Positions 1 through 57,031 of a stretch of 57,031 bases of DNA are shown piece by piece. Both the position numbers and the translations under genes were made by a program. Location of the stretch: NCBI GenBank assembly GCA_017503545.1, contig JAFVSW010000001.1:1-57031 (forward strand), in the 5' to 3' direction. How positions within the stretch are numbered: position 1 is the first letter of the stretch; every line of letters begins with the position of its first letter. The notes below the pieces were generated by a model. That model ran no database searches. It was given only the letters and a program-made list of their open reading frames with translations, and was not told the DNA's origin. This stretch comes from Lentisphaeria bacterium (GTDB taxonomy: Bacteria > Verrucomicrobiota > Lentisphaeria > Victivallales > UBA1829).

Positions 1-303
1 ATCAAAGATGCTTCTGAAATCTACAAAGTGAAAGCTGCGGAAGAAAAAGCCAAAGAAGACGAAGAAAAAGCCAAAGCAAAAGCAGAAGGCGCAGACAAAG
101 CAAAACGCGCTCCCAAAGGCGAAACTGCAAAACGCGCTCCCCGCAAAACCATCCGCAAAAATGCTGACGGCGAAGCCGCTGAAAAAACAGCCGGTAACGA
201 AGAAGCTGCTGCTGAACCCGCTAAAAAACCCGCTCGCAAACGCGCTGTGAAAGAAGTCAAAACTCTTTCCGAAATCAAAAAATCCGACGTCGCAGCGGAA
301 TAA
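1..303 (+). CDS. rpsB: 30S ribosomal protein S2, C-terminal part (partial, cut by window start)
   Basis: The reading frame is open from base 1 and ends in TAA at 301-303, so only the last 100 codons of the gene are present. The visible part is almost entirely Lys, Ala and Glu with little hydrophobic content, which fits a charged, probably disordered C-terminal tail. The S2 assignment comes from context: the next gene, 30 bases downstream, is tsf, and rpsB-tsf is one of the most conserved bacterial gene pairs. The conserved S2 core lies outside the window, so this cannot be confirmed here. A GTG at 28 is internal and not a start. Confidence 0.7.
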   Translation: MKDASEIYKVKAAEEKAKEDEEKAKAKAEGADKAKRAPKGETAKRAPRKTIRKNADGEAAEKTAGNEEAAAEPAKKPARKRAVKEVKTLSEIKKSDVAAE

Positions 304-333
304 GTAGAATTTTACTTTTAAGGAGATAATAAA

Positions 334-1137
334 ATGGCTGTAGTAATTACCGCTCAGATGGTAAAAGAACTCCGCGACAAAACCGATGCCGGTATGGGCG
401 ATTGCAAAAACGCTCTCGTTCAGACCGAAGGTGATATGCAGGCTGCTATCGATTACCTGCGTAAAGCCGGTATCGCTAAGTCTGAAAACCGTCAGGACCG
501 CGCAACCAAAGAAGGTACAATCTGCACTGCAAGCAATGGCAAAGCAGCTGTCATGGTTGAAATCCTCTGCGAAACTGACTTCGTTGCCAAAAACGAAAAA
601 TTCCTCGAATACGCAAAAGAAGCTGCTCAGCGCGTCCTCAACGCCACTTCCGGCGAAGGTGATGTCACTGCTGCTGCTCAGGCTCAGGAAGCGGAAGAAC
701 TCGGCGCTCTCTTTGCTAAATTCGGCGAAAAAATGGTTCTCAACCGCGCTTTCCGTATGGAATCCGCAAGCATCGTCGCACCCTATGTCTACAATGGCAA
801 AATCGCTCTTCTGACCGAAATCGAAGGCGATGCTGACGAAGCTCTCCAGAAACAGATCGGTATGCACATCGTGGCTTACAAACCCATGTATGTCCGTTCT
901 TCTGAAGTTCCCGCTGATGTCATCGAAAAAGAAAAACAGATCGGTGCTGCTCAGCTCGCAGAACAGGGTAAACCCGCTGCTATGATCGAAAAGATCATGA
1001 TCGGCAAAATCCAGAAATGGTATGGCGAAATCTGCTTCGAAAACCAGGCTTGGATGTTTGATGACAAATCCACATTCAAAAAACTCTATCCGAATGTGAA
1101 CGTTGTCCGTTTCGTCCGCTGGGTTTGCGGCGAATAA
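334..1137 (+). CDS. tsf: Translation elongation factor Ts
   Basis: EF-Ts is the cytoplasmic guanine-nucleotide exchange factor that recycles EF-Tu-GDP during protein synthesis. The 267-residue protein starts with the family's UBA-like N-terminal domain (VKELRDKTDAGMGDCKNAL, about residues 10-28), followed by the signature around CETDFVAKNEKF (about residues 79-90), and ends with the second core domain. The length is usual for the family. The start is fixed by a strong AAGGAGATAATAAA ribosome binding site directly before ATG. It follows the rpsB-like gene after 30 bases and is closed by a clear terminator, so the two probably form one transcript. Nothing unusual was seen. Confidence 0.97.
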   Translation: MAVVITAQMVKELRDKTDAGMGDCKNALVQTEGDMQAAIDYLRKAGIAKSENRQDRATKEGTICTASNGKAAVMVEILCETDFVAKNEKFLEYAKEAAQRVLNATSGEGDVTAAAQAQEAEELGALFAKFGEKMVLNRAFRMESASIVAPYVYNGKIALLTEIEGDADEALQKQIGMHIVAYKPMYVRSSEVPADVIEKEKQIGAAQLAEQGKPAAMIEKIMIGKIQKWYGEICFENQAWMFDDKSTFKKLYPNVNVVRFVRWVCGE

Positions 1138-1166
1138 GCTGACACAGTCTCAAGACTGAATTCCAA

Positions 1167-1198
1167 GAGTCTGCCTTAAACGGCAGGCTCTTTTTTTG
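1167..1198 (+). terminator. Rho-independent terminator of rpsB-tsf
   Basis: GAGTCTGCC (1167-1175) pairs with GGCAGGCTC (1182-1190), giving a 9-bp stem with one G-T pair and a TTAAAC loop. A run of seven T follows at once. It lies 29 bases after the tsf stop codon. Confidence 0.93.
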
Positions 1199-1617
1199 TT
1201 TTTTTCGACGGGTTATGCCGTAATTATGCACAAAAAAAGCCAAAAAAAATACAAAATGTAAAATCATTCTGATTTATATGAAAAAGGAACGCAAAGTTCA
1301 ATATCCGGAGAAGCTCAACTTTACCGGAAAACAGTTCCAACGGGACGGCTTAAACAGATAACTCCCTCTACATTTTATTACGCCGTAACAAGCCGGGGAT
1401 GCACTCCCGGGAATAAGTATTGGATCACATCTGTGTATTGATTTTGCGTTTTTTGATAATGTATTTGCTGTCAATGAAGCGGATGCTGTGGGGGCGACAT
1501 TGCTTGCCGAAGCAGCATTCATGGCAGTTTTTGAAAATTTCAATGCCGTTTGCCCGGTCATTGAATAAAGTCAGTTCAACAGAACAGCAAAAAGGTAAAA
1601 AAGGATTTTTCCGTCTG
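1199..1617. other. Intergenic stretch without a supported gene
   Basis: About 420 bases lie between the tsf terminator and the convergent GH43-like gene. Several short open frames exist on both strands, but none has a convincing ribosome binding site plus a recognisable product. One minus-strand frame reads a Cys-rich stretch (NCHECCFGKQC) before a stop near 1433, and a plus-strand frame ends at about 1567 with a plausible amino-acid mix. They overlap each other, so at most one could be real. This may be a decayed gene remnant. Confidence 0.4.
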
Positions 1618-3042
1618 TTATTTTTTACTGCCGCCGGGATAACCGAACACCGTAAAATCTGTCACACCGTGATGATAAAGATTTTTACTGCGTAATACCG
1701 TCAGACGGACATATTGCGCCCGGATGCCTTCCGGGAAAATCACAAATTCCACATTGTGATCGACGGTGTTTTCTGAATAATCGATCTTTGTACCGCAGCA
1801 TTGATGTTCCGCATCATAGAACGTAATTTCAAACCGCACCGGTTCCGGTAATTTTCCGGCGGCATAATCCAGTTCCGGTTCGGTCCAGATCATACGGGCA
1901 GAATGTAAATCGAATACTTCCCGCAAATCGACTTCTATATATGGCGCCATATCATCTTCCGCCGGATCCCACCAGGTCGGCGTACAATCATCCACGGCAA
2001 AAGAACCGAAATGTTCATGACGGCAACTGGAAAAATCAACCGGTTTACCAACTGTCACCGGGGTCAATCCCAATGAACCGCTGCGGATGGACTGGGGAAC
2101 GGAAGTCGCATTTACATACGGCTCTCCGTTTGCATCAAATTCCACCCGGTCCGCTCCGATCCGGCGTTCACAATTATGCAAACGGCGGATCAAACAGGAA
2201 TAAAGCTGCCACGGTTCACCATCCGGACCTTTTATCATACCGCCATGTCCGGTCCCTGTCACCATGCCATGGGGTGAACGGATCATCGGGCGGGTCGGCG
2301 GCAGATACGGTCCCAAAGGAGACACGCTGGATCTGTAACATGCAAGAGAATAATTCCGCAAATTGGTCCCGCAGGCGGAATAATGGAGAAGATATACACC
2401 ATTGTGTTTGTAAAGGGAAACACCTTCTGTCCAGCCGTAATGGAGATGTTCGTTATATTCTCCATACCGTTCCCAGTAATTTTCTCCGCAGAAACCGATC
2501 ACCCGGACAGGTTCCTTAATTCCCCGGCACGGATTTTCCGGGTCCATTTCCATGCCGAAAATACCATCGGCACCGGAAGTATCCACCCCCCAGAACAAAT
2601 AAAGTCTGCCGTCATCATCCAGAAACCAGGCGGGATCTGTCAGATACCGCACAACAGTTCCATCCGGACATACGGGATTTCCCAAACGGTGATAAGGTCC
2701 CAACGGATCGGAAGAAGCATAGATCACACTTTCGTCAACAGGGCTTGCAGTCAACAGAAAACGCCCGTTGCAATGCACGATACAGGGGGCGTACCCGAGC
2801 GGGCCATCGATTTCGATCGGGTGAAATTCCCAATGGATGAAATCCTCTGATACATATGCCTGCTGAACGGAAGGAAAAAGATACCATTTTCCCTGATAAA
2901 ATATGCCCTCCGGATCTGCGACTTCACGGAATTCGACACGTTTACGGGGGAGAAATTTATTGATCGGGTTATTTTCATCGCGGCAGAATACGCCTTGTCC
3001 CAAATCCGGTAATTGCATCGGATTGCAAAAAATATCCTTCAT
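1618..3042 (-). CDS. Glycoside hydrolase family 43-like protein with C-terminal discoidin-type domain
   Basis: Predicted five-bladed beta-propeller glycosidase, of the fold that cleaves arabinose- or xylose-containing glycans. The three acidic positions expected in the family are visible: ADPEGIFYQGKWYLF near residue 43 (general base Asp), DPAWFLDDDGRLYLFWG near 135-151 (second Asp) and TEGVSLYKHNGVYLLHYS near 207-224 (general acid Glu). The last ~120 residues (YIEVDLREVFDLHSARMIW to the end) look like an F5/8 type C carbohydrate-binding domain. No signal peptide is seen, so the enzyme is probably cytoplasmic. The start is the ATG at 3042, preceded by GGAAAGG with 6 bases of spacing; the upstream in-frame TTG at 3057 lacks a ribosome binding site. 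It is divergent from the pseudopilin gene. The exact substrate cannot be read from sequence. Confidence 0.8.
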   Translation of the reverse strand: MKDIFCNPMQLPDLGQGVFCRDENNPINKFLPRKRVEFREVADPEGIFYQGKWYLFPSVQQAYVSEDFIHWEFHPIEIDGPLGYAPCIVHCNGRFLLTASPVDESVIYASSDPLGPYHRLGNPVCPDGTVVRYLTDPAWFLDDDGRLYLFWGVDTSGADGIFGMEMDPENPCRGIKEPVRVIGFCGENYWERYGEYNEHLHYGWTEGVSLYKHNGVYLLHYSACGTNLRNYSLACYRSSVSPLGPYLPPTRPMIRSPHGMVTGTGHGGMIKGPDGEPWQLYSCLIRRLHNCERRIGADRVEFDANGEPYVNATSVPQSIRSGSLGLTPVTVGKPVDFSSCRHEHFGSFAVDDCTPTWWDPAEDDMAPYIEVDLREVFDLHSARMIWTEPELDYAAGKLPEPVRFEITFYDAEHQCCGTKIDYSENTVDHNVEFVIFPEGIRAQYVRLTVLRSKNLYHHGVTDFTVFGYPGGSKK

Positions 3043-3091
3043 ATCAGACCTTTCCAAATATCCAGCAGTTATATATGTTGATTTTCAGTGT

Positions 3092-3119
3092 AATATATCT
3101 TGGTCAAAAAAAATTTCAA
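3092..3119 (-). promoter_or_regulatory. Sigma-70-like promoter of the GH43-like gene
   Basis: On the minus strand, TTGAAA (3119-3114), a 16-base spacer, then TATATT (3097-3092), 50 bases before the ATG at 3042. It faces away from the promoter at 3183-3210. Confidence 0.6.
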
Positions 3120-3182
3120 GCATGAATCGTCAGAAAACTGTTTTTTTACTGTAAAATGCTTGTTAACGGGATGATATACAAC

Positions 3183-3210
3183 TTGAAAAAATAAAAATTC
3201 ATGCTATATT
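3183..3210 (+). promoter_or_regulatory. Sigma-70-like promoter of the pseudopilin/glycosidase genes
   Basis: TTGAAA (3183-3188), a 16-base spacer and TATATT (3205-3210), about 70 bases before the ATG at 3279. The box sequences and spacing match the divergent GH43 promoter, so the two units may respond to the same state. Confidence 0.6.
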
Positions 3211-3278
3211 TTTCGGAGAAAGCGTTATACAAAATGGTATAAATTACACATAACAATAAAATTGTGAGGTAACAGAAC

Positions 3279-4067
3279 ATGAAGACTGGCTGCACAAAGC
3301 ATTTCTCCATCAGCTGTAAACAGAAACAATCTTTCACTTTGATCGAATTGCTGGTCGTAATTGCGATCATTGCCATTCTCGCAGCAATGCTGCTGCCTGC
3401 CCTGGGTAAAGTGAAAGAACAAGCAAGCAAAACAGAATGTCTGAACCAGATCAAACAATTTACCATGGGGGTACACCGGTACAGTATGGATCACAATGAT
3501 TTCCCGCCGGATGTCCAGACCTGGTACGGACATGAACGCGGTATAGGACAATATGTCGGAGCCTATGTCACCTGGAATGCTGATTCCGGTTTGCGCGGCA
3601 GACAGGAAAAAATGTACATCTGCCCTATGGATAAAATTCCCCTTGACAAACGTGCCAACGGCTGGGGCGGCGTTTACATGAAACGGAATGCAAACAGTAA
3701 ATGGCATCCCCTCAGCTACGGGTTAAACGGTCAGCTTTTCCCCTGCCGCAGCAATGCTGTCAAGGGAGTTAAAATTTCCCGTCTGAAATATCCTGCCAGG
3801 GCGGCATGTATCGGCGATTCCCACTTCCCGGTGATCGGATATTCTGCAAACCGGAACTGGAATCAAACACTGGACTTCCCGTACCGTTGGGCACTTCTTG
3901 CCAGACATTCCGGAAGTACCAATCTTTCCTTCTTTGACGGCAGTATCGGTTCCCTGAAATTGTCAGCGGTCCCCAATCTTTCCAATGCAGAAGGTACGAT
4001 CAACAATATCAACACAACGGATCCGGCAGCCCGCGCATTCTGGTTCGGCAATAACAAGGCATGGTAA
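3279..4067 (+). CDS. Pseudopilin-like protein with type IV N-methylation motif and H-X9-DG domain
   Basis: The protein has a 17-residue basic leader, then SFTLIELLVVIAIIAILAAM, the N-terminal cleavage/methylation motif and hydrophobic helix of type IV pilins and type II secretion pseudopilins; the residue before the cut is Ser, not the usual Gly. Near residue 210 lies RHSGSTNLSFFDG, the H-X9-DG motif typical of the large DUF1559-like families of Planctomycetes and Lentisphaerae. These proteins are expected on the outer face of the inner membrane; their role is unproven, and glycan capture is often suspected. GAGGT lies 8 bases before the ATG. The next gene starts 4 bases after its stop, so the two are probably translated together. 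Confidence 0.85.
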   Translation: MKTGCTKHFSISCKQKQSFTLIELLVVIAIIAILAAMLLPALGKVKEQASKTECLNQIKQFTMGVHRYSMDHNDFPPDVQTWYGHERGIGQYVGAYVTWNADSGLRGRQEKMYICPMDKIPLDKRANGWGGVYMKRNANSKWHPLSYGLNGQLFPCRSNAVKGVKISRLKYPARAACIGDSHFPVIGYSANRNWNQTLDFPYRWALLARHSGSTNLSFFDGSIGSLKLSAVPNLSNAEGTINNINTTDPAARAFWFGNNKAW

Positions 4068-4071
4068 TTCA

Positions 4072-7000
4072 ATGAAAACGCTTTTACTCTCCTTTTTTTC
4101 TGCTGTTACGCTGGTATTGTCCGCCGCATTGCCGGACAACGAAACATTTACAGATTGGAATACGGCAAAAAAGCTGCCGGCAGGCTGGTCACTTCTTGCC
4201 CGGAGTGACCGTCCGAACACGGTACAAAAAAACAGCAGCGGAATTTTGCTCAATGGAATGATCATTTCAGCACCCTATCCCTATGCCGCCGGTGCCAGGG
4301 ATGTGAAGATCACACTGAAAACGAAAAATGTAAAAAAATTCCTCAAAGTCTATCTTTTCTATTACACAAAACCGGAAGACAAACATTTCAATCAGGTTGG
4401 ACAGGCTTTTGATCTGAAAAAATCGGATGGTGACACCTATACCACCACCTTGCCTTACAGTGTGCGCGGCCACAAATATTACAGAGTCGTTCTGGATGGC
4501 GAAGGAGCAGAAATCGACTCCATCATTTTTGAACCGCTGAAGAAAAATACGGTAAAAAATATTCCAAGCGTAATTCCGGTGATCTATCAGAAACAAGCAC
4601 CGGGGATCCGGAAGATCTCATTAAACGAATGGAAAAACTCTTTTACGTTTATCAATCCCTTCCGGTCCACCATGCAGCATATCAATTTTATTGATGATGA
4701 ATCGGTTTCCATGCAGACCGACGGAAAAAATATCTATCTGCTTTTCAGTACAAAAAATTACCGGTCCGGGAAACGCTCTGCCCGGGATAGCGAAGTTTTC
4801 AAAGACAGTTCCGTGGAAATGGTCTTTCAACCGGCAAAACAGGATCGGCAATTCCATCTTATACTGAACTGGGATGGGGCAGTATTCGATGAAGAAATTG
4901 CCGTCGGACAGAAATTTACCAACTGGAATTGCCCGGGGCTTGTATCCGGTGTATTAAAACAGAACGGTAAAGCCTATCTCGCCGTTTCCATTCCGTTCCG
5001 GTCGCTGCATATCGATCCGGATGCCGGATGGCTGATGAATATTTGCCGCAACCGTCCCGAATTCAGCGAGTTTGCCTCCATGAACGGGGGAGGATATTTC
5101 CGGAACCTCATGCAGACGAATGTGATCCGGGATATGGAATCCTGCACCGTGGAAGTCAATAAAAAAGGAAATACATTCCTGTTCCGCGCAGCCGGAAAAG
5201 ATACGGAAATGAGAATTTCCGAACATGGCGGTTTTAATTTTACCGGCAAAAAGAAAATCGGCTCCGGTACAGCAGAAATTGCAGCCGTCAGACAGGATCT
5301 TACCGGCGGGATATTTGAATTTGCCCTGACAAAAAACGGAAAACGCTTCTTCCGGATGGATGTCCAATTCGGGAAAATGTCACTTCAGAAAGCGGCAAAA
5401 GAAACATTGGCTCAATTCGTGTATTATCCCATTCAGAAAAAAGTGGGAATCATTTTCCAGACACTTTCGTTCAAACAAATGCGCGAACTGGCAAGAGTGG
5501 AATGTCAGATCGGAAATGATAAAGTCGTTCTGGATAAGTTCACGGCAAACCGGGGTGTACTGGTTGCTCAAAAGCCCTATTCCATCCCTGCGGACGGTAC
5601 ATATCAGTGGAAATTGAAAGTCATTACAAAAGACGGAAAAGTCATAGAAGAAAATTCCGGCTCTTTCACCACAAGGAAAAATTTTGAATGGCTGGGAAAT
5701 AAACTGGGGAAAGATCGTATCGTCATCCCCCCGTTTACAAAAATGACCGTCAACGGTAATACCGTGGGATGCACGATGCGCGATACCACATTCGGTCCGG
5801 ACGGCTTCCCCTCCTCCATCATCGCGGCAGGGAAAGAAGTCCTCTCCTCCCCGGTAAAAATGTATTATATTGATGCAAAGGGGAAAGAAATCCCCTTTGA
5901 AGGACAGGGCTTCAAAATCACATCCAAAGCGGATGACCGTGTGGAAATGCGTGCCTCCAGCCGTGGGGGAACCCTCAAGACAAATATGACATCCTGGATG
6001 GAATATGATGGAGTGTTTTATTATACAATGAACCTGAAAGCGGACAAACCGACAGCGGTCAGAAAATTATATCTGGAAGTACCCGTGGACCAGGGCGATC
6101 TTTTCCATGCCGTCGGAGCCTCTTTCCGCAACGATGTATTGTTCTGGCGCACAAAAGAACTTCCCGGCAACGGCGTTGTATGGAAAAGTTCACAATATCC
6201 GGTCAGAAGCGGTATTACCGGTTCCTTCCTTCCCAGTGTCTGGCTTGGCACGTTCCGGAACGGGATCAGTTTCTTTGCGGAAAGCGACCGCAACTGGATC
6301 AACAGCCGCAAATCCGATTGTATCGAATTGATCCGCAGAAACGGGAAAATGGTTCTGCGTATCAACTTTGTCTCAAAGAAAGCCACACTCAAAGGACAAC
6401 GCAAACTGGAATTCGGTTTTGTTGCGACTCCGCTGAAAAAACGTCAAATGGTCGGGGCGGATCATAATTTCCTTTGGACCACCTCTTTTGCCAGAACATT
6501 TTTCAATAAAGGTTTGATTGCCATAGATCCGTTCATCACCAATATAATGCTGAATCCGAACCGAAAAAACTCATATGTAGCTTACACCGCCGGTCAGGAA
6601 TACATTGAAGGGGATCCGGAATTCAAAATGTTCGCGGTGGAAATGGATAAGGAATATAAACCGACTTTCAATCCGTGGGAAATACCGCAAATACCGTTCC
6701 GCAATGGCGGAATGGATTATGACGACTATACCTCACGTACCGTGATCTGGAATTCCTACCGGGTCGATTTCATGCTCTGGCGTTTGAATCAAATACTCAG
6801 CCAAACGGATGTGGACGGAATTTATCAGGATAACTCCTATGCCACCTTCGGCACCAATATGCTGCTGAATGACCAGACATTCCTCCGTGAAGACGGAAAA
6901 GTCCAGGGGATCTATCACTTCCTTATGCAGCGCGAATATCTGAAACGCTGTGCCGTACTTGCCTGGAAACATAACAAACGTTTCCCGCGCGTCGTTCTCC

Positions 7001-7572
7001 ACAATACCGGAGCAATGATGCCTGCCGCATTTGCATTCGTAGACGGTTTCATGGACGGGGAAATGGATGTAACAAAGTATTACAGCGAATTTCCTATGGC
7101 GTGGAATGATATTATGCTTGGGGTCGATTGGGGATTGATCCCCGGACGTCTTACCATGATCGGACCGAAAGCAAAAGATCAAAACCGTGCCCTGTTCTCT
7201 GTATTCAAACTTTATGATATGTATTTCTGGATCACACACAGCGGATTCGATCATAAACTTTATGCAAAACTCAAACAGGCAGAAAAGAATTTCGGTATGA
7301 AGCAGGGAGAAACCACCTTCTTCGGCTACTGGCAGAAAAATAATCCGGTCAGATTTACGGGGAACACTCCGCTACTGGCAAGCTGTTACAGTAGAAAGGA
7401 CGGATCCCTGCTGATCTATGTCAGCAATACGACATCCAAACCGGCATCCGGCACATTGAAATTTGACAGAAATATGTCTTTGCTCAATGTGGAATCAGGG
7501 AAAAACATTTCACCGGTAATCACCCTTCCCAAAGAAGACTTTATCGCCATTCTCGCAACACCTCAAAAATAA
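4072..7572 (+). CDS. Large secreted glycoside-hydrolase-like protein (DUF6067-type) with CBM9-like domain
   Basis: A 1166-residue protein with an apparent signal peptide (MKTLLLSFFSAVTLVLSAA). After an N-terminal beta-rich region, residues ~180-390 resemble a CBM9/DOMON-like sugar-binding sandwich (INFIDDESVSMQTDGKN; SSVEMVFQP). From ~541 onward (LGKDRIVIPPFTKM) the sequence matches my memory of the DUF6067 glycoside-hydrolase-like family, with a probable TIM-barrel active region near 915 (DGIYQDNSYATFG) and 985-1010 (ALVDGF-type strand: FAFVDGFMDGEMDV). The catalytic acids cannot be assigned by eye. The start is the ATG at 4072, because only this start gives a signal peptide; upstream in-frame codons lie inside the pseudopilin gene. 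AAGG sits about 12 bases before it, and coupling to the upstream stop is likely. Confidence 0.7.
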   Translation: MKTLLLSFFSAVTLVLSAALPDNETFTDWNTAKKLPAGWSLLARSDRPNTVQKNSSGILLNGMIISAPYPYAAGARDVKITLKTKNVKKFLKVYLFYYTKPEDKHFNQVGQAFDLKKSDGDTYTTTLPYSVRGHKYYRVVLDGEGAEIDSIIFEPLKKNTVKNIPSVIPVIYQKQAPGIRKISLNEWKNSFTFINPFRSTMQHINFIDDESVSMQTDGKNIYLLFSTKNYRSGKRSARDSEVFKDSSVEMVFQPAKQDRQFHLILNWDGAVFDEEIAVGQKFTNWNCPGLVSGVLKQNGKAYLAVSIPFRSLHIDPDAGWLMNICRNRPEFSEFASMNGGGYFRNLMQTNVIRDMESCTVEVNKKGNTFLFRAAGKDTEMRISEHGGFNFTGKKKIGSGTAEIAAVRQDLTGGIFEFALTKNGKRFFRMDVQFGKMSLQKAAKETLAQFVYYPIQKKVGIIFQTLSFKQMRELARVECQIGNDKVVLDKFTANRGVLVAQKPYSIPADGTYQWKLKVITKDGKVIEENSGSFTTRKNFEWLGNKLGKDRIVIPPFTKMTVNGNTVGCTMRDTTFGPDGFPSSIIAAGKEVLSSPVKMYYIDAKGKEIPFEGQGFKITSKADDRVEMRASSRGGTLKTNMTSWMEYDGVFYYTMNLKADKPTAVRKLYLEVPVDQGDLFHAVGASFRNDVLFWRTKELPGNGVVWKSSQYPVRSGITGSFLPSVWLGTFRNGISFFAESDRNWINSRKSDCIELIRRNGKMVLRINFVSKKATLKGQRKLEFGFVATPLKKRQMVGADHNFLWTTSFARTFFNKGLIAIDPFITNIMLNPNRKNSYVAYTAGQEYIEGDPEFKMFAVEMDKEYKPTFNPWEIPQIPFRNGGMDYDDYTSRTVIWNSYRVDFMLWRLNQILSQTDVDGIYQDNSYATFGTNMLLNDQTFLREDGKVQGIYHFLMQREYLKRCAVLAWKHNKRFPRVVLHNTGAMMPAAFAFVDGFMDGEMDVTKYYSEFPMAWNDIMLGVDWGLIPGRLTMIGPKAKDQNRALFSVFKLYDMYFWITHSGFDHKLYAKLKQAEKNFGMKQGETTFFGYWQKNNPVRFTGNTPLLASCYSRKDGSLLIYVSNTTSKPASGTLKFDRNMSLLNVESGKNISPVITLPKEDFIAILATPQK

Positions 7573-7596
7573 CACTAACATAAGGATTTTCCTATC

Positions 7597-8118
7597 ATGA
7601 AAAAAATGTTATCCATTCTCTTTATGACCGCTGTTGCCGGTTCCGTCTTTGCACAGCAAAGCGCACTGAAACCGATCACCGGAGTCAACCTCGACCGCAA
7701 TACAAAACTCCCGGTCCATTGGCTTATTCAGGGGCAGCCCGCGGATAAAGCCACTGTAAAAACAATTGTCGATCAAAATGGAAAATCAAAATCCATTACC
7801 TTTGCCCCGGTAAAATCCCGTCTGGATTTCTTCGGAAATGCCATGACATTTGAAAAAGGCGATGAGTTTACGATAAAAGTCAAAATCAAAGGGACCGGCA
7901 AAGTCGCCCTCGCCTACATGGGATATCGGACGGATAATAAATTTTTGTTTTCCTCAACAAGCAAACCAATCGTTCTTACCGGTGAAGTGCAGGAACTGAC
8001 ACAAAAGTTTGTCGTGAAAGACGGGAAAGATTATCCTACTGCAAAAATCCGCACGGCAATCCGCATGGATAAAGGCACCGTTTGCGAAATTACAGATTTT
8101 ACACTGACAGAAGAATAA
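7597..8118 (+). CDS. Small secreted protein, probable beta-sandwich, function unknown
   Basis: 173 residues with a clear signal peptide (MKKMLSILFMTAVAGSVFAQ). The mature part alternates short polar and hydrophobic stretches as in a jelly-roll: a GDEFTIKVKIKGTGKVALAY strand pair and a final CEITDFTLTEE strand are typical of carbohydrate-binding-like sandwiches. No enzyme motif was seen. AAGGA precedes the ATG by about 9 bases. It follows the large glycosidase-like gene after 24 bases and is closed by a terminator, so it is the last gene of that operon and may bind the same glycan. I do not recognise the family. Confidence 0.65.
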   Translation: MKKMLSILFMTAVAGSVFAQQSALKPITGVNLDRNTKLPVHWLIQGQPADKATVKTIVDQNGKSKSITFAPVKSRLDFFGNAMTFEKGDEFTIKVKIKGTGKVALAYMGYRTDNKFLFSSTSKPIVLTGEVQELTQKFVVKDGKDYPTAKIRTAIRMDKGTVCEITDFTLTEE

Positions 8119-8154
8119 ATCTTACAGTCACCATCTCTGCAAATCAAAAAAAAG

Positions 8155-8200
8155 AAATCTGTCTGTTCACCCATACAGACGGATTTCTGTTTTTATTTTT
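8155..8200 (+). terminator. Rho-independent terminator after the glycan operon
   Basis: AAATCTGTCTGT (8155-8166) pairs with ACAGACGGATTT over 12 bp (one T-G pair), followed by TCTGTTTTTATTTTT. It separates the glycan genes from the island that follows. Confidence 0.9.
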
Positions 8201-8313
8201 TACGCAGCAGAGATTTTGCAAAAAACGGCTCCTGCAATCTCAACACCGGAAAATATAACTGCCATACTCATCCAGTCAACAGAGCAAAATACAAAAAAAA
8301 CCTTTTTTTCAAC

Positions 8314-8341
8314 TTGTATTTCTACAGATTTATGATAAATT
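8314..8341 (+). promoter_or_regulatory. Candidate promoter of the protease/ESCRT-like island
   Basis: TTGTAT (8314-8319), a 16-base spacer and TAAATT (8336-8341) lie in the AT-rich 300-base gap before the sigma-factor gene, leaving a leader of about 150 bases. The first gene is itself a sigma factor, so a second, self-recognised promoter may exist, but none can be identified by eye. Confidence 0.4.
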
Positions 8342-8494
8342 ATGTTTGATGTTTTTTATAAACAGAAGGTATTGTTTTTTTATTTTCTCAGTTAGAAAAA
8401 AAACACGTAGGCAGTTTGTCTTATTGATGAATTTCCGATCTGTGTATTTCATCTTAATGCGGGAAGAACAAATGAAAAAAAGCAGGAAATAAAA

Positions 8495-9097
8495 ATGCTG
8501 AATGATAACAGATTGACAGAAATTGATAATGTTCCTGACGAACAGATTTTTAAACTGCTGAAAACAAATAATTCAGAAATGTGGCAATATGTTTTTATGA
8601 GAGTCGTTGAACCGATTTGCCACGGAACAACAAAAAATGGAATCCCCTATCAAAAGATATTAAGCGATAAACTCCTGGAATCTGAAGATGTTTGGGGTGA
8701 ATTATATTATGAAATGATGGGAAGAAACAAACTGGATTTGTATAATCATTCCGGTTCTCTGGTACGCTGGATGCGGTACTATGTGATCAACTTTATTTTA
8801 GGTTTTTGCAAAAAAAATCCAAATCACGAGTCAGATGAATGCCTGGATCAACTCTATATAAGCAGAACAGATATTCATGACATTGCGGAAGTGAATGAAA
8901 CAAGTTTTGCAGAACTATGGAGAGAAAGTCCAATGAGAGCATACGTATTTTTATTAAAGAGCCAGGAAAGTTATTCTTCGGAAGAAATAAAAGATTGTCT
9001 GGGACTGACCAGCTCCAATAATGTAGATCAATATTACAGACGGGCAAAGCAGGATTTGAAAGATTTTATCAAAAAAAATTCAGGAGATGCACAATGA
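8495..9097 (+). CDS. ECF-type RNA polymerase sigma factor
   Basis: 200 residues. Residues ~60-115 (DVWGELYYEMMG, then SLVRWMRYYVINFILGF) read as sigma region 2: the acidic DVWGELY helix that grips core polymerase, followed by the -10 recognition helix. Residues ~155-195 (YSSEEIKDCLGLTSSNNVDQYYRRAKQDL) read as region 4, with a helix-turn-helix for the -35 element. Region 3 is absent, as in ECF sigma factors. The start follows an AGGAAAT ribosome binding site. The stop overlaps the next gene's start as ATGA (9094-9097), which couples it to an anti-sigma-like gene, the usual ECF arrangement. It probably controls the island. It is divergent, so the exact ECF group cannot be named. Confidence 0.75.
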   Translation: MLNDNRLTEIDNVPDEQIFKLLKTNNSEMWQYVFMRVVEPICHGTTKNGIPYQKILSDKLLESEDVWGELYYEMMGRNKLDLYNHSGSLVRWMRYYVINFILGFCKKNPNHESDECLDQLYISRTDIHDIAEVNETSFAELWRESPMRAYVFLLKSQESYSSEEIKDCLGLTSSNNVDQYYRRAKQDLKDFIKKNSGDAQ

Positions 9098-9750
9098 ATT
9101 GTCCGGATTCTGAAAAGATTTTGCAATTTGCGGCTCAGCCGCCTGTGGAAGCAGATGCAGAATTGGCAGCACATATTTACACATGCCATACCTGTCAGCA
9201 GACATTCAATCTTGCATTGGAAATGCTCGGTAACGATTATCAGCCGAACATGTTCGATTATTTGAAGGCACAAAATATCGTTGAAGCAACACTTGATACA
9301 AAAGATTATCTGCACGAGCTGATCGCGTGGTTCAAAGATAAACTGGATGCGGCTTCATCGCTGATGCTGTTTGCGGAAGAGCTACCGCTGCCTCATTCAC
9401 AAGGTGAATTTGCATGTGCAGCCGGAATGCCGCAGCAAATTACAAGCAGGAGAAATCCGGAAGTGCATTTTGCGTCAAAAGAATCCCGTTTATCGCCTCA
9501 TTATTGGGAAGCCGTTCTGCAATTACCAATGATCATGACAAAAACCAGCACACTGGAATTCCATGTTTATGATGGAAAAGAAAATTTGCTGCAGAATGGG
9601 ACTCTGAATTTCCGGGGCAAACAACTCCCGGTCAGAAACGGAAAAACCGTTTTGACAACACAAGATTTTCTGGAAAGCATGGAAGGCAAAGGGATCAGCT
9701 TTTGTTTTGCTGACAATATCGTCACGGAAGGAGACATCAGATTACAATGA
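9094..9750 (+). CDS. Anti-sigma-like protein with N-terminal zinc-finger (ZAS/zf-HC2) motif
   Basis: The first ~40 residues hold Cys3, then His27-x3-Cys31-x2-Cys34, the zinc-binding layout of ZAS anti-sigma factors. These hold their partner sigma inactive. Residues ~50-218 form an unfamiliar mixed domain with a beta-rich end, and no membrane helix is visible, so sensing would be cytoplasmic, unlike the common membrane-spanning anti-sigmas. It overlaps the sigma gene by ATGA and the protease gene at 9747 by ATGA, so the three are tightly coupled. One possibility is that the papain-like protease cuts this protein to release the sigma factor. That is inference. Confidence 0.65.
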   Translation: MNCPDSEKILQFAAQPPVEADAELAAHIYTCHTCQQTFNLALEMLGNDYQPNMFDYLKAQNIVEATLDTKDYLHELIAWFKDKLDAASSLMLFAEELPLPHSQGEFACAAGMPQQITSRRNPEVHFASKESRLSPHYWEAVLQLPMIMTKTSTLEFHVYDGKENLLQNGTLNFRGKQLPVRNGKTVLTTQDFLESMEGKGISFCFADNIVTEGDIRLQ

Positions 9751-11753
9751 AAACATTACCTTCACATTATACCATACCGGATTTTATACCTCAGGCAACC
9801 AACCAGGGGTCGCGCGGTACATGTACGGCATTCAGTACAACCAGTCTCCTTGAATATTATCTGGACTATAAACAAACCTTGAGTCAGCAGTATTTGTATG
9901 CCTGTTGCAAACTTGCCGATAACACAAACAAACCCGGCGCAGCATTGCAAAATGTACGTGCATGCGTCAAACAGTTTGGTGTCCTTCCGCGTGAGCAATG
10001 GCCGTATAACCAATACAACACGGGACAGGAAGCTCAAATTACAGTGGATCGGATCCGGGAATTCCAATCAATCCCGTTGACTGATATTAAATTTCATCAA
10101 CTTTATACGACTTCCAACATTGACGAATACAAATATATCCTGACCGGATATAATGGACATGCTGCAATGCCGATCGTTATAGACTGTCAATTGTATTCCG
10201 ATATGAATATACAAAATGATTGGCTTGACATGCCTGCCCCCTGGGCTTCTCCGAGCGGGCGTCATGCCATGCTGATTTATGGTTATCATAATGCGGACCA
10301 CATTCCCGGCGGCGGTTATTTTCTGGTTCAGAACAGCTGGGGAAAAGATTTGACGAACAACAATACAGGATTGTTAAAAATCCCGTACGAATATATTGCA
10401 AAAAATGTATATGAAGCATTTACCATATTGAAACAAACAAATGATGCTGATAAAAAGGAAAATACAGCGATGCAAAAATTTACATCCATTGCCAGGGAAC
10501 CGATGAAAGATGCGCTTTCCCAAGTGTATGAAATTTCAGAAGGCGATTCCATTATTGTGGATGATGCGGGAAATGCACGGCTTAATACTCCGCAAAACTA
10601 TAATGATTTTGTCAGAAACGGTAACAGTTTCTGGCCCACAATGTCAAAAGAATTGCAGGAACAGCTGAGTATCAATACCCAACATGCCCGCCAATTCGGA
10701 GCTGCGCTTGATATCAAAATCAAAGATAATCTCGGCACTGTGATCCCGGATATCAATCTGCCCGGCTGGGTGTATTTTGTCCCTGACATGTTTAATCTCA
10801 AGTTTAAGAAATATAGAGAACTGAGCTTTAATAACGATGAGTTTTACAACTGCCTCAGTGATTGCGGAGCGATTCCCCGGTTGGAAACGTTGCGGACAAA
10901 CGATGCAAATGCAATAAAATCAGCAAACTTTTTCCGGGCTTACGAATTGTCCAACGGCTCTATTGTTTTCCGCTTTATGGCATTCTTCATTACACCGGTC
11001 AATTTTTCCAACAATCTTGGGGAACAGCAGGTACTCCCGGCGAACAGTACAGTCTATGAAAACATCATGACATATTTTAAGAAATGGGAACGGAGCAATG
11101 GTTTGAGAAAACCAAATTGTAATTGTTTTATTCTGGCAGCACAGCGCGGCTGGGATAATGTAACACCGTTTTCTCTCCATGATAATGTTCAAATTCTGTG
11201 TCATCTGGATGAAAATAATATCTGGGAAGTCCGCCATCAATCGCTGAACAATTACAGACGGGTTTACCGTGAATTCATTTATTCACTTTATCCTGAAAGT
11301 TTTGACAATTTGTGTCAACGGGTGGAAGATTTCATACAGGCAAACAAATGGTCTTTCTCCGGCAACATTACGACAAAAAAACTTTCTAAAAATTTGAATC
11401 GTCCGGAAGACATGATCGAAAGATGTTGCGATCAGCTGCAAAAGACCAATCGTTATATCAACTATTGGGCAGGAACCGGCACAGAAAAAGAAAAAGCAAT
11501 CAAATTGCGTACCCCGGAAGATAAGAGTACAAAATTGGTTCGTTTTTTCAAAACGGAATCCGTGATTGCGAAACATTTGAAATTCATTTTGCTTGCCGTT
11601 ATTGCAGCAATCGGGGTCCAATTGAGAACCTGGCTGCTTCCGACTGAAACACAGGCAAAATTAGGTGCTATACCTTCATTCATCGGGCTTTTTGTGATAT
11701 GCTATCTGGCTGGATGTGTGAAGGGGTATTTGAACCGTAAATTAAACAAATAA
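9747..11753 (+). CDS. Papain-like (C1) cysteine protease with C-terminal membrane helices
   Basis: 668 residues. The N-terminal ~235 residues show the papain catalytic set in order: Gln20 and Cys26 (TNQGSRGTCTAFS), His173 (SGRHAMLIYGY) and Asn196 (VQNSWGKD). No signal peptide or long pro-region precedes it, which suggests a cytoplasmic enzyme. The middle (~240-600) is unrecognised. Two hydrophobic stretches near 611-628 and 642-660 would anchor the protein in the membrane by its C-terminus, with the protease facing the cytoplasm. It is translationally coupled to the anti-sigma-like gene. Placing a C1 protease next to ESCRT-like and caspase-like genes suggests a proteolytic cascade; substrates are unknown. 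Confidence 0.85.
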   Translation: MKTLPSHYTIPDFIPQATNQGSRGTCTAFSTTSLLEYYLDYKQTLSQQYLYACCKLADNTNKPGAALQNVRACVKQFGVLPREQWPYNQYNTGQEAQITVDRIREFQSIPLTDIKFHQLYTTSNIDEYKYILTGYNGHAAMPIVIDCQLYSDMNIQNDWLDMPAPWASPSGRHAMLIYGYHNADHIPGGGYFLVQNSWGKDLTNNNTGLLKIPYEYIAKNVYEAFTILKQTNDADKKENTAMQKFTSIAREPMKDALSQVYEISEGDSIIVDDAGNARLNTPQNYNDFVRNGNSFWPTMSKELQEQLSINTQHARQFGAALDIKIKDNLGTVIPDINLPGWVYFVPDMFNLKFKKYRELSFNNDEFYNCLSDCGAIPRLETLRTNDANAIKSANFFRAYELSNGSIVFRFMAFFITPVNFSNNLGEQQVLPANSTVYENIMTYFKKWERSNGLRKPNCNCFILAAQRGWDNVTPFSLHDNVQILCHLDENNIWEVRHQSLNNYRRVYREFIYSLYPESFDNLCQRVEDFIQANKWSFSGNITTKKLSKNLNRPEDMIERCCDQLQKTNRYINYWAGTGTEKEKAIKLRTPEDKSTKLVRFFKTESVIAKHLKFILLAVIAAIGVQLRTWLLPTETQAKLGAIPSFIGLFVICYLAGCVKGYLNRKLNK

Positions 11754-11776
11754 TAACATAAGGAGAAGAACCAATC

Positions 11777-12340
11777 ATGTCAATCAACAATGTTCTTTCA
11801 GAAGTGGTTACCGCACTGGGGTTGAAAGATACCGAGGTGGAAACATTGAAAAAGAGCCGTGAGGGACTGGATGCTTCGATCAAAAACAATCAGGATAAAT
11901 TAAACCTGATGATCGATGAAATCCAGGCCTTGGAAGCGCAAATCAAAATCAAAAAGAAAAACTATGAAAACTGCTCAAAATTGACGCAAACCATCTTGGG
12001 GCGTGAGCTGAGAACCTTGCTGGGCGCTTACAAGAGAAAAGAAGAAGAAATCAATTTGATTGCAGACCGGATTGATAAAAACAGTTTACTGCACCATAAA
12101 TTGGGTATTCTTATCTTTTACGCAGAAAATCCGACAAAATCAGAAGAAATTGAAGATACATTGGTGGATCTTGATCTCGCCATGAAGGAAACAGAAAAAG
12201 AAAACAATTTGAGCGATAAACTGTCCAACACAACTTACAACAGCAACACAACAAACAGTGTTTCCGTTGACAACATGTACAACGAATTTGAAACCAAAAA
12301 AGACAACGATTTGGAAGCTGCCCTGGCAGATTTTGAATAA
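11777..12340 (+). CDS. Helical coiled-coil protein, possible ESCRT-III-like subunit A
   Basis: 187 residues, almost entirely helical by composition. Residues ~20-75 form a strong heptad-like helix (SIKNNQDKLNLMIDEIQAL) followed by basic helices up to ~115, then an acidic region (KSEEIEDTLVDLDLAMKETE), a Ser/Thr/Asn linker and the end DNDLEAALADFE. A basic hairpin, an acidic distal helix, a flexible linker and a short C-terminal Leu-rich motif is the layout of ESCRT-III proteins, and the last residues resemble an MIM1 peptide that binds MIT domains. Residue identity alone would not prove this; a generic coiled coil is the alternative. AAGGAG precedes the ATG. The next two genes are a better ESCRT-III-like match and a Vps4-like ATPase. 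Confidence 0.5.
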   Translation: MSINNVLSEVVTALGLKDTEVETLKKSREGLDASIKNNQDKLNLMIDEIQALEAQIKIKKKNYENCSKLTQTILGRELRTLLGAYKRKEEEINLIADRIDKNSLLHHKLGILIFYAENPTKSEEIEDTLVDLDLAMKETEKENNLSDKLSNTTYNSNTTNSVSVDNMYNEFETKKDNDLEAALADFE

Positions 12341-12371
12341 TCGACAAAAAAAATACACAAAGGAGAAATTT

Positions 12372-13037
12372 ATGATGTCATTATTAGAAGCGATCAAAAA
12401 ATTGTTTATGTCCGATAGAGAAATCAGACGAATGAAGGAACGCGAGAGAGCCCGTGCATTCAACACAGCAGAAAATGCGTTGGAATCTGTACAGTCAAAA
12501 ATTCGGGAACTCAAAAAAGCAAGAGATAAAGCGTGGGAAGAAGCAAGAAACTACTTGCGCGACGGACAAAAGGTAGCGGCTCAACAATGTCTCCAGACGG
12601 TTCAGCAGAATGAAATCAACATAGGCTATTTGGAACGTAAAGCGTGGGTATTCAGTCAGCAGATCACGAAAATGGAAATGTCAGATACGGATAATGATTT
12701 TTCCAATGCCTTGAAGGTCATCACTGCAACAGCCGAAATTGATCCGGATAAAATTGCTGATACTCTTGAAGATACCAAAGAAATACTGGATAGCCAGGCA
12801 GCCATTAACAAGATCTGGGACAAGGAATATGCAAAAGAAATGAACGGTCTTGAAAATTCGGATGCAATTCCCTCCATGGAAGAAATGATGAGTAATTTGG
12901 AAAAAGAAGTGATCGCCGATGTTTCCGGAGGAAAAATCTCTATTTCATCTTCTGACTCCAATCAAAACGCATCAATTCATGAAGAAATCGGAGCCGGTCG
13001 TCGTAAGCTGAAAGAAATGCTGGAAGACAAGAAATAA
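12372..13037 (+). CDS. ESCRT-III (Snf7/CHMP)-like protein B
   Basis: 221 residues. It begins MMSLLEAIKKLFM, like the amphipathic starts of CHMP proteins. Long basic helices follow (RRMKERERARAFNTAENAL). The stretch RDGQKVAAQQCLQTVQQNE (~residues 60-78) closely recalls the helix-2 segment of CHMP2 (NGQ-AAA pattern). Helices then run to an acidic part (SMEEMMSNLEKEV, ~170-182), a Ser-rich linker and the end RRKLKEMLEDKK, which could act as an MIT-binding tail. ESCRT-III subunits polymerise on membranes and are disassembled by Vps4. Bacterial PspA/Vipp1 share the fold but lack a Vps4 partner; here one lies 30 bases downstream. The start is the ATG at 12372 with AAAGGAGAAATTT before it; the longer frame from 12258 overlaps the previous gene. 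Confidence 0.6.
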   Translation: MMSLLEAIKKLFMSDREIRRMKERERARAFNTAENALESVQSKIRELKKARDKAWEEARNYLRDGQKVAAQQCLQTVQQNEINIGYLERKAWVFSQQITKMEMSDTDNDFSNALKVITATAEIDPDKIADTLEDTKEILDSQAAINKIWDKEYAKEMNGLENSDAIPSMEEMMSNLEKEVIADVSGGKISISSSDSNQNASIHEEIGAGRRKLKEMLEDKK

Positions 13038-13067
13038 TCAAACGATAAAGAAAGGCAGGTATAAAAT

Positions 13068-14270
13068 ATGAGCAGTTTTAATGCCGACAAAAAACGAGAG
13101 CATGAAAAAGCTGCGGAAAAAGCCTTGGCAAATAATGATTACGTCAAAGCTTTTTTCCACACAACACAAGCTGCTGAATTTACCTTCAACTTGGCAGAAC
13201 AGAGCGATGGGGAACTGGCGCGCGCCTATTTGAATGATGCGAATGAATTGATTGCAATCGCTGCTCAGTTGAAAGAAAAAGCTGCAGCTCAGCCGCCGAA
13301 AAAGAACCTGGTAGTCAATAGCAGAGATAAAGCAGATCCGGAAAAATCAGAAAATAAACAGTGGACTGTTACCGGCAAAAGCGATATCCGTCTGGATGAT
13401 GTAAAAGGTTTGGCGGAAGCCAAAGAAATCGTGAAAGATGCGCTGATCAATCCGGTAAATCATCCCGACATCTACAAAACGTTGAAAGTCCGTCCGGGTA
13501 CAGGGCTCATGCTTTTCGGACCTCCGGGAACCGGAAAGACAATGTTTGCAAAAGCAATTGCAAATGAAATGAATACAACATTCATGCATGTAAAATTAAA
13601 TGAACTGAAAAGCAAGTACGTCGGGGAAAGCGAAGCTAATATTGCCAACATGTTCAAAGAAGCAAGATCACACGAAAAATGCGTCCTGTTTCTGGACGAA
13701 TGTGAATCCCTTCTCCGCAAACGCGGCAATCAAAAAGTCAACATGGTGGAACAGTTCCTGGTCGAACTGGACGGCTTCAATCCTGACGGAAAATCCCAGC
13801 TGTTCGTTCTTCTGGCAACCAACCGCCCGTGGATGATCGACAGTGCCATTACCCGAAGCGGCCGTATCAGTGCGGCAGTTTATGTCGATTTGCCCTGTAC
13901 GGAAGCCCGTGAACAGATCATCCGCTCTGCACTGCAGGATGTGCCGCTGGCGGACGACGTCTCCATTGAAAAACTGGTTAAACTGACCGAAGGTTTCAGC
14001 GGTGCGGAATTGAGCCACAAAGAAAACGGCGGTGGCGTATGTGACGAAGCAAGAAAATTTGCAGCCCGCAGATGGATCGAACGTCGTGCTGGATTGGATA
14101 AAAACAGTGAAGAATACTCCAAGGTGGAACCTGTCACCTGGGCAGATTTTGAACAGGCTTTGAAATCCGTTATTCCGACCTCCGTCCGTGACGCGGAAAT
14201 CATTGCGAAGAACAAAAAATTCAAAGATAATTCCGGTCAGGTGGATGATTCCTCTGATGGAGATGAATGA
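13068..14270 (+). CDS. Vps4-like AAA ATPase with N-terminal MIT-like domain
   Basis: 400 residues. Residues ~8-72 form a three-helix MIT-like bundle (HEKAAEKALANNDYVKAFFH), the domain by which Vps4 binds ESCRT-III tails. The AAA core follows: Walker A GPPGTGKT (151-158), pore-loop KSKYVGESE with Tyr184 where Vps4 has Trp, Walker B FLDECES (Asp210, Glu211), sensor-1 Asn252 in LLATNRPWMIDSAITRSGR, and arginine candidates 263 and 266. The C-terminal VTWADFEQALKSVIPTSVRD matches the Vps4-type ending (F-x2-AL-S-x-PT). The meiotic/Vps4 clade is a better fit than FtsH or proteasomal ATPases, because no protease or transmembrane part is present. It would disassemble the ESCRT-like proteins encoded just upstream. 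AGGCAGGTATAAAAT precedes the ATG. Confidence 0.8.
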   Translation: MSSFNADKKREHEKAAEKALANNDYVKAFFHTTQAAEFTFNLAEQSDGELARAYLNDANELIAIAAQLKEKAAAQPPKKNLVVNSRDKADPEKSENKQWTVTGKSDIRLDDVKGLAEAKEIVKDALINPVNHPDIYKTLKVRPGTGLMLFGPPGTGKTMFAKAIANEMNTTFMHVKLNELKSKYVGESEANIANMFKEARSHEKCVLFLDECESLLRKRGNQKVNMVEQFLVELDGFNPDGKSQLFVLLATNRPWMIDSAITRSGRISAAVYVDLPCTEAREQIIRSALQDVPLADDVSIEKLVKLTEGFSGAELSHKENGGGVCDEARKFAARRWIERRAGLDKNSEEYSKVEPVTWADFEQALKSVIPTSVRDAEIIAKNKKFKDNSGQVDDSSDGDE

Positions 14271-14319
14271 TTTGTGCTGGGCAGGCAAATAAAAACACAA
14301 TGCAAGTCTGGTGTAAAAG

Positions 14320-14668
14320 ATGAGCAGCTTTGCTGCAAATTAAAAAACGGCACACGAAAAATGGACTGATACCGGAAAAACAGTTATATCTGAATTGTGT
14401 TTTATATTGATTTGCCCTGTATTGAGCCACATAGAAAGCGACGGCGGTGTTTGCGGCGAAGCAAGAAAATTTGCAGCCCGCTGATGGATCGGACGTCGTG
14501 CTGGATTGAAAAAACAGCGAAAAAGATACCCGGGTGAAATCTTTCACCCGGGCAAATTTTGAACAGACATTGAAATCAGTTTCCGTAACACTGAAATCAT
14601 TGCAAAAAAAAGTTCAAAAAAGATTCCGGGCAGATGGATGCGTCCTATGATACCGGAGAAAAATAATA
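14320..14668 (+). pseudogene. Decayed, internally deleted duplicate of the Vps4-like ATPase gene
   Basis: The stretch repeats pieces of the intact gene in the same order: the start (ATGAGCAG), the linker around TGGACTG-TACCGG, the segment GATTTGCCCTGTA, and a longer 3' part with GAAGCAAGAAAATTTGCAGC followed by TGATGGATCG, where an Arg codon has become TGA. The upstream ribosome-binding region is also partly repeated. The Walker A and B segments are gone, so no ATPase can be made. It explains the 420-base gap between the ATPase and the next gene. Confidence 0.85.
14529..14552. repeat. 11-bp perfect inverted repeat within the ATPase remnant
   Basis: CCCGGGTGAAA and TTTCACCCGGG are separated by TC. 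The intact gene does not carry this palindrome at the matching place, so it arose after duplication. No T-run follows. It might slow transcription or act as a hairpin before the next gene, but this is not shown. Confidence 0.6.
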
Positions 14669-14693
14669 GATATCAGGGAGAAAAGTCATTCCT

Positions 14694-15632
14694 ATGATGA
14701 AAGTTTTTGGTAAAAAATCGGTAAGCACACTGGGATCACTTCTCAGCATTGCGTTATTCAAAAGGAACATACAGTTTCTCGGCAGTTTATGCTTGTTCAT
14801 CTATGCATTTTACCTGGTCTGGATTTGTCTGGGACCGGAAAAAAACTTTCCGAATGAAGAAAGACAGCAAATTGCCAATAATGCGATCCAGAACATGGTG
14901 GAAGATATCAGAAACAAAAGGCAGCATTTACGTAAAGTTGCAGTATTGCATTTCAGTAATGACCCGACGGATTATGTGACAGATACGCTCCGTGACACCC
15001 TGAATGGTACCGGAATCCTCAATCTCTCTGATATCAGTATTTCTGAAAAAATCTCAAAAAAATTACATTTGCGCTGCAAAGAATATTTCACCACGGATGA
15101 GGCTCTGGATGCAATCAGCGGTCTTGATGTACAAGGGGTACTTTGGGGTAAAGTGGATTTATTTGAAACGGAGGAAAACGGAGCCGTTATAAAAGGGGAA
15201 TGGTATTTGGATGAAAAAGGATCCGGAAAAAGAATTGCCTCCGGAGTTTTTTATAAAAACACCGCAGAAGAAGCAAAAAAAGCGGAAGAATTGCGCCAAC
15301 AGGAATTGAAAGAACTGGAAAGTAAGACAGAAAATACAGAAGACGGTAAACATCCGTGGTATGTCCGCTTTCTTGTTTTTTTATTGTTGACGCTGCTGCT
15401 TCCGATTTTTACCATAGCATTTATCCGTGCAATGGTCGCAAAACGCTCCAATCTGATCAACGCATTTGTTTTAGGGACCTATACGTTTATTGATGGGATT
15501 CTGGCATTCTTCATGATTGGCGGAGTATTTCAATCCGGCACAAAGTTGATGTGGTTTTGTCTGGCAACTTTTACGGCATTCTGCTATAACGTATGTTTAA
15601 TGAATTTTGCATTGAAACTGGAAAAGGAATAA
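14694..15632 (+). CDS. Membrane protein A of a paralogous pair (soluble domain flanked by membrane helices)
   Basis: 312 residues: one membrane helix near 27-47 (SLCLFIYAFYLVWICLG), a soluble domain (~50-220), then three helices (~222-245, 255-280, 285-307). The soluble domain has SNDPTDYVTDTLRDTLNGTG, later DVQGVLWGKVDLFE, and GEWYLDEKGSGKRIASG. This order (short-lived factor with a G-x-L-xG strand and a closing strand) recalls CsgG/LpoB-like folds, which I rate only as possible. The protein is clearly homologous to the product of 19952-20884. AGGGAG lies about 12 bases before ATGATG; either Met may be used. It may anchor or signal for the caspase-like proteins of the island. Confidence 0.75.
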   Translation: MMKVFGKKSVSTLGSLLSIALFKRNIQFLGSLCLFIYAFYLVWICLGPEKNFPNEERQQIANNAIQNMVEDIRNKRQHLRKVAVLHFSNDPTDYVTDTLRDTLNGTGILNLSDISISEKISKKLHLRCKEYFTTDEALDAISGLDVQGVLWGKVDLFETEENGAVIKGEWYLDEKGSGKRIASGVFYKNTAEEAKKAEELRQQELKELESKTENTEDGKHPWYVRFLVFLLLTLLLPIFTIAFIRAMVAKRSNLINAFVLGTYTFIDGILAFFMIGGVFQSGTKLMWFCLATFTAFCYNVCLMNFALKLEKE

Positions 15633-15668
15633 AGATATAAAAAGGATCTGTAAGAAGGAGAAACAATA

Positions 15669-17555
15669 ATGTTTTGGGATAAAACAAAAAAAATTGCAGA
15701 TGGCAGCATCATCGCCAGAAAAATTACGGGTAAAGAGGTTGCTGACAGCGAAAAACAATATCTTTATAATATTTTTTCAAAAGATAATACGGTTGTCTCC
15801 TGCAATATATCAGTGGCAGACCTCAAAAAAGTTGATGGTGTAAATTTCTACATTTCGCCTTACAGTTATACCTATACATGCCAGGCAGATTTTACACATC
15901 CTGATTGCAGTGGAAAACTTGCAGTTTCCGCCGTATTGGAATACAAAATCATACCGACCGCTCTCGGTTTCGGGAATTGGCTGCTGACGAACCGGATTGA
16001 ATCATTGACAGCAGAAGCCCTCAACAACCTGTTCCAACAGGAAGAATACGGTATTGTCAATTATTTGCAAAAAATCATTACGGGCCATAATTTATCATTA
16101 CTCATGCGCAAAAAAGAGGAGGCCGTTAATAAATCCTGTTTCGGACAGGATCCCAGTCTGCAACCGTGGCTTCACATTGTAAATATCCATTGGAACAATA
16201 TGGAAATTCTGCCGACAGCCGCACAAAAACAAATAGAAAAATTCAACAAAGAATCAGAAGAACGGAATCTTGAACTTGAAAGAATGAATCTGCATTTGGC
16301 TCATGAAGCCAATATCAATGCAATAGATGAAGCAAGAAAAAAAATGCTGCATCAAAATAAATTGGATGCGATTGAACGGGAAAGTGCCATCAAACTTGCT
16401 GAGGCACAAGCAAAATTGGAAGCCAAAAAAACGGAATTTGAACAATACCGTCTTGATAATGAAAAGAAATTGCTGACTCTTGATGAACAGCTCAAAAAAG
16501 AAAATCTTGATATTCTTTCCGCGGCATCCGAAAGCCAAAAAGAAGAAATGCGCCGGAGACTTGAGAATTTACAGCAGGAAAAATGCAATTTGGAACAACA
16601 GGGTAAAATTCTTCAGGCAGAATTGGAAGCAGCACAACAGAATTTTGAAACATCAAGACAGGTTGCAGAAAGCAATATACAGATATCAAAGATCAATTTG
16701 GATAAAATGCGTATTGAATTGGATACTGCCTTGACGCAAAAGCAGGAAGCAGAAAAAAAATTGAATTTACTGGATAATGATGAAAAAATACGCCAGGCAG
16801 AATTGGAACGTATTGAAATCCAGAAAAAATATGATGAAGAACTCTTTCAGGCAAAACTGAAAGCGATTACGGCGGGGAGTGTTATTGATCAAACATTTCT
16901 TGCTGCGCAGCAAAAAATCAAAGAAGAAAATGAGCAGATAATTGATAGAATCGTCAATTATCATGAAGAAAACAAAAGGGTTATTTGTTATGATATCACT
17001 CAAAACTTCCTTGTTGATATCGTCCGCAAACAACAACTTTCCTGTGCAGTAACTCTGAGTAAATGCACTGCCGTTCAAAAGATCCGGGAAATAAACAGCC
17101 GGGATCTGAGTTTGAAAATCAATATCAAAACATCGGAGATCAAAGTCGGCGACAGTATAAAGTTTACGTTCAAAAGTGAACGTTCCGGTTATCTGACTGT
17201 TTTATGTTTCGGGTCCTCCTGTCTTCCGGACGCGGGCAATGCAGAAGACGGCAAAATAATAGTAATGGAACCAAATATTATTGATGGACACAAAAGAGTG
17301 GAAGCCGGCGAGACCTATGCCCTGCCCGGCAGTAAATTTCTTCCGGATTTGCAAGGGATCGCACAAGTCGGTCCCACGGGAACAGAACGTCTACTTGCGA
17401 TTGTAACAGACACCCCGCTTTTGAATATTCCGGAGGGATTGCAGGATTTTGATACCGTCAGTCCGGTGGAACTTCACGCGCTGGCGAAACGACTTGAAAA
17501 AATACCGGCTGAATGTTGGGCAGGCGGTTATTTATCCTATCATGTTACAGATTGA
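15669..17555 (+). CDS. Long coiled-coil protein with N-terminal domain shared with the second caspase and C-terminal DUF4384-like domain
   Basis: 628 residues in three parts. Residues ~15-190 hold a mixed domain with DGVNFYISPYSY, GFGNWLLTN, QQEEYGIVNYLQK and WLHIVNIHWNNMEILP; the same blocks recur in the C-terminal part of the caspase-like protein at 21214. A small beta-domain followed by a long coiled coil recalls SPFH/band-7 membrane scaffolds, though this is a guess. Residues ~185-430 form the coiled coil. Residues ~478-590 (VGDSIKFTFKSERSGYLTVL; GETYALPGSKF) fit DUF4384, a domain often fused to bacterial caspases. No membrane helix is seen. AGAAGGAG precedes the ATG. The next gene is a caspase-like protease, which makes a partner role plausible. 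Confidence 0.7.
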   Translation: MFWDKTKKIADGSIIARKITGKEVADSEKQYLYNIFSKDNTVVSCNISVADLKKVDGVNFYISPYSYTYTCQADFTHPDCSGKLAVSAVLEYKIIPTALGFGNWLLTNRIESLTAEALNNLFQQEEYGIVNYLQKIITGHNLSLLMRKKEEAVNKSCFGQDPSLQPWLHIVNIHWNNMEILPTAAQKQIEKFNKESEERNLELERMNLHLAHEANINAIDEARKKMLHQNKLDAIERESAIKLAEAQAKLEAKKTEFEQYRLDNEKKLLTLDEQLKKENLDILSAASESQKEEMRRRLENLQQEKCNLEQQGKILQAELEAAQQNFETSRQVAESNIQISKINLDKMRIELDTALTQKQEAEKKLNLLDNDEKIRQAELERIEIQKKYDEELFQAKLKAITAGSVIDQTFLAAQQKIKEENEQIIDRIVNYHEENKRVICYDITQNFLVDIVRKQQLSCAVTLSKCTAVQKIREINSRDLSLKINIKTSEIKVGDSIKFTFKSERSGYLTVLCFGSSCLPDAGNAEDGKIIVMEPNIIDGHKRVEAGETYALPGSKFLPDLQGIAQVGPTGTERLLAIVTDTPLLNIPEGLQDFDTVSPVELHALAKRLEKIPAECWAGGYLSYHVTD

Positions 17556-17590
17556 CCCACACATGGAATAATTGCTAAAGGAATCAAAAT

Positions 17591-19144
17591 ATGGCACGGT
17601 ACGGCTTATTTATCGGGATCAATAATTATGACTGTGGAATCACACCATTGTCCTGCGCCCGTCAGGATGCGCAGGAAATGTATCGAACATTTCTGGATAA
17701 CGGTTACGCTGCAGATTTGATGTATGATCATGAAGTCAATACAGATGCCATCGTCAAAAAACTGGATCGTTTAACCTTGACCCCCGGAGATATTTTTGTA
17801 TTCTTTTTCTCGGGACATGGATGTGACGATCACGGTGAACATTATCTTCTGATGCAAAATGCCCGCAGTCAATATCTGGAATCCCATATCGGAATGATCC
17901 CCATGCGATTGATCAAAACGGCAACGGATAAACCGGGAGTACATCGCCTTTTTATTCTTGATTGCTGCCAGAATGATTTGTTGAAAGGCGGTAAAGGCAT
18001 TGCTGTCACCCCGGTTTCCAAAGATGTTTCCATGGGAAATTTACTGAAACGGGATCCGCAAAAACTTGATATTATCCCGCCGCTGATCGCCACCTCCTGC
18101 AGTCCGGGTGAAAAATCATTTGAAAATGAAATATCCGGACACAGTTATTATACAGAAGCAATCATAAATTCGCTGAAAGATAATTCCATTCAGAATTTTG
18201 AAGGACTGCGGAAAAGCATATCGGCAAAAATGCTTGCGCTGAGAAACAAAGATTTACTGCCGCAGCGTCAGACTCCCCAATGGAATGGTGATATTGACAG
18301 CTGGAACAATATTCCGTTCTTCCCGCGCTGGAATGTGTCTGACCGGGAAATACACCCCCTGCCCCAGCCGACGCAACCGGAACAAGCGGCAATACCGGCA
18401 GACGTCGCTGTACAGCCGCATATACCGGAAAAAACGCAGATTATTCCATCGGTCCCCCAACCCGCTGCCGCAGAAATAAAAGATTCCGGACACAAAAAAT
18501 TATTTACGGCAACCAATACGGGGCTTACGGTCGGTAAAAACGGAGATAAAATCCAAGCGGAACTTTTCAATAATGCAATAAAAAATGGACTGCAATTTAA
18601 CAATGATAAAAACTGTCTGCTTGGATGTGCCAATAAAGTGATTACAGATATTGTCATTCCGGATGGAGTAACCAGCATTGAAAATGATGCTTTTATGGAA
18701 TGTACCCAATTAACCGCGGTCACTCTTCCGGACAGTCTGGAACGAATCGGTGCCAATGCCTTCCGAGAATGTAATCAACTGGTAAAAATGATTATTCCCG
18801 GACAGGTAAAAGAAATCGGACCGAAAGCATTTTTTGATTGTATCAATTTGGCAACGGCAGTTTTATCGACAAATCTATTGAAAATTGCAGATTGCGCCTT
18901 TTGGGGGTGCAGTAATTTGATGCACATAGATCTGCCGGACAATGTTGAAATTTTGGGCGAACGTGCGTTTTACAATTGTAAACGTTTGGTTATGATCAGA
19001 ATTCCAGACACCGTAACCTCCGTTGGAGAAAATATTTTTCTGAATTGTTCCAGTCTGACCAGTATTTCCGTACCATTGCATTTGGAAAAACAAACGGCGA
19101 CATGGGGGCTGCCTTCCTATTGTGTAATAAATGTCCGTGACTGA
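17591..19144 (+). CDS. Caspase-like (peptidase C14) protease with BspA-type leucine-rich repeats
   Basis: 517 residues. The N-terminal ~235 residues form a caspase/metacaspase domain: a GLFIGINNY first strand, catalytic His76 in FFSGHG, and catalytic Cys126 in FILDCCQN. A later ATSCSPGEKSFE loop completes the pattern. A Pro-rich linker (~255-300) joins to five or six BspA-type leucine-rich repeats at ~350-500 (units such as IPDGVTSIENDAFMECTQLT), usually a protein-binding surface. No signal peptide or membrane helix is present, so it is expected in the cytoplasm. The repeats may detect a trigger or recruit a substrate. CTAAAGGA precedes the ATG. It probably works with the DUF4384 protein 35 bases upstream. 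Orthocaspase-type cleavage after basic residues is common but cannot be read here. Confidence 0.88.
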   Translation: MARYGLFIGINNYDCGITPLSCARQDAQEMYRTFLDNGYAADLMYDHEVNTDAIVKKLDRLTLTPGDIFVFFFSGHGCDDHGEHYLLMQNARSQYLESHIGMIPMRLIKTATDKPGVHRLFILDCCQNDLLKGGKGIAVTPVSKDVSMGNLLKRDPQKLDIIPPLIATSCSPGEKSFENEISGHSYYTEAIINSLKDNSIQNFEGLRKSISAKMLALRNKDLLPQRQTPQWNGDIDSWNNIPFFPRWNVSDREIHPLPQPTQPEQAAIPADVAVQPHIPEKTQIIPSVPQPAAAEIKDSGHKKLFTATNTGLTVGKNGDKIQAELFNNAIKNGLQFNNDKNCLLGCANKVITDIVIPDGVTSIENDAFMECTQLTAVTLPDSLERIGANAFRECNQLVKMIIPGQVKEIGPKAFFDCINLATAVLSTNLLKIADCAFWGCSNLMHIDLPDNVEILGERAFYNCKRLVMIRIPDTVTSVGENIFLNCSSLTSISVPLHLEKQTATWGLPSYCVINVRD

Positions 19145-19250
19145 AAAGAAAAAAATCACCGAAATATTAAAAAAAAATCGATATCCGGTGTCATTTTTTA
19201 CATTTTTTCATCTCAGTATACACAAAACCAACAAACATGAGGTAAAAAAA

Positions 19251-19727
19251 ATGAAAACAAAAAACGTGGTCACAGGTATTGTACAAATTATTTTGAGTCT
19301 CGGCATTTTCGGAAGCAGTTATATGTTGTATCATCAGAAACGACATATAAATTCACGAACGGAAGAACTGTTGTCCGTCCAAACCCGTCAGGCAGCATTG
19401 CATGAAGACGCAGCAAAGACATTGCATGCGGCACTGAGCCCGCTGAAAAGCAGTGTGGATGCCATTGTAAACTTGCGGGATTATCAAGTCATGAATAAAA
19501 AACCGCTTTATGACTTGGGCAATGCCTTTACCGGGATGCAAAAATCGATTCATACGCTTCAGTCCGGATTGCGTGAAAATGAAAAGAAATATCACAAGAT
19601 TGCGACCATTTCCATTACGGATGAAAAGGAAAACGATGCAAATGCACTGTTCTATTATCTGCTCACGATTGTTTGCATCGGGATAGGCTTTCTGACCAAT
19701 GGTATTTATCTTTGTTCAAAAGAATAA
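19251..19727 (+). CDS. Small two-helix membrane protein, function unknown
   Basis: 158 residues with a membrane helix near 8-27 (TGIVQIILSLGIFGSSYML), a helical, mostly polar middle of ~105 residues, and a second helix near 135-154 (FYYLLTIVCIGIGFLTNGIY). This is the outline of a four-helix sensor-type loop between two membrane helices, but no signalling output domain follows. The start is the ATG at 19251 with GAGGT 8 bases before it; the in-frame extension upstream overlaps the caspase gene and reads as non-coding. It lies between the two caspase blocks and could be a membrane partner of the island. I do not recognise the family. Confidence 0.6.
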   Translation: MKTKNVVTGIVQIILSLGIFGSSYMLYHQKRHINSRTEELLSVQTRQAALHEDAAKTLHAALSPLKSSVDAIVNLRDYQVMNKKPLYDLGNAFTGMQKSIHTLQSGLRENEKKYHKIATISITDEKENDANALFYYLLTIVCIGIGFLTNGIYLCSKE

Positions 19728-19951
19728 ATTTCCCCAAAAAGCTCATCAAAAGATCTTTTTTTGTATCATTACCTGGAATGAACCATTCAAATATAAGAAA
19801 GAGTAAAAAATACCGTGTATTTTTTCACAAAAAAACTTGCAAAACACCAGAAAGATATTATGGTATAAGCGTGCAGATGCAGAAACAAATCCGGCAATAA
19901 AAATACTGGATTATTTGATACTGCACGAAACGCAAAACAAAGGATAAAAAA
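19728..19951. other. Gap between the two caspase blocks, possible short gene remnant
   Basis: This 224-base gap has no clear promoter. One frame (about 19802-19927) reads without stops through KILWYKRADAETNPAIKIL to a TAA, lacks a start codon and looks protein-like, so it may be the tail of a lost gene. I see nothing else in it. Confidence 0.3.
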
Positions 19952-20884
19952 ATGGCAAATTCAACGTTAGGATCATATTTCAAATATCTATTGGGGATAA
20001 CGCTCCTCAAGAATATATTCCCGATTATTGTTGTTTTTTCTTGCATTTCCTATGTGTTTTATTTTGCCTGGATGGGATTGGGTCCGCAAAAACCTGTATT
20101 GAATCAAAGCCGTCAACAAATCTCACATGCGGCAATACAGCAAATGCTGCAGGAAATCAAGGAGCATCGCGGCAATATCCGTCAGGTTCTGTTTATACAC
20201 TTTGCAAACGATCCGACCGATTATTTTTCCGACACATTGCGTAATGAATTAAACAGCACCGGGATCTTGAATCTGGAAACGCCGTCCTTCTTTGAAAGAG
20301 CAAGAAAAATGCTGAATCTGCAAATTAACGGAGTACAGAATACCCGTGACGCACTCTCTTATGCAAAAGGTTCCGATGTACAAGGTGTCCTGTGGGGAAA
20401 AATCGACACATTTGAATCTGTTCCTGAAGGAGTCATCTTGAAGGGCAAATGGTATCTGGTTGATTTAAAAAGCAAAAAGATTTTATATTCCGGCACAATC
20501 AAACAGGATACAACAACGCAAAAAAAGAAAATGATTTTGAAAACAGTTGAAAAACTGAAACGGACCAATCAGAATAATTCGATACAGCAATTTGCTGCGA
20601 CGATCCCCTGGTATCTCCGTTTTTTATTTGCACTGCTGCTCATACTTCTGCTTCCTATCGTAACAATCTCTTTTATCCGCACAATGGTGGCAAAGACATC
20701 AAACAGGATAAATGCGTTTGTCCTTGGAACCTATACGTTGATAGGAGCAATTATCATATTCTTCATGATCGGCGGCAGTTTTTCCTCTGCCATACAAGTC
20801 ATCAGTTTTCTGATCTGTCTGGGAATTGCCTTTGTATATAATGTACAAATCATGGTATTGGCCCTGCATTTGGAAAAGAAATAA
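19952..20884 (+). CDS. Membrane protein B, paralogue of the 14694-15632 product
   Basis: 310 residues with the same plan as its paralogue: a membrane helix near 26-46 (VVFSCISYVFYFAWMGLG), a soluble domain, and three C-terminal helices (from ~220). Shared blocks are FANDPTDYFSDTLRNELN, GSDVQGVLWGKIDTFE, GKWYLVDLKSKKILYSG and SNRINAFVLGTYTLIG. It starts after AAAGGATAAAAAA. Each paralogue opens a block that ends in a caspase-like gene, so they may have matching, specialised jobs. The soluble domain could lie on either side of the membrane; a positive-inside reading weakly favours the periplasm. Confidence 0.75.
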   Translation: MANSTLGSYFKYLLGITLLKNIFPIIVVFSCISYVFYFAWMGLGPQKPVLNQSRQQISHAAIQQMLQEIKEHRGNIRQVLFIHFANDPTDYFSDTLRNELNSTGILNLETPSFFERARKMLNLQINGVQNTRDALSYAKGSDVQGVLWGKIDTFESVPEGVILKGKWYLVDLKSKKILYSGTIKQDTTTQKKKMILKTVEKLKRTNQNNSIQQFAATIPWYLRFLFALLLILLLPIVTISFIRTMVAKTSNRINAFVLGTYTLIGAIIIFFMIGGSFSSAIQVISFLICLGIAFVYNVQIMVLALHLEKK

Positions 20885-20899
20885 AGACAAGGTTTTCAT

Positions 20900-21217
20900 A
20901 TGTTTATTCTGCTGTTCCTGTATGTTGTATTATTAATCACCTCTATCGCACGGGGAAACCCGCTGTATTATATAGCAGGGGTCAATATTATTACATTTCT
21001 GCTGATGGGATATGATAAAATGGCAGCGAGGAAAAGACGTTACCGTTTGCCGGAACGTTTGTTCCTGACCAATTGCCTGATAGGTGGATCACTCGGCTGT
21101 ATTCTGGCAATGCTTCTGTATCATCACAAAACGGAAAAGAAGAATTTTCATCTTCCGGTTATCGGAATTTTTATGGCACAGATTTTAATCATCATTATAT
21201 TCAGGAGTATCCAATGA
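20900..21217 (+). CDS. DUF1294 family small membrane protein
   Basis: 105 residues with about four short hydrophobic stretches. The family pattern is clear: ITFLLMGYDKMAARKRRYRLPE, then LIGGSLGCILAMLLYHHKTEK, i.e. the D-K and R-x-P-E motifs followed by a Gly-rich helix and the H-K-T motif. The function of DUF1294 is unknown. Copies are usually found alone or fused to a cold-shock domain, so a place inside a caspase cluster is unusual. Its stop overlaps the next start by ATGA (21214-21217), so its synthesis is coupled to the caspase-like protein. AAGG lies about 10 bases before the ATG. Confidence 0.8.
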   Translation: MFILLFLYVVLLITSIARGNPLYYIAGVNIITFLLMGYDKMAARKRRYRLPERLFLTNCLIGGSLGCILAMLLYHHKTEKKNFHLPVIGIFMAQILIIIIFRSIQ

Positions 21218-22776
21218 GTCGAAAAGTAGGATTGTTTGTCGGGATCAATCAATATACAAAAGATGATTCTTTGACTTTGAGCTATGCAAGCAAAGATGCC
21301 GTAGATATGGCAAAACTTTTTGGAAAACGCGGCTACGAAGCTCATTTGCTTACAGATAAAGATGCGACAGCAAAAAAAATAAAAAACATGCTTGAATCTA
21401 TCACAAAAACACTGAATGCCGGTGATATGTTCATCTTTTATTTTTCGGGACATGGCGCGGAATTTGAACGCAAACATTTGTTGATTTGCTCGGATTATGA
21501 TTCCCACATGTATGCTAAGGGTTCCATAACATTAAACAAAATCACCCAGATCACAGGTAAAGAAAATATTGAACGACTTTTTATTATTGATTCCTGCCGC
21601 GTCAAGTGGGATAATGACAATGAAAAAGCAATGGTTCCCAACAACAGAAAAAAGGAATTGTACCAGTATATCGTTGATACATATAACGAAGAAGCCAAAG
21701 CAGCAAAAGCGGATTCTGACTTTATTTACAACAAAATTGCGGAACCGGTTATTCTCACCTCCTGTTCCAGCGGTGAGACCTCCATTGAATGTTCCGGACA
21801 CGGATTTTTTACACGGCATTTGTTGAATGTTTTGTTGAGCAATTCTTCCTATCTGACTTATAGAGGACTTGTTTTCGGTCTGGCAAACAGTATTGGAACA
21901 AATGGTCAGCACCCGGCAGAAATGAAGCCGTTAAATGCAAACCCGCTGATTTTCGGCGATCGGTATCGCGGTGATGATTACGTAAACAAACCCGGATGCC
22001 TTTTGGGATTTTTGGGGTGGTTGACCAATCTTATTGCAGGCGAAGGTAAAAAAACAGAAATCTGTTCCGAAGATGATCCCGTATTGATCAAACGTTTGAA
22101 TAAAAACGAAAAATGCTCCATGACAGAGAAAAAGTTTATTTATAACGTTTCGGAAAAGAATGGAGATTTTATCCCGCTGCATATCGCAGAAGACGATGTC
22201 GGCACCAACATGTTTTACGAACTTGACGGAACAAATTTTTATGTTTCTTTAATGAGTTTCCCCATCGATATCAAAGCAAAACTGCAGCATAAAGATTGTC
22301 CCGGCGGAATTGATATCAGTACATCAATACTGATTAAATTGCACCCGGGAACATCGGCGTTCGGGGAATGGCTTATGCGCACGGTAAAAGATAAAGTAAC
22401 ACTGACTGACATGACATGTTTACTTCAGGATGAAATCTATGGATTGAATCTGTACCTTCAAAAAATGATGGATGGTGCTGCCAATTTCGGACTCGTTTCC
22501 CGTTATGGTAAAGAAGCTGTTGCATGGAAAAAACAGGATAATGCGTTGCCGGATTGGCTTGAAATCATCAATATTCAGTATCTTGACGCAAAAGCCCTGC
22601 CCTCCGATGCAGAAGAACGCAGAAACAATTTCAATAACGTACAACAGAAAAATTCCGCACAGGCTTCTGCCCCGCAAATGAGCAATATTGCAATCCGTGA
22701 TATTGAACAGGCAAGAGCGGAATATCTGCAAAGAAAAGCAGCTGCGGATGCCTCAAATTCTTCTCCGGAGAAATAA
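21214..22776 (+). CDS. Caspase-like (peptidase C14) protease fused to the domain shared with the coiled-coil protein
   Basis: 520 residues. The caspase domain spans ~1-250: GLFVGINQY first strand, catalytic His80 in YFSGHG and Cys128 in FIIDSCRV, with a later LTSCSSGETSIE loop. After a linker, residues ~325-490 repeat the N-terminal domain of the 15669 protein: DGTNFYVSLMSF, FGEWLMRTV, QDEIYGLNLYLQK and WLEIINIQYLDAKALP. A short helical tail ends the protein. Block 1 has the two parts on separate genes and block 2 has them fused, which supports their acting together. The ATG at 21214 is chosen because it overlaps the DUF1294 stop and has CAGGAG 7 bases upstream; the longer frame runs antisense-like through DUF1294. 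No membrane helix is visible. Confidence 0.85.
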   Translation: MSRKVGLFVGINQYTKDDSLTLSYASKDAVDMAKLFGKRGYEAHLLTDKDATAKKIKNMLESITKTLNAGDMFIFYFSGHGAEFERKHLLICSDYDSHMYAKGSITLNKITQITGKENIERLFIIDSCRVKWDNDNEKAMVPNNRKKELYQYIVDTYNEEAKAAKADSDFIYNKIAEPVILTSCSSGETSIECSGHGFFTRHLLNVLLSNSSYLTYRGLVFGLANSIGTNGQHPAEMKPLNANPLIFGDRYRGDDYVNKPGCLLGFLGWLTNLIAGEGKKTEICSEDDPVLIKRLNKNEKCSMTEKKFIYNVSEKNGDFIPLHIAEDDVGTNMFYELDGTNFYVSLMSFPIDIKAKLQHKDCPGGIDISTSILIKLHPGTSAFGEWLMRTVKDKVTLTDMTCLLQDEIYGLNLYLQKMMDGAANFGLVSRYGKEAVAWKKQDNALPDWLEIINIQYLDAKALPSDAEERRNNFNNVQQKNSAQASAPQMSNIAIRDIEQARAEYLQRKAAADASNSSPEK

Positions 22777-22812
22777 CCGAATTGCTGCATGCAAAAAGTA
22801 ACAGCTGAAATG

Positions 22813-22858
22813 AATAGACCGACAGGGATAAAAAGCATATCCCGGTCGGTCTATTTTT
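22813..22858 (+). terminator. Rho-independent terminator of the island
   Basis: AATAGACCGAC pairs with GTCGGTCTATT, and inside it GGGATA pairs with TATCCC, giving a stem of about 17 bp with one mismatch before a T-run. It lies 37 bases after the last caspase gene. Confidence 0.92.
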
Positions 22859-22993
22859 GCATAGGCTTCAAAAAAAACGAATAAAAAAATTAAAATCATG
22901 TCAGATTTTCCCCGGAACATTCTCTATATAGGTAAGAACACGTAAGCAACAATAAAAATTCTTATTGTGATTGCGGATAAAAACAATATATAA

Positions 22994-23115
22994 GAGGTAA
23001 TTTCAAAAATCTTCAAAAAGCCTGAAAACTCTTGTTGGTATCTGAAGACGGAACGTTTTCATCGTCTCAACAATCTCTTTTCAGTCAAGTTTTGCCGGAT
23101 TTTTGGTATTACCTC
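22994..23115 (+). repeat. Palindromic repeat element, copy 1
   Basis: A ~120-bp unit bounded by GAGGTAAT and ATTACCTC. Inside, CTGAAAA pairs with TTTTCAG, TTGTTG with CAACAA, and AGACG with CGTCT, so the whole unit can fold into one long interrupted hairpin. It has no open reading frame and no transposase. It looks like a small non-autonomous element (MITE- or REP-like) or a structured RNA. Confidence 0.8.
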
Positions 23116-23236
23116 ATAAGAATGTGCATATGCCGGACATTATCCGGTAATGCCGGGGGAAACATGATTTACAAAGTTTTCAACTTCTGTAGATGATGAA
23201 AAAAAAGGGGGGGATTTTATATTATCTGTAAAGAAG

Positions 23237-23354
23237 CAATTTCATAAGTCTTCAAAAAGCCTGAAAACTCTTGTTGGAATCTGAAGACGGAACGTTTTCA
23301 TCGTCTCAACAATCTCTTTTCAGTCAAATTTTACCGGACTTTTGATATTACCTC
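23237..23354 (+). repeat. Palindromic repeat element, copy 2
   Basis: A near-identical direct copy of the unit at 22994-23115; the central ~80 bases differ at very few positions. The left end has drifted (GCAATTTC for GTAATTTC) while the right end keeps ATTACCTC. It is separated from copy 1 by about 120 bases that include a short hairpin (CCGGA-CATTA-TCCGG) and a G-run. Confidence 0.8.
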
Positions 23355-23369
23355 TAAGGATAATAGAAA

Positions 23370-23413
23370 ACGGCTGCTGCAATTGAACCGGTTTGGTTCG
23401 TTGCAGCAGCCGT
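23370..23413 (-). terminator. Terminator of the alaS-STAS-fumC operon
   Basis: ACGGCTGCTGCAA (minus strand, from 23413) pairs with TTGCAGCAGCCGT over 13 bp, extended by GAACC/GGTTC near the loop. TTTTCTATT follows on the minus strand. It lies 28 bases after the fumC stop. Confidence 0.9.
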
Positions 23414-23440
23414 CATATTTTCCGATATAAAACTTTACAC

Positions 23441-24826
23441 TTACACCATTTTTTCCGGACGGACGGCAGCATCAAACTGTTCTTCCGTCAACAGGCCGCT
23501 TTTAAGAGCCGCTTCGCGCAATGTCAAACCATGTTTATGGGCATCTTTCGCAATGGCAGCGGCATTATCATATCCGATCACAGGGGAAAGAGCAGTGACA
23601 AGCATCAAAGATTTTTCCATCAGTTCTTTGATACGCACTTCGTCCGCCTGCAAACCATCAAGAGCAAATTCTTTGAAAGAACGGACGGAATCAGAAATAA
23701 TATTGATCTGGGTCAGCAAATCAAAAATCATAATCGGTTTCATCACATTCAATTCAAAATTACCTTGCGTACCGGCAAAGGCAATGGCAGCATCCAAGCC
23801 GAGAACTTGCACACAAACCATAAGCATCGCTTCACACTGTGTCGGATTGACTTTACCCGGCATAATGGAAGAGCCGGGTTCGTTTTCCGGCAAACGCAAT
23901 TCACCGAGTCCGCAACGGGGACCGCTGGCAAGGAAGCGGATATCGTTTGCCATTTTCATCAATGCGCAGCAAAGAGTCCGCATAGCAGCGGAAGCCGCAA
24001 CAATGGCATCGTGTCCGGCGAGGAGAGCAAACTTGTTATCACCGGAGCGGAACGGCAGACCGGTCAAGTTTGCAATGTGGGCAGCGGCTTTTTCGGCAAA
24101 GCCTTTCGGCGCATTCAAACCGGTACCGACTGCGGTACCGCCTAATGCCAATTCATACAATTCTTCCCGGCATTTTTCGATCCGTTTGATGGCTAATCCG
24201 ACCTGGGCACGCCAGCCGGAAAATTCCTGTCCCAATGTCAAAGGCACAGCATCCTGCAAATGCGTTCTGCCGATCTTGACGATAGAAGCATACGCCTTTT
24301 CCTTTTCTGCCAATCCGTCGCGGAGTTGAGCAAGAACGGGCAGAAGCCGGTCTGTAATCGCAACAGCGGCAGCAATGTGCATTGCAGCGGGGAAAGTATC
24401 ATTGGATGATTGTGACCGGTTGACATGATCGTTGGGGTGTACGGGCTTTTTTGCGCCTCTGGTACCGCCGAGCAATTCGTTTGCACGGTTTGCGATCACC
24501 TCGTTCACATTCATATTGGATTGCGTTCCACTGCCGGTCATAAAGACTTTCAGCGGGAATTCATCTGCCAATTTTCCAGCAAGGACTTCATCACAAGCAC
24601 CGGCAATGGCATTCATGATATTTTCCGGGAGATTTCCCAGTTCCCCGTTCGCAAGGGCGGAAGCCTTTTTGAGAACGGCAAATGCTCGGATGACTTCCAC
24701 AGGGATCTTATCCGCACCGATATTGAAATGATGCAGAGACCGCTGCGTCTGTGCGCCCCAATAATGTTCAGACGGCACAGAAATCTCGCCCATGCTGTCA
24801 CTTTCGATCCGCCATGATTCGCTCAT
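23441..24826 (-). CDS. fumC: Class II fumarate hydratase
   Basis: Catalyses the reversible hydration of fumarate to malate in the cytoplasm, without an iron-sulfur cluster. The 461 residues match the family length. The aspartase/fumarase signature [11 protein letters not shown] is present near residue 318, with [14 protein letters not shown] near 96-109 and the catalytic-base region [17 protein letters not shown] near 185-201. No truncation is seen. GGAG lies 11 bases before the ATG. It is the last gene after alaS and a STAS-domain gene (28-base gap), and a strong terminator follows, so the three are probably one transcript. Aspartase is the main alternative, but the sequence reads as fumarase. 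Confidence 0.95.
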
Positions 24827-24854
24827 AGTTCGTAAAACTCCAAATCAAAAAAAA

Positions 24855-25355
24855 TTATTTTTTCCGTTCCAAATCCTGTTTCACGAGGGAAACGACTTTA
24901 TCAAACTTTTTCACATTGCCTTCATCTACATCCATGAGAGTTTCATGAGCTTCCAGAACAGTATGGGCATAAGAAGAAGGATTTGCCGTATTCCCGGCAG
25001 GAGCCGAAGCAGCAGCCGTATTCTCTGCGGCAACTGCATCAATTCCGATATCAACAAATTGGAACAGTTTTTTCAAACCGAGCCCGTACAGCAATTCTGT
25101 ATTCTGCTGCCCGGCATTATGGACGGATATTTCAGCTCCGGTCTTTTTTGCACGGAGTGCAAGCATCGCCAGAACGCCCATGAATGTACTGTCCATCCAC
25201 TGACAATCCCCCAAGTCAATGCGGATTGCACTGAATGCAGCGGATTCCAGTGTTTTTGCAAGATTACGGAGAGCAGGAGCACACTCAAATGTCGCTCTGC
25301 CGGACACCTTGATTACATACACACCATCACGGTCACTGATAAATATTTCGCCCAT
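24855..25355 (-). CDS. STAS-domain protein (anti-anti-sigma-like)
   Basis: 166 residues. Residues 1-~100 form a STAS domain: GVYVIKVSGRATFECAPALR, then RIDLGDCQWMDSTFMGVLAM, where Ser in the D-S-T motif is the position phosphorylated in SpoIIAA-type regulators. A variable, Ala/Pro-containing tail (~105-166) is unfamiliar. Proteins of this kind normally bind an anti-sigma kinase. No such kinase lies nearby, and the sigma/anti-sigma pair at 8495 is of another (zinc-finger) type. An ideal GGAGG lies 6 bases before the ATG. It sits between alaS and fumC with gaps of 27 and 28 bases. Confidence 0.88.
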   Translation of the reverse strand: MGEIFISDRDGVYVIKVSGRATFECAPALRNLAKTLESAAFSAIRIDLGDCQWMDSTFMGVLAMLALRAKKTGAEISVHNAGQQNTELLYGLGLKKLFQFVDIGIDAVAAENTAAASAPAGNTANPSSYAHTVLEAHETLMDVDEGNVKKFDKVVSLVKQDLERKK

Positions 25356-25382
25356 AATTTACCTCCGGGTTATGATAAAAGG

Positions 25383-27158
25383 TCAATGTTCCAATACGGC
25401 TTTGATACGACGGACGCCGCGGCTGGAACTTTCTTCTTTCTGAATACGGAAATGTCCGAGTTCACCACTGCGTTGTGCATGGGGACCACCGCAGATTTCT
25501 TTGGAGAAATCACCTACGCTGTAAACTTTCACCCGTTCTCCGTACTTATCACCGAACAAACCGATTGCACCGGAATTGCGTGCTTCTTCAATGGAAAGCT
25601 CTTCGCAAATCACAGGGACGTCAGCCTTGATGACTTCGTTGACCATATCTTCCACGATCTTGAGCTGTTCCGGAGTGACTTTATCCGGATGGGAGAAGTC
25701 AAAGCGCAAACGTTCAGCCGTGATATTGGAACCTTTCTGTGCCACATGTTCGCCCAATGTCAAACGCAATGCCTTGTGGAGCAAGTGAGTTGCAGTGTGC
25801 AAACGTGCGGTTTCTTCCGAATGGTCAGCAAGACCGCCTTTGAACTTCTGTTCTGCGCCCTGACGGGAAAGTTCCTGATGTTTGGCATAGGCTTCTTCAT
25901 AGCCTTTCACATCAACAGAGAAACCTTTTTCGGTAGCCATTTCCAGAATCATTTCAATGGGGAAGCCGTAAGTTTCGTAAAGATAGAAAGCATTTTTACC
26001 GCTGATGGATTTGTTCTGGATATGAGCCGGAACTTTTGCGATGAGTTTTTCAAATTCTTTTGTACCGCGTTCCAAAGCAGCCGCAAACTGTTTTTCTTCC
26101 CGATCCAGGTTTTCCAGAATGGCATCTTTATTTGCAACCAGTTCCGGGTACAATTCGCCGTATTCATCAATCACGACCTGAGCCATTGACGGGGTAAAGA
26201 TTTCGGTGATACCCAATTTCATACCTTCACGGATCGCGCGACGGATCAAACGGCGCAAAACATATGCCTGGTCAACGTTACCGGGTGCAACACCGTCCGC
26301 CATCAGGAATACGGAGGCACGGATATGTTCCACAACAACACGTTCAGAACGGACACGTTCCGCCGGAGCTTCCACACCGCGGATTGCATCCAATTTAGCA
26401 AACAAACCGGCAAACAGTTCGGTATCATAGCAACTGGCTTTGCCCTGAAGAACAGCGGTCACACGTTCCACACCCATACCGGTATCCACATTACACTGTT
26501 TCAGCGGTTCAAATTTACCTTCTGCATTTTTGAAATACTGCATGAACACGTTGTTCCAGATTTCAACCCAACGTTTATCGGAGGGTTCAAACACTTCCGG
26601 AGCCGGAAGCGGACCGGTCCAATAGAAGATTTCCGTATCCGGACCACAGGGTCCGGTCACACCGGCAGGGCCCCACCAGTTATCAGCTTTGGGGAGTTTT
26701 GCGATACGTTTTTCGGAAACGCCGTGTTTCTGCCATTCGGCATATGCTTCTGCATCAAAGGGAGCATCTTCATCACCGGCAAAGACGGTAAATGCGAGGC
26801 GATCCAGCGGGAGATTCAGCCATTCGGCGGAAGTCAAAAATTCAAAACTGAATGCAATAGATTCTTTCTTGAAATAATCGCCGAGTGACCAGTTACCCAG
26901 CATTTCAAAGAATGTCAGATGTACAGGATCCCCGACTTCATCAATATCGCCGGTACGGATACATTTCTGATAGTCCGTCAAACGATTACCCTGGGGGTGT
27001 TTTTCACCGAGCAGGTACGGAACCAGCGGGTGCATACCGGCTGTGGTAAAGAGAACAGTCGGGTCGTTTTCGGGGATAAGCGGGGCACTGCGGATCACGG
27101 AGTGACCATTTTTCCGGAAGAAATCCAGATATTTCTGGCGTAATTCAACAGCTTTCAT
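25383..27158 (-). CDS. alaS: Alanine-tRNA ligase, short form without C-terminal domain
   Basis: Charges tRNA-Ala with alanine in the cytoplasm. The class II core is complete, with the motif regions around TTAGMHPLVPYLLG and HLTFFEMLGNWSLGDYF. The editing domain that removes mischarged serine or glycine is present, with HTATHLLHKAL and CGGPHA as zinc/active-site motifs. The protein stops at 591 residues, directly after the editing domain. Typical bacterial enzymes are ~870 residues and carry a C-terminal oligomerisation/C-Ala domain, which is missing here with no frameshift in view. AGGTG lies 5 bases before the ATG. Confidence 0.95.
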   Translation of the reverse strand: MKAVELRQKYLDFFRKNGHSVIRSAPLIPENDPTVLFTTAGMHPLVPYLLGEKHPQGNRLTDYQKCIRTGDIDEVGDPVHLTFFEMLGNWSLGDYFKKESIAFSFEFLTSAEWLNLPLDRLAFTVFAGDEDAPFDAEAYAEWQKHGVSEKRIAKLPKADNWWGPAGVTGPCGPDTEIFYWTGPLPAPEVFEPSDKRWVEIWNNVFMQYFKNAEGKFEPLKQCNVDTGMGVERVTAVLQGKASCYDTELFAGLFAKLDAIRGVEAPAERVRSERVVVEHIRASVFLMADGVAPGNVDQAYVLRRLIRRAIREGMKLGITEIFTPSMAQVVIDEYGELYPELVANKDAILENLDREEKQFAAALERGTKEFEKLIAKVPAHIQNKSISGKNAFYLYETYGFPIEMILEMATEKGFSVDVKGYEEAYAKHQELSRQGAEQKFKGGLADHSEETARLHTATHLLHKALRLTLGEHVAQKGSNITAERLRFDFSHPDKVTPEQLKIVEDMVNEVIKADVPVICEELSIEEARNSGAIGLFGDKYGERVKVYSVGDFSKEICGGPHAQRSGELGHFRIQKEESSSRGVRRIKAVLEH

Positions 27159-27205
27159 AAATTCACCTGTACTTTCTTTATATGAGTTAAATAAAAATCT
27201 TGAAT

Positions 27206-27234
27206 AACATACACCATTAACCTTGATTCGTCAA
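27206..27234 (-). promoter_or_regulatory. Sigma-70-like promoter of alaS-STAS-fumC
   Basis: Minus strand TTGACG (27234-27229), a 17-base spacer and TATGTT (27211-27206), 48 bases before the alaS ATG. Confidence 0.6.
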
Positions 27235-27252
27235 GTTTTTCTGTAAAAAAAA

Positions 27253-27300
27253 CACAAAAAAAGACTGCAGAAAATCCGGTAAGGGAACTCTGCAGTCTTT
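27253..27300 (-). terminator. Terminator of the ceramidase-like gene
   Basis: AAAGACTGCAGA (minus strand from 27300) pairs with TCTGCAGTCTTT over 12 bp with a 17-base loop, followed by TTTTTGTG. It lies 20 bases after the stop codon. Confidence 0.88.
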
Positions 27301-27320
27301 CTGTATGCAGCAACAACCGT

Positions 27321-28655
27321 TTATTGCAGCAATTTCTTTGCACCTTCGATTATATTCAAACCGGCACTCGGGTCAGCCAATCCGCGGCTGGGGCTGGTTT
27401 CATATCCGCCGTTACCGTAATTACCGGGCAGACCGACATAACCGATTTCGCCCTGCCCCAAAGCAGCAAGCATGGTCATGGGGAAACGGGAAGCCTCACG
27501 AATCGCAAAACCGATTTCAACAAACGGTTCTGCGGGGAGAGAAACAACGGCAAATTCCGCCCCGAATTTGAGTGCGATCTGACGTTCGATGCGTTTTCCG
27601 GGAATCGGATTTTCACGGCAGCCGATTGCGCGTTCTGCAAAATATTTTTTGACAAAAGGAACACCGCGCGCAATATCTTCGCTGGTGAAGTCACGCCCGG
27701 CATCCATAGTAGCATCTTTATTTTCTTCGTAAACACGTTTGGCTTCTGTATATTCTTCATCAGAGAGCTGATAATAGGGTGCTTCGATTTCGCCGGATGC
27801 CACTTCCAATGTGCAATCTTCCACCTTTTTCAAACGATAAAGTGCAGAAAGGATTGCAGCAGCATAACCTTTACCGATACGTGTTGCTTCTGCATAAGAG
27901 GTCTGATCGGCAGCAGATGTCACATCAAAGTGATTGATGTTACCCTGCGGAGCAATGACCGTCATAACCGGCAGATTATAACCGGTACGATACTGTATCT
28001 CCGCTTCCATTCTGCCCGGCCAATCTGCGGAAACCACGTTACCGCCAATGGTGTCTGTATGATTGGAAATATTGGCAATCAACAAAACGGGGCGGTCATT
28101 CTGGCGGATTTCTGCCATCAGGATCGAGTGGTCAACGCCGCCTTCTGTGCGGGCGATTTCCGGATTGAGTTTGCCGGGATTGGTCAGAGTTTTGCCGTTT
28201 TTCATGATAAAACGGCGATTGAAAGCCAATGTAGTACATTCGGTTGCACCGGTATAAAGTTCAGCCGGAGCAAGAGATTTCCATGCCTGAGTCAAAGCAG
28301 CAGCCGTTTTTTCGATCAAACTGTTCACATAATCGGGATCCGCCTGTTCCGTAAAGAGAGAACTGGCATAAGGACCGGTATGAGTATGCGTTGTACAATA
28401 CAGAACTTTTCCGGCAAGGGGAGATTGGATTGCGCGAAGTTTTTCGTCAAACTTGTCAACCAACGCTCTGGGAAAAAGACAAAGGTCATAAGAGACCAAT
28501 GCAGCATAGGTTTCCCCGGTACGGAAAACGGCGGCTTTGATATGGAGTCTATCATAAAAACCGATATTGGGACGGGAGTTGAAATAACCGCAGAGAGACA
28601 ACCCGATGGGCGGGGTAATATCTTCCTGTGCGTAACCGAATTCAAGATTATTCAT
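27321..28655 (-). CDS. Neutral/alkaline ceramidase-like hydrolase
   Basis: 444 residues resembling the N-terminal catalytic domain of neutral ceramidases, zinc amidases that release fatty acid from ceramide or related N-acyl lipids. Visible marks are GYAQEDITPPIG at the start, the zinc-binding THTHTGPY near residue 88, and APQGNINHFDVTS near 235. The C-terminal immunoglobulin-like domain of classical enzymes is absent, and there is no signal peptide, so it probably acts inside the cell. The ATG at 28655 is preferred: AAAGGA lies 8 bases upstream, while the longer start has none. Because nearby genes encode ornithine-lipid-type acyltransferases, an N-acyl amino lipid is one possible substrate, but this is speculation. 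Confidence 0.8.
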   Translation of the reverse strand: MNNLEFGYAQEDITPPIGLSLCGYFNSRPNIGFYDRLHIKAAVFRTGETYAALVSYDLCLFPRALVDKFDEKLRAIQSPLAGKVLYCTTHTHTGPYASSLFTEQADPDYVNSLIEKTAAALTQAWKSLAPAELYTGATECTTLAFNRRFIMKNGKTLTNPGKLNPEIARTEGGVDHSILMAEIRQNDRPVLLIANISNHTDTIGGNVVSADWPGRMEAEIQYRTGYNLPVMTVIAPQGNINHFDVTSAADQTSYAEATRIGKGYAAAILSALYRLKKVEDCTLEVASGEIEAPYYQLSDEEYTEAKRVYEENKDATMDAGRDFTSEDIARGVPFVKKYFAERAIGCRENPIPGKRIERQIALKFGAEFAVVSLPAEPFVEIGFAIREASRFPMTMLAALGQGEIGYVGLPGNYGNGGYETSPSRGLADPSAGLNIIEGAKKLLQ

Positions 28656-28692
28656 TTTAATATCCTTTCTGAAAAAAAATGATCGTTGATTC

Positions 28693-28720
28693 AATATAGC
28701 ACAGATATCTGTGTTTACAA
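28693..28720 (-). promoter_or_regulatory. Sigma-70-like promoter of the ceramidase-like gene
   Basis: Minus strand TTGTAA (28720-28715), a 16-base spacer and TATATT (28698-28693), 38 bases before the ATG at 28655. Confidence 0.6.
28700..28713. promoter_or_regulatory. Operator-like 14-bp perfect palindrome
   Basis: CACAGATATCTGTG lies exactly in the spacer between the -35 and -10 boxes of the ceramidase-like promoter, a classical place for a dimeric repressor. Its regulator is not known; no adjacent gene encodes an obvious DNA-binding protein. Confidence 0.5.
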
Positions 28721-28764
28721 ATAAAAATGAAACAAGTTTCCAGTAAAAAAATTAAATTTACGGA

Positions 28765-28793
28765 TTGACTTTTCCCTTACTGTGATGTAATGT
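28765..28793 (+). promoter_or_regulatory. Sigma-70-like promoter of the ROK-ppx-ppk operon
   Basis: TTGACT (28765-28770), a 17-base spacer and TAATGT (28788-28793), 41 bases before the ATG at 28835. Confidence 0.6.
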
Positions 28794-28834
28794 ACGTACG
28801 TAATAATTTTTATAATCAGAGCAGGAGCTGGATA

Positions 28835-29812
28835 ATGAATGATGATTTGGCATTGGGGATCGATCTGGGCGGCACAAAATTATATGCCGTTGTAACTGAC
28901 GGACATCACAATTGTCTGGGGGAATTGAAAGCGGATACCGACTCCAATGCCACACCGGAAAAATTGGCGCAAGATATTCTTGAATTAGGCAGAAATGTTT
29001 TGGAACAAAATCAAATTCCATTCGGAAAAATCCAACATTTCGGGCTGGCAGTCCCCTCCCCTGTCGATCCTGTAAACGGAAATTGTTATCATGCCACAAA
29101 CCTGAACTGGAAAAATGCGGCACTGAAAGAGATGATCAGTCAGAAACTGGAACGCCCCGTTTATTTGGGCAATGATGCAAACCTGGGACTTCTTGCAGAA
29201 TTTCATTGCGGTGCAGCAAAAGGTTTTTCCACTGTTGTCGGATATTTTATTGGAACCGGGTTGGGTGGCGGTGTGATCATCAATGGCAAACTCCATCACG
29301 GGAACACCGGACTTGCCGGAGAATTGGGACATATGATCGTCAAATACAACGGGCGCAAATGCGGTTGCGGGCATCGCGGCTGTGCAGAAGCCTATTGCAG
29401 TAAAATCGCCTTCGTCAAAGCAATCAAAAAAGCGGTTTTCAAACACGGTCTGACCACATCCATTCCTCTGGAAAAACTCAATGAAGAAACACGGAATATC
29501 AAAAGCAAACATCTGGCAAAAGCATACAAAGCCGGCGATGAAGTCGTTTGCCGCGTCATCGACAAAGGAGCCGTCATGCTCGGCGTTGCGGCGGCAGGGG
29601 TAACAGCGGCAATTGCACCGGAATGTATTATACTCGGCGGCGGTGTGATTTCCGCTCTCGGCAAAGAATTTTTACCCGTATTCCGGGAAAGTTTTGCGGA
29701 GCATTTATTTGGATTACCGCCGGAGAAGATCAAAATTTGCTGTGCCGGATTGGGTGATCGTGCAGTTGCAACGGGTGCGACATTGCTTGCACGCGCAAAA
29801 GGAGATTTGTAA
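28835..29812 (+). CDS. ROK family sugar kinase (glucokinase-like)
   Basis: 325 residues. ROK proteins bind sugar and ATP in an actin-like fold; free-standing ones are mostly glucose, fructose or N-acetylhexosamine kinases. Seen here: the phosphate-1 motif GIDLGGTKLYAVV (~7-19), LGNDANLGLLAEF (~110-122) with the catalytic Asp, GTGLGGGVIINGKLHHG, and the zinc/ROK signature CGCGHRGCAEAY (~183-194). There is no N-terminal DNA-binding helix, so it is an enzyme and not a repressor. The ATG at 28835 follows AGGAG by 8 bases; an earlier GTG-type start lies inside the promoter. Ppx starts 2 bases after its stop. A polyphosphate-dependent glucokinase is worth considering given the neighbours, but nothing in the sequence proves the phosphate donor. 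Confidence 0.9.
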   Translation: MNDDLALGIDLGGTKLYAVVTDGHHNCLGELKADTDSNATPEKLAQDILELGRNVLEQNQIPFGKIQHFGLAVPSPVDPVNGNCYHATNLNWKNAALKEMISQKLERPVYLGNDANLGLLAEFHCGAAKGFSTVVGYFIGTGLGGGVIINGKLHHGNTGLAGELGHMIVKYNGRKCGCGHRGCAEAYCSKIAFVKAIKKAVFKHGLTTSIPLEKLNEETRNIKSKHLAKAYKAGDEVVCRVIDKGAVMLGVAAAGVTAAIAPECIILGGGVISALGKEFLPVFRESFAEHLFGLPPEKIKICCAGLGDRAVATGATLLARAKGDL

Positions 29813-29814
29813 TT

Positions 29815-31353
29815 ATGCAGGAACAGAATCAAACAATGCGTGTATTATGTGCAATCGATCTGGGGGCCCATGCCGCCCGGATGCTGATCGCACAATGTCC
29901 GGGGAAAGACCAATTGGATATACTGGAAGATTTTGACGTAACCATTCCGTTGGGAACCAATGTATTCCATACCGGCTCCATCAGTGCATCCTCGATCCGG
30001 ATTCTTTGCGAAATCTTCCGTAATTTCCGAAAAAAAATGGACGAATACGGCGTAACGGAATGTCGTGCCATCGCAACCAGTGCGGTCCGGGAAGCCGCCA
30101 ATTCAGAAATCCTGATTGAACGGATCAAGCACGAAACGGGGATTGAACTGCAATTGTATGAAGGCGCGGATGAAGCACGTTTGAATTATCTTTCGGTAAT
30201 CCATACCCTGCCGAAACGGTTGAACTTCCATACCAAAAAAGCAATGATCGCCGATATCGGGACAGGAGCATGTCAGATCAGCACTTATGACAAAGGTTCC
30301 ATGACATTTACGGAAACATTGAAGATCGGAACACTCCGTATTCTGGAAACAATCCCCGGAGCGACTTCGGTTGCGGCATTAAGGGAATCCATGATGCCGA
30401 CCATCGACAATGCATTCAGCGATTTGATTTATTCCGGCGTGGATTTTCAAGGCGATATGGTCATTTCAACCGGAGCATCCGTCCGGATGCTGTTCCGTAT
30501 TTTTATGGCAAATAAAGGTCACAAGGAATTGCCACCCCTTTATAAAGTCACGAAAGATGAATTTGATGATATGCTGGAAAACATGGAAGAACTGTCCATT
30601 GGTGAAATCAGCAGCAGACATGATATCCGGCAGGAACTGGCGGAAGCCGTTCTGCCCTGCGCCCTGCTGGTCCGGGAATTGTTCCGGATCACAAAGGCAA
30701 AAGAATTATTGATCCCCATGGTCTCTTTGAAAATGGGGTTGATGCTGGATTTTGCCAACAGTCTTCTTGCAGAGAAAGATGAATTTGAACAGCAAACACT
30801 CGGTCTTGTCCGTTCCATTGCATGCAAATACCGGTGCGATAGTGATTTCTTTACCAAAACAGAAGAAAATGCAATTTTTCTGTTCCGGAAAATGCAAAAA
30901 TTACACGGTTTGACAAAACGGCATCTTTTATTACTGCGTATTGCGGCGATCCTTCATAAATGCGGACTGTTTCTGAATAATCAGGCATATCATAAACACT
31001 CAGCCTATATTATTTCCGCCACAGAAATACCGGGTATTTCCCTTTCCGAACGGCTGATCGTTTCCCAAACGGCACGCTATCAGAGAAAAGGATTACCGCA
31101 GAAACAACATACCGCCTTCCAAAGCCTGCCGCAGAATGACCGGAATGTGATTCTGAAATTATCGTCACTTCTGCGTATTGCCTGTATTCTCTCCAATCGT
31201 GGTATCACACCGGATATGATACAGATACGGCAGGAAAAAGACCGAATCATCATCCGCAATATTGCGACAAGGACTTATACAGACGGCAATACGATCCGCG
31301 GTGATCTGGAATATTTTTTCTATACTTTTGCGGTGGAATTGATTCTGCAATAA
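29815..31353 (+). CDS. ppx: Exopolyphosphatase / pppGpp phosphatase family protein
   Basis: Ppx/GppA enzymes remove terminal phosphate from polyphosphate or convert pppGpp to ppGpp. The 512-residue protein has the two actin-like domains: AIDLGAHAARMLIAQ near 13-27 (phosphate-binding loop), ATSAVREAANSEILIERI near 91-108, and MIADIGTGACQISTYDKG near 143-160. Here Gly-Thr-Gly-Ala replaces the usual GGGS/GGGT-type loop, a modest change. A helical C-terminal HD-like region follows (from ~320), with LRIAAILHKCG. AAAGGAG precedes the ATG. Its position directly before ppk1 favours a role in polyphosphate turnover over pppGpp. The cytoplasm is the expected location. Confidence 0.9.
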   Translation: MQEQNQTMRVLCAIDLGAHAARMLIAQCPGKDQLDILEDFDVTIPLGTNVFHTGSISASSIRILCEIFRNFRKKMDEYGVTECRAIATSAVREAANSEILIERIKHETGIELQLYEGADEARLNYLSVIHTLPKRLNFHTKKAMIADIGTGACQISTYDKGSMTFTETLKIGTLRILETIPGATSVAALRESMMPTIDNAFSDLIYSGVDFQGDMVISTGASVRMLFRIFMANKGHKELPPLYKVTKDEFDDMLENMEELSIGEISSRHDIRQELAEAVLPCALLVRELFRITKAKELLIPMVSLKMGLMLDFANSLLAEKDEFEQQTLGLVRSIACKYRCDSDFFTKTEENAIFLFRKMQKLHGLTKRHLLLLRIAAILHKCGLFLNNQAYHKHSAYIISATEIPGISLSERLIVSQTARYQRKGLPQKQHTAFQSLPQNDRNVILKLSSLLRIACILSNRGITPDMIQIRQEKDRIIIRNIATRTYTDGNTIRGDLEYFFYTFAVELILQ

Positions 31354-31370
31354 AAACGGAGTGATCTCTC

Positions 31371-33530
31371 ATGAAACGGAAGAAAAAAGAAAACACATCA
31401 CGTTTTATCAATCGGGATATCAGCTGGTTGGCATTCAATGCCCGTGTTCTGGAAGAAGCCAGAGATTCCGGCAATCCGCTTTTGGAACGGCTGAAATTTA
31501 TATCCATTTTTTCCAGTAATCTGGATGAATTTTTTATGGTCCGTATTGCAGGAATGGCAAGACATGATCCGGAACGCCCGCAGAAAATTTATAAAAATCA
31601 GGTCTATTATCCGGGGGAATTACTGGCAACGCTCAACACAACAATCCGGCGTCTTGTACAAAAACAATACAGGACATTGAACACTCAACTGCTGCCCGAA
31701 CTCGAAAAAGAAGGAATCCAGATCGTCAAATGGCAGGATCTGACAGCAGAATTGCGCGATAACGGACGGAATATTTTTCTGAATGAGATTTCCCCTGTTC
31801 TGACGCCTATCGGTATCGACCCGACTCATCCGTTCCCGCAAATCCCGAATCTGAAATTGGAACTGTTGATTCGATTGAAACAAAAAAAACAACAGCGTTT
31901 TGCTGTGATCCAGGTCCCCTCCAATGTTCCCCGTTTTCTGCGTCTGGATAAAGAACCGGGTGCCGGCGGAACCTTTATTGCATCCGAAGATTTGATTGCA
32001 CATAATCTGGATGAGATGTTCAACGGATATGATATTGTGGAATGTACCCCGTTCCGTATTACCAGAGATATGGATCTTTCCATTGACGAAACAACGGTTG
32101 CGGATTTGATGACCGAAATGCAAAATGCTTTGCAGGCACGCCCGAAACGGTCCGTTGTCCGCTTGGAAGTGACAGATAAGATTTCAGCCGTATCCAGTCA
32201 ATGGCTGATGACGATGCTCGATATCAAAGAACCGCAATTATTCCGGATCAAAGGAATTCTCAATCTGAAATCCATGATGGAACTTTCAGAATTATCCGGA
32301 TTCCCCGAATTGAAAGATCTGCCGATGCCGCCCGTCCCCTCCCCCGTCTGCCCGGAACATATTTCCATGTTTGAAGCGATCCGGCGGAAAGGGGCGTTCA
32401 TTCTCCACCATCCTTATGAATCCTTTGATCCGGTTCTGCGTCTGCTCAATGAAGCAGCGGACGACCCGAAAGTATTGGCAATCAAGCAGACACTTTACCG
32501 GGTCAGCAGCAATTCTCCCGTGGTTGCCGCCCTGGAACGTGCGGCACGGAACGGGAAACAAGTGACTGTACTTTTTGAGATCAAAGCGCGGTTTGATGAA
32601 GAAAACAACATGCGCGGGGCAATGGCACTTGCGGATGCCGGAGCCCATGTCGTTTACGGAATCGCAAAACTCAAAGTCCATTGCAAAGCACTGTTGATCG
32701 TCAGAAAAGAAGAAAACGGAATCCGGCGTTATGTACACTTGAGTACCGGCAATTACAATGAAAAAACAGCGCGGCAATATACCGATATCGGATATTTCTC
32801 TGATAATGCAAAATTGGCACAGGATACAGCGGCATTGTTTAATGTAATCACCGGTTTTTCCGATCCTCCGGTGTGGAATCAGCTGATTGTTGCCCCCTAT
32901 ACGCTGAAAGATAAAATACTGTTTCTGATCGACCGGGAAGCACGCCTTGCAACAAAAAACAATCCCGGTCATATCCGGATCAAAGTAAATTCCCTGATTG
33001 ATTACGAAATCATTGAACATCTGTATAAAGCAGCGGAAAATAATGTCCGGATCGAAATTGTTGTGCGCGGGATATGCGGGATCAATCCTTATGCCCTTTC
33101 GCCCGCCGGAAAACGGAATTTCCGCATTGTCAGTATTTTGGACCGCTATCTGGAACATGCACGTATCTATTATTTCCGGAATAACGGTGCAGAAGAATAC
33201 TTCATCGGCAGTGCTGATATGATGCCGCGGAATCTCCGCCGGAGAATTGAATTATTGCTCCCCGTGACCGACCCTGTGATACGGGAAGATCTGGATTATA
33301 TTCTGAAAACCCAACTGCACGATCAGCGCAAAGGCAGAATCATGACCGGTGTCAATCTTTTTTCTTCCACAGAAAAATTGACCGATGCCGATGCCAAACG
33401 CAGTCAGTCTGCGCTGTATGAATTTTACCGGGAACGTCATAAACAGGAAAACGATCCGGAAAAGATGAAAAAAGGAAGACTCACCGTTTTTGAACTGAAA
33501 ACCAAGGAATCAGATCATGAAGAAATATAA
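31371..33530 (+). CDS. ppk1: Polyphosphate kinase 1
   Basis: Makes long-chain polyphosphate from ATP by way of a phospho-histidine enzyme. The 719 residues match the family (~690-720). The N-terminal domain begins RFINRDISWLAFNARVLEEA, with SSNLDEFFMVRIAG near 44-57. The catalytic C-terminal half has KVHCKALLIVRK near 437-448, which holds the phosphorylated His, followed by YVHLSTGNYNEKTA and GSADMMPRNLRRRIE. No truncation is seen. GGAG lies 9 bases before the ATG. The gene follows ppx after 17 bases, so synthesis and breakdown genes share a transcript. Its last 14 bases overlap the lipoprotein gene downstream. Confidence 0.97.
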   Translation: MKRKKKENTSRFINRDISWLAFNARVLEEARDSGNPLLERLKFISIFSSNLDEFFMVRIAGMARHDPERPQKIYKNQVYYPGELLATLNTTIRRLVQKQYRTLNTQLLPELEKEGIQIVKWQDLTAELRDNGRNIFLNEISPVLTPIGIDPTHPFPQIPNLKLELLIRLKQKKQQRFAVIQVPSNVPRFLRLDKEPGAGGTFIASEDLIAHNLDEMFNGYDIVECTPFRITRDMDLSIDETTVADLMTEMQNALQARPKRSVVRLEVTDKISAVSSQWLMTMLDIKEPQLFRIKGILNLKSMMELSELSGFPELKDLPMPPVPSPVCPEHISMFEAIRRKGAFILHHPYESFDPVLRLLNEAADDPKVLAIKQTLYRVSSNSPVVAALERAARNGKQVTVLFEIKARFDEENNMRGAMALADAGAHVVYGIAKLKVHCKALLIVRKEENGIRRYVHLSTGNYNEKTARQYTDIGYFSDNAKLAQDTAALFNVITGFSDPPVWNQLIVAPYTLKDKILFLIDREARLATKNNPGHIRIKVNSLIDYEIIEHLYKAAENNVRIEIVVRGICGINPYALSPAGKRNFRIVSILDRYLEHARIYYFRNNGAEEYFIGSADMMPRNLRRRIELLLPVTDPVIREDLDYILKTQLHDQRKGRIMTGVNLFSSTEKLTDADAKRSQSALYEFYRERHKQENDPEKMKKGRLTVFELKTKESDHEEI

Positions 33531-33978
33531 TTTTCTGTTTATTCTTTTTGCCGTATTTGCGCTGCTGTTTGCTGTGGGATGCAAAGAAAACAGTGTAAAA
33601 AGCAGCGAATTTTTGCGAAAAATCAGATTAAAAAATAATCCCGATGATATTGCTGCCGACCTGATTACAGCATTGCAGAAAGGAAAAGCAAAACAGATTT
33701 ATACGCTTTCTTCCGACCGGATCCAGAATATTATGGAAAATTCCGCTCTGTTTGCAAATGAAGAAATGGAGTTCAACGATATTCTCAAACATTGGGAGGA
33801 ATATCTGAAAAAACAATATTCGTCTTATCTGTTGACTGTCAAATTATTGAAAAAAGAAAAGAAATCCTGCATTTACCAGTTATACATGCAAACGCCGGGG
33901 ACGGAAGAATGTAAAATCATGCAGATCACCTTGCTGATGGATGAACACAAAAACTGGAAGAATGATACCCGTTTTTAA
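33517..33978 (+). CDS. Putative lipoprotein, function unknown
   Basis: 153 residues with a lipoprotein signal: a basic start, a hydrophobic stretch, then AVGC with Cys22 as the expected lipidation site. The mature part (~23-153) is mostly polar, with a helix region DDIAADLITALQKGKAKQIY and later beta-like strands, reminiscent of small DUF4878/NTF2-like lipoproteins. It starts inside the end of ppk1 (14-base overlap), so it is translationally coupled. Its tail overlaps the convergent kinase gene by 4 bases. No link to polyphosphate is known to me. Confidence 0.7.
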   Translation: MKKYNFLFILFAVFALLFAVGCKENSVKSSEFLRKIRLKNNPDDIAADLITALQKGKAKQIYTLSSDRIQNIMENSALFANEEMEFNDILKHWEEYLKKQYSSYLLTVKLLKKEKKSCIYQLYMQTPGTEECKIMQITLLMDEHKNWKNDTRF

Positions 33979-34793
33979 TATTTTATATTCAAAGTATTTT
34001 TCAACCGGGCAAATAATTCTTCTTCCTGCCACAACGGCTGCTCTGTGGAAGAAAAATATACTTTCAACCAGGAACGGATTTCTTCATCCGTAAAAGAGAA
34101 AAAGCGGAAGAGATGAACAAAATCCATCACGCCATCTTTTTTCAATTTATTGCGCTTCTGTTTTTTACAGGATGCAAAATCAATCCAGATCAACTCCATA
34201 TCAGTTGACGGGGAAGTTTTACGCCAAAGCAGATTATTCGGCGTAAATCCACCATGAAAGATTCCATTATCGTGGAGTTTTGCCAGCAATTTCAAATTAC
34301 CACGCAAATATTCATTACATAATGCGCTTTCATGTTCCAACTCTCTGCCCGGAGTAAAACAGAGACCGTTTTGTGTATCAGCAGCAAATTCCGTAATCAG
34401 GAATCCAGTCCGGATCCGGAAAAAGGTTCGCGTTTCACCCGCTGCAAGCAGACGGGGAACAGAGAATCCGAGATGCCGGAAAATATCATAATTCACCGCT
34501 TCTCTGCCGATCGGGGATAAGCGGAACAGATAACTGCGCCAGCGTTTGATCCGGTTGAATGTTTTGTATACGACAGCATCGCCGGATGATGTTATCACTT
34601 TCAGAACAAATTTGTTCCGTGTACGCCAAATACATTCGCTCTTTGAATTTTCTTCAAATGCGCCTTGAGACAATAATTTTTCATATTCATCCCGGAAAGA
34701 AGATGTAACATAAGTCCATGACCGAAAAAAACGAATCATCTTCTTTTCCAATTTTTCAGCAGACTCAACAGTCATATTTCTCTCATTCAACAT
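33975..34793 (-). CDS. WaaP/InaA-type lipopolysaccharide kinase-like protein, catalytic Asp replaced
   Basis: 272 residues with the layout of Kdo/WaaP-like sugar kinases, which phosphorylate the lipopolysaccharide core at the inner face of the membrane. The nucleotide-binding Lys is in AVVYKTFNR (~73-81), and the metal-binding Asp is in WIDFASC (~208-214). The catalytic loop, however, reads IFHGGFTPNNLLW, with Gly where HGD/HRD-type enzymes have the catalytic Asp. It may be a pseudokinase or use a variant mechanism. ATG at 34793 lies 3 bases after the EamA stop; an alternative start, ATG at 34775, follows GAGAG. No other lipopolysaccharide genes are adjacent. Confidence 0.7.
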   Translation of the reverse strand: MLNERNMTVESAEKLEKKMIRFFRSWTYVTSSFRDEYEKLLSQGAFEENSKSECIWRTRNKFVLKVITSSGDAVVYKTFNRIKRWRSYLFRLSPIGREAVNYDIFRHLGFSVPRLLAAGETRTFFRIRTGFLITEFAADTQNGLCFTPGRELEHESALCNEYLRGNLKLLAKLHDNGIFHGGFTPNNLLWRKTSPSTDMELIWIDFASCKKQKRNKLKKDGVMDFVHLFRFFSFTDEEIRSWLKVYFSSTEQPLWQEEELFARLKNTLNIKY

Positions 34794-34796
34794 TCA

Positions 34797-35711
34797 TCAC
34801 AACACAGTCAAAACCAAACCGATCAGAATTAATGCGACACCAACGATTTTTGTTGCAGTACATTTTTCTTTCAGAATAACAACCCCCATTGTAACACCGA
34901 AAATCAACCCCAATTGACGGAATACCTGTACATAAGATACATTGGTAACCATTGTCATGGCAATCAAAACCAAAATATATGTCAACGAAGCAAACACACC
35001 CGCTGCAATGGGGACCCAATCACGATTTTTTACGTAATTGAAAAGGATTTGACGCTGTTCTTTCAATGACATGGAAATCAAAAGCAGCGTGGAAGAAAGG
35101 AAGATACCGCGTGTGGAATAATAAGCCATGGAAACAACCGGTTTTGATATCTGGAGCTGATTGGCGTTCAAATATTCCATGATCTCTTTCTGCCCCTGAC
35201 TGTCAAAAATCGTATACCCGGTCGTCCCGCAAGCTGTAACAAGAACAAAGAACATATTCCATGTAAAATAATTACGGATATCGAAATCACTGAACTTCTT
35301 CATCGGCATACTCATACAGCCGCAGAACACCACAAACATCCCGAACATAGCCAGATACGTCAACGGTTTGCCCAATCCGCAAGCAGTCGTGATAACAGCC
35401 GTTAAAAGCAAGGGCAGCGAACGCATCATCGGGTACGCTGTTGACATATCAAGGCAGCGGTAAGAATGGATCAAACCACAGCAATAAAGTACATCGGAAG
35501 AAACGGTAAACACTATACAAAGCCAGAAACTTACCGGTAAACTCCATATCGGAACCGGTGTCCACAACTGAACATGAAGCCACATGAGACAGGATGTTGT
35601 ACAGATGATCGCATAAAAAGGAAAAGTCATTGTCGTCTTTTTGGCGAGTAAATTCCAAGTTGCATGAAAACCGGCGGAAAGAACAATAAGTATAAACGCT
35701 AAAAGTGACAT
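34797..35711 (-). CDS. EamA/DMT-superfamily transporter
   Basis: 304 residues that are almost entirely hydrophobic, with about ten membrane helices in two related halves, the drug/metabolite transporter plan. The second half ends with FRQLGLIFGVTMGVVILKEK followed by a last helix, the typical EamA ending in which a helix with a charged ILKE-type loop closes the repeat. The substrate cannot be predicted. ATG at 35711 is preferred, with AAGG 9 bases upstream; the TTG three codons earlier has no support. It has its own promoter at 35752-35779. The WaaP-like gene follows after 3 bases and is likely co-transcribed. Confidence 0.8.
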   Translation of the reverse strand: MSLLAFILIVLSAGFHATWNLLAKKTTMTFPFYAIICTTSCLMWLHVQLWTPVPIWSLPVSFWLCIVFTVSSDVLYCCGLIHSYRCLDMSTAYPMMRSLPLLLTAVITTACGLGKPLTYLAMFGMFVVFCGCMSMPMKKFSDFDIRNYFTWNMFFVLVTACGTTGYTIFDSQGQKEIMEYLNANQLQISKPVVSMAYYSTRGIFLSSTLLLISMSLKEQRQILFNYVKNRDWVPIAAGVFASLTYILVLIAMTMVTNVSYVQVFRQLGLIFGVTMGVVILKEKCTATKIVGVALILIGLVLTVL

Positions 35712-35751
35712 GGCAAACAACCTTAAAAAATTACGTTACTGGAATCCTTAT

Positions 35752-35779
35752 AATATATCACATTTTTGCAAAAATACAA
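35752..35779 (-). promoter_or_regulatory. Sigma-70-like promoter of the EamA/kinase pair
   Basis: Minus strand TTGTAT (35779-35774), a 16-base spacer and TATATT (35757-35752), 41 bases before the EamA ATG. Confidence 0.6.
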
Positions 35780-35796
35780 ATCGCAATCAAGAACTT

Positions 35797-37245
35797 TTAC
35801 CGGGTGAAACGCCAGATGTTCTGACTGCCGCAAGATATCCGTTCCACAGGAAACGGTAATGAAAAACGTTTCCGCGCCGCTTCCATATCCGTTTCATCAC
35901 GGGTGATAAAATATAAGGTCCCTGTTTCCGGCAATGATTGCAATCGATTCTGATTCGGACGGTCATACCACATCACGGAATCACGGTCAGCCCAATGCGC
36001 GGTGGCAAATAACAACGCCGGATAATCACTTTCAAACGTCATATAAAATACGGCATCCGGATATTCTTTCCGGCATTGTTCCAGACGCTGAACCGTTACG
36101 GACGGCATAAAATCCTCCCGGACATAATACGGTGCCATCAAATCATCCTGCCAGCCATTACCGAACAGCAAATCTCCTATCCGGGGAGAAAAGATCGTCA
36201 CAAGCGCACACCAGAAAAATACAAGTAATACGGGGATATATTTTTTCCCGGCGGGGAAACGGCAGAGAAAAGCACCGACACCATACCCGGCAGGAAAACA
36301 CCACACCGCCAACAATGGCAGAAAAACCCGGGGAAACGGGGCTGTGGGAAACACAAGATAAACGCCGGCAGGGATCAATATGGTCAATAAAAGCATTACG
36401 GCATACCATTTTAACTTTTTCCGGATCCGGAACATAAGGATACACGGCAGCAGGATCAGAAACACGGTTGCATAAAAATGCCATGCGGCAGCCCCGGCAG
36501 AATACCAGCCTTCTTTCAACGCAATACAGCCTTTGAATTTTTCAAAAATGGGCAGATAAAAAATCGCAAGACATACAAAAGGACTTAAAAATAAATAAAG
36601 CAAAGGCAGAATATTACGTTTATTGTTCATCACTGCGGGAAAGAATAATAAACTGATCGCAACAAAAGATGCCAAATTGGTGGGTGCTGTACCGACTGCC
36701 AAAAGAGCCAAAAGGGAATAAAAAATATAATATCGGATTTTTCCATATTTCAAAATGGACCGTGCCGCTGCAACGCCTCCACAAGTCAGAAGAAACCCCA
36801 GTATATACCCGCGCAATCCGGTTCCATAAATCAAAAATGGCGGTGTCATACAGAAACACAACGCAACACACCAGGCACAATAAGCAGAAAATTTCCGCTG
36901 TAAAGTCCGGAATATCCAAACTGCCGCGCCGCAAGCACACACCATCGGCAGCAGACGGAACAACATAAGATAAAGATCCGGCAGACATTTTCCCAAAAAT
37001 AAAATCCAGAAACGGAGCAATATGGAAAACACAATATGATTATTCGGAATATCATACGTTTGATACACAGTCAAAGTATCCGGACAATAAAAAATCAAAT
37101 CCAGTGTGAGACATTCATCGAACCAGAAATCCCGGGAATAATACCGGAATGCAAAGCACAGAAACAGGGCACAAAAAACGTAAATCCCACGCTGTTTCAG
37201 CAGCAGTTCAAATAAAGATTGTTCGTCCGGATTGCGGCGTTCCAT
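35797..37245 (-). CDS. GT-C-like polytopic membrane protein (family 39-type glycosyltransferase)
   Basis: 482 residues with about ten to eleven membrane helices in the first ~350 residues and a soluble C-terminal part. The first loop, RDFWFDECLTLDLIF (~residue 40), has the Asp-Glu pair typical of GT-C transferases that use polyprenyl-phosphate sugars (PMT/ArnT-like); an extracytoplasmic tail follows. This points to transfer of a sugar to a lipid or protein outside the membrane, but the acceptor is unknown. The ATG at 37245 lies 2 bases after the stop of the solute-binding protein gene, so the two are coupled; an upstream TTG at 37251 is less likely. Confidence 0.65.
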   Translation of the reverse strand: MERRNPDEQSLFELLLKQRGIYVFCALFLCFAFRYYSRDFWFDECLTLDLIFYCPDTLTVYQTYDIPNNHIVFSILLRFWILFLGKCLPDLYLMLFRLLPMVCACGAAVWIFRTLQRKFSAYCAWCVALCFCMTPPFLIYGTGLRGYILGFLLTCGGVAAARSILKYGKIRYYIFYSLLALLAVGTAPTNLASFVAISLLFFPAVMNNKRNILPLLYLFLSPFVCLAIFYLPIFEKFKGCIALKEGWYSAGAAAWHFYATVFLILLPCILMFRIRKKLKWYAVMLLLTILIPAGVYLVFPTAPFPRVFLPLLAVWCFPAGYGVGAFLCRFPAGKKYIPVLLVFFWCALVTIFSPRIGDLLFGNGWQDDLMAPYYVREDFMPSVTVQRLEQCRKEYPDAVFYMTFESDYPALLFATAHWADRDSVMWYDRPNQNRLQSLPETGTLYFITRDETDMEAARKRFSLPFPVERISCGSQNIWRFTR

Positions 37246-37247
37246 GA

Positions 37248-39104
37248 TCAAATCCCCGGGACAACACGTTGTTCATTGCCCGGTGTCCACAGAATACGTT
37301 CCGGATACCCGCCGGGGAATAATTGCAAATTCCGGTATCGTTTGCTGACCGCCACCAGATTCATCGGAGAAAACAGGAACAGATACGGTGTTTCATCATG
37401 AATCAAAGCATGGAACTGATGATACAATTTCTGCCGTTTCACGTCATCAAATTCCACACGGATCGCATCAATCAAAGCATCCGCCTGTTTATTCCGGAAT
37501 GTGATAAAGTTACTGGTTGCCGGTTTGCCGGCATGATCGGAATGCCATAACTGATACGGATCCGGACGCATGGAACTTGTCCAGGCAATCATACAGGCAT
37601 CAAACTGGCGTTTTTCCAAACGCTGAAGAACAACGGACCATTCCAGGGACAATGCTTCCATTTGAATACCCGCTTTTGCCATATCTTCTTTCAAAACCGG
37701 CAGAATTTTCTGATAAGTCGTATTTACATTCGGATTCAGAATCGTAAAACGGAACGGCTTGCCGTCTTTATCCAGAATACCGTCTCCATCGGTGTCACGC
37801 CACCCGGCATCAGCAAGCAATTTTTTTGCAGTCTCAACCGAAAATTCACGGGGCTTGATCGATTTGTCACACGCCGAACTGTCCGGGAAGAATGGGCCGG
37901 AGACTGCCCGGGCAAGTCCAAAATAGACATCCCGCAAAATACGCTCACGATCGACAAGATGGCTTAATGCCTGACGGACACGTTTGTCCGCAAACAATGG
38001 ATTGGTCAGATTCAAGCCGATATAATTGTAAGCCCGTGCAGGATATTGCAGTTTCTTCAGGTGTCCATCCGGAGCAAATGCCGCAGAAGATGTTTTATTG
38101 CGCCATTGTTCCGGTGTCAAATTCAAAGAATCAATCGACTGGGCTTCCAACGCCTGCAAACGGGGACCGGGGTGTTTGTAAATGTCATAAGACAACTGGC
38201 GGATCGGCGGCATGATCCCAAGCCGTTTCCCGTAATATTTCTCAAACCGTTTGAATACAGTACGTTTCCCGATTTCCCATTTGACAAACTGATACGGACC
38301 GCAGCCGATAATCATTTTGTTGCGTTTGGCATCCTCATTGAATTTTGTTCCGTCAAATTTTCCGTCGGCATTATACAAATGGCGGGGCAGCGGCATCAAT
38401 CCCAAGGTAATATCTTTGGAAAGAAAATACGGTTTGCTCCAAACAACATCAAATTCATAGTCGTTGATCACCCGGATTTCTTTGATCGGCGCAAAATAGC
38501 CGCGTAACGGGACGGCATCCACTTTTTCATCTTTGATCACATCCAGATAAAATTTGAAATCGTGGGCGGTAACTTCTTTGTTCAACCATTCCTTCCCCGT
38601 TACGGGATCCGTGAAATCATGCCATAAGATACCTTTCCGCAGTTTGATATGCCATGTCAGTTTATCCTCCGACAAACGCCAGGATTCCGCCAACATCGGG
38701 CGGAAATCATCCGGATCATTATAATCCGGTTCCGCAAGCGAATCCATAGCATGTGACCAGAACGTACTTACCGTGGCATCCGCCGATGTCACTGGGTTCA
38801 GATTCCCCGCATCCGCACCGGAAGCGTTGATAATGCGCCCGCCGGATTGGGCTGCCGGATCATAATATTTCTTATTGGCAACCTCAGCAACATCCGTCTT
38901 CAGCGGTGTTTTTACCGGTACAGATGCAACAGGTCCATTGGCTGAAATGACTGCTAATGTATCATTGATTTGTTTCAACGTCCGATTCATTTCTTCCATG
39001 TTGGACCGTACCAGATCAAGAGCAGTCACGATAGACCAGGCGCAGAACAGCATCAGAATCACAGCGATTGCCGATAATATATATTTCCAATTCGATTTTT
39101 GCAT
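37248..39104 (-). CDS. Family 5 solute-binding protein, membrane-anchored, with coiled-coil neck
   Basis: 618 residues. An uncleaved-looking helix at ~8-29 (ILSAIAVILMLFCAWSIVTAL) is followed by a short amphipathic neck (NMEEMNRTLKQINDTLAVI) and then a complete SBP_bac_5 (oligopeptide/nickel) binding domain. Family marks are LAESWRLSEDKLTWHIKLRKG, CGPYQFVKWEIGKR and DKRVRQALSHLVDRERIL. A peptide is the usual ligand. No ABC permease or ATPase gene is adjacent, and the protein is anchored by a helix instead of a lipid, so it may serve as a sensor or deliver to a transporter encoded elsewhere. AAGGAAATAAGATAATC precedes the ATG. Its neighbours are an NTF2-like membrane protein and a GT-C-like protein. 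Confidence 0.88.
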   Translation of the reverse strand: MQKSNWKYILSAIAVILMLFCAWSIVTALDLVRSNMEEMNRTLKQINDTLAVISANGPVASVPVKTPLKTDVAEVANKKYYDPAAQSGGRIINASGADAGNLNPVTSADATVSTFWSHAMDSLAEPDYNDPDDFRPMLAESWRLSEDKLTWHIKLRKGILWHDFTDPVTGKEWLNKEVTAHDFKFYLDVIKDEKVDAVPLRGYFAPIKEIRVINDYEFDVVWSKPYFLSKDITLGLMPLPRHLYNADGKFDGTKFNEDAKRNKMIIGCGPYQFVKWEIGKRTVFKRFEKYYGKRLGIMPPIRQLSYDIYKHPGPRLQALEAQSIDSLNLTPEQWRNKTSSAAFAPDGHLKKLQYPARAYNYIGLNLTNPLFADKRVRQALSHLVDRERILRDVYFGLARAVSGPFFPDSSACDKSIKPREFSVETAKKLLADAGWRDTDGDGILDKDGKPFRFTILNPNVNTTYQKILPVLKEDMAKAGIQMEALSLEWSVVLQRLEKRQFDACMIAWTSSMRPDPYQLWHSDHAGKPATSNFITFRNKQADALIDAIRVEFDDVKRQKLYHQFHALIHDETPYLFLFSPMNLVAVSKRYRNLQLFPGGYPERILWTPGNEQRVVPGI

Positions 39105-39136
39105 GATTATCTTATTTCCTTAATGGTTGGATTTAT

Positions 39137-39676
39137 TTATTTGCCATTGCCGCGGAATACAACGGGCTTTCCGGTAAACAATTGAAAAACCCATTTGTTA
39201 TCATCATTTTTGATCAATGTTGCCGTACAGTCAAATGCTTCCCGGAAGCAGCCGCCCGCTTTACCGCCGTTACCATTGGCATATAACGTAAACTCGGCAT
39301 CGGCTTTTGTTTTATCCGGCTGAACAATGATATGCAAATCATGAACCGAAAGACGCAAACTGTTCACCATTTTCCGTCCCTGCATAAAACGCAATGCCAA
39401 TTCTTTGGCTTTATATTTGCCGGAAGCATAGGGAATACCAACCAGTTGGATTTCCGGAGCCAATACCCGTTCGATCCCCCGGACATCCGCAACTTCATCA
39501 ATCATCCCTTTATTCCCGCTTTTTTCCGTACATTGAATCAATTGATCAAAAACGCCGCGAATCTTATCTTCTTCCGTTTCATAGAAAAAGAAAAACCAGA
39601 CCGCAAAAACAGCAAGAAACGATGTAAATAAACCTGCCAGACGGATGATCAGAAATCTTTTGACTTTAGGATCCAT
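39137..39676 (-). CDS. Membrane-anchored NTF2/SnoaL-like protein
   Basis: 179 residues. One helix near 9-31 (LIIRLAGLFTSFLAVFAVWFF) is followed by a soluble domain with an initial helix (DKIRGVFDQLIQCTE) and a run of curved strands ending in NKWVFQLFTGKPVVFRG, the cone-shaped NTF2/SnoaL fold. Such domains bind small ligands or act as partners; no catalytic set is visible. The soluble part should face the periplasm. AAGGAGTAAAATAGT precedes the ATG. It lies between the signal peptidase gene (13 bases) and the solute-binding protein gene (32 bases) in one direction, suggesting co-transcription. Confidence 0.6.
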   Translation of the reverse strand: MDPKVKRFLIIRLAGLFTSFLAVFAVWFFFFYETEEDKIRGVFDQLIQCTEKSGNKGMIDEVADVRGIERVLAPEIQLVGIPYASGKYKAKELALRFMQGRKMVNSLRLSVHDLHIIVQPDKTKADAEFTLYANGNGGKAGGCFREAFDCTATLIKNDDNKWVFQLFTGKPVVFRGNGK

Positions 39677-39689
39677 ACTATTTTACTCC

Positions 39690-40166
39690 TTACCATAATG
39701 GCTTTCCAGCCAGACGTTTGATTGATATTTGACCGCCTACATGCTCTTCCATCGGCATCGTGCGGTTGTCACCCATGACATAATATTTCCCATCCTCCAC
39801 TTTTTCCGGCGGAAGATTCCAACTTGTGTTCAAATCACCCGTATAGGGTTCAGACTGCTGTTTTCCATTGATATACAAATATCCCTGACGCCATTCCACG
39901 GTATCCCCGGCAACCGCAAGTACCCGCTTCAATAAATAAACTTTGCGCCCTGCCATGGAAAACACACAAACATCTCCCCGTTTGACCGGAGAAAACCACA
40001 ACAGCCAGGGACAGGAAAATGTAAAACCTTTATCCGGATAAGTCGGCACCATACTGCTGCCGGAAATCAACATCGGCTGAAACAGAAAACGAAAAATCAG
40101 CCATGCACTGACAGCGATACCTGTCAAACGCAGCAAACGCTTTTTCCATGGGGAAACCTTCATCAT
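39690..40166 (-). CDS. lepB: Signal peptidase I
   Basis: Membrane serine protease that removes signal peptides at the outer face of the inner membrane. 158 residues, a short form with a single N-terminal helix (~10-28). The catalytic Ser is in SGSSMVPT (~36-43) and the Lys in VYLLKRVLAVAGD (~76-88); the last box, YYVMGDNR (~128-135), is also present. Longer enzymes have a second helix and an inserted domain, both absent here, as in Gram-positive-type forms. The start overlaps the histidine kinase stop by ATGA. A housekeeping copy may exist elsewhere; this one could serve the neighbouring exported proteins. Confidence 0.88.
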   Translation of the reverse strand: MMKVSPWKKRLLRLTGIAVSAWLIFRFLFQPMLISGSSMVPTYPDKGFTFSCPWLLWFSPVKRGDVCVFSMAGRKVYLLKRVLAVAGDTVEWRQGYLYINGKQQSEPYTGDLNTSWNLPPEKVEDGKYYVMGDNRTMPMEEHVGGQISIKRLAGKPLW

Positions 40167-42124
40167 TCTTCATCCTCCTCCATGCTTGTCTCCGCATGTT
40201 CCGGCAAACGCAGAAAGAAGGAAAATACCGCACCGCCCTCTTTTGCATTATCGGCCTGGATCCATCCTTTATGTGCCAAAAGAATACCGTACGCCATGGA
40301 AAGCCCCATCCCCGTTCCTTTACCAATCGGTTTTGTTGTAAAAAACGGTTCAAATAAACGGTTGATCGCTTCCGGACCGATCCCGGTACCGGAATCCTGT
40401 ACCCGGATGACACAATACCGGTGTTCTTTCCAATCCGTGATTTCCGGCGGCGGGCGCATTTCACTTTGGTTCTGTTCCGCATGTTCGTAAAGGGAAATCA
40501 TCAATTTCCGTTTGGCTTCCGGAACATTTTCCATGGCATCACGGGCATTGAACAAAATGTTCATCAACGCCTGCTGCAACTGAATCGGGTCCCCGCGGAC
40601 AATCAATTTTTCCGGACTCTCCACCGTTACATCCACATGTACCGGAATTGCGGACGATACCGGCATGAATAATGCCACCGCGGAACGGATAAATTCCTCC
40701 ATTTCAATATCGGATTCGTTATAATTCCCTTTCCGGGCGAATCCCAGAAGCTGTTTGGTCAAAGTCGCCGCTTTCTCTGTAATACTGTCGATCCCGTCCA
40801 GATGACGGTTTACATCCGGATCATCTACGGGGTGCATATAGCGGATAATATCCAAATGTCCCTGCATGGCATGGAGAAAATTATTAAAGTCATGGGCAAT
40901 CCCTCCGGCAAGACGCCCAATGGATTCCAAACGCTGCCAATGGAATGTCTGTTCCTGCCATTCCTGACGCTCCCGTTCCAGTTTACTGCGCTCTGTAATA
41001 TCCTGACCATACACAATAAACATCGGGACATCGCCCATAATGACCGGCGTAAAAGAAAATGCGGCTTCCCGCCCGGAATGTTTGATCACGGCATTGCAGC
41101 GCAATGGTTCCGCATGTTCATCGACTTGTTCTTCCCAGGAAATATCACTCCATATATCCGGTGTAACCGTGGTCAAATCCATTAATGTGATATTCTGCAA
41201 ATGCCCGGATTTCAAACCGAAACTGTGTTCTGCCGCCGGATTTGCATCCATGACACGCCCATTCCGGTCGATCGTAACGATCATATCCGCAGACCGGTGA
41301 AACAGTAAACTGTAACGGGCTTCACTTTTACGTAAATCTTTTTCCAGTCGTTCCGCTTTGCTCATTGCACCGAAAAAGGCAAAGAAAATGTCAAGCGAAC
41401 GGCGACCGGAACCCGGTTCTTCCAATTGAATACGGGATAAATATAAACTGGCAAGCTGCGCCAAAAGTAAAATCGAAATTGAACGGGCAAGATAAGACGC
41501 CATCAAATCCTGCCACCACGCCTGCTGTCCCCAGAAAAGGATCAGGTAAAATAAAATACCATCCAACGCCTGTCCTGCAAACAAGGCACCGGTCACACAG
41601 ATAAACAAATGACAACGGCGGTTACGCAAGGATTGGTAAATAATCGGGATCAGAAACAGATCCAATGCAAAACTGACCACATTTGCCGCCATGGCACGGA
41701 TACTGGAAGAAAAGATGCGCGTAATGTCTGCAGCGGCAGAAAAATTTGTACCGGATCCGCTGTGCCACATTCCGCGGGAAAAGGTCATACTGATGATATA
41801 CGCATAAATACCCAATCCGGCAAGCAGAGCAATGATCAAACGCTGGGCTTCCACGGTACCGTCTGCAATATAAACGATGATCAAAGCCGCAAGAAACGGC
41901 AACAGTAATACCGTATTGGATAAGTCGAAATCAAGACCGGGAATCCCGGTATCAATACTGATTCCGGCTGTCCCGGAAAGCTGCATGAATGCAAAAAGCA
42001 GCCCCAGGGACAAATAAAAGCCGGCATTACCGATGATTTTACGCAAGCCATGAAGCAGCAGCAACATGACAAAAACAAATGTCATCTCCAATATAGCAAA
42101 ACAACATCCGTAAAACGCATTCAT
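40163..42124 (-). CDS. PAS sensor histidine kinase with multi-helix membrane domain
   Basis: 653 residues. The N-terminal ~230 residues contain about seven membrane helices, a sensory domain I cannot name. A PAS domain follows (~265-385: ARYSLLFHRSADMIVTIDRN), then the phospho-acceptor box GRLAGGIAHDFNNFLH with His near 411, and a HATPase domain with the N box (ILFNARDAMENV), G1 DSGTGIG and G2 GKGTGMGLSMAYGI. The DFNNFLH form is typical of hybrid-type kinases, but no receiver domain is attached and no response regulator lies nearby. Signalling partners are therefore unknown. GAAAGA precedes the ATG. The gene starts 19 bases after the first SGNH gene of the array. Confidence 0.92.
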   Translation of the reverse strand: MNAFYGCCFAILEMTFVFVMLLLLHGLRKIIGNAGFYLSLGLLFAFMQLSGTAGISIDTGIPGLDFDLSNTVLLLPFLAALIIVYIADGTVEAQRLIIALLAGLGIYAYIISMTFSRGMWHSGSGTNFSAAADITRIFSSSIRAMAANVVSFALDLFLIPIIYQSLRNRRCHLFICVTGALFAGQALDGILFYLILFWGQQAWWQDLMASYLARSISILLLAQLASLYLSRIQLEEPGSGRRSLDIFFAFFGAMSKAERLEKDLRKSEARYSLLFHRSADMIVTIDRNGRVMDANPAAEHSFGLKSGHLQNITLMDLTTVTPDIWSDISWEEQVDEHAEPLRCNAVIKHSGREAAFSFTPVIMGDVPMFIVYGQDITERSKLERERQEWQEQTFHWQRLESIGRLAGGIAHDFNNFLHAMQGHLDIIRYMHPVDDPDVNRHLDGIDSITEKAATLTKQLLGFARKGNYNESDIEMEEFIRSAVALFMPVSSAIPVHVDVTVESPEKLIVRGDPIQLQQALMNILFNARDAMENVPEAKRKLMISLYEHAEQNQSEMRPPPEITDWKEHRYCVIRVQDSGTGIGPEAINRLFEPFFTTKPIGKGTGMGLSMAYGILLAHKGWIQADNAKEGGAVFSFFLRLPEHAETSMEEDEE

Positions 42125-42143
42125 CGGTAATCTTTCTTTCTGA

Positions 42144-42995
42144 TTATTTTGTTAATTCTTTCCGAACCAAATTCTGCAGATAAGTCGGAACATCGACGCC
42201 TGCTGCGAATGCTTTTTCAGAAATTTTCTGAAATTCGCGGACGGAGAACGGAATAAAATAATTCAGCAAATATTTTCTATTGTTCCAATCTTTTTCACAT
42301 TTTGCGATTTGTTCATCGGTCAAACCGAAAGCCTTCAGAATACAGCGTGCCATCATCATATTTCCGATGGGGTTCATATGCACACCATCATAGGTAGCCA
42401 CAAATCTTCCTTTGAATTTCGGGTATTTTTTCTTGATGGAAGCAATGAGTTCCTGCATATCTTTGTTGACATCAACAAGAACGCAATTCTTTTCTTTTGC
42501 AAGTTGACGGAGAAAATCATTGTATGCGATCAATTTCTGATTATTGGGAGCCTTCAGATCTTCTGAGATCATGGTTGCGGTCATAATATAGACTTTGACG
42601 CCGGCAGCTTGTGCTTTTTCCACGATTTTTGTGATATTCACTTTATATTTATCCAGCGGAACACCTGCTTTTCCATGCCAGACATCGTTCACGCCACAGC
42701 TCAAGGTCATGTACTGAGGTTTCTTTGACAACACATCTCTCTCCAGACGTTTGAGCATTTGCGGCGCTTTATTTCCACCGACTCCAGCGGGAATTTTTTG
42801 AGCATTTATGCCATTGATTTTCAATGCTGACATGACAAGGTTGATATAGCCGCACTGCACACTGTTTCCCTGTGCAGTGATGGAATCACCGAGAAATCCG
42901 ATTTTATCACCATTTTTAATTACGATTTCTGCGGACAATGTAGCGGAAGACAACAATGCGGCTCCGAGAAGGAATCCTGCAAAAATATTTTTCAT
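42144..42995 (-). CDS. SGNH/GDSL hydrolase, array member 1
   Basis: 283 residues, secreted (MKNIFAGFLLGAALLSSATLSA signal peptide). SGNH enzymes remove acyl groups from carbohydrates or lipids. The four blocks are intact: GDSITAQGN (Ser nucleophile), a Gly in block II, SCGVNDVWHG with block-III Asn, and the DGVHMNPIGN block with Asp and His. It is one of five tandem paralogues (42144-46519), about 60-75% identical by eye to its neighbours. CGAAAGGAAAAAAAC precedes the ATG. It is the array member next to the histidine kinase gene. The substrate is unknown; glycan acetyl esters are plausible. Confidence 0.92.
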   Translation of the reverse strand: MKNIFAGFLLGAALLSSATLSAEIVIKNGDKIGFLGDSITAQGNSVQCGYINLVMSALKINGINAQKIPAGVGGNKAPQMLKRLERDVLSKKPQYMTLSCGVNDVWHGKAGVPLDKYKVNITKIVEKAQAAGVKVYIMTATMISEDLKAPNNQKLIAYNDFLRQLAKEKNCVLVDVNKDMQELIASIKKKYPKFKGRFVATYDGVHMNPIGNMMMARCILKAFGLTDEQIAKCEKDWNNRKYLLNYFIPFSVREFQKISEKAFAAGVDVPTYLQNLVRKELTK

Positions 42996-43029
42996 ACTGT
43001 TTTTTTCCTTTCGTATATGAATGTACGAA

Positions 43030-43878
43030 TTACTTTTTCAAATCTTTATTGACAAGGCTCTTAATGTAAGATGGAACATCTTTTCCGGTAGCGAAAGCAA
43101 TGTCAGACAATTTTTTGTATTCGCTGACGGTAAAATCGAACATTTTGTACAGGGGGAAATGTCTTTTATTCCAATCAGCTTCACATTTTGCGATTTGTTC
43201 CCCGGTCAAACCGAATGCTTTCAAAAGTCCGCGTGCCATTACGATATTCCCCATGGGATTCATGTGTACGCCGTCATACGTGGCAATACAATTTTTGAGT
43301 TTCGGGTATTTTTTCTTGATGGAAGCGATAAATTCCTGCATATCCTTGTTCAAATCGACCAGGACGCAGTTTTTTTCTTTTGCAAGTTGACGGAGGAAAT
43401 CATTATACGCAATCAATTTCTGATTTGTTTTTGATTTCTGATCTTCACCAATCATGGTAGCTGTCAGAATATAAACTTTGATTCCGGCAGCTTGTGCTTT
43501 TTCCACAATTTTCGTGATATCCACTTTATATTTATCCAGCGGAACACCTCTTTTTCCATGCCAGACATCGTTCATACCACAGCTCAAGGTCATGTACTGA
43601 GGTTTCTTTGACAACACATCTCTCTCCAGACGGGCAAGCATGTGATATGATTTGTTTCCGCCACGTCCGGCGGGAACTTTTTGAGCATTCACGCCATTGA
43701 TTTTCAAAGCGGACATGACAAGGTTGATGTACCCGCAGGAGAATATATCTCCCTGTGCTGTGATGGAATCACCGAGGAAAGCGATTTTATCACCATTTTT
43801 AATTACGATTTCCGCAGACAGAGTGGCGGAAGACAACAATGCAGCGCAGCAAAGAAGTCCTGTAAAAATTTTTTTCAT
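43030..43878 (-). CDS. SGNH/GDSL hydrolase, array member 2
   Basis: 282 residues, with a signal peptide (MKKIFTGLLCCAALLSSATL) and intact blocks: GDSITAQGD, SCGMNDVWHGKRG and DGVHMNPMGN. It is very close to member 1, including long stretches of identical DNA, so duplication is recent. ATG at 43878 is chosen because GAAAGGAAAAAATAAGT precedes it; the same leader occurs before members 1 and 4. The longer start at 43905 would spoil the signal peptide. Gap to member 1 is 34 bases. Confidence 0.92.
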   Translation of the reverse strand: MKKIFTGLLCCAALLSSATLSAEIVIKNGDKIAFLGDSITAQGDIFSCGYINLVMSALKINGVNAQKVPAGRGGNKSYHMLARLERDVLSKKPQYMTLSCGMNDVWHGKRGVPLDKYKVDITKIVEKAQAAGIKVYILTATMIGEDQKSKTNQKLIAYNDFLRQLAKEKNCVLVDLNKDMQEFIASIKKKYPKLKNCIATYDGVHMNPMGNIVMARGLLKAFGLTGEQIAKCEADWNKRHFPLYKMFDFTVSEYKKLSDIAFATGKDVPSYIKSLVNKDLKK

Positions 43879-43911
43879 ACTTATTTTTTCCTTTCGTGTA
43901 ACCATAAAAGA

Positions 43912-44769
43912 TTATTTTCGTATTTCGTTACGAATCAGTCTTTTTATATAGGTCGGGACATCCGTGCCGGCAGTATAAGCGATCTCGGATAATTGCTTAT
44001 ATTCGTGGACGGTGAGGTAGATCAAGTTTCTGAAATGAAACATGCGTTTATTCCAGTCGGCATCACATTTTGCAATTTGTTCCTCAGTAAACCCGAATGC
44101 TTTCAAAAGGGCGCGAGCAACCATGATATGCCCGATCGGACTCAAGTGTACACCATCGAATGTTGCCGTACATTTTCCTTTATATTGCGGGTATTTCTTC
44201 TTGACGGAAGCAACGATTTCCTGCATCTCGGTATTCAAATCGACAAGGACACAGTTCTTTTCTTTTGCAATTTGACGGAGAAAATCATTGTATGCGATCA
44301 ATTTCTGATTATTTTGCGTCATCGGATCTTCGTGGATCATGGTAGCCGTCAGGATATAAACTTTAACTCCGGCAGCTTGTGCTTTTTCCACGATTTGAGT
44401 AATGGACTTTTTATAAGCATCCAATGAGACCCCGTAATAAACATCGTTCACGCCTGTGTTCAAGGTCATATATTGAGGTTTCTGTTTCAAAATATCACGG
44501 TCCAGGCGTTTGAGCATCTGCGGTGCTTTATTTCCACCGATTCCGGCGGGAATTTTTTGAGCATTTATGCCATTGATTTTCAATGCTGACATTACGAGGT
44601 TGATATACCCGCAGGAGAATGTATTTCCTTGATGGGTGATGGAATCACCGAGGAATCCGATTTTATCACCATTTTTTATTATGATTTCCGCAGAGAGCGA
44701 GGCGGAAGATAATAAAGTAATGCTGAAAAGAATGCTGAAAAAAATATGTTTCATATGTGCATTTTTCAT
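43912..44769 (-). CDS. SGNH/GDSL hydrolase, array member 3
   Basis: 285 residues, secreted. Blocks are GDSITHQGN, NTGVNDVYYG (shorter loop after Asn than members 1, 2 and 4) and DGVHLSPIGH; all four catalytic-type residues remain. It has diverged more than members 1 and 2. Start ATG at 44769 or the Met five codons later (44754), which gives the cleaner signal peptide; neither has a strong ribosome binding site, and the gene starts only 9 bases after the stop of member 4, so re-initiation is possible. Confidence 0.9.
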   Translation of the reverse strand: MKNAHMKHIFFSILFSITLLSSASLSAEIIIKNGDKIGFLGDSITHQGNTFSCGYINLVMSALKINGINAQKIPAGIGGNKAPQMLKRLDRDILKQKPQYMTLNTGVNDVYYGVSLDAYKKSITQIVEKAQAAGVKVYILTATMIHEDPMTQNNQKLIAYNDFLRQIAKEKNCVLVDLNTEMQEIVASVKKKYPQYKGKCTATFDGVHLSPIGHIMVARALLKAFGFTEEQIAKCDADWNKRMFHFRNLIYLTVHEYKQLSEIAYTAGTDVPTYIKRLIRNEIRK

Positions 44770-44778
44770 TTTTTGAAA

Positions 44779-45627
44779 TTACTTGCTCACCGCATTGCGC
44801 ACTGCATCCATGGAATATGCTTCTGCACTTTTACCTGTGCCAACCGCTTTTGCAGAAAGATCCATGTATTCTTTTGTGGAAATATTGACGTAAAGACGCA
44901 TTGTAAATTTGCTTTTCATCCAGGCATCAGTTGCTTTTTTCAACTGTTCATCGGACAAGCCGAATGCTTTCAGAATACCGCGCGCCATCATCATATTGCC
45001 AAGGGGATTCATATGTACGCCATCGACGGTCAGATAGTTGCCTTTGAAGTTCGGATATTTTTTCTTGATGGCAGCAATTTCTGCCTGCATATCTTTATTC
45101 AAATCAACAAGAACACAATTCTTTTCTTTTGCAAGCTGACGGAGAAAATCATTGTAAGCGATCAATTTCTGGTTGTTCTTTGCCTGCTGATTTTCAGAAA
45201 TCATGGTTGCGGTCAGAATATAAACTTTTACTCCGGCAGCTTGCGCTTTTTCCACAATTTTTCTGATATTGACTTTGTACTGATCAAGGGGAACACCGCG
45301 TTTTCCATGCCAGACATCGTTGACACCGCAACTCAAGGTCATGTGCTGGGGCTTCTTGGCTAACACATCTTTATCCATACGGGCAAGCATCTGATTGGAT
45401 TTATGACCACTGATCCCTGCAGGAACTTTTACAGCTTTTACACCATTGACTTGCAAGGCGGTTATCACAAGGTTGATATAGCCGCAATGCATACTGTTCC
45501 CCTGTGCGGTGATGGAGTCGCCGAGGAATCCGATTTTGTCACCATTCTTAACAACGATTTCCGCTGAGAGAGTTGCGGAAGACAACAAAGCGGCTCCGAA
45601 CAGAAGCCCGACAAACATTTTTTTCAT
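44779..45627 (-). CDS. SGNH/GDSL hydrolase, array member 4
   Basis: 282 residues with signal peptide MKKMFVGLLFGAALLSSATL and intact blocks GDSITAQGN, SCGVNDVWHGKRG and VDGVHMNPLGN. Its C-terminal ~50 residues differ from the other members (MRLYVNISTKEYMDLSAKAV), which may alter substrate or partner binding. AAGAAAGGAAAAAATAAGT precedes the ATG, the same leader as member 2. Confidence 0.92.
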   Translation of the reverse strand: MKKMFVGLLFGAALLSSATLSAEIVVKNGDKIGFLGDSITAQGNSMHCGYINLVITALQVNGVKAVKVPAGISGHKSNQMLARMDKDVLAKKPQHMTLSCGVNDVWHGKRGVPLDQYKVNIRKIVEKAQAAGVKVYILTATMISENQQAKNNQKLIAYNDFLRQLAKEKNCVLVDLNKDMQAEIAAIKKKYPNFKGNYLTVDGVHMNPLGNMMMARGILKAFGLSDEQLKKATDAWMKSKFTMRLYVNISTKEYMDLSAKAVGTGKSAEAYSMDAVRNAVSK

Positions 45628-45661
45628 ACTTATTTTTTCCTTTCTTTGTATGGTTTTCTGA

Positions 45662-46519
45662 TTATTTTCTTAAATCATCCCGGAGCAATTTATTCATGTA
45701 TGCCGCGACATCCATCCCTGCGGCAAATGCTTTTTCCGAGAGTTTCAAATATTCTTTAATGGAAACCGTTACCGCCGGATAAAATGTATAACGGCGTCTC
45801 ATCCAATCATCCGATGCTTTTGCGATTTGATCATCCGTCAACCCGAATGTTTTCAATAGACTCAAAGCAACCATCATATGCCCCATCGGATTCATATTGA
45901 TCCCGTCAGTCGTAAGCAGATTACCTCTGGCTTTCGGGTAAAGTTTCCGGATTTCATTCAGACGGGTTTGCATATCCTGATTCAGATCCACAAGAACACA
46001 TTTCTTTTCTTTGGCAAGTTGACGGAGAAAATCGTTATATGGTATCAATCTTTTATTGTAGGCGTTGCGGGGATTTTCCGTAATCATTGTCGCCGTCAGA
46101 ATATAAACTTTCATCCCCGCCTGCTGCGCTTTTTCCACAATCTGACGGACAGTTTTCTTATATTGTTCCAATACGGCTTTACGGTTGCCGCCCTGCAGCG
46201 AATCATAAATCCCGCAATTCAACAGTAAATATTGCGGTTTCCGGCGTAAAATATCACGTTCAAAACGCCGTTGCATATCAGCAACCCTGCTGCCATTGAT
46301 TCCGGATGCAATTCTTCCGGCTTTGATTCCATTGGCGTTCAAAGCGGAATACAAAAGATTGATGTACCCGATATTCAAGTTATTTCCCTGGTACGTAATG
46401 GAATCGCCGAGAAAGGCAATATTCTCTTTTTGTTTGATCTGTATTTCTGCTGCTCCCGACGACGGCAGCAACCATACCGCAACAAAAAGCAAAATCGTAA
46501 AAAACATGTTTTTATTCAT
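45662..46519 (-). CDS. SGNH-like protein, array member 5, two catalytic residues replaced
   Basis: 285 residues, secreted, homologous over the whole length to members 1-4. The nucleophile block is kept (GDSITYQGN), but block III reads NCGIYDSLQGG with Tyr in place of Asn, and the last block reads TTDGINMNPMGH with Asn in place of the catalytic His. A Ser-His-Asp mechanism should fail, so it is probably a binding protein or an inactive paralogue. The reading frame is intact, which argues for a retained role. It is the first gene of the array in the direction of transcription. GAG lies about 8 bases before the ATG. Confidence 0.88.
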   Translation of the reverse strand: MNKNMFFTILLFVAVWLLPSSGAAEIQIKQKENIAFLGDSITYQGNNLNIGYINLLYSALNANGIKAGRIASGINGSRVADMQRRFERDILRRKPQYLLLNCGIYDSLQGGNRKAVLEQYKKTVRQIVEKAQQAGMKVYILTATMITENPRNAYNKRLIPYNDFLRQLAKEKKCVLVDLNQDMQTRLNEIRKLYPKARGNLLTTDGINMNPMGHMMVALSLLKTFGLTDDQIAKASDDWMRRRYTFYPAVTVSIKEYLKLSEKAFAAGMDVAAYMNKLLRDDLRK

Positions 46520-46546
46520 ATCTCAACTCATCGTTTTATTTTATCA

Positions 46547-47326
46547 TCAATGACCGGCAAGTAATGCACCGGCAAGCAGCAGACACATTTCGGTAAAATA
46601 TCCCCAATATTCCAATTGTTTGATCGTGATCAGATCATCCAGTCGTTCATGAAGATATCTGCCGTATTTGGTCATTCCCCAGGCAATGAGGAACGTTGCA
46701 ACTGCACCGCCGGGATGCCCGGTAAACACACCAAAAACAAGCAACGCCAAACCGGCGGCGAACCAATGATACATCGCAAAACCTTCCGGCACGGGAATCA
46801 GTTCATTCCATGTCCGTTCATCCCGCAGAGATGCCAATTCCGCCATGACAAGAAAACTGCCGGTCAATGCAAATACACTCCAGACCGCGGCATGATGCCA
46901 CGCCAGGAGACCAAACAGAACGCCGCGGAAAATATAAATTGTAAATGGCAGAAGCTGTTCCGGCAAATCTTTTTCTTTCCAGCTTTCCGGCTGCGTAAAA
47001 TCCAACGCATCTTCCGGAGAACTTCCATGAAAACGACGGTTGCACCATGTACAGAATAATTTGAAGCCCCGGAATTTACGGAGCATATCCAACAAAAACA
47101 CACCGGTAAAAACAAAAAACAGAATTGCTGCGGTATTACCAATAACATAACGGATCAGCAGGCAGGCAAAATACACCATTGCACCGGCAGCCGTTCCGAC
47201 CAAAGGAAATATCACACGGGCAAAAGGCGGAATATAACGGGGATCAACTGCCGGGAGACCGGGGAGTTTGAACCGAAAAAAATAATTCCATACCCACGAA
47301 AACGCATTCAAATATTTCTGTTTCAT
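46547..47326 (-). CDS. Polytopic membrane protein, weakly CobS-like
   Basis: 259 residues with about six membrane helices. The segment FPLVGTAAGAMVYFACLLI (~40-58) and the end KYGRYLHERLDDL followed by a closing helix loosely recall cobalamin synthase (CobS), but the GL-x-D-T/H-x-DG substrate motif of CobS is missing and no other cobalamin gene is nearby. I therefore treat it as unknown. Its start overlaps the stop of the acyltransferase gene by ATGA, so it may share a membrane-lipid role with plsC/olsB. Gap to SGNH member 5 is 27 bases. Confidence 0.45.
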   Translation of the reverse strand: MKQKYLNAFSWVWNYFFRFKLPGLPAVDPRYIPPFARVIFPLVGTAAGAMVYFACLLIRYVIGNTAAILFFVFTGVFLLDMLRKFRGFKLFCTWCNRRFHGSSPEDALDFTQPESWKEKDLPEQLLPFTIYIFRGVLFGLLAWHHAAVWSVFALTGSFLVMAELASLRDERTWNELIPVPEGFAMYHWFAAGLALLVFGVFTGHPGGAVATFLIAWGMTKYGRYLHERLDDLITIKQLEYWGYFTEMCLLLAGALLAGH

Positions 47327-48126
47327 ACCATCTCTTTCCTTTCACCAAGGATCTCCGGCAAACGCTGCCGGTATTCCTGCTCCATAATTTCACGAACTTC
47401 GTTCATGACCTGTTTGCGGTCCGCACCTTCCGGGGCGTAATATAAATCCAGCAAATACACATCGCAAATCACTTTTCCGTTCCCCAGAACCTGCCAGAAA
47501 TGAGTACCGAAACCAATATCACCATACCAGGCGGGGTTGATATCTTTTTCTTCATTCCAACGGTAAAAAGTCAAAATCGGCTGAATCGGAATATCGGTTC
47601 CTGCAATCGCCTCAAAGGAAGTGGACTTGAATGGCAGAAGACCGCTCCGTCCGTCAGAACTTGTCCCTTCCGGATATACGATCAACGGTATTTTCTGTTT
47701 CAAAGTTTCCCGGAATTGTTTCAACGTTTCCTTTGATTTTGCGGGAGATGTGCGATCGACCCAAATCGCTTGCGCCATCGCCACATACTGTCCGAACACC
47801 GGCCAGGAGCGTATTTCCTTTTTTGCGGCAAAACGGAATCCGCACAAAGAGGCATGAACAAAGATGTCAAGATATCCCAAGTGATTGGATACCAGTAAAC
47901 CGCCATGCTCTTTGTAACGGTCGATATTCCCGTGAATACGCAAATCAAGCCCGAATAATTTGACAAGTCCTTTTCCCCATGATCTTGATTGACGCGCCAT
48001 CAACCGTACACGTTCTTTCCGGGGCAGAATAAACGGAATGAAATATAATGCCTGTAATGTTCCCCAGAGAAAAATCAACGGAATACGGTAACAACGCCGC
48101 CACATACGGAGTAAAGAATTTGTCAT
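47323..48126 (-). CDS. 1-acyl-glycerol-3-phosphate-type acyltransferase (PlsC/OlsA-like)
   Basis: 267 residues. It transfers an acyl chain to a lyso-lipid at the inner membrane. One helix lies near 14-33. The catalytic box SNHLGYLDIF (His-x4-Asp, ~79-88) and the VYPEGTSSDG box (~150-159) are complete. The gene follows a GNAT/OlsB-like gene by 7 bases; such pairs make ornithine lipid (OlsB first, OlsA second), so OlsA is more likely than general PlsC. GAGGCG lies about 12 bases before the ATG. Downstream it overlaps the CobS-like membrane gene by ATGA. Confidence 0.9.
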   Translation of the reverse strand: MTNSLLRMWRRCYRIPLIFLWGTLQALYFIPFILPRKERVRLMARQSRSWGKGLVKLFGLDLRIHGNIDRYKEHGGLLVSNHLGYLDIFVHASLCGFRFAAKKEIRSWPVFGQYVAMAQAIWVDRTSPAKSKETLKQFRETLKQKIPLIVYPEGTSSDGRSGLLPFKSTSFEAIAGTDIPIQPILTFYRWNEEKDINPAWYGDIGFGTHFWQVLGNGKVICDVYLLDLYYAPEGADRKQVMNEVREIMEQEYRQRLPEILGERKEMV

Positions 48127-48133
48127 GATATGC

Positions 48134-48943
48134 TTACGCCTCTATTTTAATGTTAAAATGACGGCTGTACCGGTCCGGCAGCCGTGCCACATCCAATAGA
48201 ATCAGGAAATCGATGGTTCCGAACTCCCGGTCAAATGCCGGCGGACCGCATATCTTTGCGCCGAGCCGCATATAACCTTTCAGAAGCGGCGGGAAGATTT
48301 CCCGCAACGCAGAACTGTCCTTCTGAATTGTTTCGACTTCCGTTTCATCGTATTCATTCAACCGGTAATCAGCCGCAGGTTCCGCATGAACCTGCGTATC
48401 GAGTAAATTCAAACGGCAGAAATGCCGGTATAAAGCCACAGCGGCAGAAGCACGGGTATCTTCCAAACTGGCACACCCGATCAGATAACGCATACCGGAG
48501 CGGCGCATAGCATCCGCGATCCCAGCCCATAACAAGGCAACGGCACTGCCATCGCGGCACGCCGGATCAACACAGGAACGGCCCACTTCCATTGTTTTGG
48601 ACAACAAACCATCCAACCCGGAAATATTGAACTCGCCGGCAGAATACATCCCTGACACCCGGTCAGCAGCATGGATAAAACGATAAGTGCCAACGACACG
48701 TTGCGGTGTTTCTTTATACACCAGCAAATGTACCGCCTTTTCATCAAAGGCATCCTGATCGATTTTTTCAGAAGAATTGCCCCCGCATTTCCCCTGTTCC
48801 TGTTGAAACACCCGATAACGGAGTTTCTGACAAGCCAGGATTTCCTCCCGTGATTCAGCATACTTGATCCCATACGGAAATTTTTCCGCGATCAACGCTG
48901 AATTCTGATTTTTTTTAATCAATTCATTCCACAAAACATTCAC
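48134..48943 (-). CDS. GNAT N-acyltransferase, OlsB-like
   Basis: 269 residues. The first ~200 residues fit the hemolysin/OlsB acyltransferase family, which transfers a 3-hydroxyacyl chain from ACP to the amino group of ornithine or a similar amino acid. Seen are CQKLRYRVFQQEQG (~40), FDEKAVHLLVY, VVGTYRFIHA, MEVGRSCVDPACRDGSAVAL and LIGCASLEDT. The GTG at 48943 is preferred: AGGTGG sits 5 bases upstream, whereas the GTG at 48952 lies inside that site. It leads the OlsA-like gene. Ornithine lipid is phosphorus-free, which fits a bacterium that also stores polyphosphate, though that link is inference. Confidence 0.85.
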   Translation of the reverse strand: MNVLWNELIKKNQNSALIAEKFPYGIKYAESREEILACQKLRYRVFQQEQGKCGGNSSEKIDQDAFDEKAVHLLVYKETPQRVVGTYRFIHAADRVSGMYSAGEFNISGLDGLLSKTMEVGRSCVDPACRDGSAVALLWAGIADAMRRSGMRYLIGCASLEDTRASAAVALYRHFCRLNLLDTQVHAEPAADYRLNEYDETEVETIQKDSSALREIFPPLLKGYMRLGAKICGPPAFDREFGTIDFLILLDVARLPDRYSRHFNIKIEA

Positions 48944-49043
48944 TTTTACCACCTGTTTTAAACGGTTATTACCTGAAAGATCCCCTCCCTGTCAGAGAAA
49001 GACAGCAGACTTTCACCTGATGAAAAATCAGATAAATCATCGT

Positions 49044-49072
49044 AATTTAATTGCACTATGATGATTTTTCAA
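49044..49072 (-). promoter_or_regulatory. Sigma-70-like promoter of the olsB-plsC operon
   Basis: Minus strand TTGAAA (49072-49067), a 17-base spacer and TAAATT (49049-49044). The ~95-base leader contains two small hairpins (CTGAT-ATCAG and CTGTC-GACAG). This 300-base divergent gap (48953-49253) holds nothing else recognisable besides the prc promoter. Confidence 0.55.
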
Positions 49073-49186
49073 GTTTTTTTATATATTTCCTGTAAGATTT
49101 CTCTTTTTTTTCAATAGAAACACCTCTCCATAAACAGATATGGTACAAAAAAAACAAAAAAGTATGTAAAAAATTTCTTTTTTTAT

Positions 49187-49214
49187 TTGTAATTTTCCGT
49201 TCCTGTGGTAAAAT
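49187..49214 (+). promoter_or_regulatory. Sigma-70-like promoter of the prc operon
   Basis: TTGTAA (49187-49192), a 16-base spacer and TAAAAT (49209-49214), 39 bases before the ATG at 49254. Confidence 0.6.
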
Positions 49215-49253
49215 ATAGACCGTATTATCAGATTATGGAGACAGATTCAAACA

Positions 49254-51377
49254 ATGCGTAATTTATATCATTTGCTTTTTAACGTAAAAAAGAAGGGGCT
49301 GATCTGCTGTTTCATCCTCTTTTTTGTCATTACTTCCGTTTTTGCCACCGCTGTCAAAAGCGTGGATATCAAAATGCCCACAAAAAATATGCGCAGCATT
49401 ACTGCGCTGCTTACACGTCTTGTTGTAACACAACATTATGAAGGAAAACCGATTACGGAAGAACGGTCAGCGGTCATCTTTCAGGATTATCTGAAAAAGA
49501 TCGACCCGCTGAAAATGTATTTCATGCAAAGTGATATCGAACGTTTTTCTGTCAACCGCTATATACTGGGGCAGCAATTGCTTAAAGGTGATACACAATT
49601 TGCATTCACCGCGTTCAACCTGCTCCTTGCCCGCATGAAGGAATATCAGAGTTTTGCACAGAGTTTTCTGAAAACAAATCCTGTTCTGGAAACACAGGAA
49701 GATTTTCTGATAGACTATGACAAGGCACCCTGGCCTTTGGATGAAAAAGAAATGCACGAACATTGGCGCAAAAAACTGCTCCATGAACTGATTCTGCTCA
49801 AAATCGCAGACAAGGCTGCAGAAGAAGAACGGACAAAAGAGAAAGATCCCAAAAAACGGAAAAAATCGGAAAATGTAAAATCCCCGGAAGAACGGATCCT
49901 TAAACGGATCAAACAAACCGTCCGTTTTTATTCCGATATGGATGCACCGGAAATTCTGGAGATTTATCTCTCAACGGTAACGCAGTCTTATGACCCCCAT
50001 TCCTCTTACATGTCCCCACGCAGTGATGAAGAATTTGAAATTGATATGAGTTTGACTTTGATCGGGATCGGTGCTGTTCTGACACAAGAAGATGGATACA
50101 CTAAAATTATTGAGATCATTGTCGGCGGACCGGCAGATAAAAGCGGTAAACTCAAAGAAGGGGACCGTATCATTGCCGTTCAGCAGGAAAATGAAGAACC
50201 GGTGGATGTCATTGATATGCCTCTCAATAAAGTGGTCCGCCACATCCGCGGTAAAGAAAACACCTGGGTGACATTGACGGTGATCCCTGCGGGGAAAGGA
50301 CTGGATCATCCGGAAAAGATTTCCATTCTCCGGAAAAAAGTTGAAATCAAAGAATCGGCGGCAAAAGGCAAAGTACATACCTGGAAAGGAAAACGGATCG
50401 GAGTGATTCACCTGCCCTCTTTCTACTTTGATTTTGAAGCGGCAAAAAGAGGTCTTTCCAATTACCGTGCTGCCTCCAATGATGTGAAAAAGATCCTGCT
50501 GGATTTCCGGAAACAGAAAGTGGATGGCATCGTTATGGATTTACGTTCCAATGGCGGCGGCAGTCTGCGGGAAGCAATCATGCTCACCGGATTGTTTATC
50601 AGCGAGGGCCCTGTCGTTCAAGTCAAAGATAAACGGAATGTGGAAGTGCAGAACGATGAGGACGACGGAGAGATCGTATACGATGGACCGCTTGCCGTCA
50701 TGACCAACCGGTTCAGTGCCTCTTCCTCCGAAATTTTTGCGGCTGCGATCCGGGATTACGGACGCGGAATCATCACGGGAGACAAGAAAACCCATGGAAA
50801 AGGAACCGTTCAAATCGTTGCGGATCTTGACCGTTACATGCCTTATCTCACCGGACGCCGTTTCAAAGCAGGCGCAATCCGTTTGACCAATGCAAAATTC
50901 TACCGGATCAATGGTGCTACGACACAATTACAAGGTGTAGCGGCAGATATTCCGTTTCCCGCCGTAACAGATCTTATGGATATCGGGGAAGATAAACTGG
51001 ATCATCCGTTGTCCTGGGATACAATTCCTGCGACAAAATATCAGACCTACACGGGGAAATACAAACTGGATGATGCCCGCCGCAAGGAATTGAAAGAACG
51101 GAGTGAAAAACGCCGTGCTTCCAATCCGGAATATCAGGCATTGCAGAAAAGTTTAGCGGAATATGCAAAAATCAAAGACAGAAAAACGCTGAAATTGAAT
51201 TTTACCGAACGTTGGCAGGAATATAAAAAACAGAAAAAGATCCGGGAAGAGGAAGAAGCATTATTTAAGCTCAAATCCTCCAAAAAAGAGAATAAAGGCA
51301 ATAAAGATTTGTATCTTAACGAAACAATGAATGTTCTGTTGGATTTGATTCAGCTCGCAGAACAGTCTCAGTCCTGA
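49254..51377 (+). CDS. prc: Carboxy-terminal processing protease (S41, Prc/Tsp-like)
   Basis: 707 residues. A signal-anchor helix near 15-33 puts the protease in the periplasm. A helical N-terminal region follows (~45-240), then a PDZ domain (~275-340: IIVGGPADKSGKLKEGDRII) and the S41 core: VDGIVMDLRSNGGGSLREA (~422-440), Ser in FSASSSEIFAAAI (~487-499) and Lys in THGKGTVQIV (~512-521). A charged helical tail (~590-707) fits the C-terminal domain of Prc. Prc/Tsp trims proteins from their C-termini, often cell-wall enzymes. GGAG lies about 13 bases before the ATG. Four more genes follow in the same direction. Confidence 0.94.
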   Translation: MRNLYHLLFNVKKKGLICCFILFFVITSVFATAVKSVDIKMPTKNMRSITALLTRLVVTQHYEGKPITEERSAVIFQDYLKKIDPLKMYFMQSDIERFSVNRYILGQQLLKGDTQFAFTAFNLLLARMKEYQSFAQSFLKTNPVLETQEDFLIDYDKAPWPLDEKEMHEHWRKKLLHELILLKIADKAAEEERTKEKDPKKRKKSENVKSPEERILKRIKQTVRFYSDMDAPEILEIYLSTVTQSYDPHSSYMSPRSDEEFEIDMSLTLIGIGAVLTQEDGYTKIIEIIVGGPADKSGKLKEGDRIIAVQQENEEPVDVIDMPLNKVVRHIRGKENTWVTLTVIPAGKGLDHPEKISILRKKVEIKESAAKGKVHTWKGKRIGVIHLPSFYFDFEAAKRGLSNYRAASNDVKKILLDFRKQKVDGIVMDLRSNGGGSLREAIMLTGLFISEGPVVQVKDKRNVEVQNDEDDGEIVYDGPLAVMTNRFSASSSEIFAAAIRDYGRGIITGDKKTHGKGTVQIVADLDRYMPYLTGRRFKAGAIRLTNAKFYRINGATTQLQGVAADIPFPAVTDLMDIGEDKLDHPLSWDTIPATKYQTYTGKYKLDDARRKELKERSEKRRASNPEYQALQKSLAEYAKIKDRKTLKLNFTERWQEYKKQKKIREEEEALFKLKSSKKENKGNKDLYLNETMNVLLDLIQLAEQSQS

Positions 51378-51407
51378 TCCCATAGCTGTCAGAAAGGAAT
51401 TTGGAAT

Positions 51408-52397
51408 ATGCGTATCGGAATTATCGGTGGTGGACCCGCTGGCGTTTTCACAGCAAAAAAAATCAAAGCATTACTGCCGGAAACGGATATTGTTATTTAC
51501 GAAACGACATCATACGGTTTATATGCAAAAATCCGTTTACCCGAATTTCTTGCCGGAACTCTTGAACCGGAAAAATTGATCATGGAATCAGTAGAAAAAT
51601 TCCGTTCCGAAGGGCTGGATTACAGAATCACAACAGTAAAATCCGTCGATCCGGTAACAAAAACCATCCTTTCAGATGACGGTAAAACTGAAACCTTTAC
51701 CCATATCATTTTTGCAACCGGGGCGTTCGCATTTCTCCCGCCGATTCCGGGCCTGGCAGAAAATGATCAAACGGTCACACTCCGCACAATGGATGATGTC
51801 ACCGCCATTCAGCAGAAAATCCAACCCGGCAAACAAGCGGTCGTAATCGGCGGCGGTGTTCTCGGCCTGGAAGCCGCATTTGCATTGCAAAAACAGGGCA
51901 TGAAAGTTGCAGTTCTGGAATGTCAGGATCGCCTGATGCAGAATCTGAATTTTTCAGCGGAAAAATCTGCTGCATTGAAAGATTTGCTTGAGCAGAACGG
52001 ATTGCAGATCCATACCGGATGCGCGATTAAACAAGTCAGCAGTAACGGTTCCACACAAGTGGAATTGGCAGACGGAACCATTTATGAATGTTCCCTGCTT
52101 CTGGTCTCTGCTGGGATACGCTCCAATCTTTCTCTGGCAAAAGCTGCAGGATTGGATTGCAAACGCGGAATCTGTGTAAACGCGCGATTGGAAACGAATG
52201 TTTCCGGCATTTATGCAATTGGTGATTGTGCGGAACAAAACGGTGTTATTGCCGGACTTTGGATTGCGGCAAAGAATCAGGGTGAAGCATTGGCAGAAAT
52301 CATTGCGGAGAAACGTGATGAATATATTTATCCGCCGGTAAAACCGATCTTGAAGATTGCGGGATTGAATTTAACCTCCGTTACAAAAATGGTTTAA
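51408..52397 (+). CDS. NAD(P)/FAD-dependent oxidoreductase, C-terminally short
   Basis: 329 residues of the pyridine-nucleotide disulfide reductase type, most like NADH-rubredoxin or nitrite-reductase-type FAD subunits. The FAD motif GIIGGGPAGVF (~4-14), the NAD(P) motif VVIGGGVLGLEAAF (~144-157) and the second FAD motif GIYAIGDCAEQ (~263-273) are all present. It ends soon after, without the ~70-residue C-terminal domain common in the family, so the partner or dimer interface may differ. No redox Cys pair is visible in the first domain. AAAGGA lies about 8 bases before the ATG; the gap to prc is 30 bases. The electron acceptor is unknown. Confidence 0.88.
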   Translation: MRIGIIGGGPAGVFTAKKIKALLPETDIVIYETTSYGLYAKIRLPEFLAGTLEPEKLIMESVEKFRSEGLDYRITTVKSVDPVTKTILSDDGKTETFTHIIFATGAFAFLPPIPGLAENDQTVTLRTMDDVTAIQQKIQPGKQAVVIGGGVLGLEAAFALQKQGMKVAVLECQDRLMQNLNFSAEKSAALKDLLEQNGLQIHTGCAIKQVSSNGSTQVELADGTIYECSLLLVSAGIRSNLSLAKAAGLDCKRGICVNARLETNVSGIYAIGDCAEQNGVIAGLWIAAKNQGEALAEIIAEKRDEYIYPPVKPILKIAGLNLTSVTKMV

Positions 52398-52414
52398 GTG
52401 AAAGAATAAGAAAT

Positions 52415-52990
52415 ATGAACGGTCATGATTTGGAAGAAAAGGTATATTTTGACGATTCAAAAACCAAAGTCACTGCCTCTTTTATCGCCTCATACAAACA
52501 GATCATACTCCCGATCGAACGTGTCAAAGATGTAATCGTTACACACAAAACTTACCGCATGTATATCTGTTTTCTTACCTGTTTGCTGCTGATTCTGGCT
52601 CTTTTCGGTGCGCCGTTCATTCCGGTACCGGAAAATTTCAATCTTCCAAACGGGTTGATCTGGTATCTTTTCACCCCGCTTTTCGGCGGATGCTGTATCT
52701 GGTTCCGGTTCATATATGAAAATTATGTGGAACTGCATATTCAATTGGATGATGACAGAAAATATCAGTTGCGGGTGATCACACTGGGCAAACGCACGAT
52801 TATTTATGATATTGCGGATGCCATACATGAAGCAGTCGGAGATTATCATGCAAAAAGTAAACTGGAAAATAAATTTCAGGAAACACACTCCCGGCGGTTG
52901 CGCAAGTTGAATAATATGCTGATTGAATCCAATTTGGATAAAACCCCGGAATTAATGGAAATTTTCAAAATCGACCACAATAAAAAGTAA
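52415..52990 (+). CDS. Two-helix membrane protein, possibly DUF6232-like
   Basis: 191 residues. A short N-terminal strand pair (KVYFDDSKTKVTASFI) is followed by two membrane helices (~51-72 and ~80-102) and a soluble tail with strands (YVELHIQLDDDRKYQLRVI) and a charged C-terminal helix. A loop that starts with a YFDD-type strand plus two helices is reminiscent of DUF6232, but I cannot confirm it. The function is unknown. It lies 17 bases after the oxidoreductase gene and 14 bases before the CYTH gene. Confidence 0.55.
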   Translation: MNGHDLEEKVYFDDSKTKVTASFIASYKQIILPIERVKDVIVTHKTYRMYICFLTCLLLILALFGAPFIPVPENFNLPNGLIWYLFTPLFGGCCIWFRFIYENYVELHIQLDDDRKYQLRVITLGKRTIIYDIADAIHEAVGDYHAKSKLENKFQETHSRRLRKLNNMLIESNLDKTPELMEIFKIDHNKK

Positions 52991-53004
52991 CAGGCTGGAT
53001 TACC

Positions 53005-53499
53005 ATGGCAATTGAAATCGAACGGAAATTTCTGGTCAATGACCTCTCCTGGAAAACGGATGGTGTAAAATCACTCCGTTTCAAACAGGGATATATCCGT
53101 ACCCTCCCTGCCCCGAAAAAAGTTTCAGTACGTATCCGAATCGAAGGTGATAAAGCGTTTTTAACGTTAAAGGGTGCCCCGACCCGTTTTTCCCGCTCCG
53201 AATTTCAATACGAGGTTCCTCTTGCCGATGCGGAAAAAATGCTTGAAGAATTCACTTCATTCGGGCAAGTGGAAAAGATTCGTTATTTTATCCCGGATCC
53301 GCCGTATACCTGGGAAATTGATGAATACCTTGGCGAAAATGCAGGGTTGATCACGGCAGAAATCGAATTGCCCTCCGAAACGGCTGAATTCAACAGACCG
53401 CAATGGCTGGGAAAAGAAGTTTCCGGCGTTGCAAGATATTATAATTCCGCATTGGCATCCCGTCCATGGAGTCAATGGTCAGACGAGGAAAAAGCATAA
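53005..53499 (+). CDS. CYTH domain protein (triphosphate tunnel metalloenzyme)
   Basis: 164 residues. It starts AIEIERKFLV, the E-x-E-x-K motif that binds metal and triphosphate. KVSVRIRIEGDKAFLTLKG (~38-56) gives the tunnel's basic strands, and ITAEIELPSE the closing acidic pair. Bacterial single-domain members mostly hydrolyse tripolyphosphate or nucleoside triphosphates, so the enzyme may act on short polyphosphate together with ppx/ppk1 elsewhere in this window; that is inference. The length is usual. The ATG lies 14 bases after the previous stop, with CAGGCTGG before it. Confidence 0.9.
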   Translation: MAIEIERKFLVNDLSWKTDGVKSLRFKQGYIRTLPAPKKVSVRIRIEGDKAFLTLKGAPTRFSRSEFQYEVPLADAEKMLEEFTSFGQVEKIRYFIPDPPYTWEIDEYLGENAGLITAEIELPSETAEFNRPQWLGKEVSGVARYYNSALASRPWSQWSDEEKA

Positions 53500-53528
53500 A
53501 ACAATAAAAACAGACAAGGAGATCCGTT

Positions 53529-54659
53529 ATGTCCGATTATTCTGAAGATCAACAAAAACCTTTGGTGCCCGGCGGTTCCTCCTGTGTCACGGCAAAACTG
53601 ATGGATTGCCGTGACGGCACGTTCCGTTTCAAACCGGCAGCTGCGCTGTATTTTATCCCCGTTTTTTTATTCGTAATGGCATGTTTTTTTCTGATATTAC
53701 CGAATTTTGCAGTACCGTCTGCACATATTATTTTTTACATCGGATCGGGAATCTGTCTGGTCGGCGGACTCCTTGTGATCCATGCCTATAAAAAACAGGC
53801 GGTCTTCGATTTTAACCGGAAATGTTACTGGAAAGACAGACGGAAATTACGGATGGGTGAAAATCCGGAACGGATGAAAGATTATTTATCCTTCAAAAAT
53901 ATTGAATCGCTGCAAATCATTACGGAACGTTGCAAAGGCAGCAAAGGTGCAACCTGGTTCAGTTATGAATTGAATATTGTTTGTACCAATGGATTCCGGA
54001 TCAATGTAGTCGATCACGGCGGATTGGAACAGATCCGGAAAGATGGACGGCAATTAGCGGATATGCTTGGGGTTCCCCTGAATGAAGTGAAATACCGGTC
54101 CGAAAACAGCAAAAAGAAAACGGATAATGTAAAAGCATTGCTTATCATCAGTTGTGTCACATCCGTGATTGCACTCATAATGATTTTCGGGATGATTTTG
54201 TATCCCGCAATCAAATACTGGCAGGTACAAAGTTGGGCGGCAACTCCGGCGGTGATCAAACAATGTTATCTGGATCAGTATACAACCAGAAGCAAACACG
54301 GCAGACAGACTCATTATTACGTTAATATCACTTACACCTATACCAGAAACGGGCAAACCTATCAGGGGAATAACTTTGATGTCGGCGGTTCAAGAAGCAG
54401 CACAAAAAGCCGGAGTATCATGCGGCAGATGCAGCGGATCATCCGTCAATTACCGCCGGGACGGCAAGTGGTCTGCTATGTGAACCCATCCAATCCGGCG
54501 GACTCATTACTCTTGCGTGAATTACCTCTGGCTTACTTACTGGATTGTTTATCCTGCATATTTTTCTCGATTTTTCCAGTCGTTTTCTTCTGTCTGTATT
54601 TTCTTGCAAAACGCAAAAAAAAGCGGATGGATGCGGAAGCGCAAGCTGCGGATCTGTGA
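53529..54659 (+). CDS. DUF3592-type membrane protein
   Basis: 376 residues. Four membrane helices (~35-58, 66-84, 198-222 and 332-357) frame two soluble parts. The first (~90-190) has strands such as SYELNIVCTNGFRINVVDHG and resembles a PH-like membrane-facing module. The second (~230-330), with YYVNITYTYTRNGQTYQGN and PGRQVVCYVNPSNPADSLL, is a typical DUF3592 domain. The function of such proteins is unknown. AAGGAG lies 9 bases before the ATG. It is the last gene of the prc operon, closed by a terminator. Confidence 0.8.
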   Translation: MSDYSEDQQKPLVPGGSSCVTAKLMDCRDGTFRFKPAAALYFIPVFLFVMACFFLILPNFAVPSAHIIFYIGSGICLVGGLLVIHAYKKQAVFDFNRKCYWKDRRKLRMGENPERMKDYLSFKNIESLQIITERCKGSKGATWFSYELNIVCTNGFRINVVDHGGLEQIRKDGRQLADMLGVPLNEVKYRSENSKKKTDNVKALLIISCVTSVIALIMIFGMILYPAIKYWQVQSWAATPAVIKQCYLDQYTTRSKHGRQTHYYVNITYTYTRNGQTYQGNNFDVGGSRSSTKSRSIMRQMQRIIRQLPPGRQVVCYVNPSNPADSLLLRELPLAYLLDCLSCIFFSIFPVVFFCLYFLAKRKKKRMDAEAQAADL

Positions 54660-54690
54660 TCTCAGTACAAAATCACAAAATCAAAAAATC

Positions 54691-54724
54691 AGGCACGCAA
54701 CTGAAAAATGCGTGCTTGTTTTTA
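54691..54724. terminator. Bidirectional terminator between the DUF3592 gene and ispH
   Basis: GCACGCA (54693-54699) pairs with TGCGTGC (54709-54715); a T-rich run follows on each strand. It lies 31 bases after the plus-strand stop and just beyond the ispH stop on the minus strand. Confidence 0.8.
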
Positions 54725-54732
54725 CTACGCCC

Positions 54733-55605
54733 TTATTTCAATTCTCCCGCAAATTCCGCACCGGGCAATGTCAATAAACGCTGTAACAACTGCTGTACTT
54801 CTTCCTCCGATGCAGAAGCACCGGAGGTTACGCCGATCGTCCGGACATTCCATAAGGATTCCGGTAAATCGGATGTACCGGAAAGCAAAAGGCTTTTCGC
54901 CCCCGCAGAAATAGCGGCTTCACATAACCGTTTGGAATTGGAACTGTTCGGGGTTCCGACTACGATTACAATATCGCATACCGCCGCCATACGCCGGACT
55001 GCATCCTGACGGGCGGAAGTGGATGGGCAAATGGTATTTTTAATTTGCAACAAGGAAATTTTTTCTTGAAGAATCTGCACGATTTTTTCAAAATCTTCCT
55101 CAAAAAATGTAGTCTGACTCAACAAGGTATAAGCTTTTCCGGAAGCAGGAGAAAAGTTTTCTGCATCCGCCGGAGAAGTCAGCAAATATTTTTCCCCGGG
55201 GATACGCCCGAGGATCCCCTCCACTTCCCGGTGATTTTTCTTTCCGGCAAGCAGAATCACATCACCGGCAGCCGAACGCTGCGCAGCCAGATTCTGTACC
55301 TGTTTGACCAACGGACAAGTCGCATCAAAAACAGTCAAGGGCAACGATTTTGCATGAGTTTCCACATCTTCGGAAACGCCATGTGCGCTGAAAATCAGGA
55401 TGGAACCGGCAGGAGCATCATCGGCATTCTCCACAATTTCACACCCGTGTTTTTTCAGTGATTCCACAACGGTTTTGTTGTGTACCAGTTCATGAAGGAT
55501 CCGGACCGGACCGTTCTCCGGACGATGCAACTGTTCCAAAGCCGTTTCCACAGCCCGATTGACACCGGCACAAAATCCGCGTTTTGCGGCAAGATAAATC
55601 TTCAT
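54733..55605 (-). CDS. ispH: 4-hydroxy-3-methylbut-2-enyl diphosphate reductase
   Basis: Last enzyme of the methylerythritol-phosphate route: reduces HMBPP to the isoprenoid precursors IPP and DMAPP using an iron-sulfur cluster. The 290 residues match the family. The three cluster Cys are in KRGFCAGVNRAV (~8-19), DATCPLVKQV (~94-103) and TICPSTSARQDA (~190-201). ILHELVHNKTVV and the catalytic Glu/Thr region TLLSQTTFF are present, as is the VVGTPNSSNSKRL substrate loop. The start overlaps the trmO stop by ATGA, so the genes are co-translated. No defect is seen. Confidence 0.96.
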   Translation of the reverse strand: MKIYLAAKRGFCAGVNRAVETALEQLHRPENGPVRILHELVHNKTVVESLKKHGCEIVENADDAPAGSILIFSAHGVSEDVETHAKSLPLTVFDATCPLVKQVQNLAAQRSAAGDVILLAGKKNHREVEGILGRIPGEKYLLTSPADAENFSPASGKAYTLLSQTTFFEEDFEKIVQILQEKISLLQIKNTICPSTSARQDAVRRMAAVCDIVIVVGTPNSSNSKRLCEAAISAGAKSLLLSGTSDLPESLWNVRTIGVTSGASASEEEVQQLLQRLLTLPGAEFAGELK

Positions 55606-56396
55606 TGTTCGCGCTCCGTTTGAAATATGCGGTGAAAATCCTTATCTCCATGAGGATCCGGGGCATCCGGAATCAAATCGGTTCTGCTGTAATTGGAAAA
55701 CACATTTTCCACAAAGACCGTGCGGTGTTCTTCATCAGCAACGATTTTCATCTTCCACGTCCGGCAATGAAGGAACAAATCATTCCCGCATTGACTCAAC
55801 CGTTTCCGCTTCCGGTTCAACGGATCATAACACAACTGCACATGGCAGAAATTTTCCAAATCGAGACCGGATAATTCGCGGATGAATGACATTGCTTTTA
55901 ACGCGTCCGGGGAATATTCGATCTTCCACGGCGTTTCATCCACCTGATCCCGCCACCCCGCTGCGGCATCGGAAAAAGAATCCACCGCAGGAATGTACGG
56001 TTTTACATCCAGGATCGGCGTTCCGGATAACAGATCGGACTCCGATACCTCAAGAATATTCCCTTTCACAGCCAATAATTTTACACAACTGATTCCGATG
56101 GGATTCGGTCTGTGTGGTGACCGTGTGGAAAACACGCCGTAATGAGGTTTGCCAGCCGTCAATGGCGGCGCAACCAACGGATTCCATTCTTTCTTCATTG
56201 CCTGATCAAACACAAAAATCAACCAGATCCGGTCAAACCCTTCCAAGTCTGCCAATGCCGTATGATATCGGGGTTCATCGGGAAATTCCACCGTTCCCGG
56301 CAGTTTGGCATACACACCCTGCCGCGGTGCTTCATACGGATATTTTGCGGCGGAATGATATACAGCCACCGGCTCAAATGTATAGGAAGATATCAT
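55602..56396 (-). CDS. trmO: tRNA t6A37 N6-methyltransferase TrmO (TsaA family)
   Basis: 264 residues. The N-terminal ~150 residues carry the TsaA/TrmO beta-barrel: PVAVYHSAAKYPYEAPRQG, GFDRIWLIFVFDQ and the SPHRPNPIG motif (~88-96) that binds S-adenosylmethionine. GTPILDVKPYIPAVDSF follows. The C-terminal ~110 residues match the extended form seen in Proteobacteria. TrmO methylates the threonylcarbamoyl-adenosine at position 37 of some tRNA-Thr. ATG at 56396 overlaps the AraC stop (ATGA); the longer frame from 56480 runs back inside the regulator gene and lacks a ribosome binding site. Confidence 0.93.
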   Translation of the reverse strand: MISSYTFEPVAVYHSAAKYPYEAPRQGVYAKLPGTVEFPDEPRYHTALADLEGFDRIWLIFVFDQAMKKEWNPLVAPPLTAGKPHYGVFSTRSPHRPNPIGISCVKLLAVKGNILEVSESDLLSGTPILDVKPYIPAVDSFSDAAAGWRDQVDETPWKIEYSPDALKAMSFIRELSGLDLENFCHVQLCYDPLNRKRKRLSQCGNDLFLHCRTWKMKIVADEEHRTVFVENVFSNYSRTDLIPDAPDPHGDKDFHRIFQTEREQ

Positions 56397-57031
56397 GATT
56401 GCTTCTCCATCCGGATTCCCGGTTTCCCGACCACAAACTGTCCGGGCGATACACGATAGAATTTTTTGAACGCATGACAAAAGTGTGCCGTATCAAAGAA
56501 ATTCCATTTCCGGGAAATTTCATCCAACGTAAATTTGCCGGAAAGCAAATCTTTTGCCGCATTGGACATACGGACACGCAATGCAAATCTGCCATAACTC
56601 ACCCCCATGGTCTTGCGGAATAATTCCGAAAAACGACTGGGGCTCAAGTTACACATGTAAGCCGCTTCGGTCAATGACGGCGGACGGGATGCTGTTGACC
56701 ACACCTGATTCAACGCATAACGGATCCGGGTAAACGTATTCTGTTCTTTTTCCGCACCATCATTCGACCGTGTTCCGGATTTTTCATCCATCCGCCGGAT
56801 GGCATACAACAATAACTGATGGATCATAAGCCAACTGCTGATTTTCCAATCCGCCGGTTGTTTCCGGTTCATATGGTAAAGATCTTTTCCGGTTTTCAGA
56901 ACATAGTTCCGTTCTTCGTCATTATCGGGGGAATAACGGTAACGGGATTTCTCCACAAACGGGGTCAGCCAATTACAGCCGCCGAACGGACTGCATGCGC
57001 CCAACTGTTCCACGTCCAGATTCACCGCAAC
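56393..57031 (-). CDS. AraC-family transcriptional regulator (partial, start beyond the window)
   Basis: At least 212 residues; the frame is open to the window end, so the start and probably the first part of the ligand-binding domain lie outside. The C-terminal ~100 residues show the double helix-turn-helix of the family: SLTEAAYMCNLSPSRFSELF as helix-turn-helix 1 and FTLDEISRKWNFFDTAHFCHAFKK, written in two overlapping parts, as helix-turn-helix 2 ending FYRVSPGQF. The N-terminal part visible here may bind a small ligand. It overlaps trmO by ATGA, so it is co-transcribed with trmO and ispH, an unusual set of partners for an AraC regulator. Confidence 0.9.
   Translation of the reverse strand, partial: VAVNLDVEQLGACSPFGGCNWLTPFVEKSRYRYSPDNDEERNYVLKTGKDLYHMNRKQPADWKISSWLMIHQLLLYAIRRMDEKSGTRSNDGAEKEQNTFTRIRYALNQVWSTASRPPSLTEAAYMCNLSPSRFSELFRKTMGVSYGRFALRVRMSNAAKDLLSGKFTLDEISRKWNFFDTAHFCHAFKKFYRVSPGQFVVGKPGIRMEKQS

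Follow-up and report, generated by a model that had tools for sequence, protein, structure and literature searches.

A gut-type Lentisphaeria bacterium encodes a Snf7-type ESCRT-III protein (gene B) directly upstream of a Vps4-like AAA ATPase (gene C), a pair restricted to archaea and eukaryotes according to published work. From the content of the locus we infer that these genes, with a coiled-coil partner (gene A) and nearby protease and sigma-factor genes, probably encode a bacterial ESCRT-III/Vps4-like machine for ATP-driven membrane remodelling which is wired to regulated proteolysis. The DNA analysed (the window; 57,031 nucleotides) is part of a 4.06 Mb bacterial genome assembly.

Layout of the locus

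Genes A, B and C are three successive intact open reading frames on one strand, separated by short gaps and each preceded by a ribosome-binding-like sequence of its own (Table 1). The first-pass annotation had described three adjoining genes here, which is borne out, and the motifs it had picked out (SKYVGESE, ATNRPWMIDSAI, MMSLLEAIKKLF and DGQKVAAQQ) are all present. Gene B is best taken to start at the ATG at 12372 (or 12375), with the Met that follows 'aaggagaaattt'; a GTG at 12258 was dismissed as an upstream over-extension.

Upstream of gene A, the putative anti-sigma gene overlaps both of its neighbours, and a Pfam search with its product gave no match. The papain-family protease has a C-terminal hydrophobic stretch and also lies upstream of A in relatives. 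Downstream, the predicted membrane protein recurs at 11 of 28 loci examined, that of Hydrogenedentota included. The product of 19952-20884 resembles it by eye, the two genes flanking those for the DUF4384 protein and the caspase, and they are probably paralogues. The DUF4384 coiled-coil protein has homologues at four related loci; it was considered as a counterpart of the SPFH proteins of relatives and rejected (hhalign probability 0.5%). The caspase-fold protein matches the NCBIfam model caspase_w_EACC1 below that model's cut-off. Directly after the ATPase gene, positions 14421-14651 hold a degraded partial copy of its 3' end (77% identity to ATPase nucleotides 942-1191 over 250 columns), which is a decayed tandem duplication.

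Table 1. Features of the ESCRT-III/Vps4-like locus, in window coordinates.
Feature	Position	Strand	Basis or remark
ECF-like sigma factor	8495..9097	+	weak NCBIfam sigma matches; kept in relatives
Putative anti-sigma-like Cys-rich protein	9094..9750	+	position, CxxC region, recurrence
Papain-family (C1) cysteine protease	9747..11753	+	Pfam PF00112, E=2.5e-11
Gene A, coiled-coil protein, 187 aa	11777..12340	+	
Gene B, Snf7-type ESCRT-III protein, 221 aa	12372..13037	+	
Gene C, Vps4-like AAA ATPase, 400 aa	13068..14270	+	
MIT-like three-helix bundle, gene C residues 1-74	13068..13289	+	predicted structure
Predicted membrane protein	14694..15632	+	recurrent partner
Long coiled-coil protein, C-terminal DUF4384	15669..17555	+	PF14326, E=3e-10
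Caspase-fold protease fused to BspA-type leucine-rich repeats	17591..19144	+	PF00656, E=5e-18; PF13306, E=3e-46

Gene B is a Snf7-type ESCRT-III protein

Gene B had been called CHMP-like, and profile searches, predicted topology and structural neighbours uphold this: it is a Snf7-type ESCRT-III protein. The window protein matches Pfam Snf7 (PF03357) with E=4.7e-5 and 23.6 bits, below the cut-off of 27.3 bits; both B paralogues of one genome of the same family exceed that cut-off (28.6 and 31.1 bits). A family profile of 17 B sequences, searched against all PDB chains, matched yeast SNF7 (3e-10), a Loki Vps20/32/60-like protein (3.6e-4), Heimdall ESCRT-IIIB (1.6e-3) and CHMP3 (0.024). No PspA or Vipp1 chain appeared at E<=1 in this search, and the PspA_IM30 Pfam profile gave no match to B.

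The AlphaFold2 model of B (mean pLDDT 76.5) has the ESCRT-III topology, in which a short N-terminal helix is followed by a long helix 1-2 hairpin (residues 15-63 and 67-103), shorter helices (107-121, 135-156 and 169-184) and a separate terminal helix (196-219). Its best Foldseek neighbours come mainly from the ESCRT-III superfamily and comprise Asgard ESCRT-IIIB, Vipp1, CdvB, PspA, Loki CHMP4-7, CHMP1B/IST1 and Snf7. Probabilities are mostly 0.7-1.0; the E-values are weak (0.019 at best), which is no surprise for a helical model.

Along its length B comprises a hydrophobic N-terminal helix, a basic helical hairpin, an acidic C-terminal half and the terminal helix, and all 17 of 17 homologues have a net basic N-half and a net acidic C-half. 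Many homologues start MGxxxLFxS or similar, and many end, after a variable linker, in a motif like 'I..G(R/Q)..(L/V)(K/R).LL..K', which is a candidate docking helix. One Kiritimatiellae subclade and a small number of others depart from this motif, so the docking model set out below is not universal as written.

Gene A belongs to a family of conserved coiled-coil proteins of about 190 amino acids, encoded mostly close to B; at Kiritimatiellae-type loci an A-like region lies inside proteins with a Cys-rich, zinc-finger-like N-terminus. The first-pass annotation had read A as a second CHMP-like protein. That reading was rejected, since hhalign of A against B gives no support for it (probability 0.7%; homology undetectable), and profile and Pfam searches with A gave generic coiled-coil matches only, none of them to ESCRT-III. 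A is therefore described as a conserved coiled-coil partner of B, its CHMP-likeness not being demonstrable.

Gene C is a Vps4-like ATPase

The ATPase motifs of gene C are intact, with Walker A GPPGTGKT, Walker B FLDE, the aromatic pore loop SKYVGESE and the sensor ATN. Its affiliation was examined in a maximum likelihood AAA tree rooted on FtsH, with references verified against PDB sequences. An initial tree that included very divergent AAA proteins suffered from long-branch distortion and was redone without the divergent rows. In the revised tree the bacterial ESCRT-linked AAA domains form one clade of their own (99/99), which joins Vps4, CdvC, katanin, spastin and ATAD1 as sister (100/96), outside Cdc48/PAN and not nested. 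The ATPase thus groups with Vps4, katanin and spastin and not with FtsH, in line with the first-pass assignment, and its AAA core falls outside the reference Vps4/CdvC clade. Placing the bacterial clade with Cdc48/PAN instead is not rejected by the AU test (p-AU 0.18), and its deep position is soft. The separate clade and its sister position justify the term 'Vps4-like' and not 'member of the Vps4/CdvC clade'.

These relationships bear on origin. Horizontal transfer had been raised for this locus, and because the bacterial ATPases form a deep clade of their own and are not nested, a recent transfer from archaea is unsupported. A bolder proposal, which we regard as rather unlikely, is that ESCRT-III and its Vps4-like ATPase form an ancient lineage proper to bacteria, one that is sister to the archaeal-eukaryotic lineage and not borrowed from it. 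If it is true, Snf7-type polymers and the AAA ATPases that disassemble them were paired earlier, or are paired more widely, than the archaeal-origin scenario holds.

At the N-terminus, AlphaFold2 predicts a bundle of three helices (residues 2-21, 25-44 and 48-74; pLDDT about 95 over most of it, dropping at the bundle end), followed by a disordered linker and then the AAA domain. Sequence searches of Pfam and the PDB gave no match between this domain and MIT, and Pfam MIT run across 17 genomes gave none at the ATPase gene. Elsewhere in those genomes the Pfam MIT matches are many, short, repeated within one frame and TPR-like. Aligned by hhalign to a Vps4 MIT profile, the N-domain is colinear end to end over 71 columns with a probability of only 7%. 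This alignment outscored 59 of 59 shuffles and the reversed profile, with a reference set of four Vps4 MIT sequences of which three are provisional. The sequence evidence that the N-domain is MIT is only suggestive; of the earlier MIT claim, the confident three-helix bundle stands, while the Pfam and PDB sequence searches did not recognise it.

Pfam Vps4_C (PF09336) matches the C-terminal half of the ATPase weakly in 9 of the 17 genomes, above the cut-off in one, and in eight genomes this is the best Vps4_C match genome-wide; the matching region also resembles Cdc48 D2. The case for the 'Vps4-type end' described previously is weaker than stated, and this end overlaps a Cdc48 D2 motif. Among NCBIfam models CDC48 scores highest for the ATPase, and Foldseek ranks p97 first. 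In a genome of the same family the ATPase (locus L014, 10962-13982, minus strand) is built of two AAA domains with an M48-like HExxH region at the C-terminus; its N-domain and second AAA domain are the counterparts of the window ATPase.

Distribution and gene neighbourhoods

Of 388 genomes sampled from the phylum, 17 (about 4%) have gene B and 17 have the ATPase N-domain, with 16 genomes common to both. In a set of 36 non-redundant loci, the ATPase lies on the strand of B within 3.6 kb at 30 of the 30 loci that have it, and at the remaining six the contig ends no more than 2.6 kb downstream. Shared genomes and adjacency link the ATPase genetically to the ESCRT-III gene, and their co-occurrence is more than chance would produce. 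A Pfam Snf7 search of 289 genomes of the phylum gave matches in 12, and in 11 of these the match is a B-type gene with an AAA gene nearby. The other match (genome G295) lies where the DNA is GC-rich and frames overlap, has no ATPase nearby, and was treated as spurious. PspA_IM30 had no match in 16 of the 17 genomes that carry the module.

A scan of assembled contigs with a 7-row alignment subset, in which distant phyla are under-sampled, found 27 loci from independent studies in Lentisphaerae, Kiritimatiellae, Verrucomicrobia and one Hydrogenedentota. Within the window's own family the module is present in two of roughly 36 sampled genomes, a patchiness that points to loss or exchange inside this bacterial group. 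Judged by the ATPase, the closest relative is 'Lentisphaeria bacterium RGIG5525' from sheep colon, of the same order (L029, the same as locus L084). The two ATPase genes diverge by 0.18, 0.10 and 0.51 at codon positions 1, 2 and 3; that the third position diverges most fits purifying selection. Four caspase-like genes surround the module of this relative (L029, 1-3393 and 11982-15999).

The window and its close relatives have the gene order sigma factor, Cys-rich protein, papain protease, A, B, ATPase, membrane protein, DUF4384 coiled coil and leucine-rich-repeat caspase. Kiritimatiellae-type loci have Ser/Thr kinases, FHA with zinc ribbon, SPFH with zinc ribbon, and M48 and trypsin-like proteases. 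The distant Hydrogenedentota locus keeps A, B, ATPase and membrane protein; upstream of these it has kinase-TPR genes, and downstream a CHAT protease. Across lineages the neighbours are caspase/CHAT, papain, trypsin and M48 proteases, kinases, FHA, SPFH and sigma genes. PADLOC gave only generic AAA, kinase and caspase matches and no known defence system.

Proposed function and alternative readings

In the model that we favour, B would be anchored by its hydrophobic N-terminus to the inner face of the cytoplasmic membrane and would polymerise there via the ESCRT-III hairpin. Its C-terminal helix may dock on the N-terminal three-helix domain of the gene C product, a hexamer that would pull B subunits through its pore at the expense of ATP, so that the filament is remodelled or dismantled. 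Gene A and the membrane protein could be structural or adaptor partners that organise the assembly. From the caspase and papain-like proteases and the sigma/anti-sigma pair that flank the core, we suggest a role for the assembly in sensing or repairing envelope damage and in gating regulated proteolysis; the proteases, kinases and sigma factors of the different lineages may form a variable input or output layer for such damage.

The same neighbours invite another reading, in which the locus is an island of biological conflict or programmed death, with the caspase and papain proteases (and kinases in relatives) as effectors and the ESCRT-III-like protein and ATPase as a regulatory scaffold or switch instead of a scission machine. 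The array of caspase-fold, CHAT, C1, trypsin and M48 proteases and Ser/Thr kinases around the core, which changes with lineage, speaks for this, as do the patchy presence in the family and the PADLOC caspase and generic AAA matches. However, it is the effector genes that vary and B and the ATPase that stay constant, no known defence system was matched as a whole, and the Snf7-type anchor, charge polarity and widely conserved tail of B are hard to explain without a membrane assembly. We consider a conflict island possible but doubtful.

Two further readings concern B itself. Since PspA and ESCRT-III belong to one superfamily, since Vipp1 and PspA are among the Foldseek neighbours of B, and since a sigma-factor gene suggests a stress response, the locus could be an envelope stress module of the PspA/Vipp1 type beside an unrelated AAA gene. 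This is disfavoured, and in our view highly improbable, given the negative PspA_IM30 and PDB profile results for B, the lack of PspA from nearly all module genomes and an ATPase that accompanies B at every testable locus. It is less credible still that the Snf7 match is an artefact of coiled-coil composition, with B being a helical protein of unrelated descent that works for a Cdc48-like chaperone. The sub-threshold Pfam score of the single window sequence, the weak Foldseek E-values and the CDC48 model that fits the ATPase best would be accounted for in this way, but the family profile ranks SNF7 and ESCRT-III chains at the top of the PDB and not the numerous coiled coils there, and Snf7 matches sit in a B-type gene near an ATPase in nearly every genome that has one.

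If the locus is the remodelling machine proposed here, bacteria provide a small ESCRT-like system suited to reconstitution, and one in which ESCRT-III is linked to caspase-fold proteases and kinases. The presence of the pair in Lentisphaerae, Kiritimatiellae, other Verrucomicrobiota and one Hydrogenedentota genome makes the question of ESCRT origin testable from the bacterial side.

Comparison with known systems

The premise of the first-pass annotation that bacterial ESCRT-III relatives lack a Vps4 partner is not fully right: Ravi et al. note such bacterial associations (e.g. ACB74714.1), namely some operons of PspA/Snf7 with AAA, and Vps4-like ATPases with snf7 displaced (Ravi et al., 2024; PMC11237479). 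In contrast to the latter cases, the Snf7-type B is kept here. Verrucomicrobia and Lentisphaerae are not named in the main text of that paper, and we found no report of this module in Verrucomicrobiota, Lentisphaerae or Kiritimatiellae in the mainly open-access journal literature covered. PspA and Vipp1, which are also bacterial, have a fold superfamily in common with B, but PspA profiles do not match B and the module genomes are mostly without PspA.

Among eukaryotic Snf7/CHMP proteins, SNF7 is closest to the B profile, and the two have in common an MGxxLFxS-like start, a basic N-half, an acidic C-half and a terminal helix; the MGxxxLFxS-type start of B is comparable with the Snf7 N-terminal anchor. 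The spacing in the tail of B differs from that of standard MIM1. Gene C resembles eukaryotic Vps4 in its three-helix N-domain and differs from it in that MIT is unrecognised by sequence and Vps4_C is matched in part.

In archaeal CdvB/CdvC and the wider archaeal set (Makarova et al., 2024; PMC10936438), as here, an ESCRT-III gene adjoins an AAA ATPase with an N-terminal helical domain. No CdvA, winged-helix or ESCRT-I/II genes were recognised among the proteins scanned. Unlike the archaeal systems, this one has a bacterial host, an ATPase clade outside the reference Vps4/CdvC set, additional proteases and kinases, and the coiled-coil partner A. Archaeal ESCRT loci with SPFH and zinc ribbon and FHA-named systems have been reported (Makarova et al., 2024), and the SPFH-zinc ribbon, FHA-zinc ribbon and Ser/Thr kinase genes of several Kiritimatiellae and Lentisphaerae loci (L032, L036, L063, L066 and similar) are reminiscent of some of them, FHA and SPFH plus zinc-ribbon proteins being found in both.
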